DNA of 44,721 bases, from NCBI GenBank assembly GCA_015487095.1, contig WFQM01000320.1:1-44721 (forward strand), in the 5' to 3' direction. This document shows, piece after piece, positions 1-44,721 of the stretch; positions within the stretch are counted from its first letter, which is position 1; every line of letters starts with the position of its first letter. Made by a program: the position numbers and the translations under genes. Origin of the DNA: Gammaproteobacteria bacterium. GTDB lineage: Bacteria; Pseudomonadota; Gammaproteobacteria; SZUA-152. A model generated the notes under the pieces. The model did not search any database, was not told the origin of the DNA, and saw nothing but the letters and a program-made list of their open reading frames with translations.

Positions 1-1
1 T

Positions 2-844
2 ATGTTGGCCGAGTTGGAAACCCTCGGTGCATTGCCTGCGCAATATCTTATTTTGGAGTTGAGCGCAGACTTGCAGGAACGTCAACGTGAAACCCTTGCT
101 GCACGGGTGCCGCATTTGCTGGAAAGAGTGTACTGGTTGCACGAATTACCTGCACCCGGTTTTCGCGGGGCAGTGGTGGCCAATGAATTGTTGGATGCAT
201 TGCCTGTTCACTGCTTTGTCACCCACAAAAACGGCTTGCAGGAACGTTGTGTGAGTTTTGCCGAGGGTCGTTTTCAATGGGTAAACAACGAGACGGATGA
301 GTTGTTATTGCCAGAGCACCTAACAGAAATCATTGCAAAACTGCCTCCGGGTTACACATCAGAAATCAATTTTGCAGCCACCGGCTGGATTCAATCCATT
401 GCTAATTTGCTGGATGCCGGGGTGGTGTTGCTGATTGATTATGGCTATGCCACTGCCGAGTATTATCATCCCCAGCGTGATGGCGGTACGTTGATGTGCC
501 ATTATCGGCATCGTGCCCATGATGATCCGTTTGTTTATCCCGGGTTACAGGATATTACCGCCCATGTGGACTTTACTGCCATTGCCGAAGCGGCGGTATC
601 TGCGGGGTTAGATGTGCGTGGTTACAATACTCAGGGAATTTTTCTGTTGGGCTGTGGCATCAGTGAACTGGCGCAACCCTTTGACGAGCTGGATGAGCGG
701 CAGCAGATATTACAAGCACAACAATTGCGTACCCTTACCTTGCCTACTGAAATGGGGGAGCGTTTTAAAGTAATTGCCCTGGCACGAGACTATCATCAGC
801 CCTTGTGTGGTTTTGTCATGCAAGATTTACGTCATCAGCTTTAA
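2..844 (+). CDS. MidA/NDUFAF7-like SAM-dependent methyltransferase, C-terminal part
   Basis: The gene enters from the left edge, so the N-terminus and probably the SAM-binding glycine motif are missing. About 280 residues are present; the family (COG1565) is usually near 390. Visible family features are the ILELSADLQ segment after the SAM site, the VVANELLDALP motif typical of MidA proteins, and a VVLLIDYGY strand followed by a GGTLMCHYRH segment. In mitochondria the homologue NDUFAF7 methylates an arginine of a complex I subunit; the bacterial role is less clear. The first in-window ATG is not claimed as the true start. A 16-base inverted repeat begins eight bases after the stop codon. Confidence 0.85.
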   Translation: MLAELETLGALPAQYLILELSADLQERQRETLAARVPHLLERVYWLHELPAPGFRGAVVANELLDALPVHCFVTHKNGLQERCVSFAEGRFQWVNNETDELLLPEHLTEIIAKLPPGYTSEINFAATGWIQSIANLLDAGVVLLIDYGYATAEYYHPQRDGGTLMCHYRHRAHDDPFVYPGLQDITAHVDFTAIAEAAVSAGLDVRGYNTQGIFLLGCGISELAQPFDELDERQQILQAQQLRTLTLPTEMGERFKVIALARDYHQPLCGFVMQDLRHQL

Positions 845-851
845 ACCTGGG

Positions 852-1122
852 TTAAATGTGAATTAAGGGCTAAATTGCCCTGTTTTCAGCGTTGCAGCAG
901 AGCCTGGGCAATGAAAACCCAACGCAAAGGCGCGGAGACGCAGAGCGCGCAAAGAATGAAGGGATAACGGGCAAAGGTATCGCTTTGCGTTCTCTGCATC
1001 TCCGCGCCTTTGCGTCAGATTTTATGATGCGGTGATTCGTAGCCGGGGGATGGCCTGCTCTGCTGAATGTAAACCAATGGCTTTATTCGCCTGGATATTT
1101 TTAACACTTAATTCACATTTAA
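852..1122. repeat. outer inverted-repeat arms around an intergenic element
   Basis: Sixteen bases at 852-867 (ttaaatgtgaattaag) are the exact reverse complement of 1107-1122. They enclose a second, longer palindrome at 922-1015. The pair fills nearly all of the gap between the MidA-like gene and the next methyltransferase, which suggests one inserted nested-hairpin unit. No gene is seen inside. Confidence 0.6.
922..1015. repeat. palindromic intergenic repeat with 33-base arms
   Basis: Arms 922-954 and 983-1015 are reverse complements at 30 of 33 positions, with a 28-base loop. The arm core reads aaggcgcggagacgcagag. I recall similar 'ctccgcgcctttgcg' palindromes scattered in many environmental bacterial genomes, so this is probably a dispersed mobile repeat. 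It could also fold as a strong hairpin in a transcript read through from the upstream gene. Confidence 0.75.
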
Positions 1123-1145
1123 ATGGAAAAACATTGGAACTGTTA

Positions 1146-1835
1146 ATGGGTAATAAATTACAACAAACTCAGGATATGCTCGCCAAACATCATCGGGATG
1201 GCGACGTTTTTGTACAATTGATGAAGGACACTTATGCCGGGCGTTTTAACGAGGATTTCTGGGCATTGTGGAATACGCGCATAGCGCCAATGTTGAGCGA
1301 ATTACCAGTGATTCTGGATTTGGGCACCGGCCCAGGCACCTTCTTGCGTGACATACATGAACGGTATCCGAAGGCCCGTGCCATTGGCGTGGAGTGTGCA
1401 GAATACATGCTGGAGGCTGCCAGCGATTTGCCGGAGGGTTGTGAAATTATCACAGCCGATTTACACGACCCTCATTTGCCGTTGGCTGATAACAGTGTCG
1501 ATGCAGTCGTTGCCTCTGTCGTGCTGCATGAAATGCACCAGCCTGTGCGCACTTTGCAAGAGATGCAGCGCTGTCTGAAACCCGGCGGTATTTTTTATGT
1601 GATGGACTGGGTGCGCGCACCGTTGGCGCAATATCTGGCAGACAGTGAGTTGGCCGTATTTGACCGGCAGACACCTGAAGAGGAATTGGAAGACCTGTTT
1701 ATTCATTTTATTGAACACAATCGGTTCAGTGTTGATGACCTGGCCTTCATGCTGGAAAACACTGGCTTCCGCGTACTGGAAAAAACACTGCTGAAGGAAG
1801 GGCGCATGGCGCGCCTTGTCGCGGAGAAAAAATAA
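1146..1835 (+). CDS. class I SAM-dependent methyltransferase
   Basis: A 229-residue Rossmann methyltransferase. Motif I is DLGTGPGTFL at residues 58-67; the acidic residue of motif II is E83 in GVECAEYML; the post-motif LKPGGIFYVMDW lies near residue 150. The methyl acceptor cannot be read from the sequence. I chose ATG 1146 because the upstream extension to 1032 overlaps the intergenic repeat and does not look like protein. Only six bases separate its stop from the uppP start, so the two genes are probably co-transcribed. Family assignment is firm, substrate unknown. Confidence 0.85.
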   Translation: MGNKLQQTQDMLAKHHRDGDVFVQLMKDTYAGRFNEDFWALWNTRIAPMLSELPVILDLGTGPGTFLRDIHERYPKARAIGVECAEYMLEAASDLPEGCEIITADLHDPHLPLADNSVDAVVASVVLHEMHQPVRTLQEMQRCLKPGGIFYVMDWVRAPLAQYLADSELAVFDRQTPEEELEDLFIHFIEHNRFSVDDLAFMLENTGFRVLEKTLLKEGRMARLVAEKK

Positions 1836-1841
1836 ACCGCT

Positions 1842-2639
1842 ATGGATGCATTACACGCTGTTTTTCTTGCTCTGGTACAGGGTTTTTCTGAATTCCTTCC
1901 CGTTTCCAGTTCCGCACATCTTATTTTATTGCCGCGTTTGCTGGGCTGGCCGGATCAGGGGCTGGCCTTTGATGTCGCTGTACACGTTGGCACGCTGAGC
2001 GCGGTGGTATTGTATTTTCGTCGCGAGCTGGTGCCCATGACGCAGGACTGGGTGCAGTCAGTGCTTACTCGTAAGCAAACTGCAAATAGTCGGCTGGCCT
2101 GGGCGGTATTATGGGGTACTGTTCCCGTAGGGCTGGCAGGCCTGCTGTTAAAAGGTTTTATTGAAAATAACTTGCGTTCGGAGTTGGTCATTGCTGCGGC
2201 AACCATAGGCTTTGCTCTAGTGCTGTGGTGGGCGGATAGCAAAGGCCGGGGTCAGCGTGATGAATACAGCCTGCGTATCAGTGATATTGCTATTATTGGT
2301 GTTGCTCAGGCATTGGCGTTGATTCCGGGTACTTCACGTTCCGGTGCGACAATGACGGCGGGATTGATGCTGGGGTTGTCGCGTGAGGCGGCGGCACGCT
2401 TTTCATTTCTGCTGTCGATTCCGGTGATTACCCTGGCCGGGGGATTGCTGACACTGGATTTGATCCAGGATCCCGGTCAGGTGGATTGGCGGGCTATGGT
2501 TATCGGAGTGATGACTTCGGCGATTACCGCCTATTTGTGTATACACTTTTTTCTGAAGCTGCTGGAACGCATCGGCATGTTACCTTTTGTGATTTATCGT
2601 TTATTGCTGGGGGGGCTGCTGATTTATCTGTTTGCCTGA
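1842..2639 (+). CDS. uppP: undecaprenyl-diphosphatase UppP/BacA
   Basis: Inner-membrane enzyme that dephosphorylates undecaprenyl diphosphate, recycling the lipid carrier for peptidoglycan and other surface polymers; it also gives bacitracin tolerance. At 265 residues it has the normal length. The N-terminal signature QGFSEFLPVSSSAH (residues 13-26) and the second signature PGTSRSG (162-168, with the catalytic Arg166) are both intact, set among several hydrophobic helices. It follows the methyltransferase gene by six bases. Its 3' end overlaps the convergent gene at 2624-3226 by 16 bases. Confidence 0.97.
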   Translation: MDALHAVFLALVQGFSEFLPVSSSAHLILLPRLLGWPDQGLAFDVAVHVGTLSAVVLYFRRELVPMTQDWVQSVLTRKQTANSRLAWAVLWGTVPVGLAGLLLKGFIENNLRSELVIAAATIGFALVLWWADSKGRGQRDEYSLRISDIAIIGVAQALALIPGTSRSGATMTAGLMLGLSREAAARFSFLLSIPVITLAGGLLTLDLIQDPGQVDWRAMVIGVMTSAITAYLCIHFFLKLLERIGMLPFVIYRLLLGGLLIYLFA

Positions 2640-3226
2640 GCCTGTTTAACCAGTCCCCATGTCAGCAAACCCAAGCCCAGCAAAGACAATGTGCCCTGGT
2701 AGTAAGGGTAGAATTCAAAGTCACTAAAGCCCAGTCCATAAAAGGCCACAAAACCTACCCAGGTAGCACCGGAGCAGTGTTCGATGGCCGTCATGTAGGT
2801 GAAAGCGGTTACCAGCAGCACAACCCCCAACAGTCCGCGCAACAGGCCGGTATTGTGTTGCGCAGTTTGTCGGGCACGATTGATCAGTTGCCCACCGAGC
2901 AGGGCAGCAAACAGGTAAACCAGGAGAGTAATGCTGTCGTATTGCAGTGTCCATAAATTCAACCCGCTACGTGGATCCTGATGGATAAACACAAACAGCG
3001 ATTTGGTAACAATAAATTTCAGTGCGCTGAGTGGTTGCTCCTGCCAGATGAGTTGGAACATGGCGATGTCGGCCCCGATGGGGAACAGCATGTGATTGAC
3101 CATGCCTCCATTAAGCAGGACCATGGCAGCCAGACCGATAACAAAAAAGCTGACAAACAACAATGCGCTCATTGATAGCCAGTGATTTGGTTTTTTGGGC
3201 GGGTGAACAATCAGGGTTTTATCCAT
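2624..3226 (-). CDS. predicted four-helix inner-membrane protein
   Basis: A 200-residue protein I do not recognise. It has a short basic, proline-containing cytoplasmic start and hydrophobic helices at about residues 18-40, 95-113, 127-147 and 178-195. The loop at about 41-94 contains NHMLFPIGADIAMF and a DPRSGLN segment; another loop carries a single Cys (EHCSGATW). The frame is open, and acidic, basic and hydrophobic residues are arranged as in a real membrane protein. It is convergent with uppP (16-base overlap) and divergent from apaH (81-base gap), so its promoter must lie in 3227-3307. Confidence 0.75.
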   Translation of the reverse strand: MDKTLIVHPPKKPNHWLSMSALLFVSFFVIGLAAMVLLNGGMVNHMLFPIGADIAMFQLIWQEQPLSALKFIVTKSLFVFIHQDPRSGLNLWTLQYDSITLLVYLFAALLGGQLINRARQTAQHNTGLLRGLLGVVLLVTAFTYMTAIEHCSGATWVGFVAFYGLGFSDFEFYPYYQGTLSLLGLGLLTWGLVKQAQANR

Positions 3227-3307
3227 GGCTGGAGTTTACCTGAACTGTGTGTCTTGCGTGTTATTCTACGCAGGAATATTTGCTTAATGGGCTCCACAGG
3301 TTGAAAA

Positions 3308-4141
3308 ATGGCGATTTACGCAATAGGTGATATCCAGGGGTGTTACGACGAGCTGATGAGCTTGCTGGAGTTGATTCATTTTGATCCGGCAGATGATCAG
3401 GTATGGTTTGTCGGCGATCTGGTCAACCGTGGTCCGGCATCGTTACAGGTGCTGCGTACGGTGCGCGAGCTGGGCAACAGTGCGATAACGGTATTGGGTA
3501 ATCATGACTTGCATCTATTGGCTGTGGCTGAAGGCAGCAGATCTCCTCACAAAAATGATACGCTGGGTGATATTCTTTCTGCCCCGGATCGTGATGAATT
3601 ACTGGTATGGTTACGCCAACAACCGTTGATGCATCACGATCCGGCACTGAATGTCGTTCTGGTTCATGCGGGTCTGCCGCCGCAATGGGATCTGGCCATG
3701 GCGCAAGCTTGCGCAAAAGAAGTGGAAATCGTTTTGCGTAGTGATTATTACACGGCTTTTTTTCAGCACATGTACGGCAACCAGCCCGATGTGTGGCGTG
3801 ATGACCTGGAAGGCTGGGACCGATTGCGTTTTATTACCAACAGTTTTACACGGCTGCGTTATTGCGACACCACAGGGCATTTTGATTTTAAAGCCAAGGG
3901 TGAACCGGGTACACAGCCTGAAGGTTATCTGCCGTGGTTTGAAATACCTGGGCGGCGTAGCGAAGATTTGCGTATTGTTTTTGGGCATTGGTCCACACTG
4001 GGTTTACGTCGGGAACGCCATATTATCTCGCTAGATACGGGGTGCCTGTGGGGTAAACAACTGACAGCAGTACGGTTGGGCGGAAATGATGCGGTTTTTT
4101 GCGTAGAATGCTCAGGGTATCGTTGCCCAGGAAGTGGATAA
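3308..4141 (+). CDS. apaH: bis(5'-nucleosyl)-tetraphosphatase, symmetrical (ApaH)
   Basis: Cytoplasmic metallophosphatase that cleaves Ap4A to two ADP and is known in enterobacteria to remove Np4 caps from RNA. The phosphoesterase metal motifs are in order: GDIQG (7-11), GDLVNRG (36-42) and GNHD (64-67), with later histidines at VHAG and FGHW. Length 277 matches the family. In E. coli apaH lies with apaG, ksgA and pdxA; those neighbours are absent here. The next gene starts 56 bases downstream on the same strand. Confidence 0.97.
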   Translation: MAIYAIGDIQGCYDELMSLLELIHFDPADDQVWFVGDLVNRGPASLQVLRTVRELGNSAITVLGNHDLHLLAVAEGSRSPHKNDTLGDILSAPDRDELLVWLRQQPLMHHDPALNVVLVHAGLPPQWDLAMAQACAKEVEIVLRSDYYTAFFQHMYGNQPDVWRDDLEGWDRLRFITNSFTRLRYCDTTGHFDFKAKGEPGTQPEGYLPWFEIPGRRSEDLRIVFGHWSTLGLRRERHIISLDTGCLWGKQLTAVRLGGNDAVFCVECSGYRCPGSG

Positions 4142-4197
4142 TGAAAACTTTTTCGTGGGACATATTTGTTTAAGCAGGTAACAAACAGGATTTTGAA

Positions 4198-4707
4198 ATG
4201 AAAAATACATATTTTCGTGTGTTGGGCTTTGTTTTTTTGTCAGCAGTTATGGTTACAGTACAGGCTGCACCACAGGCGAAAGTTGTTGAACGTGGTTATT
4301 ATAACTTTATCGATGAGACCGAGCGTCTGGCATCGCCGTTGATTTCTTCAGGTTATGTGAAACGTGGCGAAGCCGAGTTGGTGAAAGATACGCAGCGTAT
4401 TCCTTTGGAAATAGGGCGCTTGTTTGGCTTTCGTTTTCATATCTCCGGGATCGATAGAAATATTGGTGTTATTCCCTTGGAGCTGGTTGTTGTACACCCG
4501 GAAATGAAAAAGTCTGATGGCTCCATTTCCTCGGGCTATCGCTATAACGTACATTTAAAGCTTAATAACGGCATGGTGGAAGACCAGGTTGGTTATAGCA
4601 TCAATGAAGATTTTGAAATGGTTGAAGGTGACTGGCAGTTTGAGTTTCTCTTTATGAACAAAACGCTGCTTAAACAAACGTTCACAACTTATTTACAGGA
4701 TAAATAA
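4198..4707 (+). CDS. exported DUF3859-like protein
   Basis: A 169-residue protein with a clear Sec signal peptide (residues 1-23, ending VQA before APQAK), so the mature protein is periplasmic or surface-attached. The mature part is beta-rich (RGYYNF, GFRFHISGID, IPLELVVVHPEM, GDWQFEFLFMNKTLLKQTF), fitting a small beta-sandwich; I believe it matches DUF3859, from memory. No catalytic motif is visible. The stop codon is one base before the next gene, so the pair is surely co-transcribed and probably translationally coupled. Confidence 0.7.
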   Translation: MKNTYFRVLGFVFLSAVMVTVQAAPQAKVVERGYYNFIDETERLASPLISSGYVKRGEAELVKDTQRIPLEIGRLFGFRFHISGIDRNIGVIPLELVVVHPEMKKSDGSISSGYRYNVHLKLNNGMVEDQVGYSINEDFEMVEGDWQFEFLFMNKTLLKQTFTTYLQDK

Positions 4708-4708
4708 T

Positions 4709-5083
4709 ATGGATGATAAACTCAGGCAAAATATGACAGCTTCTGAAACCTGGATGCGCGGACTGTTTATGTTGTTGTTTGTTTTTTTATTGGTGGTGGC
4801 ACGAGTAGTGACAGGTGCGGTGGTGGTGATCCAGTTTTTGTTTACGGTATTTACCGGGCAATGCAATGCTAATTTGCGTGAGTTTGGTGCGAGTCTGGCA
4901 ATGTATGTTTATCGGGCATTATTGTTTGTGACTTATAACAGCGAGGACAAGCCCTTTCCCTTTGCTCCGTGGCCATCCCGTGATGATGCTGAGCTGGTTG
5001 TCGATACCGTTGCACAGCCTGTTGCTGAAACACCCGTGGATACACTGGAATCGGATGAACCAGACAAACGCCCCTGTTCCTGA
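4709..5083 (+). CDS. DUF4389-type membrane protein
   Basis: A 124-residue protein with a short soluble start, a strongly hydrophobic helix at about 17-38 (FMLLFVFLLVVARVV), a second amphipathic or membrane stretch, and an acidic proline-containing tail. The pattern of a helix followed by LREFGASLAMYVYRALLFVTYNSEDKP split across two segments is characteristic of DUF4389 proteins, as I recall them. Function unknown. It starts one base after the exported DUF3859-like gene, suggesting that the two work at the same envelope site. Confidence 0.7.
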   Translation: MDDKLRQNMTASETWMRGLFMLLFVFLLVVARVVTGAVVVIQFLFTVFTGQCNANLREFGASLAMYVYRALLFVTYNSEDKPFPFAPWPSRDDAELVVDTVAQPVAETPVDTLESDEPDKRPCS

Positions 5084-5262
5084 ATGACCTTTTTTATTGA
5101 GCGGTTAGTCCGTGTTTGCAAATCACTGCGACACAAATCTGCTCTCTTTTTATACAAAATCAGGTTATAATTCCCGCCCCACATAACCGCTGTCATGTGC
5201 AGTTTCATAAACTGACACCATTGGCGGCAACCCCTTTGGCAACTAACCACCCTGTGCATCCT

Positions 5263-7491
5263 ATGCAGTCTGCTCCTGATATTTTTTCCTACCGCAAGTT
5301 CTGGGCCCAACGTTTTGGCCCGGCACCGCAATTGCCTATGTCTCGTGAAGAGATGGACGCGCTGGGCTGGGATTCATGTGATGTGATTCTGGTGACGGGG
5401 GATGCTTATGTGGATCATCCCAGCTTTGGTATGGCCGTGATCGGTCGAGTGTTGGAAGCGCAGGGTTTTCGTGTTGGTATTATTGCCCAGCCGGATTGGA
5501 CCAGTGCCAATGATTTTCAAAGGTTGGGCCGACCCAATCTGTTTTTTGGTATCACTGGCGGCAATATGGATTCCATGGTGAATCGTTATACCTCGGACCG
5601 TAAAAAACGTTCCAACGATGCTTATACCGCTAATGGCGAAGGCGGCAAGCGGCCTGACCGTTGCGTGGTGGTTTACAGTCAACGCGCGCGTGAAGCATAC
5701 AAAGGGGTGCCCATTATTATCGGCGGCATCGAGGCCAGCCTGCGGCGCATCGCGCACTTTGATTATTGGTCGGAAAAAGTACGACGTTCAGTGTTGCTGG
5801 ATGCCAAGGCGGATTTGTTGGTGTACGGTAATGCCGAACGACAGATCGTGGAAATTGCACATCGTTTGTCGCAACGGGAGGCCGTTGAAAATATCACCGA
5901 TGTACGTGGCACAGTGTTTGCCTGTCGCGACAGCAACGGCCGCCCTGAACGCTTACCAAAAGATTGGGCAGTGCTTGATTCCACCGAGCTGGATAAACCC
6001 GGCATCGTTGAAGCGCCAATTGATCCTTATCTTGCAACCGGGGTGATAGCGGAACAGGGCGCGCCCTGCGTAAGTGGAGGGGAACAAACGAATGAAAAAA
6101 ATAAGAGCGTAGTGGTGACAATCACGCCCGTGCCTGCCGCAATCAACAAACGTCCAGCCGCAGATAAAACCCTGGTCTGTCTGCCTGACTATCATCATGT
6201 GCGAGAGGACCGGGTATTGTATGCCCATGCCTCACGGGTGTTTCACAAAGAAACCAATCCCGGCAATGCACGCGCGATTTATCAGTCGCACGGTACTCGC
6301 GGTGTATGGATGAACCCACCACCGATTCCCTTGCAAACCGAAGAGCTGGATCAAGTGTTTGAGTTGCCGTATACACGCAAACCGCACACTGCCTATGGCA
6401 AGGCTAATATCCCTGCCTACGAAATGATCCGTTTTTCTGTGAACATAATGCGCGGCTGTTTTGGTGGTTGTACCTTCTGCTCCATTACCGAGCATGAAGG
6501 GCGCATTATCCAGAGTCGTTCCGAGGATTCCATTATTCGTGAAGTGGAGGCCATTCGTGACAGCGTACCGGGTTTTACCGGCGTGATTTCCGATCTTGGT
6601 GGCCCCACCGCAAATATGTATCGGCTCACTTGCAATGATCCAAAAATTGAAGCCAGTTGTCGGCGTCCATCCTGTGTACATCCGGGGATTTGTAAAAACC
6701 TTGGTACCAATCATCAGCCACTGATCCAGCTCTATCGACGTGCGCGAAAGTTGTCGGGGATTAAAAAAGTGTTGATTGCCTCCGGGTTACGTTATGACCT
6801 TGCCGTGGAATCACCCGAATATGTTAAGGAGCTGGTGACTCATCATGTGGGTGGCTATTTAAAGATAGCCCCGGAGCATACTGAAACTGGCCCATTATCA
6901 AAAATGATGAAACCCGGCATGGGGACTTATGATCGTTTCAAAAGAATGTTCGATAAATACAGCAAGGCTGCGGGTAAGGAGCAATACCTCATCCCCTATT
7001 TTATTTCGGCTCACCCCGGTACCACGGACGAAGATATGATGAACCTTGCCATTTGGTTAAAGGCTAATGGTTTTCGTGCAGACCAGGTACAAAATTTCCT
7101 GCCTTCACCTATGGCTACAGCCACGGCCATGTATCATTCTGGCAAAGACCCTCTGCATAAAGTAGGTTCACGCAGTGATGTGGTGCCAGTAGCAAAAGGT
7201 GCTAATGCCCGGCGTTTACACAAAGCTTTTTTGCGTTATCACGATGCCAATAATTGGCCGTTGTTACGCAAGGCATTAAAGCGCATGGGACGTGCAGACT
7301 TGATTGGCAATGGTAAACGGCATTTGATTCCGGTATGGCAGCCGAGAGGAACCGGTGATGATGTTGGAGGGCAGAGGGCAGGAAAGACAGTGCGTACCCA
7401 ACATACGGGGTTGCCGAAAAACCCTAAGGCGATAAAAACAAAGCCTGCGCAAGCAAAATCCTCAAGAAAAGGTCGGCCGAAAAAGCGATAA
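5263..7491 (+). CDS. ygiQ: YgiQ family radical SAM protein
   Basis: Large radical SAM enzyme of unknown reaction, widespread in proteobacteria. The N-terminal YgiQ domain shows [17 protein letters not shown] and [19 protein letters not shown]. The 4Fe-4S cluster motif CFGGCTFC has cysteines at 399, 403 and 406. A basic C-terminal tail follows. From ATG 5263 the protein is 742 residues, close to E. coli YgiQ (739 from memory); the upstream extension to TTG 5116 adds 49 residues without family resemblance. No strong Shine-Dalgarno sequence precedes 5263, so the exact start is less certain than the identity. Residues near 265-300 hold a low-complexity linker rich in N, K and P. Confidence 0.95.
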
Positions 7492-7507
7492 TTATTTTGG
7501 ATATTTT

Positions 7508-9100
7508 TCAGCCAGTAGAGTCCTGCCGACATTCCTTGCAATAAACCTTACCCAGTCGAACATGATATTGCACACGTTCGCCCACCAATATTTCCTGCTG
7601 GCAGCTATCACAAAGTGTTGCATCATCCATAGTCATTTCATCAAAACCTTCAACCGGCAGCTCTTTGCCAAACACTATTTTTTTCCAGGGTTTATCTTTG
7701 ACGATATCTTTTCGGTATATTTCTTCTATCGCACGGAAGCGTCTTACTAAATATTCCGGTACGCCAAAGCGTCTCAGGCTTGATTCCATTAATGCTTCAC
7801 GATGGTCAAGCAGCTCATCAGAAATTACCATCCAATGATGGGCGCTGCGTGGGCGTTCACCAAAATAAACATCTTCACCTGTTAGCACCTGACACATAAA
7901 ATTATATTGTTTCTCAATCAGGCGTTGTTTAGTAGCGCCTTCAAAAAAAGGAGACAGCAATGGATCATCGTAGACATGGTCATAAAAATCGATCAATACT
8001 TTTGACAAAAGACGACCTTCATCGAGTCCTTTCCAAAGCTCAAGGTCTGGATCAGGATAGTTGCGGAGTTCTGCACAGCGAATGCGTTCTGCTGTGTCGG
8101 CATCTGTATCATTTAGATTGGCGTCATTAACGCTAGCCCAGTCCCAGAATGGGTCGGCGTGAATTTCCTGCGGGTTAGCGCCTGCCGTCTGAGTGGCTTG
8201 TTGCATGTCTTCCACCATCTTTGGGTGGCCGCATAAATAAACCCGCCATCCTTTCAGGTCTGTATGGTCTGCCAAGGCAATATCATTAGCGCGTCCGGCC
8301 CGATGATTTCTCGGGGTTGCATGCCCTGAAACACACGAAACAGGATGAAAATTATCATGCTGTTCAGACAGTTGCTTCAAAATGGGTTGTAAATATAAAC
8401 CGTGTGGATATCGGCTACCATGATACAAATGAATGGGGCCGGTATGTCCGCTGGAAAGCGCATCACGTACAATTCCCAGCAATGGAGATAAACCTGTTCC
8501 GGTACCGATTAATAGTAATGGCTGGTGTTGCTCACCGGGTACATAATAATTGCTGCCTACGGCTCCCTGAAAATCAAGTTCATCATTTTCTGACAGTTCA
8601 TCAAATATCCAGTTACTCATTACACCATTGGATACACGCTTGACATGAATCTCCAGAAAATAATCTTCCTGTGGCACACTGGATAATGAGTAGCTTCGCA
8701 TCTCACCTTGTTGGTTGCGGATATTAATAAACTGTCCGGGGTGATAATAAAGTTGTGTAGCGGGCTCCAGTAATAAGCGACATACATCAGGTGCCAGTAA
8801 TTCTTTTTTGTAAACAACTGCCCGGTTAAATAAATCAGTATCTCGTGGCAGGGAGATTTCCATGTCGTTTTCGGGCATACATTTGCAGATTAGAAAATAA
8901 TCTTTTTCTTTTAGTGTTTCCCGTAATCCTTTTTGGGCTTTTGGCGGTATAAGTCCATTTTCACAGCGCTGTAAACAAACATGACAGATGCCATTCCCGC
9001 ACGAAAAAGGAACGGTTATCCCGTGGCGCATAAAAACCTGTAAAATGGTTTCGTTTTCACGGCACTGGTAACTTTTTCCTTGGAAGTAAATTTTATTCAT
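7508..9100 (-). CDS. 2Fe-2S ferredoxin / FAD-NAD(P) reductase / truncated globin / zinc-ribbon fusion
   Basis: A 530-residue soluble protein with four parts. (1) A plant-type 2Fe-2S domain with Cys34, 39, 42 and 72. (2) A ferredoxin-reductase-like part with the FAD motif RSYSLSS (135-141) and the nucleotide-binding loop LIGTGTGLSP (197-206), as in BenC-type oxygenase reductases. (3) A truncated-globin domain at about 361-463 with the FYDHVYDDPLLSPFF helix and a proximal-histidine candidate in SAHHWM (421/422). (4) A C-terminal CxxC...CxxC knuckle (497, 500, 521, 524). This is a self-contained NAD(P)H-to-heme chain, so NO detoxification, O2 reduction or sensing is plausible. I chose ATG 9100; ATG 9118 and 9121 add only a few residues. 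It overlaps the YkgJ-type gene by eight bases. Confidence 0.88.
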   Translation of the reverse strand: MNKIYFQGKSYQCRENETILQVFMRHGITVPFSCGNGICHVCLQRCENGLIPPKAQKGLRETLKEKDYFLICKCMPENDMEISLPRDTDLFNRAVVYKKELLAPDVCRLLLEPATQLYYHPGQFINIRNQQGEMRSYSLSSVPQEDYFLEIHVKRVSNGVMSNWIFDELSENDELDFQGAVGSNYYVPGEQHQPLLLIGTGTGLSPLLGIVRDALSSGHTGPIHLYHGSRYPHGLYLQPILKQLSEQHDNFHPVSCVSGHATPRNHRAGRANDIALADHTDLKGWRVYLCGHPKMVEDMQQATQTAGANPQEIHADPFWDWASVNDANLNDTDADTAERIRCAELRNYPDPDLELWKGLDEGRLLSKVLIDFYDHVYDDPLLSPFFEGATKQRLIEKQYNFMCQVLTGEDVYFGERPRSAHHWMVISDELLDHREALMESSLRRFGVPEYLVRRFRAIEEIYRKDIVKDKPWKKIVFGKELPVEGFDEMTMDDATLCDSCQQEILVGERVQYHVRLGKVYCKECRQDSTG

Positions 9101-9506
9101 GTTTTTTTTGATTGGCATCATATTTTTCAGAGTGGCTGTGTATAACAGGGATTTTTATATAATTTTCTTTTAGGATATGGATATTAACGGCCGTTTTGGC
9201 AAGGTCGGCAATATTTTTAAAGCCTTTGCGCAGCACGATTTGTAGTAGAAAATCAGAGTTGCAATCATACTCACGACATACTTTTGGCCGCTTTTTCCAG
9301 TTGGTGCAGCGGCTATTGTTACGATCAAAGTGGATGCAGTAACCTTCCGAATCTTTATCGACGAAACCTTTGGGTGGAGTGTTGCCATTCGCGGGCTCCA
9401 TTTCATCAGGCTGTAAACGTACCAGTTTTCGACAACAAAAAGTTGCACAGCCCATACGCTGCCCTTCATCACAATTTACAAGGTATGTTTTTTTGCAGTT
9501 ATCCAT
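9093..9506 (-). CDS. YkgJ-type cysteine-cluster protein
   Basis: A 137-residue protein with many cysteines, including ATFCCRKL (about 21-28), GYCIHFD, SRCTNW and RPKVCREYDC. This spacing matches the Fe-S/Zn cysteine-cluster family COG0727 (YkgJ). These proteins are thought to bind a metal or an Fe-S cluster; the reaction is unknown. The C-terminus is less conserved and lysine-rich. Its 3' end overlaps the start of the ferredoxin-reductase-globin gene, so the two are translationally coupled and probably functionally linked, for example in cluster handling or redox sensing (inference). Confidence 0.85.
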   Translation of the reverse strand: MDNCKKTYLVNCDEGQRMGCATFCCRKLVRLQPDEMEPANGNTPPKGFVDKDSEGYCIHFDRNNSRCTNWKKRPKVCREYDCNSDFLLQIVLRKGFKNIADLAKTAVNIHILKENYIKIPVIHSHSEKYDANQKKHE

Positions 9507-9562
9507 TTTACCCCCGTAGTTTTTCGGGATAACTATTCAATTAATCGATAAAAGCTTATTTA

Positions 9563-9589
9563 TATACCCGTGGCGATTGAGGTTCAGGT
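9563..9589. repeat. solo end of a dispersed palindromic repeat
   Basis: These 27 bases, beginning tatacccgtggcgattgag, match the left end of the element at 25276-25436 at 24 of 27 positions. The rest of the element is not present here, so this is a truncated or decayed copy. It lies in the gap between the YkgJ-type gene and the roadblock gene. Confidence 0.6.
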
Positions 9590-9639
9590 ATATGTTATCA
9601 CTTGGCACTATCTGCTACTGACAGGGTTCTACAATAAGA

Positions 9640-9682
9640 TGCCAGTGAATTTGTTGCATAACCAAGAACAAACTCACTGGCA
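9640..9682 (-). terminator. hairpin after the roadblock/GTPase operon
   Basis: Arms 9640-9655 and 9667-9682 pair at 15 of 16 positions around an 11-base loop. It sits 28 bases beyond the stop of the roadblock gene, at the end of the four-gene minus-strand operon. The bases after it on the minus strand (cttattgtag) are not a clean U tract, so it may be an attenuating or transcript-end structure rather than a textbook terminator. Confidence 0.5.
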
Positions 9683-9709
9683 TATAATCTTTATATTTTC
9701 AGATTTTAC

Positions 9710-10114
9710 CTAAATAGCCGCTTCAATAGACGGCATAGACGAACGCGATTTCGTCAGAACCATACCGAGGTTGGCTGATTTTCGACAAACAAAAGTCGCT
9801 ACATGTTCTTCATTGCTTTTGGAACGTAAAAATACGTGTAACAAATTATCACTGTTAATAATGATTTCCTGAAAATAATGGTGGTTATCATTTTCCACTC
9901 CGCGGGCCTTTTTGAACATACTTTCAATCAGGGACACATTGGTTCCCTGAAAAAGGTCTGCGGTTGCAGCAGCAACAACCTCCAGCACTTCAGCCGGGTG
10001 TGAGTCCACAGTCTTGGCGCTTAGTAGCATACCGGTGCTGAGGTCCACGAAACCTGCGGCGACACATTCCGGAATGGATGCGATGGCTGTTTGTAGGGCT
10101 TTATCTAATGACAT
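9710..10114 (-). CDS. roadblock/LC7 domain protein (MglB-like)
   Basis: A 134-residue single-domain protein. The pattern MSLDKALQTAIASIPECVAA followed by GFVDLSTGMLLSA, a long helix and a beta hairpin (LHVFLRSK, HVATFVCRKSANLG) is that of the roadblock/LC7 fold. Such proteins dimerise and bind small Ras-like GTPases; MglB is the known GTPase-activating example. The start is ATG 10114, preceded at ideal spacing by aaggag; the longer upstream frame is not used. It is the last gene of the operon, 32 bases after the ABC-phosphatase fusion and near the GTPase gene, its likely partner. Confidence 0.88.
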   Translation of the reverse strand: MSLDKALQTAIASIPECVAAGFVDLSTGMLLSAKTVDSHPAEVLEVVAAATADLFQGTNVSLIESMFKKARGVENDNHHYFQEIIINSDNLLHVFLRSKSNEEHVATFVCRKSANLGMVLTKSRSSMPSIEAAI

Positions 10115-10146
10115 TTTTTTCTCCTTGATAGTAAATGATATGCGGT

Positions 10147-11508
10147 TTATGACGACGCAATATGTCGTCCGTTGCTTATGCCGGAATTTGCTACCGCCAA
10201 CGCAAATTCCTCCAAAAATTCTACTTGAACATCTGATTGCACCCAACGAGGCTCAATGCTACGTGCGGCCTCCAGAGCATCCAGAGCAGTTTCACCTTCC
10301 CAGATCAACTGCGCAACGAGCATAGTGCCGGTACGACCCATGCCGGCTTTGCAATGCATGGCAATAGCTTCGCCCTGTTCGGTCAATTCACCCACCTGTT
10401 CGCAAAGTTTGAGAGCGGCTTCAATGGTAGGTACTCCCATATCCTTAATTGGAAATGCAATTCCCTTGATGTCGTATTCGGCAAGTATAACCGGATCAAT
10501 GGGTTGAGTTGTCAGGGAAACCAGCACGCTGATTCCCACTCGCTGTAGCGCAGCGAGATCATAATCCAGTTCGATTAATAATCCGGGACGTGGCGTGCCG
10601 GCCAGGTCACCTTTTCTAAGCCAAAGAAAATTACGAGGCCCAAATGCATCACTTTTGTATTTCCGAGCCTCCTCGGGTATTTTGGGGCGAACCGTTTTAA
10701 GCGGTGCAGCTGGCGTATCTATGGCTTCTGTTACGGGGTCATTCAGATGTTCGTCGGGTGTGTCTGGGGCAGAAACACAACAGGAGCCACTGCGCACAAA
10801 ATCTCTGGCCGCTTGTGATTGAGGTGCTGCAAAAAAATCGGCGGTGGGTTGTGTTTCATGAACCCAGCCACCGGCCAATAATGCGGTTTGTCCACCCAGT
10901 TTGATAGCTTGTTTCTGGTTATGTACAACGACCACCACAGCGCGGCGTTCGGCTTCCATGAGCAGATAATCCAACAGGCGATGGGTTTCTGCTTCATCCA
11001 GCCCGGCAGTGGGTTCGTCTACAAAAATTAATTTGGGGTTAGCTGCTACAGTACGGGCAATTGCCAGGTGGCGTTGCACCGCCAGTGGAAAATCTGAGGC
11101 ATTGTCATTCAGCCGGTCAACTAATTCAGTCAGGCCTGCCTTGCTCAACAGGCGTTGTGCCACATCCCGTTGCTGGGAGATATCCAGTGTATGGCGTTCG
11201 GGCATATCATTAACAATATTCTCACGAATGCTGGCCATGATGAGCTTGGTTTTCTGTGCCACCAGTGCAGGTGACTCAGACTTTCCCAAAGGCATGCCGA
11301 CATATTCGGCCTTGCCCCAAGTGCGTAGAGAAGGATTGGCATTGTTAAGGCCGGAAAGTGTTCGTAGCAGGGTGGATTTTCCAGTACCGGCTGGGCCCAA
11401 CAACACGGTCATTCCCTGCTCGGGAATATCCAGGTCGATACCGTTAAGAATAATTTTATCACCAAAAGCGACACCATACTCTCGCAAAGATAGAATTGAT
11501 TCGCTCAC
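10147..11508 (-). CDS. ABC ATPase fused to dual-specificity (Tyr/Ser/Thr) phosphatase
   Basis: A 453-residue fusion. Residues 1-240 are an ABC ATPase of PstB/GlnQ style: Walker A GPAGTGKST (38-46), Q-loop Gln85, Walker B LIFVDEP (160-166), D-loop AGLD and switch His196. The usual LSGGQ signature is replaced by FPLAVQRHL (140-148). A linker of about 50 residues leads to a Cys-based phosphatase (about 285-440) with general-acid candidate Asp356 in FPIKDMGVP and P-loop HCKAGMGRTG (385-394; nucleophile Cys386, Arg392), most like compact DUSP23-type enzymes. No permease is nearby, so a regulatory ATPase-phosphatase is more likely than a transporter subunit. It starts at GTG 11508, overlapping the GTPase stop in GTGA. 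Confidence 0.9.
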   Translation of the reverse strand: MSESILSLREYGVAFGDKIILNGIDLDIPEQGMTVLLGPAGTGKSTLLRTLSGLNNANPSLRTWGKAEYVGMPLGKSESPALVAQKTKLIMASIRENIVNDMPERHTLDISQQRDVAQRLLSKAGLTELVDRLNDNASDFPLAVQRHLAIARTVAANPKLIFVDEPTAGLDEAETHRLLDYLLMEAERRAVVVVVHNQKQAIKLGGQTALLAGGWVHETQPTADFFAAPQSQAARDFVRSGSCCVSAPDTPDEHLNDPVTEAIDTPAAPLKTVRPKIPEEARKYKSDAFGPRNFLWLRKGDLAGTPRPGLLIELDYDLAALQRVGISVLVSLTTQPIDPVILAEYDIKGIAFPIKDMGVPTIEAALKLCEQVGELTEQGEAIAMHCKAGMGRTGTMLVAQLIWEGETALDALEAARSIEPRWVQSDVQVEFLEEFALAVANSGISNGRHIASS

Positions 11509-12053
11509 GCGGCTTCTCCATTCAGACCAGGGTCCAGAGAATAAAGCAGAGCCTGAACCAGCATCATGACATCATCATGTTGACGGGCATCCACCTCGAA
11601 CACAGGCACATTCAGATCCAGTTTTGTCAGAGTTGCCTGGTAGTCCTCAAGCTTTAATCCTTTGCGCAATTCCATTCTTGTAATGCCAATGGCCACAGCA
11701 TTATTTTGAATAAACTCTTTAAAGGCGCTGATAAAGGCCTTTAAGTCATCCAGTGGAGCGGGATTGGCATCGTCCAGCATAATAATTACACCAAGGCTGC
11801 CATCGGTGAGCAAGTCCCACATAAAATTGAAACGCTCTTGTCCGGGTGTACCATAAAGATGCAGTGTCTCTCCATTATCCAGACGCATACTACCGTAATC
11901 CATTGCCACTGTGGTCAATTCTTTTTTGTCTTTTGTTTCATCTGTTGCAGTCTGTTCTGTGGAAAATGGTGCAATATCACTAATTGCGGTAATTGCGGTT
12001 GTTTTGCCTGCACCTACGGGGCCGGTAAAAATAATTTTGTACTGACCAATCAT
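11505..12053 (-). CDS. small Ras-like GTPase of the Arf/MglA-related COG2229 group
   Basis: A 182-residue GTPase. The P-loop is GPVGAGKTT (11-19); the switch II region is GTPGQERF (68-75); VIIMLDDANP is the strand preceding the helical half. The base-specificity motif, normally N/TKxD, reads TRME (125-128); COG2229 proteins often diverge here. The start ATG 12053 has aggaa eight bases upstream. The stop overlaps the GTG of the ABC-phosphatase gene, and a roadblock gene lies at the operon end, so a GTPase-roadblock switch is the natural reading, with the receiver-like protein and the phosphatase as input or output. Confidence 0.9.
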   Translation of the reverse strand: MIGQYKIIFTGPVGAGKTTAITAISDIAPFSTEQTATDETKDKKELTTVAMDYGSMRLDNGETLHLYGTPGQERFNFMWDLLTDGSLGVIIMLDDANPAPLDDLKAFISAFKEFIQNNAVAIGITRMELRKGLKLEDYQATLTKLDLNVPVFEVDARQHDDVMMLVQALLYSLDPGLNGEAA

Positions 12054-12091
12054 AATTAATTCCTGTTTTTCAGGTTATCATCGAGTTACTG

Positions 12092-13255
12092 TTATTTGCT
12101 GATACGGCGTAAAATAGAGGCTAATAATCCGCGCCTTGTGGGTTTGTCTTTCATGACTTCTTTGGGGGCAATTAGTGAGTCTGCCCGGCGTGTTGCAGAC
12201 CCTGTTAAACCTGTTGTTATTGCTGCACTATAAAATGAATACACATGGGCTTGATCAATATCCAGGCTTTGGGCGATGTTATCCAATGTGCGTGGATTTC
12301 CTGCCCATAAAGAGGCAATACGCATGCCGTATGGTGTATGTGGAAGACGAGGAAAATTGGGCCAGGATTGCAAATAATACGGTGCAGATAAATCAGTACC
12401 TTCCGGCACGCGACCGCGTGCTGTACGCAAAGTCAGATCCCATATCAGGTAATTAATGGATATGGATCTCAGGTCGTCGGTTTCATCTGCGGGTAATTCT
12501 TTTTTGCCTGTATTGCAAACACGATTGATCTCTATTGTAAATTCTTCGCTCAATGTTGCCACGCCCAGGTTTTTTAGCTGACTGTCAGTTAAATCACTAT
12601 AAGCACGATCCTGGTCGGGCAACAGGATGAGTCGGCGATTTCTCCAACATTGCACGTAGAGAATACATTGTTGCCCAACACTTTTTTTAAGGCTGGAGAG
12701 AATACGTCCCAAGAGATAATTATCCGGATTATAATAAAGTTCAGACTCACTCTGTATACCGGTTTGTTGTATCGATTTCAAGTTAATACTTGTTGTCTTG
12801 AGCTGTGTATTCAGTGAGTGGGCTGCCGCGTTAATTCCTGTTGTATTGGTATCCAGTTTTGTTGATGCTTCTGAATTATCATCAGAGGCTGGAGGGTTTG
12901 CTGAATCAGTATTGCTGATGATTTCTGTGGTTGGCGGTAATCCTGTTACCAGGTCAAAAATAGATTCCCACAATAAATCCAGCTTGGCAGGTTTGGCGAC
13001 ATAAGTAGCCCCCTTGATTTTTATGGGGGATTCTGACATGACAATAGCGGGTAGATCAGGATGTTGTTGTTGATATTTTTCCCAAGCATTGGCCTCGCCA
13101 TCCAGATCAACAATACCCAGATGTGCGTCCTCATTTTGCGCAAACTCGCAACGCCCTTTGAAGATAATTTTAAAAATGGTGCCCATCCTGGAAATAGACC
13201 GTTCATCCATGCCGACTAGAATAACTTTTATAGGTGAGTGTACTTCTGTTTTCAC
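12092..13255 (-). CDS. receiver-like regulator with a conserved C-terminal domain
   Basis: A 387-residue protein. Residues 9-105 resemble a two-component receiver: strand KVILVG followed by Asp17/Glu18, IVDLDG with candidate phospho-acceptor Asp50, PAIVMS, and VAKPAK with Lys88. It is divergent, and phosphorylation is unproven. A linker at about 106-165 is rich in Ser, Thr, Asn and Asp. The C-terminal half includes LLGRILSSLKKSV, a cluster of Trp and Tyr residues (YYLQSWPNFPRL) and a helical tail (MRIASLWAGNPRTLDNIA) that could be a winged-helix-like module; I do not recognise the family. GTG 13255 is chosen because the first strand precedes the first ATG. It is the first gene of the operon, 38 bases before the GTPase. 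Confidence 0.75.
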   Translation of the reverse strand: MKTEVHSPIKVILVGMDERSISRMGTIFKIIFKGRCEFAQNEDAHLGIVDLDGEANAWEKYQQQHPDLPAIVMSESPIKIKGATYVAKPAKLDLLWESIFDLVTGLPPTTEIISNTDSANPPASDDNSEASTKLDTNTTGINAAAHSLNTQLKTTSINLKSIQQTGIQSESELYYNPDNYLLGRILSSLKKSVGQQCILYVQCWRNRRLILLPDQDRAYSDLTDSQLKNLGVATLSEEFTIEINRVCNTGKKELPADETDDLRSISINYLIWDLTLRTARGRVPEGTDLSAPYYLQSWPNFPRLPHTPYGMRIASLWAGNPRTLDNIAQSLDIDQAHVYSFYSAAITTGLTGSATRRADSLIAPKEVMKDKPTRRGLLASILRRISK

Positions 13256-13837
13256 GAGCTTTGCTACCCCCTGTTTGTTGTTTGTTGCGCAGCCGAATGC
13301 GATTTATAAAACAGGATATGTGAGGCGCTGTTTTTATGTCTCTACCCAGGCTCCACGTCCATCACTCATATTAAGCGTAATACCCACCATTTCTTTCAGA
13401 AGCGGCATCGGGTAAAAATGCGAAAACTTTAGTGATAGCGTGCCATTTGCAATATAAATTTACGATAAAGGGTGGTGGGAGTATCGGTTTTTGATATAAA
13501 TGGTGGGATGATTATCAGAGAGATGGGCAAAAAAACAATTTGACTAGATGTTGTCAGAATAAAATGAAATGCTCCAATGTATTGAAAACATTGAACATTT
13601 ATCTGTGCTGGCAATGAGGGCATGGTTGCGTGGTATTTTGTTTTCTATTGTGATTGCTGTGTTGTTAGAAGCAGAGGGGAGCAGGATCAAAAAACCTGGG
13701 CATTTAAGGGATGTGTCAATTGAAGCGTTGCACATACTCATCGCAGGGTAATATACCGATGATCACGGTACCGTCCAGATTACAAAATTATACATATTTG
13801 TAATAGACCGGGGGTCGGGGCAGTATCACTGTAAATT
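13256..13837. other. AT-rich intergenic region, divergent promoter zone
   Basis: About 580 bases between the receiver-like gene and the SugE-like gene. I see no convincing gene: a 60-codon frame at 13569-13751 has no recognisable family or ribosome site. The left part must hold the promoter of the minus-strand GTPase operon. Near the right end are a perfect 10-base palindrome (acggtaccgt, about 13765-13774) and a hairpin with 8-base arms at 13779-13804, both in the likely leader of the exporter gene. Base composition is lower in GC than the flanking housekeeping genes. Confidence 0.5.
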
Positions 13838-13870
13838 ATGAAACTGAGTAATAAAATGGAGAAATATACA

Positions 13871-14200
13871 GTGGCATGGGTTTATTTGATCATTGCTGCC
13901 CTGTTTGAGTGTGGATGGGCAATAGGCTTGAAATATACGGATGGTTTTACAAAAATTTGGCCTTCCGTCTTCACAATAGTTGCAATGATTGTGAGTTTCC
14001 AGTTTTTATCCATGGCTATGAAAACAATTCCTGTGGGTACGGCTTACGCAATATGGACGGGTATTGGAACAGTGGGGGTTGCTATTTTGGGTATGGCGCT
14101 ATTTGGAGAATCCAGAGAAATAGCAAGAATATTATGTATAACACTGATTGTTATTGGGGTTGTTGGTCTTAAAGTATTTTCCGGACAGCATGCCGGTTAA
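13871..14200 (+). CDS. sugE: SugE/Gdx-type small multidrug-resistance exporter
   Basis: A 109-residue, four-helix inner-membrane protein of the SMR family. With start GTG 13871, the protein aligns at its first residue with E. coli SugE: the essential Glu falls at position 13, followed by [12 protein letters not shown], and later [18 protein letters not shown] ggag lies nine bases upstream of this GTG, while the longer ATG 13838 has no ribosome site. The family exports guanidinium and some quaternary ammonium ions in exchange for protons, working as an antiparallel dimer. The gene stands alone in AT-rich DNA. Confidence 0.93.
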
Positions 14201-14574
14201 TAAGGATGAAATAGTATTAAGGATATTTTCAATAGTAAATAATTTAATGGATAAATTATTTTTTGAAAAAAATGAAAGACACGCCCCCTCATTTAAAAAT
14301 ATACGTTAGTGGATATGCAGAATCTTTATATGGAGTGGAATAGGTTCGAGATGAAGATGGTGGATAGCGATTGAGCTTATACAAACAGAAATAACATAAA
14401 GCACAGAAACAAAACGCTTCCTGTGATGATGGGGGGCGAATTGGTGTTGCCCGGCTTCCTGCACATACTCATTTTAGTCAGATTGCCAGTGTGTTGCTGC
14501 TGGTCGGCATTGATGGCTTTATTTGGTTATGGTGGGTTAGTGAATACTCGCTAACGAGCAAGATTTCATCTGAA
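14201..14574. other. AT-rich intergenic region
   Basis: About 370 bases between the exporter and zapE genes, with runs of A and T near 14220-14270. A frame around 14410-14560 reads hydrophobic residues, but has no ribosome site and no recognisable relative. The 13-base word tgcacatactcat at 14460-14472 repeats 13729-13741, on the other side of the exporter gene. Otherwise I see nothing definite. Confidence 0.4.
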
Positions 14575-15663
14575 CTATGGCCGATGTGCCTGCGCAAGAT
14601 AATCATTGCTGCGCATTTCCAGCAATCGACTTACCGTGCGTTGAAAATCAAAGGTATGGCGACGACCGTGATAGAGGTGTGTGGGCTCGTTATCGGCGGT
14701 GATCAGCAGTTTGACGCGCCGGTCATAAAACTCATCCACCATGTCGATAAACCGATGAGCCCACTCTTCTTCATTTTCACCCATGTCAGGCACGCTGGAA
14801 ACAAGTATGGTATGAAATTGTCGGGCGAGCTCAATATAGTCAGCACTGGCGCGAGGACCATGACAGAGCTGATAAAAATCAAACCAGGCAACATCGTCAG
14901 TACGACGATGGCAGGTAATTTGGCGGTGATTGATGTGTAATGGGATATCAATCAATGCTGTACCAGGGGCAAGTTCGTTAAAGCGCTGTTCAATAGCACG
15001 TTCACTGGCGGTGTTGAGCGGTGAAAACCAGGTATGAGTCTGTTTGAGTTTGCGCAGACGGTGGTCCGTGTTGCCGGTCAACTCAATGACTTCAGTATTC
15101 GTTTCAATGAGTTTGATGGCGGGCAGGAAATGCTCGCGTTGCAGGCCATTTTTATACAATTCTATCGGTGCAAGGTTAGAGGTGAATACCAGTGTTATAC
15201 CCTGGTCACTGAATGCGCCGAGCAGGCGATAAAGAATCATCGCATCAGTGATGTCCTCCACATAAAACTCATCGAGACACAATATGCGCGCTCGTTGTGC
15301 AAAGTGTCTGGCGACGATGAGCAGAGGGTCACGCTGTCCTGCTAATTGCGTAAGCTCATCATGAATTTCCTGCATGAAATGACGAAAGTGCAGGCGTAGT
15401 TTTTGATCAAAGGGCAGGGTATTGAAAAACATGTCCATGAGCCAGGTTTTCCCCCGGCCGACATCACCCCATAGGTATAATCCGCACGGTATTACGTTAC
15501 GCTTAGCAAATTTTTTGCATAACTGCGTTGCCCATCCTTTTTGCTCGGGCTGTTGTAGGCGTGTGGATAATATTTGAAAATATTTCAGCGCCGCGAGTTG
15601 GGCCGGATCAGGCTTAAAATGCTCATTATGCAAAGCGTGCTGGTATTGTGCGCTGAGGTCCAT
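14575..15663 (-). CDS. zapE: cell-division ATPase ZapE (AFG1-like)
   Basis: A 362-residue AAA-type ATPase. Walker A is GDVGRGKT (66-73), Walker B ends ILCLDEF (127-133), and the family motifs FYVEDITDAMIL and GITLVFTSNLAP follow. In E. coli ZapE associates with FtsZ rings and destabilises FtsZ polymers under oxygen limitation; the mitochondrial homologue AFG1/LACE1 helps turn over respiratory subunits. It is divergent from the small lipoprotein gene that begins 87 bases away, so both promoters share that gap. Confidence 0.95.
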   Translation of the reverse strand: MDLSAQYQHALHNEHFKPDPAQLAALKYFQILSTRLQQPEQKGWATQLCKKFAKRNVIPCGLYLWGDVGRGKTWLMDMFFNTLPFDQKLRLHFRHFMQEIHDELTQLAGQRDPLLIVARHFAQRARILCLDEFYVEDITDAMILYRLLGAFSDQGITLVFTSNLAPIELYKNGLQREHFLPAIKLIETNTEVIELTGNTDHRLRKLKQTHTWFSPLNTASERAIEQRFNELAPGTALIDIPLHINHRQITCHRRTDDVAWFDFYQLCHGPRASADYIELARQFHTILVSSVPDMGENEEEWAHRFIDMVDEFYDRRVKLLITADNEPTHLYHGRRHTFDFQRTVSRLLEMRSNDYLAQAHRP

Positions 15664-15750
15664 GCGTGAAAATCTATATTTATTGATAAAGGATAGCGGC
15701 CAGTATTCTTGCTGGCTTTATTGGTACAGTGTTCGGTATTATGCTGCACT

Positions 15751-16170
15751 ATGCAAAACTTAATTAAAAGAACGGTTTATTTGGGGGTGATGTTGCTGGC
15801 TATCTTGAGCTTAACGGCCTGTGACGAGAAAAAACAACGGGTAGCGCCCTCAGGGGACCATGCTGTGTTAGAGGAATTGGCAGCAGCTTACCGTAAGGTT
15901 AGCGAGAAATACCCTGTACAGCCGCAGGCCATGCCACCTAAAGGGCGCAAGGAGTTCTTGAACAAGGTTTTTACACAAGCCGGTTATAGCTATTCGGCAA
16001 CGTTAATTGCGATGGGGCAGGCGGCTACTGATCGCAGCAATAAAGAACAGCGTGATTTGGTAGAGTTATTGCTGCTACCGGTGAAGGGGCTGTCAAATGA
16101 AGTGCGGGCAGGCCTGTATACTGATGATGAGCTGGTGGCAATGCAGCGCTTGCAGATAAATTTTCGATAG
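15751..16170 (+). CDS. small lipoprotein, unknown function
   Basis: A 139-residue protein with a lipoprotein signal ending LSLTAC; the modified cysteine is residue 24. Asp at the next position would, by the E. coli Lol rule, favour inner-membrane retention. The mature part is helical and charged (LEELAAAYRKVSEKY, KEFLNKVFTQAGYSYSATLIAM, LVELLLLPVKGL). I recognise no family. The start is ATG 15751, since the upstream frame reaches into the shared promoter gap with zapE. Confidence 0.7.
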   Translation: MQNLIKRTVYLGVMLLAILSLTACDEKKQRVAPSGDHAVLEELAAAYRKVSEKYPVQPQAMPPKGRKEFLNKVFTQAGYSYSATLIAMGQAATDRSNKEQRDLVELLLLPVKGLSNEVRAGLYTDDELVAMQRLQINFR

Positions 16171-16288
16171 AGATGTAGATTTGTATCAGGTTGCCTGTTG
16201 AATGACTCATGCGGCGATTGATTGTTTCACGGCCCGTAAGCGCCCAGTTAAGCCTCTTGGCCGCAGTCGCTGTGTGGCTCTGATGACG

Positions 16289-16654
16289 TCAAATTTCCAA
16301 TTCGTTACTGATTTCAGACAATATGTAGCGGGCCATTGCTAAATTGCCACTAGTCTTGTCGAGTATAAGGTAGACGAAGAGTCCATCCTTTTGGGGTAAA
16401 AGCCGAATCAGGTGGTATTGTGTACCGAGGGTAATCAAAATATCTTCAAGGCTATCCTTCAACCCCAGGTTTCGCATCGTCGTACGTTTTGCACGTACTA
16501 TTTCAGTGTTGCCAACGGCAGCTAAACTGAGATTGAGTTTTGTGTCACCTTTTTCAGAGTCGAGCATCAGGCCACTGTTACTATCAACGATACAAGCACC
16601 GATGAACCCGTCGAGTTTACGGGTTTTTTTAAGACTCTCTTTCAAACTTGCCAT
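16289..16654 (-). CDS. second roadblock/LC7-like protein
   Basis: A 121-residue protein of roadblock pattern: helix ASLKESLKKTRKLDGFIGA, strand CIVDSNSGLMLDS, a central helix ending in EIVRAKRTTMRNLG, then YHLIRLLPQKDGLFVYLILDK as the second beta unit. It differs clearly from the roadblock protein at 9710-10114. The start is ATG 16654 with ggag eight bases upstream. No GTPase gene is adjacent, so it may serve the GTPase at 11505-12053 as an alternative partner, or act alone; that is inference. It ends close to the lipoprotein gene, convergent with it. Confidence 0.75.
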   Translation of the reverse strand: MASLKESLKKTRKLDGFIGACIVDSNSGLMLDSEKGDTKLNLSLAAVGNTEIVRAKRTTMRNLGLKDSLEDILITLGTQYHLIRLLPQKDGLFVYLILDKTSGNLAMARYILSEISNELEI

Positions 16655-16706
16655 CACTGTTCTCCATTCCTAAATCATAGTTTTTAACGTGGTGAGCATA
16701 CATTTT

Positions 16707-19700
16707 CTATACGGGTGCTTTGATTTGCCGGTTTTTCCATAGCATGTATAAAACAGGAATTAATATCATAGAAACCAAAGGTGCTGTAATCATGCCACCC
16801 AACATGGGGGCTGCAATACGCTGCATGACTTCTGAACCGGTTCCTGAGCCCATCATAATCGGTATTAAACCTGCAATCACAACGGCAGCCGACATGGCTT
16901 TTGGTCTGACTCGCAAAACTGCACCATCAATAATCGCTGCGCGCAGTTCCTGTCTGTTACTGGGTTTGTGTTCTTTCATTGCCTGATCAAGATAGACCAG
17001 CATGATGACACCAAATTCAGCTGCTACACCTGCCAATGCAATAAAACCGACACCAACGGCGACTGAGAGGTTGTAATCCAGCACATAGATTATCCAAACG
17101 CCACCCACCAGTGCCAGTGGCACTGTGCCCATTACCATGAAGCATTCTGTAAAATTACGGAAGTTTAAATAAAGCAATAAAAATATAATTACTAATGTCA
17201 AAGGCACGACATAGGTCAATTTTTCTTTTGCCCGCAACATATATTCATATTGTCCAGACCATCCCACTGAATAGCCTGCGGGCAAATCAATTTTCTCTGC
17301 AACTTGCTTTTGCGCATCTAGTACATATCCCCCCAGGTCCCGGTCTTTTATATCGACGTATACCCAACCAATTCGTCGGGCATTTTCACTCTTAATCATC
17401 CCCGGGCCATCCACAATTTTTACTTCTGCCACTTCATGTAAAGGAATCTGAGCTTTGCTTGGGGTGACTATTGGCAATTGTCGAAGTTTGGCAATCGAGT
17501 CACGTACGCCTCGTGGATAGCGCACATTGACAGGGTAACGTTCCAGCCCTTCAACGGTTTGGGTTACATTTGCACCCCCTACAGCTTTGCTGATGACCTC
17601 TTGAATATCAGCGATATTGAGCCCAAAGCGGGCAGCAGCGCGACGATTGATATTAATATCAATATAACGAGCGCCTGCTACGCGCTCTGAAAATACAGAT
17701 AATGTTCCTGGCACGTCTTTAATAACTTTTTCTATTTCTTGACCAATTTTTTGTATTTCCATCAGGTCTGGCCCCGACACCTTTATACCCAGCGGCGTTT
17801 TGACACCCGTAGAAATCATATCGATACGTGTTTTGATTGGCATTACCCATGAATTGGTTAACCCTGGGATTGAAACAGTTTTTTGCAGTTCCTGTTTGAG
17901 TTTCTCCATTGTCATACCTTGACGCCATTCACTTTTTGGACGCAGCTGAATGGTTGTTTCGATCATTGTCAGTGGCGCAGGGTCTGTTGCTGTTTCAGCG
18001 CGTCCAACTTTTCCAAATACCGTAGCAACCTCTGGGATGGTGCGAATAAGCTTGTCTGTTAGTTGTAATAATTCACCCGCTTTACCAATCGATATGCCGG
18101 TAAATGTTGTTGGCATATACAATAAATCACCTTCATCCAGTTCTGGCATGAACTCTGATCCTAATCGAGAAAGTGGGTAAATTATGGACATAACTGTAAG
18201 TATGCATAATACAATGGTAATAATCGGGAAGCGTAATACGCAATGGATGATCGGCATATATATTGCTACCAGCAGTTGCCGTAGAATATTTTTTTCTTCG
18301 GGTAAAATACGGCCACGAATAAAGTAGCCCATGAGCACGGGCATTAACGTAATAGATAATCCGGCAGCGGCTGCCATGGCATAGGTTTTTGTAAAGGCAA
18401 GTGGGCTAAACAGTTTTCCTTCCTGCGCTTCTAATGTGAATATGGGCAAAAAACTGAGCGTAATAATGAGCAGAGAGAAGAATAATGCGGGGCCCACTTC
18501 AGTTGCTGATTTGGATATTATGGCCCATCTATTTTTATCGGTAATACGCTCTCTTTCCATGTGTTTATGCGCGTTTTCTATCATCACAATTGCGGCATCA
18601 ACCATTGCCCCCACGGCAATTGCGATGCCACCCAGGGACATTATGTTTGCATTTATGCCTTGTTTTTGCATGACGATAAAGGCGATTAAAATGCCAATGG
18701 GTAAAATAATGATGGCGATAAATGCCGAGCGTAAATGGAACAAAAATACGATACACACCAAGGCAATAATTAAGAATTCCTTGATGAGTTTGTCGCGCAA
18801 ATTGCCGACCGCATTTTCAATCAGAATGGAGCGGTCGTAGGTTTCGATGATTTCTACTCCATCAGGGAGCCCCTTTTTTAATTGGCTGAGCTTTAATTTT
18901 ACGGCCTCAATCGTATCTAATGCATTCTCTCCCCAGCGCATCACAACAATTGCACCGACGACTTCACCTTCACCATTAAGCTCAGCAATGCCGCGACGCA
19001 TCTGTGGTCCCAGGCGAATGTCAGCAATGTCGTTGAGTAAAATGGGCGTTCCTTTATCGTTTACACTGACGGGAATTTGTTTAAGATCTTCTACGTTATT
19101 TAAATAGCCGCGCGCACGAATCATATATTCCGCCTCAGCCTGTTCGATAACCGAGCCACCCACTTCCTGATTGGCGCGCCGTATTGCCCGATTGACTTGC
19201 TCTAGCGGAATTCCATAGACTCGCAATTTATCAGGGTCTAAAACAACCTGATATTGCTTGACCATTCCGCCGACTGTGGCGACTTCAGATACGCCTGCAA
19301 CGGTTTGCAGCTCATATTTTAAAAACCAGTCTTGTAAGCTGCGTAGTTGTGAAAGGTCGTGATTTCCCGTGCGGTCTACTAGTGCGTATTGATATATCCA
19401 GCCCACACCCGTGGCATCTGGGCCAAGTTGTGGCTTGGCTGTGTCGGGTAAGTTGCTGGCAACCTGACTTAAGTATTCAAGTACACGGGAGCGTGCCCAA
19501 TAAATATCTGTGCCATCTTCAAAGATGACATAAACGTAAGAATCACCAAAAAATGAAAACCCCCTTACTGCTATGGTTCCTGGTACGGACAGCATTGCGG
19601 TAGTAATGGGATATGTCACCTGGTCTTCCACAACTTCAGGGGCTTGGCCAGGATAGGAGGTTTTTATAATAACCTGGAGATCGGATAAATCAGGAATTGC

Positions 19701-19811
19701 ATCAAGTGGTGTGCGCAATAAAGAAAATATACCCCAGCCAATTAATAACAGGGTTAAAAGTATAACCAGTGGCCGGTTTTTTATGGACCAATTAATCGTA
19801 TGCGCAATCAT
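16707..19811 (-). CDS. cusA: Cu(I)/Ag(I) efflux RND pump CusA
   Basis: A 1034-residue heavy-metal RND inner-membrane pump. The copper-binding methionine triad of CusA is conserved: Met566 (LLYMP), Met616 (PLTMIETT) and Met665 (IDMISTG), each offset by seven from E. coli 573, 623 and 672. The proton-relay helix reads [20 protein letters not shown] with Asp405, again the monovalent-metal type rather than CzcA. It carries Cu(I) or Ag(I) from periplasm or cytosol to the CusC channel, driven by protons. It is the last gene of the cluster; 144 bases and a hairpin separate it from cusB. Confidence 0.96.
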
Positions 19812-19923
19812 TTTTTATTTTTCATCACAGGGAAAGCGAGGTGGTATGCAGGGTATGTCTTTTAATAATATTAAAGACATAACGCTGAATTGAAAGGTGC
19901 CGGTGGATGCGTGATAAAAAGGT

Positions 19924-19946
19924 AGCCCGGCTCATATTGCCGGGCT
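19924..19946 (-). terminator. hairpin between cusB and cusA
   Basis: Inverted repeat agcccggc / gccgggct with a 7-base loop. Read on the minus strand it lies 10 bases past the cusB stop and is followed by accttttta, so it can partially terminate transcription and lower cusA relative to cusBC. On the plus strand it is followed by ttaattaatt, a weaker tract. Confidence 0.6.
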
Positions 19947-19955
19947 TTAATTAAT

Positions 19956-21386
19956 TTAACCGCCACTCATGCGTAATAAACTGGCTCGTAAATTACTTTC
20001 CGAGTCAATAAGAAACTGGCTCGATACAACCACTTCATCACCTTCTTTCAGGCCATGTAAAATTTCAATTTTATTATTTGACTCGATGCCAACCTTTACG
20101 GTGACAGGTTTAAATTTTCCATCCCCCAATGCAATGATAACTCGATCACCTTCACCGGTACGAATTAAAGATTCTCGCGGTATAATCAGCACTTTACGTT
20201 TAGGCTCAGTGAAAATTTTTACATCGGCATACATGTTGGCTTTTAGTAATTCATCGGGATTGTTGAACCGCAAACGCACTTCCAAACTGCGTGTTTTGGG
20301 GTCCAGAATCGGGTAAATATAGTCGATAGTTCCATCCCAGGTTTTACCTGGCATGAAAGGTAATTCGGCTGTTGCTCGATCACCTATTTTCACCCAATCT
20401 GCTTGGCTTTCAAAAATGTTGGCAATCAGCCATATGGTTGTCATATCAACCAGGCTGATGATGGACTCGGAAGGTTTGACAAACATGCCTTCTCGTATGT
20501 TTAATTCAGAGACTACACCATTTTGTGGTGCATAGTAGTTTATCAGAGGAATGATTTTTCTGGATTTTTTGAGTGTTCTTATTTGGGATTTCGACATTCC
20601 TAATGCGATTAATCTGTCCTGTGATGCATCCGCTAGGGAATTGTTTTCCAAATCCAGAGACTGCAATAGTTCTTCTTGCGCATTCACAAGCTTTGGGGAA
20701 TAGATTTTGAATAACAAATCACCTTTTTTGACTCTTTCGCCTAATGTTTTGACGGCCAGGTGTTCTACCCAGCCATCAGTACGCAGATGCATATGGCTTA
20801 TTTTATTTTCGTCATATTTAACATTTCCCACGCTGTCGATATAGCGATATAAAGTTCTCCGTTTTACCTTACGGGTATGTACGCCAAGCATGTTGATAAC
20901 ACGGGGCGAGATGGATATGACGCCGGCTTCATCGCTGGTATTATTAATGACCACTAAGTCCATTCCACAAATAGGGCAGGTTGCTTTAGGGTCATTGCTT
21001 ATTACATCGGTATGCATAGGGCATACATAAGTCGGGTCTGTATGCTTTTTAGCATGCTCCAGCGCACTTTCACTGGTAGCCTGAATCGGCTCGGGTGTGT
21101 TTACGGATGCAGGTGTATCGATTGGGTTGAATGTGTTTACAGAGGCAACGGCATCAAAATCAATGCTTGATGAGGTGTAGTAACTTAAGCCAACAGTTGT
21201 AAAAATCAGCAATGTGGCAAGTAGTGCTTGTTTTTTCAACACCGATAAAAATTTATCAGCCGCAGGTTTAAAACGATAATCATAGTTATATCGGTAGTGG
21301 TATCGGTAGCGATAACTACAATTGAGCAACCATTTTTTATAATGTTCTATTTTGCCCCTAAAATCAGTCTGGTTGTTATGTCTCAT
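19956..21386 (-). CDS. cusB: periplasmic adaptor CusB with heavy-metal-binding domain
   Basis: A 476-residue membrane-fusion protein linking CusA and CusC. After a membrane anchor (about 53-71) and a linker rich in Pro and Thr comes a heavy-metal-binding domain, YVCPMH (120-125) with CPICGMDL (137-144), found in many CusB/CzcB relatives. Then follow the lipoyl/barrel and hairpin regions (LHLRTDGWVEHLAV, GDLLFKIYSPKLVNAQEELL). The first 40 residues include an odd Tyr/Arg stretch, YRYRYHYRYNYDYRF. The start overlaps the end of cusC by 11 bases, indicating coupling; no later Met allows a shorter protein. Confidence 0.93.
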   Translation of the reverse strand: MRHNNQTDFRGKIEHYKKWLLNCSYRYRYHYRYNYDYRFKPAADKFLSVLKKQALLATLLIFTTVGLSYYTSSSIDFDAVASVNTFNPIDTPASVNTPEPIQATSESALEHAKKHTDPTYVCPMHTDVISNDPKATCPICGMDLVVINNTSDEAGVISISPRVINMLGVHTRKVKRRTLYRYIDSVGNVKYDENKISHMHLRTDGWVEHLAVKTLGERVKKGDLLFKIYSPKLVNAQEELLQSLDLENNSLADASQDRLIALGMSKSQIRTLKKSRKIIPLINYYAPQNGVVSELNIREGMFVKPSESIISLVDMTTIWLIANIFESQADWVKIGDRATAELPFMPGKTWDGTIDYIYPILDPKTRSLEVRLRFNNPDELLKANMYADVKIFTEPKRKVLIIPRESLIRTGEGDRVIIALGDGKFKPVTVKVGIESNNKIEILHGLKEGDEVVVSSQFLIDSESNLRASLLRMSGG

Positions 21387-22797
21387 GCCCGGTCCCCCCG
21401 GTTAGATAAAGCAAATTGACTTGTGCCTGTGCCGAATCAACAAATAATTGTATTGCTTGTAATTGAATATCCAACTCCATTAATCTCGCACGCATTAACG
21501 TGTCAAATTCAGTGGTCTGACTTCTATAGGCATTTAATGCAGCTTTGGCATTTTGGTTTGCCTGTGGTAATACGGTTTCTTTGTAGTGTTGCAGGCGTTC
21601 GTTTAAACGTAGCCAGTTTGAATATTCAGCATCCAGCATGCGCTGCAAGTTTCTTTTTTGTTCTGCCGTGGAATATTGAGCAGAGCTATAATCTTTTTCA
21701 CGGGCAGTTACCCATTTATCCTGTCGATTTGATGTGAATAAGGGGATGTCAACGATAAACATCAGCGATATAAGGTCTGCTCGTTGTTGGCCTGTGGGCG
21801 CTGTTTCTCGCATACCAAAGCTCAAATCAAGCATCCAGCGGGGGTAGTAGCGTGATTTGGCAATATTAATTCCTGCTTTGGCAGCATTTGCGTTGGCAAT
21901 GGATGCTTGTATCGAAGGGTGTTTTTCGAGAGATAAAGCCAGGGCATTACGCTCAGCAAGTTCTGGAATCGCAAGGGAATTCAAAGATAGTGGCCGATTG
22001 AACTGAGCCGCACCTACCCATTTTCCCAGTTCTGCCAGTGAATTTTCCTTCATGGCTTTGATTTTAATCGCTCGATCTTTCAGCAAGCTTCGTTCAAGTT
22101 GCGCCCGAACGACATTTTGCTGATTCCCTCGGCCTGACCGATATTGGGATTTTGTTATTTTAACCAGTTGTGTAAATAGCGCATCTGTTTTTTTGATGAT
22201 ATTGCCGGTATGGTGCTGTAAATAGACGCCCAGCCAGGCTTGCCGCACATTGCGTAATACTTCTTGTTTCTGGTTTATGGCTTTATGGCTTTTAGCTGCC
22301 CCCATCAGGTTCATCTGTTCTCTTTGCGAGCCGAGAAGACCATGCGGGGGAAATGCCTGTTGTAAGCCGATGACTTGTTGAGTCATTGCTTCCTGGTCCA
22401 GTTTCAGTGTGTCTGTCGGTATATTTATGAGGCCTAATTTCAATTTCGGGTCAGGTAAGCTACTGACAGCAATTCCTTTCTTTTTTAATGCAATGGATTC
22501 CAGGTCGAATTTTTTGGTCAATAAGTCATTTTTTATTGCCAGACTTTCTGCTTCCTGTAGGGTTAACGGATTATCATATTGAATATTACCGGGCGATATG
22601 GTGCCCACGGCAAGAGTGACTTTTGAATCATTCTCTGACCCACTTTCCCAGAATGGGGTGTTTTTTTCCGCAGCATACGTTCCGCTGGTGTGTAGCAGAA
22701 ATAAGCAAAAAACAAAATTTCGATATCTATTAAGCAAAAACAACGGAGTAACCTTCCATGCTTTGTAAAAATGGCAGTTTGGTTGATCTTCTGCCAT
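21376..22797 (-). CDS. cusC: outer-membrane efflux channel (CusC/TolC family)
   Basis: A 473-residue outer-membrane channel of the OEP family. A hydrophobic signal (about 22-42, ending SGTYAAEK) precedes the mature part. The paired coiled-coil repeats appear as LTLQEAESLAIKNDLLTKK and QSQYR-like segments (ITKSQYRSGRGNQQNVVRAQLE; DTLMRARLMELDIQLQ), with the start of the beta regions at SKSRYYPRWML-like sequence. It lacks an obvious lipobox, unlike E. coli CusC. Its end overlaps cusB. Identity as the metal-efflux channel rests mainly on its neighbours. Confidence 0.9.
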   Translation of the reverse strand: MAEDQPNCHFYKAWKVTPLFLLNRYRNFVFCLFLLHTSGTYAAEKNTPFWESGSENDSKVTLAVGTISPGNIQYDNPLTLQEAESLAIKNDLLTKKFDLESIALKKKGIAVSSLPDPKLKLGLINIPTDTLKLDQEAMTQQVIGLQQAFPPHGLLGSQREQMNLMGAAKSHKAINQKQEVLRNVRQAWLGVYLQHHTGNIIKKTDALFTQLVKITKSQYRSGRGNQQNVVRAQLERSLLKDRAIKIKAMKENSLAELGKWVGAAQFNRPLSLNSLAIPELAERNALALSLEKHPSIQASIANANAAKAGINIAKSRYYPRWMLDLSFGMRETAPTGQQRADLISLMFIVDIPLFTSNRQDKWVTAREKDYSSAQYSTAEQKRNLQRMLDAEYSNWLRLNERLQHYKETVLPQANQNAKAALNAYRSQTTEFDTLMRARLMELDIQLQAIQLFVDSAQAQVNLLYLTGGTGHET

Positions 22798-22969
22798 TTT
22801 GCATTGTTAATGTGTAACTACTTTGAGTGCCTTTGGTTTTTCCGGTTATGACGTTATAGAGCGCTCATTTAGTGTGTAAACTCCGCGCCTTTTCCTTGTT
22901 GACGAAAAAAACGTCCAAACAAACCAAAGGCAATCTGGTTTGTGGCTGTATAACTGAAAAACCAGACTA

Positions 22970-23123
22970 GGGAATGGAAATCGAATAATCTATACAATTG
23001 GCATCTCCGCTTCAGCCCGTCTTCGCCTGTTCTTCAATCGCAAAAGCTCGAAATAGAGCAACTATTCCTGCGCTTTTGCTCAATCAGGACTCCACTTGTA
23101 TAAGTTATTCAATTTCCATTCCA
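22970..23123. repeat. long imperfect palindrome upstream of cusC
   Basis: Arms 22970-23001 and 23092-23123 pair at 27 of 32 positions. Inside is a second perfect stem, gcaaaagc (23040-23047) with gcttttgc (23072-23079). It lies between the Met-rich gene and cusC and may be a miniature mobile element, a processing signal, or an end of the first transcript. A separate hairpin (tctggtt/aaccaga) sits just beside it at 22934-22966. Apart from these, the 350-base gap at 22798-23146 shows no gene. Confidence 0.65.
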
Positions 23124-23146
23124 GAGTCGTTGCATCAATATTTATA

Positions 23147-24283
23147 TCACTTGCTGTAAATATACTGATAACTGATGCCATACAGAACATCCGTCTCCAA
23201 TTGCGGACCGTTCAGGTCCTGATGAATGGGAATGCCAATTTCAGCACTTAGCATATGATACTTATTGCTATGACCGCTTACGCCAAGCAGGAGATCGACT
23301 CTTGTTCCGCCACTTGCATCAGGATCAGATGTTGGAGCCATCATTGGATTGATATCCGGGTCCTGTCCATCGATTTTGCCCCAGTCCAGAATATTTATGC
23401 GACTTGACAGTGTAAAACTAGGGTTAACGGAATATGTCCCCCAGGCAGTTACCTCTACCTGGTCCCCCAGCGTGTAATTATTATCATTTTCGCCTATACG
23501 CAATATATAAGTTGCCTGACCCCCAACATTCCATGCACCCAGGCCTTTGTTATAAGTCACGGCTGGGACCAGATCGTATGTACCTGAACCCAATTGCATT
23601 GCATAAGGTGCCTGGATTGGTCCGTTCACAGTTGACATGGCTCCACCAGTGTTCAAGTTTGTACCATTCATTCTCATTGTGATTTCTTCGTTGATGCTGC
23701 CGGTTGGAATGCTCCACCCAAGGCTTGTGACCAGCTCGTCGTTTACTTGATACATTACATCAATACGGGAGTCGCCCATCCCACTGGTATCCATTGAACC
23801 GAACATATCGCCTATCGGCATACCATTCGACATTTGCATATGCATTACCATGTCCATTTCATTATTCAAGTAATGCAGCATGCCCATAATGCTGATTTTA
23901 TCATCAATACCGTACATCATCATAAACATGTGCATATCCATGGTCATTTTTGTTGGTGACATCATGTAGTCAGATGTCCCGGCCCGGGTCGGCCCGTTCA
24001 TATTCATGAGTGCGCCTGAAATGCTCTCGCTGCTGATGCTATCTGTGCCGTTTAACAGTCCCTTCATATTCATACGCATAAACTTGTATTCAAACATGAA
24101 TCCGCCAGCGCCGTGCTCATGATGAATATGCATTGAGGATGCCGCTGTGTCATGACCACTGTGTTCCGACATGTCATGGTTGGAGCCATGTTGGCTGTGA
24201 TCCATTTCTTCGGCATGCACGGAAATGGAAAAGAAGCTTAAAACGGCAAAACAACAAGAGATTTTTTTAATAAGAATAGACAT
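23147..24283 (-). CDS. Met/His-rich outer-membrane beta-barrel protein of copper cluster
   Basis: A 378-residue exported protein with a signal peptide ending SVHAEE. The mature N-terminus is rich in His, Met, Asp and Ser (EEMDHSQHGSNHDMSEHSGH), followed by a Met-dense zone with runs such as MTMDMHMFMMMYG and MDMVMHMQM; I count about 35 methionines. The C-terminal half has alternating beta strands (GSGTYDLVPAVTYNKGLGAW, LSSRINILDWGKIDG) ending YGISYQYIYSK, with a near-terminal aromatic residue as in barrels. It resembles the phenol_MetA_deg-type outer-membrane family seen with copper genes. Binding of Cu(I) by Met/His is inferred. I chose ATG 24283 because aagga lies seven bases upstream. Confidence 0.8.
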   Translation of the reverse strand: MSILIKKISCCFAVLSFFSISVHAEEMDHSQHGSNHDMSEHSGHDTAASSMHIHHEHGAGGFMFEYKFMRMNMKGLLNGTDSISSESISGALMNMNGPTRAGTSDYMMSPTKMTMDMHMFMMMYGIDDKISIMGMLHYLNNEMDMVMHMQMSNGMPIGDMFGSMDTSGMGDSRIDVMYQVNDELVTSLGWSIPTGSINEEITMRMNGTNLNTGGAMSTVNGPIQAPYAMQLGSGTYDLVPAVTYNKGLGAWNVGGQATYILRIGENDNNYTLGDQVEVTAWGTYSVNPSFTLSSRINILDWGKIDGQDPDINPMMAPTSDPDASGGTRVDLLLGVSGHSNKYHMLSAEIGIPIHQDLNGPQLETDVLYGISYQYIYSK

Positions 24284-24397
24284 CGACACATCCTTTGTTC
24301 TCGAACATCCTTGTTCTTGAATAAAATCCCTTTTTTATTTTGAATAATGTTTTTGTTGGTTCGAATTTTGTCTCGAACTCTGAATTTAATGCGAAAT

Positions 24398-24721
24398 TTA
24401 ATTGTTTGTATTGGGTTCTGATAAAATTTCTGTTACTTCCATATCCATAATTGTGAGCACACCCTTGTTATTTTCGTTGAGTGTAAATTTGATTTTGCTG
24501 CCGATGCCGACATCATTCAGCATTGCAGGATCTGCAACCTTAAAATCCATTTTCATTGCATCCATAAGACCTTTAATTGGGCCATGCGATATGGTCAGTT
24601 TTTGAGATGAAAGCTTGATAGCATTTACAGTGCCTTCTGCTGTAAATTCTTTAGCTGTTGCAGTAAAACTGAAGGTGATGAAAAAAAGTGTGGTGATCAG
24701 AAGAAATTTTCTTTTATCCAT
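24398..24721 (-). CDS. cusF: periplasmic copper chaperone CusF-like
   Basis: A 107-residue protein with a signal peptide of about 23 residues (ending TATA). The small beta-barrel carries the CusF metal site: His46 in ISHGPIKG, Met56 and Met58 in DAMKMDF. The Trp that caps the copper in E. coli CusF is missing; this region reads GLMDAMKM, one residue shorter, as in many CusF-like domains. It hands Cu(I)/Ag(I) to CusB. The start ATG 24721 follows aggag at seven bases. It is first in the minus-strand copper cluster. Confidence 0.9.
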   Translation of the reverse strand: MDKRKFLLITTLFFITFSFTATAKEFTAEGTVNAIKLSSQKLTISHGPIKGLMDAMKMDFKVADPAMLNDVGIGSKIKFTLNENNKGVLTIMDMEVTEILSEPNTNN

Positions 24722-25058
24722 GGTGAAGCTCCTTTACGTTATACATTCTGATATCCATCATGCATCGGGTATCCATACGCAATATCAGGCATCCATGCTG
24801 CGTCCCGTACTTGCTAGTAGAACACACCTTTTCATTCAAACACAATTGTTGTTAGGCCGTCAAGACAGAGTTGTCGTATTAAGAAGATACGGGCGCAATT
24901 GAAAATTAAATAATGGGCGGCTATAGATACAGTCCGCTTTGCGTTTAGAGTGTCGATGATTTTTGATTTTTTTGATACGTTTAAAAACAGAAAGACACAC
25001 AAATTGTGCGGCATAGACAGCATGAATCGAAAAAATAACAGTACGATTTGTTTGTATT

Positions 25059-25081
25059 ATTATCATTGCAATAATGATAAT
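25059..25081. promoter_or_regulatory. AT-rich palindrome resembling a Fur box
   Basis: attatcatt at 25059-25067 and aatgataat at 25073-25081 are exact inverted copies with a five-base spacer. The half-site word ATAATGATAATC occurs across 25071-25082, close to the Fur consensus. It is about 340 bases upstream of cusF, so its target is unclear. Assignment to Fur is only by word similarity. Confidence 0.35.
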
Positions 25082-25275
25082 CGGATAATATAAACAGAAA
25101 GTAAAAGCGTTAATCTTATTTGACGTTTTCGAATGGAAAGCCCACATATGGTGAACTTGGGCGCAAGCTTGCATGTCTTTCATTCAGCGCTATTTCAACA
25201 TACCGGGTCAGTAGAATTACCCTGCGGCAAATTGTCGCTCCTGTTGTGTCAGCGATATAGCCAATGAGCTGGTGA

Positions 25276-25436
25276 TATACCCGTAGCGATTGAGATTTAG
25301 GTCGTGTGCACGCCTGTTTCCTCCATGGCCGCGTTGAAACTCCTTGCAATAGAACGACTATATACGCGTCATCTCGCCTCGCCATGACGAAAATATGACG
25401 CGCACTTAAACCTGAATCCCAAACACCACGGGTATA
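25276..25436. repeat. 161-base palindromic repeat element, tatacccgt ends
   Basis: The ends are inverted copies: 25276 onward (tatacccgtagcgattgaga) pairs imperfectly with the sequence ending cacgggtata at 25436, with about 25 bases of related arm. The left end recurs as a solo copy at 9563-9589. It contains no gene. Terminal inverted repeats, small size and dispersal suggest a MITE-like element without its own transposase. Confidence 0.65.
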
Positions 25437-25805
25437 GTTTAATAATGGTAAGCGGGATTTGTGGTCCGCTTTGTTTTGCCTTTTTGAAGTTTTGAAAAAT
25501 TCAAAATGATTGTTGATCCCCCCCAAACACATACGTTTATTTTTGTATTGCCGTTTTTGTTTTTTTATTTATCCTGGATTAATCAGTTGAACGGTCTGTT
25601 CTGGATATTTGTTTGGCTATGCAAACAAAATGCAAAGGTTGATTTTCAGTGCAGTTAATTATTGCAGATTGGCCGACATAAAAATTTCTGTGCCGGAAAA
25701 TATGTTTGTGGTTATCAGGTTATCATGGACAGGAGCAAGTAGTTTCAGTCAGGCGGGTTTGAAGTCAGGGATATAATATATTTTAACAATTATAACAATA
25801 GAGCA

Positions 25806-25823
25806 AATGACAAATTTGTCATT
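25806..25823. promoter_or_regulatory. perfect 18-base palindrome, candidate operator
   Basis: aatgacaaatttgtcatt reads the same on both strands. It lies about 130 bases before the rlmL start, in a region likely to contain its promoter. Perfect palindromes of this length are typical of operators of dimeric regulators, but no regulator gene is adjacent, so its binding protein is unknown. Confidence 0.4.
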
Positions 25824-25955
25824 CACCGCAATGACAGCATTTTTATACGGGGGTTGGACAATTACCCTGGCTTGCCAAATAGGAAGTGCGGCCCATGGCG
25901 CTGTCTGTAGCCTTGGCGTATTATTGCCGCCATTAAATCTCACCATCGAGTCCGC

Positions 25956-28139
25956 ATGAATTCACAACACCGTTTTTTTGCCACGGCACCCAAGGGAATG
26001 GAAGGTCTGCTGGCTGACGAGCTGCGCCAGCTGGGCGCGGCCAATGTGGGTGAAACCCGTGCGGGTGTAGGTTTTCAGGGCGATCTCAGTCGGGCGTACC
26101 GGGTGTGCCTGTGGTCACGCATTGCCAACCGGGTGTTGATGCCGCTGGCGAGTTTCCCTTCCGCTGATCCTGAACAGCTCTACGCAGGTGTATTGGCCAT
26201 TGAATGGACTAAGCACTTGGCGGTGGATGGCAGTCTGCTCGTGGATTTCAGTAGTGTGCACTCGGAAATTACTCATACCCAATTCGGTGCGCAAAAAGTC
26301 AAAGATGCTGTCGTGGATCACTTTCGTCACGAAACCGGTGAGCGTCCTTCGGTGGATCGTGATACGCCGGATCTGCGCATTAATGTGTTCCTGTTTCGTG
26401 ATAAGGCCACAGTGAATATCGATCTTTCCGGAGACAGCCTGCATCGTCGGGGTTATCGTCTCGAAGGGGCGGTGGCACCGCTGAAAGAAAACCTGGCTGC
26501 CGGTATTTTGCAGCGTGCGGGCTGGGCGGAGATTGCCCGGCAGGGGGGAGGGATGGTGGACCCCATGTGCGGTTCTGGCACTCTGCCTATTGAAGCAGCG
26601 ATGATTGCTGCGGATATTGCACCGGGCATTGACCGGCCTTATTGGGGTTTTTCCGGCTGGAAGGGGCATGACGCTGATCTTTGGGCTGCGCTGTTGACCG
26701 ATGCCCGCAAACGTCGAGACAAAGGTTTGGCAAAATTGCCAGTGATTCGTGGTTTTGATGCGAGTGGCCAGGTTATCGAAGCGGCGCAGGATAATGCGGC
26801 CCATGCGGGGCTAGCTGATTACATCGAATTTTCCCAACGCGCCATCAAGGATTGCGCAGCTGCACCGGAAGGTCCGACAGGGTTGGTGGCAGTCAACCCT
26901 CCCTACGGAGAGCGACTGGGCGAGCACGAAGAGCTCAAATCGCTGTACAAAGAGTTGGGTGACTGCCTGAAGGCGCAATACACCGGTTGGCGAGCGACGC
27001 TGATTACCAGCGACGCAGAGTTGGGCAAGTGTCTCGGCATTCGCGCACGACACATCAATACGCTCTATAACGGTGCATTGGAATGCAAGCTATTGCGCTT
27101 CGAGCTGGACGAGCGCTGGTTCATGAAGGAGCGTGGTGATCGTGCCAGCGAGCCGGGCGCACAGATGTTCGCCAACCGGTTGCGCAAAAACCTCAAGCAA
27201 TTGTCGCGCTGGCGCAAGCAGCAGTCCATCAGTTGTTATCGTGCCTATGATGCCGATATGCCGGAATATGCTTTTGCCATTGATGTATACGAAACAGTGG
27301 CCTCAGCACAAAGTACGCAGGAAGCGGGGCGCTGGATTATCGTGCAGGAATATGCCGCACCAGGGTCTATTGATGTGCGCAAGGTACGTGCGCGCCGTGA
27401 ACAAGTGTTGGCAGTGCTGCCGCAGGTGTTTGAGGTGCCCGAGGTACAGGTGGTGTTAAAAACCCGTGAGCGTCAGCGGGGTAGCAATCAATACGAAAAA
27501 CAGAGCGAGACACGCCGTTTTCATGAGGTACAGGAAGGACCATGCCGATTGTGGGTGAATTTTGAAGACTATCTCGATACCGGTCTGTTTCTGGATCACC
27601 GTATTACCCGCAGCTTATTGGGAGAGCTGGCGGTTGGTCGCTCGTTTCTGAATTTGTTTGCCTACACTGGAGCTGCCTCTGTGCATGCCGCTCTGGGTGG
27701 AGCGATTGCCACCACTACAGTGGACATGTCGCGCACCTATCTTGGTTGGGCAGCACGCAATATGGCGCTCAACGGTCTTCGCGGCGAAGCGCACCAAGTG
27801 GTGCAAGAAGATTGTCTGTTGTGGATCGACAAGGCGTTGCTGCGTGGTTTACGTTTCGGCGTGATTTTTCTCGACCCGCCGACCTTTTCCAATTCCAAAC
27901 GTATGGAAGCGAGTTTTGATATTCAACGTGACCATGTGGAGTTGATCCAAAAAACAGCAGCGATGCTGGAGCCGGGCGGGGTACTGATTTTTTCCAATAA
28001 TTTCCGGCGTTTTAAAATGGATATGCCGGGGCTGAGCGGACTGGAGGTGGAGGACATGACGGCCAGCACCCTTCCAAAGGATTTTGAGCGCAATGCTAAA
28101 ATTCACCGCTGCTGGAAAATCAGACAAGCGCCAAAATGA
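25956..28139 (+). CDS. rlmL: bifunctional 23S rRNA methyltransferase RlmKL
   Basis: A 727-residue enzyme that in E. coli makes m2G2445 (N-terminal RlmL) and m7G2069 (C-terminal RlmK) in 23S rRNA. An N-terminal THUMP region precedes the first methyltransferase domain, with CGSGTLPIEAAM near residue 205 and catalytic NPPYGERLG near 313. The second domain has FLNLFAYTGAASVHA near 564 and LDPPTFSNSKRM near 639. E. coli RlmKL is about 702 residues, so the protein is full length and undamaged. It stands alone on the plus strand, 180 bases before the peroxiredoxin gene. Confidence 0.97.
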   Translation: MNSQHRFFATAPKGMEGLLADELRQLGAANVGETRAGVGFQGDLSRAYRVCLWSRIANRVLMPLASFPSADPEQLYAGVLAIEWTKHLAVDGSLLVDFSSVHSEITHTQFGAQKVKDAVVDHFRHETGERPSVDRDTPDLRINVFLFRDKATVNIDLSGDSLHRRGYRLEGAVAPLKENLAAGILQRAGWAEIARQGGGMVDPMCGSGTLPIEAAMIAADIAPGIDRPYWGFSGWKGHDADLWAALLTDARKRRDKGLAKLPVIRGFDASGQVIEAAQDNAAHAGLADYIEFSQRAIKDCAAAPEGPTGLVAVNPPYGERLGEHEELKSLYKELGDCLKAQYTGWRATLITSDAELGKCLGIRARHINTLYNGALECKLLRFELDERWFMKERGDRASEPGAQMFANRLRKNLKQLSRWRKQQSISCYRAYDADMPEYAFAIDVYETVASAQSTQEAGRWIIVQEYAAPGSIDVRKVRARREQVLAVLPQVFEVPEVQVVLKTRERQRGSNQYEKQSETRRFHEVQEGPCRLWVNFEDYLDTGLFLDHRITRSLLGELAVGRSFLNLFAYTGAASVHAALGGAIATTTVDMSRTYLGWAARNMALNGLRGEAHQVVQEDCLLWIDKALLRGLRFGVIFLDPPTFSNSKRMEASFDIQRDHVELIQKTAAMLEPGGVLIFSNNFRRFKMDMPGLSGLEVEDMTASTLPKDFERNAKIHRCWKIRQAPK

Positions 28140-28319
28140 TTACCATAAAAAAGAATTAGATCTTTTCCAGGCTTGGGCTCGGGTGGTAGACTCCGGTTCT
28201 CCCGCTCGTAAAATACACGTATTTTTATACGGTGATTTTATCGGCGGTTTCATATATTTCTAACAACGTCTTTAGTGTATGTATCAAATAAAGCAAAGAC
28301 AAAAAGTGAGGGTGTTCTC

Positions 28320-28925
28320 ATGGGAGTTCTCGTAGGCCGCAAGGCGCCAGATTTTACAGCCCCCGCCGTACTCGGTGATGGCTCGATTGTTGATGAATTT
28401 AACTTTTCCAGTACTACCGCAGGCAAACCGGTAGTCGTGTTTTTCTACCCGCTGGATTTTACATTTGTTTGTCCTTCCGAGCTGATCGCTTTTGATCACC
28501 GCCTCGGTGAGTTTAAAAAACGGGGCGTGGAAGTGATTGGTGTTTCCATTGATTCTCATTTTACGCACAACGCTTGGCGTAATACCCCAATCAATAAGGG
28601 CGGTATTGGTCCTGTTGGTTACACGTTGGTGGCTGACATGACTCACGGTATTTGCAAAGCCTATGACGTGGAAACCCCTGATGGTGCAGTGGCCTTCCGG
28701 GGCTCTTTCCTCATCGATAAAGAAGGTGTGGTGCGTCATCAGGTGGTGAATGATTTGCCGCTGGGTCGTAACATTGATGAGATGCTGCGCATGATTGATG
28801 CTCTGCAATTCCATGAAGAGCATGGTGAAGTCTGTCCGGCCAATTGGAAAGAAGGCGAAAAAGGTATGAAGGACACCCCGGATGGTGTGGCCGAATATCT
28901 GGCGGAGAATGCTGACAAGCTGTAA
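28320..28925 (+). CDS. typical 2-Cys peroxiredoxin (AhpC/Prx1 type)
   Basis: A 201-residue thiol peroxidase that reduces H2O2, organic peroxides and peroxynitrite. The peroxidatic Cys51 is in FVCPSE with Pro and Thr of the active site in YPLDFTFVCP; the resolving Cys172 is in GEVCPANW. A GGIG segment is present near residue 94. ATG 28320 is preceded by gaggg and fits the family; a longer frame from 28275 is disregarded. No ahpF gene is adjacent, so the reductant is probably thioredoxin or another disulfide reductase (inference). A strong terminator follows. Confidence 0.95.
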   Translation: MGVLVGRKAPDFTAPAVLGDGSIVDEFNFSSTTAGKPVVVFFYPLDFTFVCPSELIAFDHRLGEFKKRGVEVIGVSIDSHFTHNAWRNTPINKGGIGPVGYTLVADMTHGICKAYDVETPDGAVAFRGSFLIDKEGVVRHQVVNDLPLGRNIDEMLRMIDALQFHEEHGEVCPANWKEGEKGMKDTPDGVAEYLAENADKL

Positions 28926-28947
28926 ACAGAGTCCTGATTCTGTATTT

Positions 28948-28978
28948 AAAAGGCCGGTCTGATGACCGGCCTTTTTTA
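28948..28978 (+). terminator. rho-independent terminator after the peroxiredoxin gene
   Basis: aaggccggtc and gaccggcctt form a 10-base GC-rich stem around a short loop, followed by a run of T (ctttttta). It begins 22 bases past the stop codon. Confidence 0.9.
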
Positions 28979-29112
28979 TGCCTTAATAAATTTAATTTCA
29001 GGTCGATAATTCTGCACACGAGCAATAATTTATATGTGCCGGAATAGCCTGTAAAGCCCTGCCTATGAAGCATTGCTGAATTTTATGAGCTGCTGAAGGA
29101 AGAGAAATTATT

Positions 29113-30276
29113 ATGAGCAAAAGCTGCAATATTCTGGCGGTGGACGATGATGCCCTGAACCGGGGTGTTATCGAGCGCATTGTCACCCGCAAAGGACACA
29201 AGGTGACATTAGCCAATGACGGTAAGGATGCCTTGCATAAAATCAGAAGAGGCACATTTGATCTGGTGTTGCTGGATGTCATGATGCCCGGAATTGACGG
29301 GCCCGGTGTGCTGCGGGAAATACGTAATCATTATTCCATGACCGATCTGCCTGTCATCATGGTTTCAGCACTGAATGATAGCGATAAGGTGGTTGAATTG
29401 CTGGACCTGGGGGCCAACGATTATGTAACCAAGCCCATTGATGCAAAGGTGTTACAGGCGCGGATGGAAACACAATTAAGTGTTGTTTCCGCGAATAAAA
29501 AGGTTTTTGCATTATCGGAAGATGCCAAACGACGCAACAAACTGTTGTTGAATTTATTTGGCCGTTATGTCACTGAAGATGTGGTACGTAATCTGGTGTC
29601 TTCACCACAGGGCAGCAAAATTGGCAGTGAGCTTGAAGAAGTCACTTTGTTATTTGCCGATATTCGTGGTTTTTCGAGTGTGACCGAACATTTGAGCCCT
29701 GAACAGGTGCTTACAGCGCTAAACAATTATTACGACGTGATGATTGATGTGGTTAATAAATTCAAAGGCACCATTGATAAGCTCATGGGTGATGAAATGC
29801 TGGTGACTTTTGGTGTACCGAAAAAACGCGATGGCGATGCAGAGCGTGCGCTGGCCTGTGCATTATCAATGCAGCTGGCCATGCGTGAAGTCAATGAGCG
29901 TAATCAAGCGCAAAGTTTACCAGAATTGCAGTTGGGCATTGGTGTGAACACTGGCAAAGTGATGGTGGGAAATGTGGGGTCCGATAAACATGCCAGTTTC
30001 AGTGTTGTCGGCAAGGAAGTGAATTTGACCGCTTCCATTGAGGCGCATGCGAAAGGAGGAGAAATCCTGATTTCAGAAGCGACCTTTATGGGCCGTGAGC
30101 TTCAAGTCTGGACTGATGGTAAACGGGAGCTGCATTCCAAAGGGTTTTCCCGCAGCATTATGGTTTATCGTCTTACGGGAATGGCTGGAAAATATAAACT
30201 GAATTTGAATTCAGATGAAACCCGGGGGGGCGATTCGCCATCAGCATTGCCTGTCGATGCGAATGCGGGTGTGTGA
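29113..30276 (+). CDS. receiver domain-class III nucleotide cyclase fusion
   Basis: A 387-residue two-component cyclase. Residues 1-120 are a receiver with Asp11-13 acidic cluster, phospho-acceptor Asp55 in LVLLDVMMPG and Lys107 in YVTKPID. A helical linker leads to a class III cyclase domain (about 170-355). Metal aspartates Asp183 (FADIRGFS) and Asp227 (MGDEML), the purine-selecting Lys223 and Asn304 are present, and Ser297 replaces the usual Thr. The transition-state arginine, expected four after Asn304, is Ser308. The cAMP-producing activity is therefore in doubt. No partner kinase gene is nearby. It ends just before a clear terminator. Confidence 0.9.
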   Translation: MSKSCNILAVDDDALNRGVIERIVTRKGHKVTLANDGKDALHKIRRGTFDLVLLDVMMPGIDGPGVLREIRNHYSMTDLPVIMVSALNDSDKVVELLDLGANDYVTKPIDAKVLQARMETQLSVVSANKKVFALSEDAKRRNKLLLNLFGRYVTEDVVRNLVSSPQGSKIGSELEEVTLLFADIRGFSSVTEHLSPEQVLTALNNYYDVMIDVVNKFKGTIDKLMGDEMLVTFGVPKKRDGDAERALACALSMQLAMREVNERNQAQSLPELQLGIGVNTGKVMVGNVGSDKHASFSVVGKEVNLTASIEAHAKGGEILISEATFMGRELQVWTDGKRELHSKGFSRSIMVYRLTGMAGKYKLNLNSDETRGGDSPSALPVDANAGV

Positions 30277-30295
30277 TTTGTAGTGTGTTCCTGCC

Positions 30296-30322
30296 AAAAA
30301 CCGGTCAATGACCGGTTTTTTT
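30296..30322 (+). terminator. rho-independent terminator after the cyclase gene
   Basis: aaaaaccggtca and tgaccggttttt pair almost completely around a short loop, with the T run ending ttttttta. It starts 20 bases beyond the stop codon. Confidence 0.88.
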
Positions 30323-30375
30323 ATGTGCTTGTTTAGGTCTTTTTTATCAATCTGTTTTGCGGCAGGATACATAAG

Positions 30376-30550
30376 CCTAAATTAATCAGTTGAGCCTACT
30401 GCGAACGTCTAATGCACTCAATCTAAATGACTTTTTCGAACATTTTGAACTCACCGTATGGGTGATACGCTTTTATTCAAAATAACCGAAAAAGTCATTG
30501 ATCTTGAGCACCTTAGCCGCTCTCGCTACGGCTCAACCGATTAATTTAGG
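30376..30550. repeat. 175-base MITE-like hairpin element
   Basis: The ends, 30376-30396 and 30530-30550, are inverted copies at 20 of 21 positions (core cctaaattaatc and gattaatttagg). Inside, aatgactttttcg (30426-30438) and its exact reverse complement (30487-30499) form a second stem around a smaller tcacc/ggtga hairpin. It fills the gap between the cyclase terminator and the alkylation-repair gene and has no coding frame. The sequence differs from the elements at 0.9, 23.0 and 25.3 kb. Confidence 0.75.
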
Positions 30551-30574
30551 ATAAAATCAAAAAGGGGAGTCGCA

Positions 30575-31705
30575 ATGCCGGAAGCGTTTAAAAATGTATT
30601 TAATTCATCCATGGTTCGTGGCATGGCAGCGCACTTTAAACAGCACTGGTCAGCATTCGACGATAAACGGTTTATTCGCACGGCAATAAAAAATCTACAG
30701 GGGCTGGAGCTAAAAGCGCGTTCTCAGCAAATTACCCAGGCAATGATTCAATATCTGCCCGATGATTATCAACATGCGGGAAAAATTATGCTGGCCAGTT
30801 TATATCCCGTGGATGGTGGTGATATTGCTGATCTGGGCGTCGAAAAAGAAGGCATTGGAGGGTGGGCAATGATGCCCATGACCCACTATGTTGCTTTGCA
30901 AGGACAGGATGATTTTACGTTATCGATGAATTTGCTAAAAGCAATGACCCAGCGTTTCAGCGCAGAGTTTGATATTCGTTTCTTTTTGCTGGCAGCGCAG
31001 GATGAGACCATGGCGGTGTTGCATAGATGGGCAAGTGATGAAAATTATCATGTCCGGCGGCTGGTGTCGGAGGGTACACGCCCACGTCTGCCTTGGGCCA
31101 TGTGTTTGCCGCCATTTGTGGAAAACCCTGCACCGGTGATTGCCTTGTTGGAAAAACTGAAAGATGATCCGGAAGAATATGTACGGCGTTCAGTAGCCAA
31201 TAATCTGAATGATATTGGCAAAGATCACCCGGATGTGGTGGCCGATATTGCTGCCCGCTGGATGAAAAACGCAAGTAAAAACCGGGCACGACTGGTACGT
31301 CATGCCTGCCGCAGCCTGCTTAAGGCCGGGCATAAAAAAACACTGAAAGTGTTAGGTTTTGGCCCACCCAAAATCCGCAGTGTCTCTTTGCAGGTATTAA
31401 CGCCCAAGGTGGTTTTTGGCGAGAAGTTGCAGTTTGAGTTGTCTCTGACATCCCGGGCAAAACAGGCCCAACAATTGATGGTGGATTATGTGGTGCATCA
31501 TCAAAAGGCCAATGGCAGCACATCACCCAAGGTGTTTAAGTGGCGGTCAACCACATTGGAGCCGGGGGGCGTGCTGAACGGAATAAAAAATCATGCCATG
31601 AAAAAAATTACCACACGGGTGTATTATCCCGGTGCCCACAAAATAGAAATTATGGTGAACGGTACCTCTGTGGCAATGGCGGATTTTCAGTTGATAATGC
31701 CTTGA
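30575..31705 (+). CDS. AlkC-type DNA alkylation repair protein
   Basis: A 376-residue HEAT-like repeat glycosylase of COG4335 (AlkC group). The family core is visible: GGWAMMPMTHYVALQG, HVRRLVSEGTRPRLPWA and VRRSVANNLNDIGKDHPD. The C-terminal 110 residues (about 265-376; SVSLQVLTPKVVFGEKLQFEL split by a beta-rich tail ending FQLIMP) fit the immunoglobulin-like domain reported in AlkC structures. Members excise 3-methylcytosine, 1-methyladenine or 3-methyladenine. A gggag lies ahead of the ATG. Its last 19 bases overlap the convergent ycgL. Confidence 0.88.
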   Translation: MPEAFKNVFNSSMVRGMAAHFKQHWSAFDDKRFIRTAIKNLQGLELKARSQQITQAMIQYLPDDYQHAGKIMLASLYPVDGGDIADLGVEKEGIGGWAMMPMTHYVALQGQDDFTLSMNLLKAMTQRFSAEFDIRFFLLAAQDETMAVLHRWASDENYHVRRLVSEGTRPRLPWAMCLPPFVENPAPVIALLEKLKDDPEEYVRRSVANNLNDIGKDHPDVVADIAARWMKNASKNRARLVRHACRSLLKAGHKKTLKVLGFGPPKIRSVSLQVLTPKVVFGEKLQFELSLTSRAKQAQQLMVDYVVHHQKANGSTSPKVFKWRSTTLEPGGVLNGIKNHAMKKITTRVYYPGAHKIEIMVNGTSVAMADFQLIMP

Positions 31706-31953
31706 TTTAACAGCTCTTCACCCGTCTTGGGCGGCATTTGAAAATAATAGCCCTGCTCTGCTAATTGACGCATGACATCGCTTACGTCTGCCTGGGCCAG
31801 TTGGCGCTGGGTAGATAGTTCCAGACTGAGAACCAGCTCCAGGCATCCCAGCATATCCAGCAGAGCTTGTGGTACACGGGAAAAATCATCTTCTTTTTCA
31901 ATGTACAGATAATGGTCAATTTTTTTGTTGCCTTTGTAAATGGCGCACTGCAT
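31687..31953 (-). CDS. ycgL: YcgL domain protein
   Basis: An 88-residue protein of the gammaproteobacterial YcgL family (DUF709). It begins MQCAIYKGNKKIDHYLYIE and includes the FSRVPQALLDMLG segment typical of the family; the function is not established. The start ATG 31953 has ggagg about six bases upstream; an upstream TTG would add nine residues without family support. It is convergent with and overlaps the AlkC-type gene by 19 bases. Its presence supports a gammaproteobacterial origin. Confidence 0.9.
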   Translation of the reverse strand: MQCAIYKGNKKIDHYLYIEKEDDFSRVPQALLDMLGCLELVLSLELSTQRQLAQADVSDVMRQLAEQGYYFQMPPKTGEELLNQGIIN

Positions 31954-32110
31954 GGAGGCCTCCCGTGTGTATTTGGTCAAAATTATGGCGGGGAGTTTAG
32001 CGGAAAGGTTGATGCCTGTGCAGCAAATGTTTTACTGCTATGTCTGTACAAAATTGCTGTGCTCGTCTATAGCTTAGGCAGAGTGGTGGGTAAGACAGAA
32101 GGAGGTTCTC

Positions 32111-32581
32111 ATGGCAGTAGCAGCAACATTACGGGAATATCTCAATCGCTGGGGTGTGGAATATGAGGTGGTGCCTCATGCGCATACCAGTAGCAGTCTG
32201 GAAACCGCAGAGGCGGCACATGTGCCTGGCGACAAACTGGCTAAATGTGTAATGACGGAAGACTACCGTGGTTATCTTATGGTGGTGGTGCCAGCCAGCC
32301 ATGAAGTGGAGTTTTCCCTCCTGGATGAGCAGCTGGATCGTCGTCTGGAATTGGCTACCGAAGAGGAGCTGGCGGATATTTTTGTCGATTGTGAGCTAGG
32401 CGCTATTCCACCGCTGGGTGAGGCCTATGGTATTGATGTTGCGGTGGATCGCCGCCTGGCCGAGTGCGATGATATTTATTTTGAGGCGGGCGATCATGCT
32501 GAACTGTTGCATCTTCGAGGCGAGGATTTTCGTGATCTGATGGCCGGTGCCGAACACGGTAATTACAGTCGGCATTTGTAG
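32111..32581 (+). CDS. YbaK/ProX-type aminoacyl-tRNA deacylase-like protein
   Basis: A 156-residue single-domain editing protein. The fold pattern is clear: helix LREYLNRWGVEYEVVPH, then AHVPGDKLAKCVMTED with the conserved Lys of the deacylase pocket, and LPxG-like region IPPLGEAYGIDVAVDR. Relatives hydrolyse mischarged tRNA such as Cys-tRNAPro or Ala-tRNAPro; the exact substrate here is unknown. A strong ggagg lies six bases before the ATG. It is convergent with the DAHP synthase gene 52 bases downstream. Confidence 0.9.
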   Translation: MAVAATLREYLNRWGVEYEVVPHAHTSSSLETAEAAHVPGDKLAKCVMTEDYRGYLMVVVPASHEVEFSLLDEQLDRRLELATEEELADIFVDCELGAIPPLGEAYGIDVAVDRRLAECDDIYFEAGDHAELLHLRGEDFRDLMAGAEHGNYSRHL

Positions 32582-32633
32582 GATACCATGCGGATTCCTG
32601 TAGGTTATTGTATTTGCAGGAGAAGAGCGGGTA

Positions 32634-33704
32634 TCAGGTGTTTTTCTCACGTCGTGTCCGCACTGCGGCGGCGAGTTCGTGTAGCAGCGGTACACTGCTT
32701 TCCCAGTTGATGCAGGCATCGGTGATGCTCTGCCCGAACAGTATGTCCTGCCCCTCAGTAATATCCTGTCGGCCTTCCTGCAAATGACTTTCGATCATTG
32801 CTCCTTTGATGCGGACATCGCCCGCAGCAATCTGCGCGGCCACGTCCTGGCCCACTGCAATCTGGCGTTGGTGTTGTTTACTGCTGTTAGCATGGCTGAA
32901 ATCAATCATTAAGCGTGGTGTCAGTCCACCATTTTGTATTTCCTGTGAAGCTGTTTCCACGCTTTGTGCGTCATAATTGGGCTTACCGCCGCCGCCACGT
33001 AAAATAATGTGGCAGTCTTTGTTGCCGGTGGTGGAAAAAATAGCGGAATGCCCGGCCTTGGTCAGTGATAAAAAGTAATGTGGCTGGCTGGCAGCATGTA
33101 CTGCATCGATAGCGATTTTGAGGTTGCCGTTGGTGCCATTTTTGAAACCTACGGGACAGGACAGGCCGGAGGCCAGTTCACGATGGGCCTGACTTTCGGT
33201 AGTGCGAGCGCCGATGGCTCCCCAGCTGATGAGATCAGAAATATATTGCGGTGTAATCAAATCGAGGTATTCGGTGCCAGCGGGCACGCCCATATTATTG
33301 ATATCACACAATAATTGACGGGCCAGACTTAATCCATGATTGATTTCAAAGCTGCCATTGAGGAGAGGGTCGTTAATTAATCCCTTCCAGCCCACTGTGG
33401 TGCGTGGTTTCTCAAAATAGACACGCATGATAATCAGCAGGTCATCAGCCAGTTCTTCGCGCTGAGCTTTGAGGAGTGCGGCATATTCCAGTGCGGCTTT
33501 AGGGTCGTGAATGGAGCAGGGGCCAATCACCACCAGCAGGCGATCATCTGATGCGTGCAAAATATTATGCACGGCCTGGCGAGTCTGGGCCGTGGTTTGC
33601 ATGGCCGCGTCGGAAATTGGGTGCTCCGCAATGACTGATTCCGGTGCCACCACTTCTTTGATGGCCTGAATGCGTAAATCGTCTGTTTTGTATTGTGTTG
33701 GCAT
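32634..33704 (-). CDS. aroG: 3-deoxy-7-phosphoheptulonate synthase (AroG type)
   Basis: A 356-residue type I DAHP synthase that condenses PEP and erythrose 4-phosphate, the first step of aromatic amino acid synthesis. Signature segments are VVIGPCSIHDP, RVYFEKPRTTVGWKGLIND, GARTTESQ, ELASGLSCPVGFKNGT and MIDFSHANSSK, with the metal and substrate residues intact. Length agrees with E. coli AroG. Start ATG 33704 is preferred because it matches the family start; ATG 33719 is also possible. Which amino acid inhibits it cannot be read safely from the sequence. Confidence 0.96.
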   Translation of the reverse strand: MPTQYKTDDLRIQAIKEVVAPESVIAEHPISDAAMQTTAQTRQAVHNILHASDDRLLVVIGPCSIHDPKAALEYAALLKAQREELADDLLIIMRVYFEKPRTTVGWKGLINDPLLNGSFEINHGLSLARQLLCDINNMGVPAGTEYLDLITPQYISDLISWGAIGARTTESQAHRELASGLSCPVGFKNGTNGNLKIAIDAVHAASQPHYFLSLTKAGHSAIFSTTGNKDCHIILRGGGGKPNYDAQSVETASQEIQNGGLTPRLMIDFSHANSSKQHQRQIAVGQDVAAQIAAGDVRIKGAMIESHLQEGRQDITEGQDILFGQSITDACINWESSVPLLHELAAAVRTRREKNT

Positions 33705-33829
33705 AGTGCGCGTGATCATGAAATCGCTGTAAAGTGAGTGGCGTATTGTCGCCTAAACCGCCCGCTTCGTCGAGTTTGTGATGCATTCAGGCTTCAGGCA
33801 GACTGCGGCAAGCCGATGAACCGGGAGAA

Positions 33830-34717
33830 ATGATGCAATCATGGCTTTTGATAAAACGACGAGTAAGGAATTACGGGCGGGCTCATTCGATGATGAGCCT
33901 GTGCCTGTTGTTGGGTGCATTATTAAGCCTGCCTGCGGCAGCTTATCACCTGCCCAAATGGGAGTTCGGGTTAGGTGCGGGAGGATTGCATGTCCCCTCC
34001 TATCGTGGTGCCAGTGACAGGAAAAATATCGGGTTGCCAGTGCCGTATGTCGCTTACCGGGGAGATCGTTTCAAAGTGGATGAAGACGGTATGCGCAGTG
34101 AATTACTGCAAAAAAACCGGATGCATCTGGATTTCAGCGTGGCAGGCAGCCTGCCAGTGTCCAGTGGTGGGAGTGCGCGTGAGGGCATGCCAGACCTGGA
34201 TCCCATCGGTGAAATCGGTCCTTCCCTGAAATTTCTTCTGGGACAGCAAGGTCATCGCCATCAGGGCTGGGAGCAGCAATGGTGGTTGCGTATACCGTTA
34301 CGGGCGGCATTGTCGGTGGGAGCCCCGTTGATTGGCCATCAGGGCTGGGTGTTTTCACCCTATCTGAACTGGGTGTGGATAAAGGGAGTGGCGCAGGCAC
34401 GGTGGCGCTGGAATTTGTCCGCAGGGCCTATTTTTGCGAGCCGACAATATCATGATTATTTTTATACCGTGTCTGATCGTTATGCCGACGTAGGCCGACC
34501 TGCCTATGCTGCAACGGCGGGGTACAGCGGTAGTCGGGTGACGCTGGGCCTGTCGATGAATTCCAAAAAGTGGTTTGTAGGTGCCTTTGTGCGTTATGAC
34601 AATTTGCGTGGCGCGGTGTTTGAGGACAGTCCGCTGGTGGAGACCCGTCGCTATCTGGCCGTGGGGGTGGGGGTATCTCGGGTATTTATGCAGTCCAGCG
34701 GACATGCTCCTCACTAA
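33830..34717 (+). CDS. MipA/OmpV family outer-membrane protein
   Basis: A 295-residue exported beta-barrel protein. A basic start and hydrophobic signal end at LSLPAAAYH; the mature barrel shows WEFGLGAGGLHVPSYRG, the family motif near the N-terminus, and strands such as LDFSVAGSLPVSSGG, WWLRIPLRAALSV and YLAVGVGVSRVFM. MipA in E. coli interacts with the murein synthase MltA complex; OmpV-like proteins are porins or host factors elsewhere. Two ATGs in tandem (33830, 33833) follow ggga. It is divergent from the DAHP synthase gene and convergent with the lipoprotein gene at 34851. Confidence 0.88.
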   Translation: MMQSWLLIKRRVRNYGRAHSMMSLCLLLGALLSLPAAAYHLPKWEFGLGAGGLHVPSYRGASDRKNIGLPVPYVAYRGDRFKVDEDGMRSELLQKNRMHLDFSVAGSLPVSSGGSAREGMPDLDPIGEIGPSLKFLLGQQGHRHQGWEQQWWLRIPLRAALSVGAPLIGHQGWVFSPYLNWVWIKGVAQARWRWNLSAGPIFASRQYHDYFYTVSDRYADVGRPAYAATAGYSGSRVTLGLSMNSKKWFVGAFVRYDNLRGAVFEDSPLVETRRYLAVGVGVSRVFMQSSGHAPH

Positions 34718-34850
34718 AAAATGTAACCCTGTCCAGGTTGCCTGGCTGTCACGGCATTATGCAGCGGAACCTGATAAAACACTGTTTGTGTAAAAAATCA
34801 GGATAATCCCTGTAACCCATTTGTGGAAGGGGGGGTTATGGAGTACCATT

Positions 34851-35276
34851 TTACGGGAAAACGATGGGGTCGCTTATCAGATACCAGCGCTTGTTCTCAG
34901 GAAAATATTTCCATTCGTGGCGATGTTTTACACTGCGCTCACGTAAATCATCGGTATTGTAATAATGCAGAGTAACTGTTTGTTTCATGACCAATTTCTG
35001 TTGATCAAATCGTTGGTTGGATGATTCGTATTTTGTAACACGGATATTTTCCATATTGGCGGGGATGTCGGCTTCCTGATCTGTTTCCCATTTGTGGTAG
35101 GAATAGACGGCATCAAACTTGGCCCAGCGTACCGCTTTTTCATAACCGCGCAGGGTTTTGTTGAGATCGTCCATCATTTCGCCCTGAGTGGCGCAGGCAC
35201 TGAGCAACAAGGCAGCAAGGCTGAGTCCGGACAAGCTTAGGAAGGAGAGGGTTTGGCTCCGGCGTGTAATCGGCAT
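34851..35276 (-). CDS. outer-membrane lipoprotein, unknown function
   Basis: A 141-residue protein with a lipoprotein signal ending LLLSAC; the cysteine is residue 28 and is followed by Ala, favouring the outer membrane. The mature part starts with a helix containing LNKTLRGYEKAVRWAKFDAVYSY and continues in beta strands (VMKQTVTLHYYNTDD, RHEWKYFPENKRWYLI) that look like a small NTF2-like or lipocalin-like sheet. No family name can be given with certainty. I chose ATG 35276; the upstream 10-residue extension starts from a weaker context. Confidence 0.75.
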   Translation of the reverse strand: MPITRRSQTLSFLSLSGLSLAALLLSACATQGEMMDDLNKTLRGYEKAVRWAKFDAVYSYHKWETDQEADIPANMENIRVTKYESSNQRFDQQKLVMKQTVTLHYYNTDDLRERSVKHRHEWKYFPENKRWYLISDPIVFP

Positions 35277-35653
35277 GTGTACGGTTTCCTTGTTTGATAT
35301 CGTCACAAATACAATGGCTTGCTAAAAGTATAACGTTATTTTGGATTGTTCAGGGGGAGCGTTCAAAATATACCTAAACCTAACGATAGTTTAACGATAG
35401 TTTAACGATAGTTTAATCAATGATTTTTTGCTTTTAGTTGCCACTTCAAATGATAGCTTGTTAGCAGGCGATGCGTATTTGTCCCGTTCAAATGGTGTTA
35501 TTTGATCCATGTGTGCAGTTTTGATGTTGCTGGTTGTGCATTGTTCCGAATAGTTTTCCCCCTGAAAAATAAAGGATTATTTGAGGATTACTTAAGTTGT
35601 ATCGAGCATTAATTGGCAAGCAGCACCTATTACGGGGGTTGGGGAGGCCGTTT
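35277..35653. other. intergenic region upstream of the six-repeat lipoprotein
   Basis: About 375 bases between two divergent lipoprotein genes, with AT-rich stretches that must hold both promoters. The three tandem 11-base units at 35381-35413 are the only clear structure. I see no small gene with a ribosome site. Confidence 0.45.
35381..35413. repeat. three tandem 11-base repeats
   Basis: The unit taacgatagtt occurs three times without a gap at 35381-35413, preceded by a similar imperfect word. It lies 240 bases before the start of the six-repeat lipoprotein gene and 105 bases from the divergent gene, so it could be a regulator array or replication slippage. Confidence 0.8.
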
Positions 35654-37507
35654 ATGGGGATGAAAAATTTGTATCAAAAAGATGGCGTTAAATTGAGTTT
35701 GTCAGCGTGTTTGCTATTAGTTGCGCTGGTGGTGGGGGGAGTGGGCTGTGGTAATACTGAAAATAACAAACTGGCTGCACAGGTTCCGATACAGTCTGTA
35801 ACGATCAATGTGTCGAGTGCTCTGGTAACGCCGACCTATACCCTGAACGGTGCTGCATTTGAACAAAGTGAATACAATGATGGCAACTTTGTGTTGCGTA
35901 ATACCGTATCCGCTGGTGACACGTTAGTGCTGGGCTCCAGCCATGATGCAAGCCCAGCGGCAGTGCGCGTCATACAGGATACATATGATGTGCTGTTCCA
36001 GCATGAGACTGGCAACGGTGTGCCACAAAATGTGGATACACAGGTGCAGGTCAATGAGGTGGTTAATAGTGACAGGGATATGTTCATTGATGTGCGCGCG
36101 TGGGAAATAACGCCCTCGTTTACGCAAAATGCCAGCGCTTTTCCACCGAATGAATATGATACAGGGATGTTTTATTTACAGCCCGATGCTGGTGGTGAAC
36201 GTATTTTTATTGGAAGAAGCCACATGGCATTACCTGCCCCTGTACAGGTAATGCAAGGCACTTATGATGTGATCTACTCACTGGAGACTGGTGGTGAGTT
36301 TGTTCCCAATAATCAGGGTGCTGTTGTTATGGCGGGTGTATCTATCACTGTGGCTGGTGCTTTGGCTGTGGATGTTGCCAGCGTACGTTTTCAGTTTGAT
36401 GCCACATTGGATTTGGCCGCTTTCCCGACTGATCAAAATCATAAAGCACTGTTTTTTCTACGTAACGTCAGTACAGGTGATCGTGTGGAACTGGGCGCGA
36501 GCTTTGAATTGCCGGTCACGCTGTCCGTAGTGGAAGGTACTTATGACATTGTTTATCAACATGTTCGAGGCGATGCCCTGCCCGTTAATACGGATGCTGT
36601 TGTGGCAAGCAATATTATCATCGATGACACAAGTTTATCGGTAACGATTGATATCGACAGTGTGGTAATCACACCTTCGTTTAGTTTGGATGGCAGTGTT
36701 TTTCCGCAGGATGAATACAATGATGCCAATTTTTATTTGCGGGCGATTAATAATTACGATGATGTCATGTTTTTGGGGGCGAGCGAGACGGCCGCTACAG
36801 CGGTGCGTGTGATCAGCAGTGATATGGACACGGCCCCGGGTGTGAGCGAATTATTGTTGGGGACATATGACGTTTTATACCGGCATGAGTCAGGTGAAGA
36901 CGTGCCGCAAAATATCAATGCGATAGTGCCAGGAAGGGGTAACATAGCGCTAAATAGCGACCAAACTCTGATGGTGCCGGTAACTTCGGTCAATATCACC
37001 GGTCGTTTTACCCTCAATGGCAATAGTTTTCCTGGCGATATCAACAACAGCGTGCAGTTTCTGTTACGTGATTCCAGTAATGACAGTGATGAATTTTTGT
37101 TTGGTTTTAGTGATATCAGCAACGAGGCGGTGAAGCTCATACCGGGTACTTATCACGTCGTAATGGACCATCTCTACGGCAGTGCCGTACCGCAGAATAA
37201 AATGCATGAAGTGGATTTTAATAACGTGTTTAGTGAAGACCAAACCCTGAATGTGAATGTTCCAGCGGTACGTGTTAACCCCGGGTTTACCTTGGATGGC
37301 CAGGCTTTTCCAGCCAGCGTTTATCAAAGCGCCACCTTTTATTTATATGACTTTCGTACTGAAACACGCATTTTTTTGGGGCGCAGTTACAAGAAGAATA
37401 CGCCCGTGATGGTGATCAAGGAAAACCACGAAATAATCTACGAGCATATGAATGGTGACCAGGTGCCACAGAACACGAATAACAATCTTGGGGCTGTTGA
37501 TTTGTAG
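35654..37507 (+). CDS. lipoprotein of six copies of an unrecognised beta-rich repeat
   Basis: A 617-residue envelope protein. A lipoprotein-like signal ends VGGVGC (Cys32), followed by Gly-Asn, favouring the outer membrane. The rest is six units of about 95 residues. Each has a core TPSFTLNGxxFPxxEYNDxx split pattern, then FxLR, LGxS, and ends GTYDVxYxHExGxxVPQN; unit 3 and unit 5 are the most divergent. I do not know a family for this unit. ATG 35654 is chosen since ggggagg precedes it by six bases. No catalytic motif is visible, so adhesion, matrix or ligand-binding roles are guesses. It is convergent with the PilZ gene. Confidence 0.85.
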   Translation: MGMKNLYQKDGVKLSLSACLLLVALVVGGVGCGNTENNKLAAQVPIQSVTINVSSALVTPTYTLNGAAFEQSEYNDGNFVLRNTVSAGDTLVLGSSHDASPAAVRVIQDTYDVLFQHETGNGVPQNVDTQVQVNEVVNSDRDMFIDVRAWEITPSFTQNASAFPPNEYDTGMFYLQPDAGGERIFIGRSHMALPAPVQVMQGTYDVIYSLETGGEFVPNNQGAVVMAGVSITVAGALAVDVASVRFQFDATLDLAAFPTDQNHKALFFLRNVSTGDRVELGASFELPVTLSVVEGTYDIVYQHVRGDALPVNTDAVVASNIIIDDTSLSVTIDIDSVVITPSFSLDGSVFPQDEYNDANFYLRAINNYDDVMFLGASETAATAVRVISSDMDTAPGVSELLLGTYDVLYRHESGEDVPQNINAIVPGRGNIALNSDQTLMVPVTSVNITGRFTLNGNSFPGDINNSVQFLLRDSSNDSDEFLFGFSDISNEAVKLIPGTYHVVMDHLYGSAVPQNKMHEVDFNNVFSEDQTLNVNVPAVRVNPGFTLDGQAFPASVYQSATFYLYDFRTETRIFLGRSYKKNTPVMVIKENHEIIYEHMNGDQVPQNTNNNLGAVDL

Positions 37508-37542
37508 CTTTTGCGGGGTGCCACGAGGGTGTTTTAGAGCCT

Positions 37543-37932
37543 TCAATTATTGGAGAACTTAAATTCCTTGCGGGGGTGTTGCGATAGCTCATCCAGCATT
37601 TGGTCGATATCATCACTGCCGTCAATGAGTAATTTCAAAAATGATTCATGATGCGGGGTGTCGGCGGAACCAAATTGCAGGCCGATGCCATCATCCTTGC
37701 GATGCGCAATGGTGCAGCTAAAGGCGACACGCACCCAGCCTTCTTCTGCCTTGATGATGAGTTCAAGATCACAGGGCTGACCGGCTTGCACGCCGGGTGG
37801 GGGAATGAGCAGGACGAACGCACCATCCAGGCTGATATCCGCAGTTTCGCCATAGAGGCGGCTACCATCTTCCAGTTTGATTTCCACAATAACATCAAGG
37901 GGCAGGCGGGTGAATTTCCGATGGTCTGTCAT
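37543..37932 (-). CDS. PilZ domain protein, predicted c-di-GMP receptor
   Basis: A 129-residue single-domain PilZ protein. The two c-di-GMP-binding motifs are intact: RKFTR (RxxxR, Arg5 and Arg9) and DISLDG (DxSxxG, residues 32-37). The rest is a beta barrel (CDLELIIKAEE, WVRVAFSCTIAH, GIGLQFG) with a C-terminal helix IDQMLDELSQH. Binding of c-di-GMP is therefore likely, though not proven. It is convergent with the six-repeat lipoprotein, and a candidate envelope or motility link is only inferred from proximity. Confidence 0.92.
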   Translation of the reverse strand: MTDHRKFTRLPLDVIVEIKLEDGSRLYGETADISLDGAFVLLIPPPGVQAGQPCDLELIIKAEEGWVRVAFSCTIAHRKDDGIGLQFGSADTPHHESFLKLLIDGSDDIDQMLDELSQHPRKEFKFSNN

Positions 37933-38062
37933 GATTGTCTCGGTGCAGGTGTTAAGGATGATAGTGTTACGGTCATCTTGAGTTTAGCCTGCTTGCATCC
38001 GTTCGTCATCTTCGGTGCGTATCCATTCGTAAATGTAGTGACGGGTGAGGCTGGGTAAATTA

Positions 38063-38097
38063 AAAGGGCGCGTCAGCAATAACCTGACGCGCCCTTG
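38063..38097 (-). terminator. rho-independent terminator after the rhodanese gene
   Basis: aagggcgcgtcag and ctgacgcgccctt form a 13-base stem with a nine-base loop. On the minus strand it ends with ttttaattt, 31 bases beyond the rhodanese stop codon. It also shields the divergent PilZ promoter region. Confidence 0.88.
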
Positions 38098-38127
38098 TTA
38101 TTGGCAAAAAAATGTTAGGCAGCAGGC

Positions 38128-38937
38128 CTACTCGTTACCCAAGGCGATGAGTTCTTTGTAATAACCTTTAGCCCCTTTTTTCATGAAATAGTATTTTTTG
38201 GCACCTGCTTTTTCCAGCGCATATTGCAGCCAGCGTACCTGTTTGCCGACTTCGTCATAAATAAGCAAAGTACGATTTTGCTTGAGTGCTTTTTTGATGT
38301 AGCGATCCAGCTTTTTTTGCTGGTCGAGGCTGGCCCAGCGCTCGATGCCTGGGTAAAAACCCACGCCTGCACGCTGGAATTTGTCGCGTACGTCGATAAT
38401 CATATATTTCTGCCGATCTATTGTGGCGCGATCACTGAAGTCATCCGGACTGAGCAGGCGTTTTTTGAAGGTCGATTTGGGGATTAGATGGGCAAGGTTT
38501 ACCGGGCTGTTGCCCAGCAAAACGGCTTCATCCGGGTACGCTTTGGTCCAGTCAAAAATACCCGCGTCAAATGCATACACATCATTGACGTTGACAGCCA
38601 TCGCTTTTTTGGCCGAGATGTACGACTTCATGCAGGTGTGGCCATTGCAGTAAAAGACAATAGGTTTGTTCGTGGTCGCTCGCAGTTTGACGATTTCGGC
38701 TTCAAAGCTTTCGGCGGCTACTGGAATATTGACAGCAGTTTTGATGCGCAGGGTGTCGAATTCCAGCTTGGAGCGGGCATCGACTACGACCACATCGTTG
38801 ATTTTATTGTAGAGGTCTTCCCGCTCGATATAGGGGATTTTTTTGTATTTTGCCCGGCCAGGGAATTCGTCGTCAGCAAAGGCGGTAGAGCCTAGCAGTA
38901 GACTGACAAGGGCAATAATGCTGGTGATTTTTCGCAT
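38128..38937 (-). CDS. periplasmic tandem rhodanese-like protein
   Basis: A 269-residue exported protein with a Sec signal ending STAFADD. Two rhodanese-like domains follow. The first has the DARSKLEFD motif and an active-site loop starting at Cys97 (YCNGHTCMKS), so it could carry a persulfide. The second keeps the fold (IIDVRDKFQRAG, LLIYDEVGKQVRW) but its active-site position is Asp/Glu with no Cys, so it is probably regulatory or structural. ATG 38937 has ggag at good spacing. It ends at a strong terminator. Confidence 0.88.
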   Translation of the reverse strand: MRKITSIIALVSLLLGSTAFADDEFPGRAKYKKIPYIEREDLYNKINDVVVVDARSKLEFDTLRIKTAVNIPVAAESFEAEIVKLRATTNKPIVFYCNGHTCMKSYISAKKAMAVNVNDVYAFDAGIFDWTKAYPDEAVLLGNSPVNLAHLIPKSTFKKRLLSPDDFSDRATIDRQKYMIIDVRDKFQRAGVGFYPGIERWASLDQQKKLDRYIKKALKQNRTLLIYDEVGKQVRWLQYALEKAGAKKYYFMKKGAKGYYKELIALGNE

Positions 38938-39011
38938 TTGAAGCTCCATTTGTCATGATCTCCGTGCTGCGATCATGTTGATGTGGTTAACATTCGCTCA
39001 TGTAGACTTGG

Positions 39012-39344
39012 ATGAATGTGTTACCAGAAGGCTCATCAGGAAATGTATTGCGTCTTTTGTCTTATCGGCTAAAGAAAAGAGTTGTTGAGGCCTTATTAAG
39101 CAAGCTCGTAGGAAAGACCAAGCAATTCATACATAATTTGCGCTTTTTGGCTAACTTGTTGTCCCAGTTTAGCGCGTTGTTGCGCAAATTGCTTACTTTT
39201 TGCTCATTGTTGCTATTGTTGGTTTTCTTAGTACAACCACTGATTCTTATCAGTGTTTATTTAGCGGCCATAGTCTTGATTCCTCTGGTACCGGTCGCTT
39301 TCACCCTTTATCCTGTGATCTCTTTCGTTAAGGTTTCCCATTAA
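39012..39344 (+). CDS. small membrane protein upstream of the ABC exporter
   Basis: A 110-residue frame with a basic helical N-terminal half and a strongly hydrophobic C-terminal half (LLTFCSLLLLLVFLVQPLILISV, ILVPVAFTL-like segment), fitting two membrane helices. The stop is two bases before the ATG of the ABC ATPase, which suggests coupling. I recognise no family and see no strong ribosome site, so it may be a real small protein of the exporter operon or a spurious frame. Confidence 0.45.
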   Translation: MNVLPEGSSGNVLRLLSYRLKKRVVEALLSKLVGKTKQFIHNLRFLANLLSQFSALLRKLLTFCSLLLLLVFLVQPLILISVYLAAIVLIPLVPVAFTLYPVISFVKVSH

Positions 39345-39346
39345 TA

Positions 39347-40246
39347 ATGGCTGCGCTATTACAGGTTACCCACCTGGTCAAACACTTCGATGCTGTTATC
39401 GCCGTTGATGGCGTTAGCTTTGCACTGCAACAAGGCACTTGCTTCGGCCTGTTGGGGCCTAATGGAGCGGGCAAAACCACCACTATCGAAATGCTGGAAG
39501 GTATCACTGAGCCCAGCAGTGGTGAAATCCATTATCGTGGCCAACGGGTGAATGCCGGGGCTGCGCGCGAGGCATTCCGCAATGATGCCGGTATCATGTT
39601 TCAGTCCACCGCGTTGCAGGACTTTATTACCGTGCGCGAGGCATTGGAGATGTTTGGCCGTCTCTATCCACGCACCATCGATAGCGATGAGTTGATCCAA
39701 ATTTGTGCGTTGGGTGAATTTCTTGACCGCGATACGCGCAAGCTTTCCGGTGGTCAGCGCCAGCGCTTGTTGCTGGCTATGGCCTTGGTCAATGATCCTC
39801 AGGTGGTTTTTCTTGATGAACCGACGACGGGGCTTGACCCTCAAGCGCGGCGTAATTTGTGGGCATTGGTACAACGTATCAAGGCACAGGGTAAAACGGT
39901 GCTGCTGACCACCCATTACATGGAAGAAGCCTATGAACTGTGCGATGAAATTGCCATCATGGACCATGGTAAGATTATCGCCCACGGCTCCCCCAAGGCC
40001 TTGCTGGCAGAACATTTTGATGAGGTAGTGTTGCAACTGCCACGTTCGGACATCCTTGGTCCGATTGAAAACCTGCCACTGAAGTTGAAGGTGCAAGACG
40101 ATATCGTGGAAATTCTTAGCTCTGATATCAATGCCGCAGTGCGGACTTTGCTCGCCCATGATGTTTCTCTGGCGGGTTTACAGATTCGCCCGCGCACCCT
40201 CGACGATCTGTTTTTAGCCCTCACTGGTGCGGCGTTGCGCACATGA
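39347..40246 (+). CDS. ABC exporter ATP-binding protein (CcmA/drug-export type)
   Basis: A 299-residue ATPase. Walker A is GPNGAGKTT (37-45), signature LSGGQRQR (133-140), Walker B VVFLDEP (153-159), followed by TTGLD and the switch His in TTHYMEEAYE. The C-terminal extension of about 70 residues is typical of ABC-2 exporters of the drug/lantibiotic type (Nod/YadG-like). Four bases overlap the permease gene, so the two form a full transporter. The substrate cannot be told from the sequence. Confidence 0.95.
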   Translation: MAALLQVTHLVKHFDAVIAVDGVSFALQQGTCFGLLGPNGAGKTTTIEMLEGITEPSSGEIHYRGQRVNAGAAREAFRNDAGIMFQSTALQDFITVREALEMFGRLYPRTIDSDELIQICALGEFLDRDTRKLSGGQRQRLLLAMALVNDPQVVFLDEPTTGLDPQARRNLWALVQRIKAQGKTVLLTTHYMEEAYELCDEIAIMDHGKIIAHGSPKALLAEHFDEVVLQLPRSDILGPIENLPLKLKVQDDIVEILSSDINAAVRTLLAHDVSLAGLQIRPRTLDDLFLALTGAALRT

Positions 40247-41307
40247 ACTTGCGTCGCTTTCTCACTGTATTGGCTGCCCGCAACCGGGAATTTATCCGCG
40301 ACCGTTCGGCGTTGGGCTGGAATATCCTTTTTCCGGTACTGATTGTGGCCGGTTTTGCCTTTGCCTTTTCCGGCCAACCGTTGGATCAGTACAAGGTTGG
40401 CGTATATGCCGAGGCACCGCTACAGAAACTGGCAACAGTCAAAGAAGAGCAAGCTTTTTTTCGCACCAGCTACATTCAGTTCATCCCGGTTGTCCGGCTG
40501 GACCCGGCTATTATCAAAGTGGAGCGTCATCAGCTGGACATGTTGTTTGATCTTGATAACGGTCACTACTGGATCAACAGTGATTCCCCTAAAGGCTACA
40601 TGCTGGAGCGGGTGTTGTATGGCGCGGTGATTGTGGATGCTGGTGGAGGGAATGCGCCAGTAGCTGTGGAGTCGGGAGGGTATCAGCGCCAGACCGTCAG
40701 TGGCCGCGAAATTCGTTATGTGGATTGGGTTATCCCCGGAATATTGGCGATGAACATGATGTTCAGTTCTTTGTTCGGTGTCGGCTATGTCATCGTGCGT
40801 TATCGCAAAAACGGCGTTCTCAGGCGTCTCCAGGCGACCCCTCTCAGTGCTTTTGAGTTTCTCTCTGCACAGGTTGTTTCGCGTCTGTGGTTGATTATGG
40901 CTATTTCCATCATGGTTTACGTGGGTGCCAATCTGTTCATTGATTTCACCATGTTTGGCTCCTATTGGAACCTGCTTCTGGTTTTCTCTCTCGGCGCAGT
41001 CAGTCTTATCAGTATGGGGCTGCTGGTGGCAGCGCGTATCCGCAGCGAAGAACTGGCGGGCGGCATTCTCAACCTTGTTAGTTGGCCGATGATGTTTCTT
41101 TCCGGAGTGTGGTTTTCGTTGGAGGGTGCCAATCCGCTGATGCAAAAGCTGGCACTGATTTTTCCGCTTACTCATATCATTGATGCGGCGCGAAGTATCA
41201 TGATCGACGGAGCAGGTCTGGTGGAAGTGAGTACACAACTGGTGGTGCTTACGGCGATGAGTGCGATTTTTCTGTTGCTGGGGGCGGTGTTGTTTCGCTG
41301 GAAATGA
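40243..41307 (+). CDS. ABC-2 type permease
   Basis: A 354-residue inner-membrane permease partnering the preceding ATPase. One helix near residues 26-46 (LGWNILFPVLIVAGFAFAFSG split) is followed by a large extracytoplasmic domain to about residue 160 and five more helices, with the family motif FLSGVWFSLEG near 282. ABC-2 exporters move drugs, polysaccharides or lipids outward. Its start overlaps the ATPase stop by four bases. No resistance or biosynthesis genes are beside it. Confidence 0.93.
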   Translation: MNLRRFLTVLAARNREFIRDRSALGWNILFPVLIVAGFAFAFSGQPLDQYKVGVYAEAPLQKLATVKEEQAFFRTSYIQFIPVVRLDPAIIKVERHQLDMLFDLDNGHYWINSDSPKGYMLERVLYGAVIVDAGGGNAPVAVESGGYQRQTVSGREIRYVDWVIPGILAMNMMFSSLFGVGYVIVRYRKNGVLRRLQATPLSAFEFLSAQVVSRLWLIMAISIMVYVGANLFIDFTMFGSYWNLLLVFSLGAVSLISMGLLVAARIRSEELAGGILNLVSWPMMFLSGVWFSLEGANPLMQKLALIFPLTHIIDAARSIMIDGAGLVEVSTQLVVLTAMSAIFLLLGAVLFRWK

Positions 41308-41555
41308 GCAAATCAATCCCGATGAACCTGACATTATCAGGGCTCGTAGGTGTTGCAATAAATTGTGTTCGTTCTATCTATCTATTACAGACACAGACGA
41401 TTAAACCTGCTGTTTTGTCGTCCCATTGCCGGAATAATTTATACCATACCCGATAACCATTGGGTTTTTACCGATTAACAACACGTAATTTAACCGATAT
41501 CCTAACCAGAGTTTGTTGATGTTTCATTATCATCATCGCTGGAGTTGCTTTTTTT

Positions 41556-41588
41556 CGCCCTGTTAAGGAGGAAAAATGTCGCAGGGCG
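41556..41588 (+). promoter_or_regulatory. hairpin that would enclose a ribosome site and start codon
   Basis: cgccctg (41556-41562) pairs with cagggcg (41582-41588), a 7-base perfect stem. The 19-base loop contains aaggagg and the ATG of the 15-codon frame at 41576-41623. This arrangement could mask or expose a translation start. It lies in the 360-base leader of the cytochrome-containing lipoprotein gene, which otherwise shows no gene or known riboswitch. Confidence 0.45.
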
Positions 41589-41623
41589 TAACGTTAATGG
41601 TTGAAGGGTATGTGTTCAGCTGA
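41576..41623 (+). CDS. possible 15-residue leader peptide
   Basis: A short frame MSQGVTLMVEGYVFS with aaggagg four bases before the ATG, stronger than most ribosome sites in this window. It ends 43 bases before the lipoprotein start. It has no run of one amino acid, so classical attenuation is not evident. Translation could control the downstream gene through the hairpin or coupling. It may also be chance. Confidence 0.35.
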   Translation: MSQGVTLMVEGYVFS

Positions 41624-41666
41624 GTCGTTACAAAATCAAAAAACAAGGGATTGGAGGAAGGACGTC

Positions 41667-44300
41667 ATGTCGTCAGTGAAGTGGATTCAGGGTATTGTTA
41701 TTTCTTTATCGTTGTTATTGGGAGGCTGTGGAGAAGAGAATGATCCCGATGGGGACGACACATCCAACTTAGCCCCCACAGCGGTTATCACCAGTCCGAC
41801 GAATGGAAGCGTTCACTCCGGGAGTCGTAATATTCTTTTCGTTGGCAGAGGTACGGACGATGAAGATGGCGCATTGAATGGAGCCCGCCTCATATGGTCT
41901 TCCCATATTGATGGTCAACTGGGTACAGGTACAGATATTTTCTCCACGCTTTCCGCCGGTAGTCATACCATTACGTTAAAAGCCACAGACAGTAACGGAG
42001 CGACAGGTACCGATACAATTGCAATCACTGTTAATGCCGCACCTAATGCCGCACCGGTTATCGATAATATGACGGTAACCCCTGCCAGCGTGAATGTCGG
42101 CATGTCAGTGACAGTCAGCTGGAACATTACTGATGCAGAAGGTGATACTTTGATCTGCAATCTGGACATTGATGCAGATGGCTCAAACGAGCACACCATT
42201 GATGATTGCGCCAACAATACCTCTCAAATACATACCTACACACAGGCCGGGGATTATCAGGTACGTCTGACCGTTGTGGATGGTATTAATGCGCCGGTAC
42301 AACAGAATGTGAGTGTGACGATTACTGAGCCGAACACCGCTTCAGCACCGAAGATTATGGGTTTTTCTGCAACTCCCGGAACTCCAAAAACCAACAATTC
42401 TATGACCTTCGGCTGGAGTGTCAGCGACGCTGACGGTGACACATTAACCTGCAAACTGGATGTCGATGCAGATGGTACGGATGACTACACTATCAACGAT
42501 TGCGCCAGCAATACCTCACAGGCGCATACCTACACGCAGGCAGGCGTTTATCAGGTTCGTTTGACTGTTGAAGATGCTACGAACGCTTCGGTGCAAACAT
42601 CGATTGAGCTGACGGTGTTATCGACATCGCCGGTTATCAGCCAGTTCACAGTAGATCCGAACCCGGCCTATTCGACGGTAGCGACCACCTTTTATTGGCA
42701 AGTCAGCGACCCGGAAGGTGACACGCTGACCTGCACGCTTGATATCAATAATGATGGGGCAGACGATTACAGCATTGATGACTGCGCCAATATTGCATCT
42801 CAGGAACATACTTACGCTTCGAGTGGTGATTTCACCGCGCAGCTGACAGTCCGTGACAATGCCAGTGAAACTCAAACCACATTGTCGTTGGCGGTCAACC
42901 CGCAGCTTTTGCTTGAAGTCTCTGTTAATGAGCCAGTGAGTGCAGACGGAAGAGCACTTTATACGATGACGGTGAGTAATGTATCAGCGCAGCCGGTCAA
43001 TGATGTTTCCGTGGTGTATACGACACCGATGGAACTCCGGTTTGATGCTGGCAATGATGCTGAGCCAAATGCGGAAGGTTGCGGAACAACCTGCACCGAT
43101 GGCCTGGAAGCTGCGTGGGCATTGGGCTCGCTGGCTGAAGGTGAAAGTCGTACTATTACCATCAATGCACAGGTTCTCCCAGGCGTGCTGGCAGATGAGC
43201 AGATCATCGCACCTGTACGGGTCACCTCTTCCAGCATAACCGATATCGTCAGTGTGTCCAGGACGGTGGTGGTGAATAACAACCCCAAATCACAACTGGC
43301 CATGAGTGCTTCGGAGGACCCGCTCATGCCGGGTGACAGCCTGACTCTCATCGTTGATGTTGGCAATATCGACAACGCTGTGCTTGATAACATGGAATTG
43401 CGCACCATTCTACCCGCAGGTATCAGTGTGGATAGCATCAGCGATAGCGGCACCGAAGATACCGTCACTGGCGACATTGTCTGGGATGTCAGCAGCCTCG
43501 CCGTAGGTAACGCCCTGCGGCGTACCATTGAGGGCACCGTAAATGCGACGGCCATCGCTGGCCAGATCCTCTCCATCCGCGCAGAGTTGCGTCATGACGG
43601 AGGTGCAAGCCTTGATGTCAGCGCCGAGCAGGTGGTAACTATTGTCGAAAAAACGTTTCCCCTTACTCTCGATATCAGCGCCACCCCCGATCCGGTCGCG
43701 GCGGGTGAGCGTTTGCGTTATGAGTTCAGCATCAACAACGTATCCGCCGCGCCCGTTAATGACATTAGCGTGCTGCTCCGCGTACCGCCTGGGCTTCAGT
43801 TTGACGCTGCAAATGATGCCGAGCCTGATGCGACGGGCTGTGGAACAGTATGTATCGATGGTCAGGAGGCCTCCTGGGTATTGGGTACGCTAGGCGGTGG
43901 CGAAAATCGCACTATTACGGTGAACGCCCTGGCGGATGTCGGCCTGTTGAGTGGTGGCTTGATAACAACTCCTGTTCGTGTTACTGCGACAAATTCAGGG
44001 GATGATATCGACCGTGTGAAGACGGTAGTCGTAGCTGCTGAACCTGTTATTGGTGACCTTGACTTGGCGCGGCAGAGCGGCTGTCTGGCATGTCATGCCA
44101 TTGATGATCCATTTTTCGGTCCCGCATGGAGAGATATTGCTGACAGATATAAAGACACCGCCAATGCAAAAGCCATATTGGTTGATAAGATCAAAAATGG
44201 TGGAAGAGGCAATTGGGGTAATACACCAATGCCCCCCTACTCGCCGCGTGTATCAGATGTAAATATCGAGGCTTTGGCTGATTTTATCCTGAGTCTGTAG
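41667..44300 (+). CDS. PKD/DUF11-repeat lipoprotein with C-terminal cytochrome c
   Basis: An 877-residue envelope protein. The signal ends LLLGGC (Cys21) followed by Gly, favouring the outer membrane. First comes a Ig-like cadherin/REJ-style domain (about 30-125), then three PKD-like domains with repeated DAEGDTL and DADG segments, then three DUF11-type beta domains sharing RFDAGNDAEPNAEGCGTTC-like loops. The last about 80 residues are a class I cytochrome c: CLACH (806-810) with Met ligand Met855 in NTPMPPYSP. A heme at the tip of a long surface stalk suggests electron transfer outside the cell or to a periplasmic partner. ATG 41667 has ggaggaagg upstream. Confidence 0.88.
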   Translation: MSSVKWIQGIVISLSLLLGGCGEENDPDGDDTSNLAPTAVITSPTNGSVHSGSRNILFVGRGTDDEDGALNGARLIWSSHIDGQLGTGTDIFSTLSAGSHTITLKATDSNGATGTDTIAITVNAAPNAAPVIDNMTVTPASVNVGMSVTVSWNITDAEGDTLICNLDIDADGSNEHTIDDCANNTSQIHTYTQAGDYQVRLTVVDGINAPVQQNVSVTITEPNTASAPKIMGFSATPGTPKTNNSMTFGWSVSDADGDTLTCKLDVDADGTDDYTINDCASNTSQAHTYTQAGVYQVRLTVEDATNASVQTSIELTVLSTSPVISQFTVDPNPAYSTVATTFYWQVSDPEGDTLTCTLDINNDGADDYSIDDCANIASQEHTYASSGDFTAQLTVRDNASETQTTLSLAVNPQLLLEVSVNEPVSADGRALYTMTVSNVSAQPVNDVSVVYTTPMELRFDAGNDAEPNAEGCGTTCTDGLEAAWALGSLAEGESRTITINAQVLPGVLADEQIIAPVRVTSSSITDIVSVSRTVVVNNNPKSQLAMSASEDPLMPGDSLTLIVDVGNIDNAVLDNMELRTILPAGISVDSISDSGTEDTVTGDIVWDVSSLAVGNALRRTIEGTVNATAIAGQILSIRAELRHDGGASLDVSAEQVVTIVEKTFPLTLDISATPDPVAAGERLRYEFSINNVSAAPVNDISVLLRVPPGLQFDAANDAEPDATGCGTVCIDGQEASWVLGTLGGGENRTITVNALADVGLLSGGLITTPVRVTATNSGDDIDRVKTVVVAAEPVIGDLDLARQSGCLACHAIDDPFFGPAWRDIADRYKDTANAKAILVDKIKNGGRGNWGNTPMPPYSPRVSDVNIEALADFILSL

Positions 44301-44500
44301 TTCATCAGTATGTGTTGTGCCATCATATGGTGATATTTTTTCTTGCCAGATAAATGTTGTTGCAGCAGGCCTTCCCTGTTTGAATCACACGGGGGAGGCC
44401 ATTCTCATGGGAAGGGGTTGCCGATGGCTATACTCCGTTCGTACGAAGCATGACGCTATAACGTCAAAATATTTTTAATTCAGATGTTCCATATGTTGGG

Positions 44501-44721
44501 TTATGTTTCAATTTCATCAGCCGTAATAATTCCCGTTTCGAGCTTTCCTGCTTCTATCCACTCAATTGTCTCCGGGTGTTTTAACACGCTGTTTTCGTAG
44601 TTTTCTTCAGCTCCGTTTAATGGGGCATAATAACTTTCTTGTTTGGTGTCCGGCAATCTGTTGTTTAAGTTTGTTGTCGGGTCGCCACCCATAGAGAGAG
44701 GTTGCCAGAATACATCATGGA
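44501..44721 (-). CDS. C-terminal part of an unknown protein, cut by the window edge
   Basis: The frame stays open past the last base of the window, so the ATG at 44692 need not be the start. The visible 73 residues (HDVFWQPLSMGGDPTTNL..., then PETIEWIEAGKLETGIITADEIET) are acidic and soluble, and I recognise no family. It is convergent with the cytochrome-containing lipoprotein gene, from which about 200 bases separate it. The true length and function cannot be judged. Confidence 0.5.
   Translation of the reverse strand, partial: HDVFWQPLSMGGDPTTNLNNRLPDTKQESYYAPLNGAEENYENSVLKHPETIEWIEAGKLETGIITADEIET

Follow-up and report, generated by a model that had tools for sequence, protein, structure and literature searches.

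A conserved locus that sets an ABC-phosphatase fusion and a divergent roadblock protein beside a Group 3 MglA-like GTPase: a candidate two-layer signaling system

Neisseria and Xanthomonas, as well as environmental bacteria, carry Group 3 MglA GTPases, and the only phenotype known to us for a Group 3 mgl locus is pilus-type motility in Snodgrassella. The mgl locus of Snodgrassella and Neisseria pairs a Group 3 mglA with several mglB genes that include an orphan, and mutation of the Snodgrassella orphan altered pilus-type motility and gut colonization (PMC11112851). As set out in PMC4316618, the bioinformatically described Group 3 module consists of the GTPase, MglB, and a receiver-like protein with an N-terminal receiver-like domain and a C-terminal winged helix. 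Actinobacterial conservons (CvnA–D) likewise place a small GTPase with a GTPGQ motif and a roadblock protein in one operon, together with a histidine kinase (CvnA) and CvnC. In HGbRL of Methylacidiphilum, a globin is fused to a roadblock domain, to which the globin has been proposed to pass on a conformational change (PMC4476040, PDB 3WFW/3WFX). Flavohemoglobin (Hmp) and the reductase-linked truncated globins pair a FAD/NAD reductase with a heme globin; in Legionella, the NO regulator NsrR controls a bicistronic operon made up of a truncated globin gene and a ferredoxin reductase gene (PMC3820574).

The window considered here, which is the whole 44,721-nucleotide stretch of DNA that was analyzed, carries the following features.

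13255..12092, minus strand: receiver-like protein, 387 aa, GTG start
12053..11505, minus strand: MglA-like small GTPase, 182 aa
11508..10147, minus strand: fusion of an ABC ATPase and a dual-specificity phosphatase (ABC-DSP), 453 aa
10114..9710, minus strand: roadblock/LC7 protein, 134 aa, ATG start with AAGGAG upstream
9682..9640, minus strand: terminator-like hairpin just 3' of the roadblock gene
9506..9093, minus strand: CxxCxxCC putative metal-chelating protein, 137 aa (PF03692, 4.6e-7)
9121..7508, minus strand: Fer2-FAD-NAD(P) reductase-truncated globin-zinc-ribbon-like fusion, 537 aa

The first four genes, which encode a Ras-like switch, a phosphatase, and two regulators, are a genuine unit that is conserved widely. 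Rechecking of the coordinates agreed with the preliminary description of this DNA: the genes lie in a row on one strand, with a gap of 38 bases between the receiver-like and GTPase genes, a 4-base GTGA overlap between the GTPase and ABC-DSP genes, and a gap of 32 bases before the roadblock gene. Pfam domains and structure models also bore out the identity it had given to the four parts, and their order was likewise upheld. It missed the CxxCxxCC and globin-fusion genes downstream on the same strand, and also the conserved hairpin behind the roadblock gene. Its statement that no characterized system has these parts holds for the whole set but not for the receiver-like protein, GTPase, and MglB, which are the Group 3 module of PMC4316618. 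Searches of the open-access literature, which are no proof of novelty, for a roadblock protein with a globin, truncated hemoglobin, phosphatase, or ABC ATPase turned up no account of the combination, although the HGbRL fusion did come to light.

The GTPase matches the Pfam families ATP_bind_1 (1.8e-10) and Ras (3.5e-7) and has a weak sequence match to the MglA structure 3t12. Its motifs are those of Group 3, with GPVGAGKTT, GTPGQ in G3 (TVPGQ in Group 1 MglA/MglB), TRME in place of [NT]KxD at the atypical G4, and DAR at G5; Gln72, Asp155, and Arg157 are each present in 31 of 31 copies. An adjacent receiver-like protein whose C-terminal region is conserved and a nearby roadblock-fold protein are further common features; the receiver-like protein corresponds to what PMC4316618 terms, for Group 3, a "conserved protein of unknown function". 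Compared with the Group 3 systems of beta- and gamma-Proteobacteria, however, the window has an ABC-DSP gene between the GTPase and roadblock genes, a globin-reductase gene downstream, and an adjacent roadblock protein from a divergent subfamily that is not seen by the Pfam roadblock model and lacks the Asp-Gly pair. Because this pair is missing, the locus is not classed as a plain Group 3 system. ABC-DSP and globin go without mention for Group 3 MglA in the consulted text of PMC4316618 and, unlike in the window, are not described for the Snodgrassella and Neisseria locus (PMC11112851). The conservon kinase and CvnC have no counterpart in the operon, among whose open reading frames no kinase gene was found in the reading frame list or by Pfam. 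HGbRL differs from the window in its globin class and in being a single fused protein, and no phosphatase or ABC partner is described for it.

Conservation was assessed in 81 loci collected with the roadblock protein as bait (the best 80 of 146, with Comamonadaceae over-represented). ABC-DSP and roadblock genes occur together in 78 of these best-scoring loci; the three exceptions are contig ends. Separate searches of 274 genomes of the class with ABC-DSP and with the roadblock protein matched the identical five genomes. The ABC-phosphatase and the roadblock protein are the constant core of the locus, to which the GTPase and receiver protein are added optionally; a functional linkage between phosphatase and roadblock is very likely. 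The four-gene neighborhood was found in many genera, with the order receiver-like protein, GTPase, ABC-DSP, roadblock in Gallionella, Nitrosomonadales, Methylotenera, Rhodocyclaceae, Thiohalophilus, Marinobacter, Wenzhouxiangella, Oceanospirillaceae, and others, and the 4-base GTPase/ABC overlap recurs in the window and in loci L064, L066, L069, L107, and L121. Thiohalophilus thiocyanatoxydans has the full operon. Absence of the gene set from other genomes, which the preliminary description had named as refuting it, thus does not apply. The same gene order in so many genera, together with the identical five genomes from independent searches, indicates more than chance.

We hold with moderate confidence that the locus is a two-layer signaling system in which a phosphatase, scaffolded by a roadblock protein and under the control of ATP, receives its input from a heme sensor and, in beta- and gamma-Proteobacteria, is coupled to an MglA switch. 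The linkage of the genes is observed, and we infer the following mechanism. In the core, a dimer of the dedicated roadblock protein would scaffold the ABC-DSP fusion, the ABC half, incompetent for transport, would gate the phosphatase half by binding ATP, and the phosphatase half would remove phosphate from Ser, Thr, or Tyr of a target. As input, the ferredoxin-reductase/truncated-globin protein, to judge by its linkage, may inform the roadblock protein of O2, NO, or redox state. The output layer, present only in beta- and gamma-Proteobacteria, would be the Group 3 MglA GTPase with its receiver-like/C-terminal-domain partner; the core could set or read the GTP state of this GTPase, which in turn could act on transcription or surface motility. 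The true GAPs of the window GTPase may be the MglB-type roadblock proteins of contig C301.

The putative sensor has Fer2, FAD_binding_6, NAD_binding_1, and Bac_globin domains in Pfam and a C-terminal zinc-ribbon-like part. Flavohemoglobin begins with its globin and continues with the FAD and NAD domains, whereas the order here is Fer2-FAD-NAD-TrHb-zinc ribbon; relative to Hmp and the reductase-linked globins, the fusion adds a 2Fe-2S domain and has signaling genes as neighbors. The globin His83 is conserved in 32 of 32 sequences and the CxxC..CxxC pattern in 30–31 of 32, and the 2Fe-2S cysteines are conserved. A globin gene lies within 6.5 kb of the ABC-DSP/roadblock pair in 33 of the 81 loci (best 80 of 146). 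Among well-flanked loci, 21 of the 26 that bear the GTPase have it, and 32 of the 39 that lack the GTPase have none nearby; the globin is therefore not obligate. The close globin-zinc form (E < 1e-50) was found in only 3 of the 274 genomes, those with the full operon, and the 3.6-Mb host genome has only two Bac_globin and three protoglobin matches, two of these five in MglA operons. Globins also adjoin other Group 3 MglA loci (protoglobins in L133, L136, L143, L162, and L014 and a globin-TrHb protein in L166). The HGbRL fusion is a precedent that supports a globin-roadblock link, and because the four-gene unit is often accompanied by a heme protein, it may constitute an undescribed route from oxygen or nitric oxide level to signal. 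This linkage would provide Group 3 MglA with a concrete candidate input, a heme globin and hence O2, NO, or redox.

We propose the Fer2-reductase-globin-zinc protein as either the heme sensor or an NO/O2 enzyme of the system. From its fused flavin reductase, the globin could be simply an NO dioxygenase, and the most serious alternative, although we think it unlikely, is that this gene encodes an ordinary NO-detoxifying flavohemoglobin-like enzyme and no sensor, with the signaling genes answering nitrosative stress by another route. The fused Fer2/FAD/NAD reductase, as in flavohemoglobins, and the NsrR-controlled Legionella operon are consistent with such an enzyme. The globin of L067, however, has no reductase part and that of L103 has only the Fer2 domain, which argues that what is conserved is not an electron transfer ready for catalysis; moreover, non-reductase protoglobins and, in L098, a globin-GGDEF-EAL sensor occupy similar positions.

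In the window, the hairpin at 9640..9682 lies between the four-gene unit and the globin genes. It has 16 pairs followed by TCTTATT, and the stretch 9620–9705 folds at −26.7 kcal/mol (z −4.9). In a small sample of five close relatives, 100% of cells are paired and three pairs are changed on both sides. In this genus the four-gene transcript likely has its 3' end at the hairpin, which led us to abandon, for the genus, the notion of invariable co-transcription of the globin gene. The CxxCxxCC gene lies within 6.5 kb in 14 of the 81 loci (best 80 of 146).

Slightly less probable again is that the locus comprises two independent modules, ABC-DSP with roadblock and receiver with GTPase, which are co-transcribed for co-regulation only and make no direct biochemical contact. 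The core pair stands without the GTPase in Comamonas, Delftia, Stenotrophomonas, Hydrogenophaga, and Myxococcota, and GTPase relatives, found in 45 of the 274 class genomes, a mark of how widespread Group 3 MglA is, are without the pair in about 40 of those 45. Against mere co-regulation, the combination arose or stayed on several GTPase branches, usually in the same order and with very short gaps or overlaps, and type II loci repeat the theme of a GTPase and a related roadblock protein with a different phosphatase. In a tree of relatives of the window GTPase with bootstraps not fully settled, the ABC-DSP label needs at least four changes forced by well-supported branches; the association was therefore repeatedly gained or lost, and a single origin for ABC-DSP-linked GTPases is unsupported.

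We regard as improbable the linear pathway of the preliminary description, in which the phosphorylated receiver is the input, the adjacent roadblock protein is the GAP that forms the switch with the GTPase, and the ABC-phosphatase is the output. Gene order and the GTGA coupling in the window favor it. Structure models were needed for the receiver-like and roadblock proteins, which have no above-threshold Pfam match and are not recognized by NCBIfam, and they support both assignments. The receiver-like protein consists of an N-terminal receiver domain, a variable linker, and a conserved C-terminal domain; the receiver model (residues 7–106) aligns with KdpE (Z 11.7 over 97 residues), and, in favor of the pathway, the canonical Asp, Ser, and Lys are retained in its sequence. 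Of 27 relatives, however, 12 have no receiver domain, which thus cannot be a general input, and in those that retain one, Asn sometimes stands at the phospho-acceptor position, as in L067 and L087. The portion conserved among relatives is instead the C-terminal part with its tail, which ends in a basic amphipathic helix (RGLLASILRRISK); the model shows a confident alpha/beta fold, but receivers fill the list of fold-search hits, and no clear family emerged for the C-terminal domain, where Group 3 has a winged helix.

The roadblock protein also fits the linear pathway in fold, its model (pLDDT 91.5) superimposing on Myxococcus xanthus MglB with Z 16.9 and 2.0 Å over 117 residues. It carries VDLSTGM, however, where MglB-type proteins have the Asp-Gly of canonical Group 2–5 MglB, its occurrence goes with ABC-DSP rather than with the GTPase, and both persist in genomes without a detectable MglA-like GTPase: at a threshold of 1e-5, none was found in 18 of 34 genomes that have the core pair with no adjacent GTPase. 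A role as switch with the GTPase is therefore doubtful. Canonical MglB-type proteins are encoded elsewhere in the host genome, where the Pfam roadblock model misses the window protein and finds three others on contigs C254 and C301, and a second, Pfam-recognized MglB-type gene (roblB/C) follows the roadblock gene in many relatives, although not in the window. The roadblock protein evolves very slowly (columns average 74% identity across 61 sequences, Myxococcota among them), with Cys17, His93, and Cys110 invariant. These observations suggest that some bacterial roadblock proteins may be phosphatase partners rather than GAPs.

In the ABC-DSP fusion, Pfam recognizes ABC_tran and DSP-PTPase (Tc-R-P, 3e-17), with the ATPase at about residues 1–245 and the phosphatase at about 281–453. 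Walker A, the Q-loop Gln, Walker B, and the H-loop His are kept in about 99–100% of 74 copies, and the LSGGQ signature is degenerate in 74 of 74. The phosphatase half, with its catalytic Asp and HCxAGxGRTG (CX5R) loop intact in 78 of 78 copies, is predicted to be catalytically intact and would give Group 3 MglA a concrete candidate partner. Its closest solved relative is PDB 25xa (1.3e-33), a 162-residue chain that corresponds to the DSP part only, whereas the window protein adds the ABC domain. That the fusion serves an unrecognized transporter or is an anti-phage ATPase module is highly improbable, and both origins were rejected: the ABC half is closest to PstB-type ATPases and has weak padloc ATPase matches, but these span mainly generic P-loop and ATPase motifs (none was found for the operon's other proteins), the signature is lost, the operon has no ABC permease gene, and the roadblock partner is near-universal. 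An ABC ATPase family with a lost signature motif thereby gains a plausible non-transport role.

More speculatively, the locus may belong to a new class of relay in which a heme globin controls a roadblock platform that holds a phosphoprotein phosphatase against a P-loop NTPase. One divergent roadblock subfamily would then have been reused with three unrelated phosphatases (DSP, calcineurin-like, and PP2C) and three NTPases (ABC, MglA, and dynamin), and the relay, if real, would link gas sensing, protein dephosphorylation, and G-protein switching. Relatives of the roadblock protein adjoin a calcineurin-like phosphatase, a protein that also has a kinase-like half, in seven of nine type II loci, and in Ruegeria a relative lies beside a PP2C with a Ser/Thr kinase and an FHA protein.

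The four open reading frames in the preliminary description were confirmed in place, all on the minus strand and with gaps of 38, −4, and 32 bases. They are followed by a globin gene.

13255..12092, minus strand: receiver-like protein
12053..11505, minus strand: GTPase
11508..10147, minus strand: ABC-DSP protein (ABC ATPase domain fused to a dual-specificity phosphatase domain)
10114..9710, minus strand: roadblock protein
9121..7508: Fer2-FAD-NAD-truncated globin-zinc ribbon fusion, downstream of the four genes and preceded by a CxxCxxCC gene

For the roadblock gene, the tool-called start is a TTG at 10246; the ATG at 10114 has AAGGAG before it and yields a 134-residue protein, the form conserved in all relatives. 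Pfam recognizes only the GTPase and the ABC-DSP fusion; the receiver-like and roadblock proteins were recognized through structure models. The host genome is a MAG. A further divergent roadblock-like ORF of 122 aa, without a Pfam match, lies ~3 kb upstream (16289-16657, minus strand), and its relatives adjoin MglA GTPases in six fetched neighborhoods (L152, L157, L159, L160, L168, and L169).

The same four-gene neighborhood, which the preliminary description took to be a signaling operon, was found in many genera, so the outcome that would have refuted that description, a lack of such clustering elsewhere, did not occur. A search of GTDB genomes with five roadblock sequences gave 146 relatives; the loci of the best 80 were fetched, a sample picked by roadblock similarity in which Comamonadaceae are over-represented. 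In a homology map of these best 80 of 146 loci plus the window, ABC and DSP domains adjoin the roadblock gene in 78 of 81; in the three exceptions (L074, L079, and L080), the roadblock gene is <200 bases from a contig end. A GTPase lies within 6.5 kb in 33 of the 81 and the C-terminal domain of the receiver-like protein in 27, never without the GTPase. The full set is present in Gallionella, Nitrosomonadales, Methylotenera, Rhodocyclaceae, Thiohalophilus, Marinobacter, Wenzhouxiangella, Oceanospirillaceae, and further gamma lineages, and all but a recognizable receiver-like protein in Caldimonas, Roseateles, Polaromonas, and Diaphorobacter. Within an unbiased class sample of 274 genomes, ABC-DSP (E ≤ 1e-40) and roadblock (E ≤ 1e-15) each occur in the identical five, and GTPase relatives occur in 45.

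The ABC-phosphatase with its roadblock is thus the constant unit and the receiver-like protein and GTPase are the addition, because the core pair also occurs without the GTPase. Comamonas, Delftia, Stenotrophomonas, Hydrogenophaga, Acidovorax, and Myxococcota carry the pair without an adjacent GTPase, and 18 of 34 such genomes, several of them MAGs and possibly incomplete, have no GTPase profile match at 1e-5. On a GTPase tree whose bootstrap support is not fully settled, well-supported branches force ABC-DSP-linked sequences into at least four places, indicating that the association has been gained or lost repeatedly. Two Myxococcales MAGs encode an ABC-DSP protein of ~1200 aa with a long N-terminal extension (L072:6256-9903 and L100:6325-9903) and two ABC domains, those of L100 by homology.

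The added genes correspond to a described module. The window GTPase has the GTPGQ, atypical G4, and DAR that define Group 3 MglA, and with the receiver-like protein it constitutes the Group 3 MglA module (PMC4316618). Compared with that module, the window locus adds the ABC-DSP protein, a divergent roadblock, and a globin gene, which set the whole locus apart. The receiver-like model comprises a receiver domain (Z 11.7 over 97 residues against KdpE), a linker modeled with low confidence, a confidently modeled C-terminal domain for which the fold search gave no clear family, and a helix at the C terminus. The receiver domain is missing in 12 of 27 relatives. In nearly all relatives, the helix is both basic and amphipathic (RGLLASILRRISK, GLFGSLLSRLRN, SLLRSLFAKISGL) and may be a tail that docks on a membrane or a partner. 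For Group 3 systems, the one phenotype that we found is from Snodgrassella, where mutation of an orphan mglB alters pilus-type motility and host colonization (PMC11112851).

Among 40 fetched neighborhoods, other Group 3 MglA loci show a type I arrangement, RR-GTPase-GTPX-(protoglobin)-MglB, which includes the host's own contig C254, and a type II arrangement, RR-GTPase-MglB-roadblock relative-calcineurin-like phosphatase (7 of 9 loci). GTPX (L014:5822-6463 and relatives) is a 213-aa protein without a Pfam match directly 3′ of the type I GTPase. The calcineurin-like phosphatase of type II loci (L147, L148, L150, L151, L155, L163, and L166; e.g. L155:7185-8765) is a C-terminal half; the N-terminal half lacks a Pfam match and has a motif, LSNFxVDxxGxLxYxDDD, that looks protein-kinase-like by eye, so the protein is possibly a kinase-phosphatase fusion. 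Along with two MglB-type roadblocks, host contig C301 carries a receiver-like paralogue (L013:4899-7226, ~49% identical) that no GTPase adjoins; these roadblocks may supply GAPs for the window GTPase.

Within the constant unit, the DSP half should be an active phosphatase because its general-acid Asp, HCxAGxGRTG motif, and downstream Gln are invariant (78/78); among solved structures, 25xa is its closest relative. The ABC half retains Walker A (GPxGxGKS), the Q-loop Gln, Walker B (DEPT), and the H-loop His in ~99–100% of 74 copies and has lost the LSGGQ signature in all 74, so that ATP binding is probable but the ATP sandwich usual in transporters cannot form. No permease gene is present in the operon. 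ATP could gate the phosphatase, and ABC-DSP and the roadblock may form a physical complex.

The roadblock model (pLDDT 91.5) has roadblock/LC7 topology and best matches Myxococcus xanthus MglB (Z 16.9, 2.0 Å, 117 residues), with a Foldseek match to 3kye at 2.7e-08. The protein does not have the Asp-Gly pair described in Group 2–5 MglB. It evolves far more slowly than its partners (mean column identity 74% over 61 sequences including Myxococcota), and invariant Cys17, His93, and Cys110, also kept in a Ruegeria relative, hint at a redox or metal role, as a lead only. Homology (E ~ 1e-12) links the window roadblock to that of type II loci, which adjoins a different phosphatase. The Ruegeria relative lies among four dynamin-family GTPases, followed in the one record read to its end by genes for a Ser/Thr kinase, FHA protein, and PP2C phosphatase.

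L190:9001-9402: roadblock relative, Ruegeria sp. SCSIO 43209 plasmid, 40–43% identity; kinase, FHA, and PP2C follow
L191:7001-7402: roadblock relative, 40–43% identity; four dynamin-family GTPases, Ser/Thr kinase follows

That one roadblock subfamily has three unrelated phosphatase families as neighbors is hard to ascribe to chance and supports the idea that the roadblock works with reversible protein phosphorylation. The L190/L191 genes look like an undescribed alphaproteobacterial dynamin/phospho-signaling cluster.

Globins are associated with the GTPase-bearing form. Of the 81 loci (best 80 of 146 plus the window), 33 have a globin part within 6.5 kb; among well-flanked loci, it is present in 21 of 26 with a GTPase versus 7 of 39 without. 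The 3.6-Mb host genome has two Bac_globin and three protoglobin matches, two of the five within MglA operons; the four reaching the curated cut-off give an expectation of ~1.5% per 13-kb window and a nominal binomial p of 6e-39, which exaggerates the association, related loci not being independent observations. The close globin-zinc form occurs in only 3 of the 274 genomes, those with the full operon, and the globin His83, zinc cysteines, and 2Fe-2S cysteines are conserved. One type II locus also encodes a globin-TrHb protein. The literature offers a precedent in HGbRL, where a globin and a roadblock domain are fused in one protein and a globin-to-roadblock signal relay was proposed (PMC4476040). 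By our reading, the globin would be the input and the GTPase the output layer of a pathway acting on some target. A conserved hairpin with compensatory changes directly 3′ of the roadblock gene in this genus (five close sequences) makes the window globin genes probably a separate, following transcript; in the L067 neighborhood, globin homology begins <100 bases after the roadblock end. Paenacidovorax caeni and Comamonas suwonensis have a different globin gene upstream (~3 kb from ABC-DSP in L098, L099 being alike by homology).

L098:301-2190: protoglobin-GGDEF-EAL gene, ~2–3 kb upstream of ABC-DSP and roadblock; domains confirmed
L099:5072-6928: protoglobin-GGDEF-EAL gene of the same species pair, ~2–3 kb upstream of ABC-DSP and roadblock; by homology
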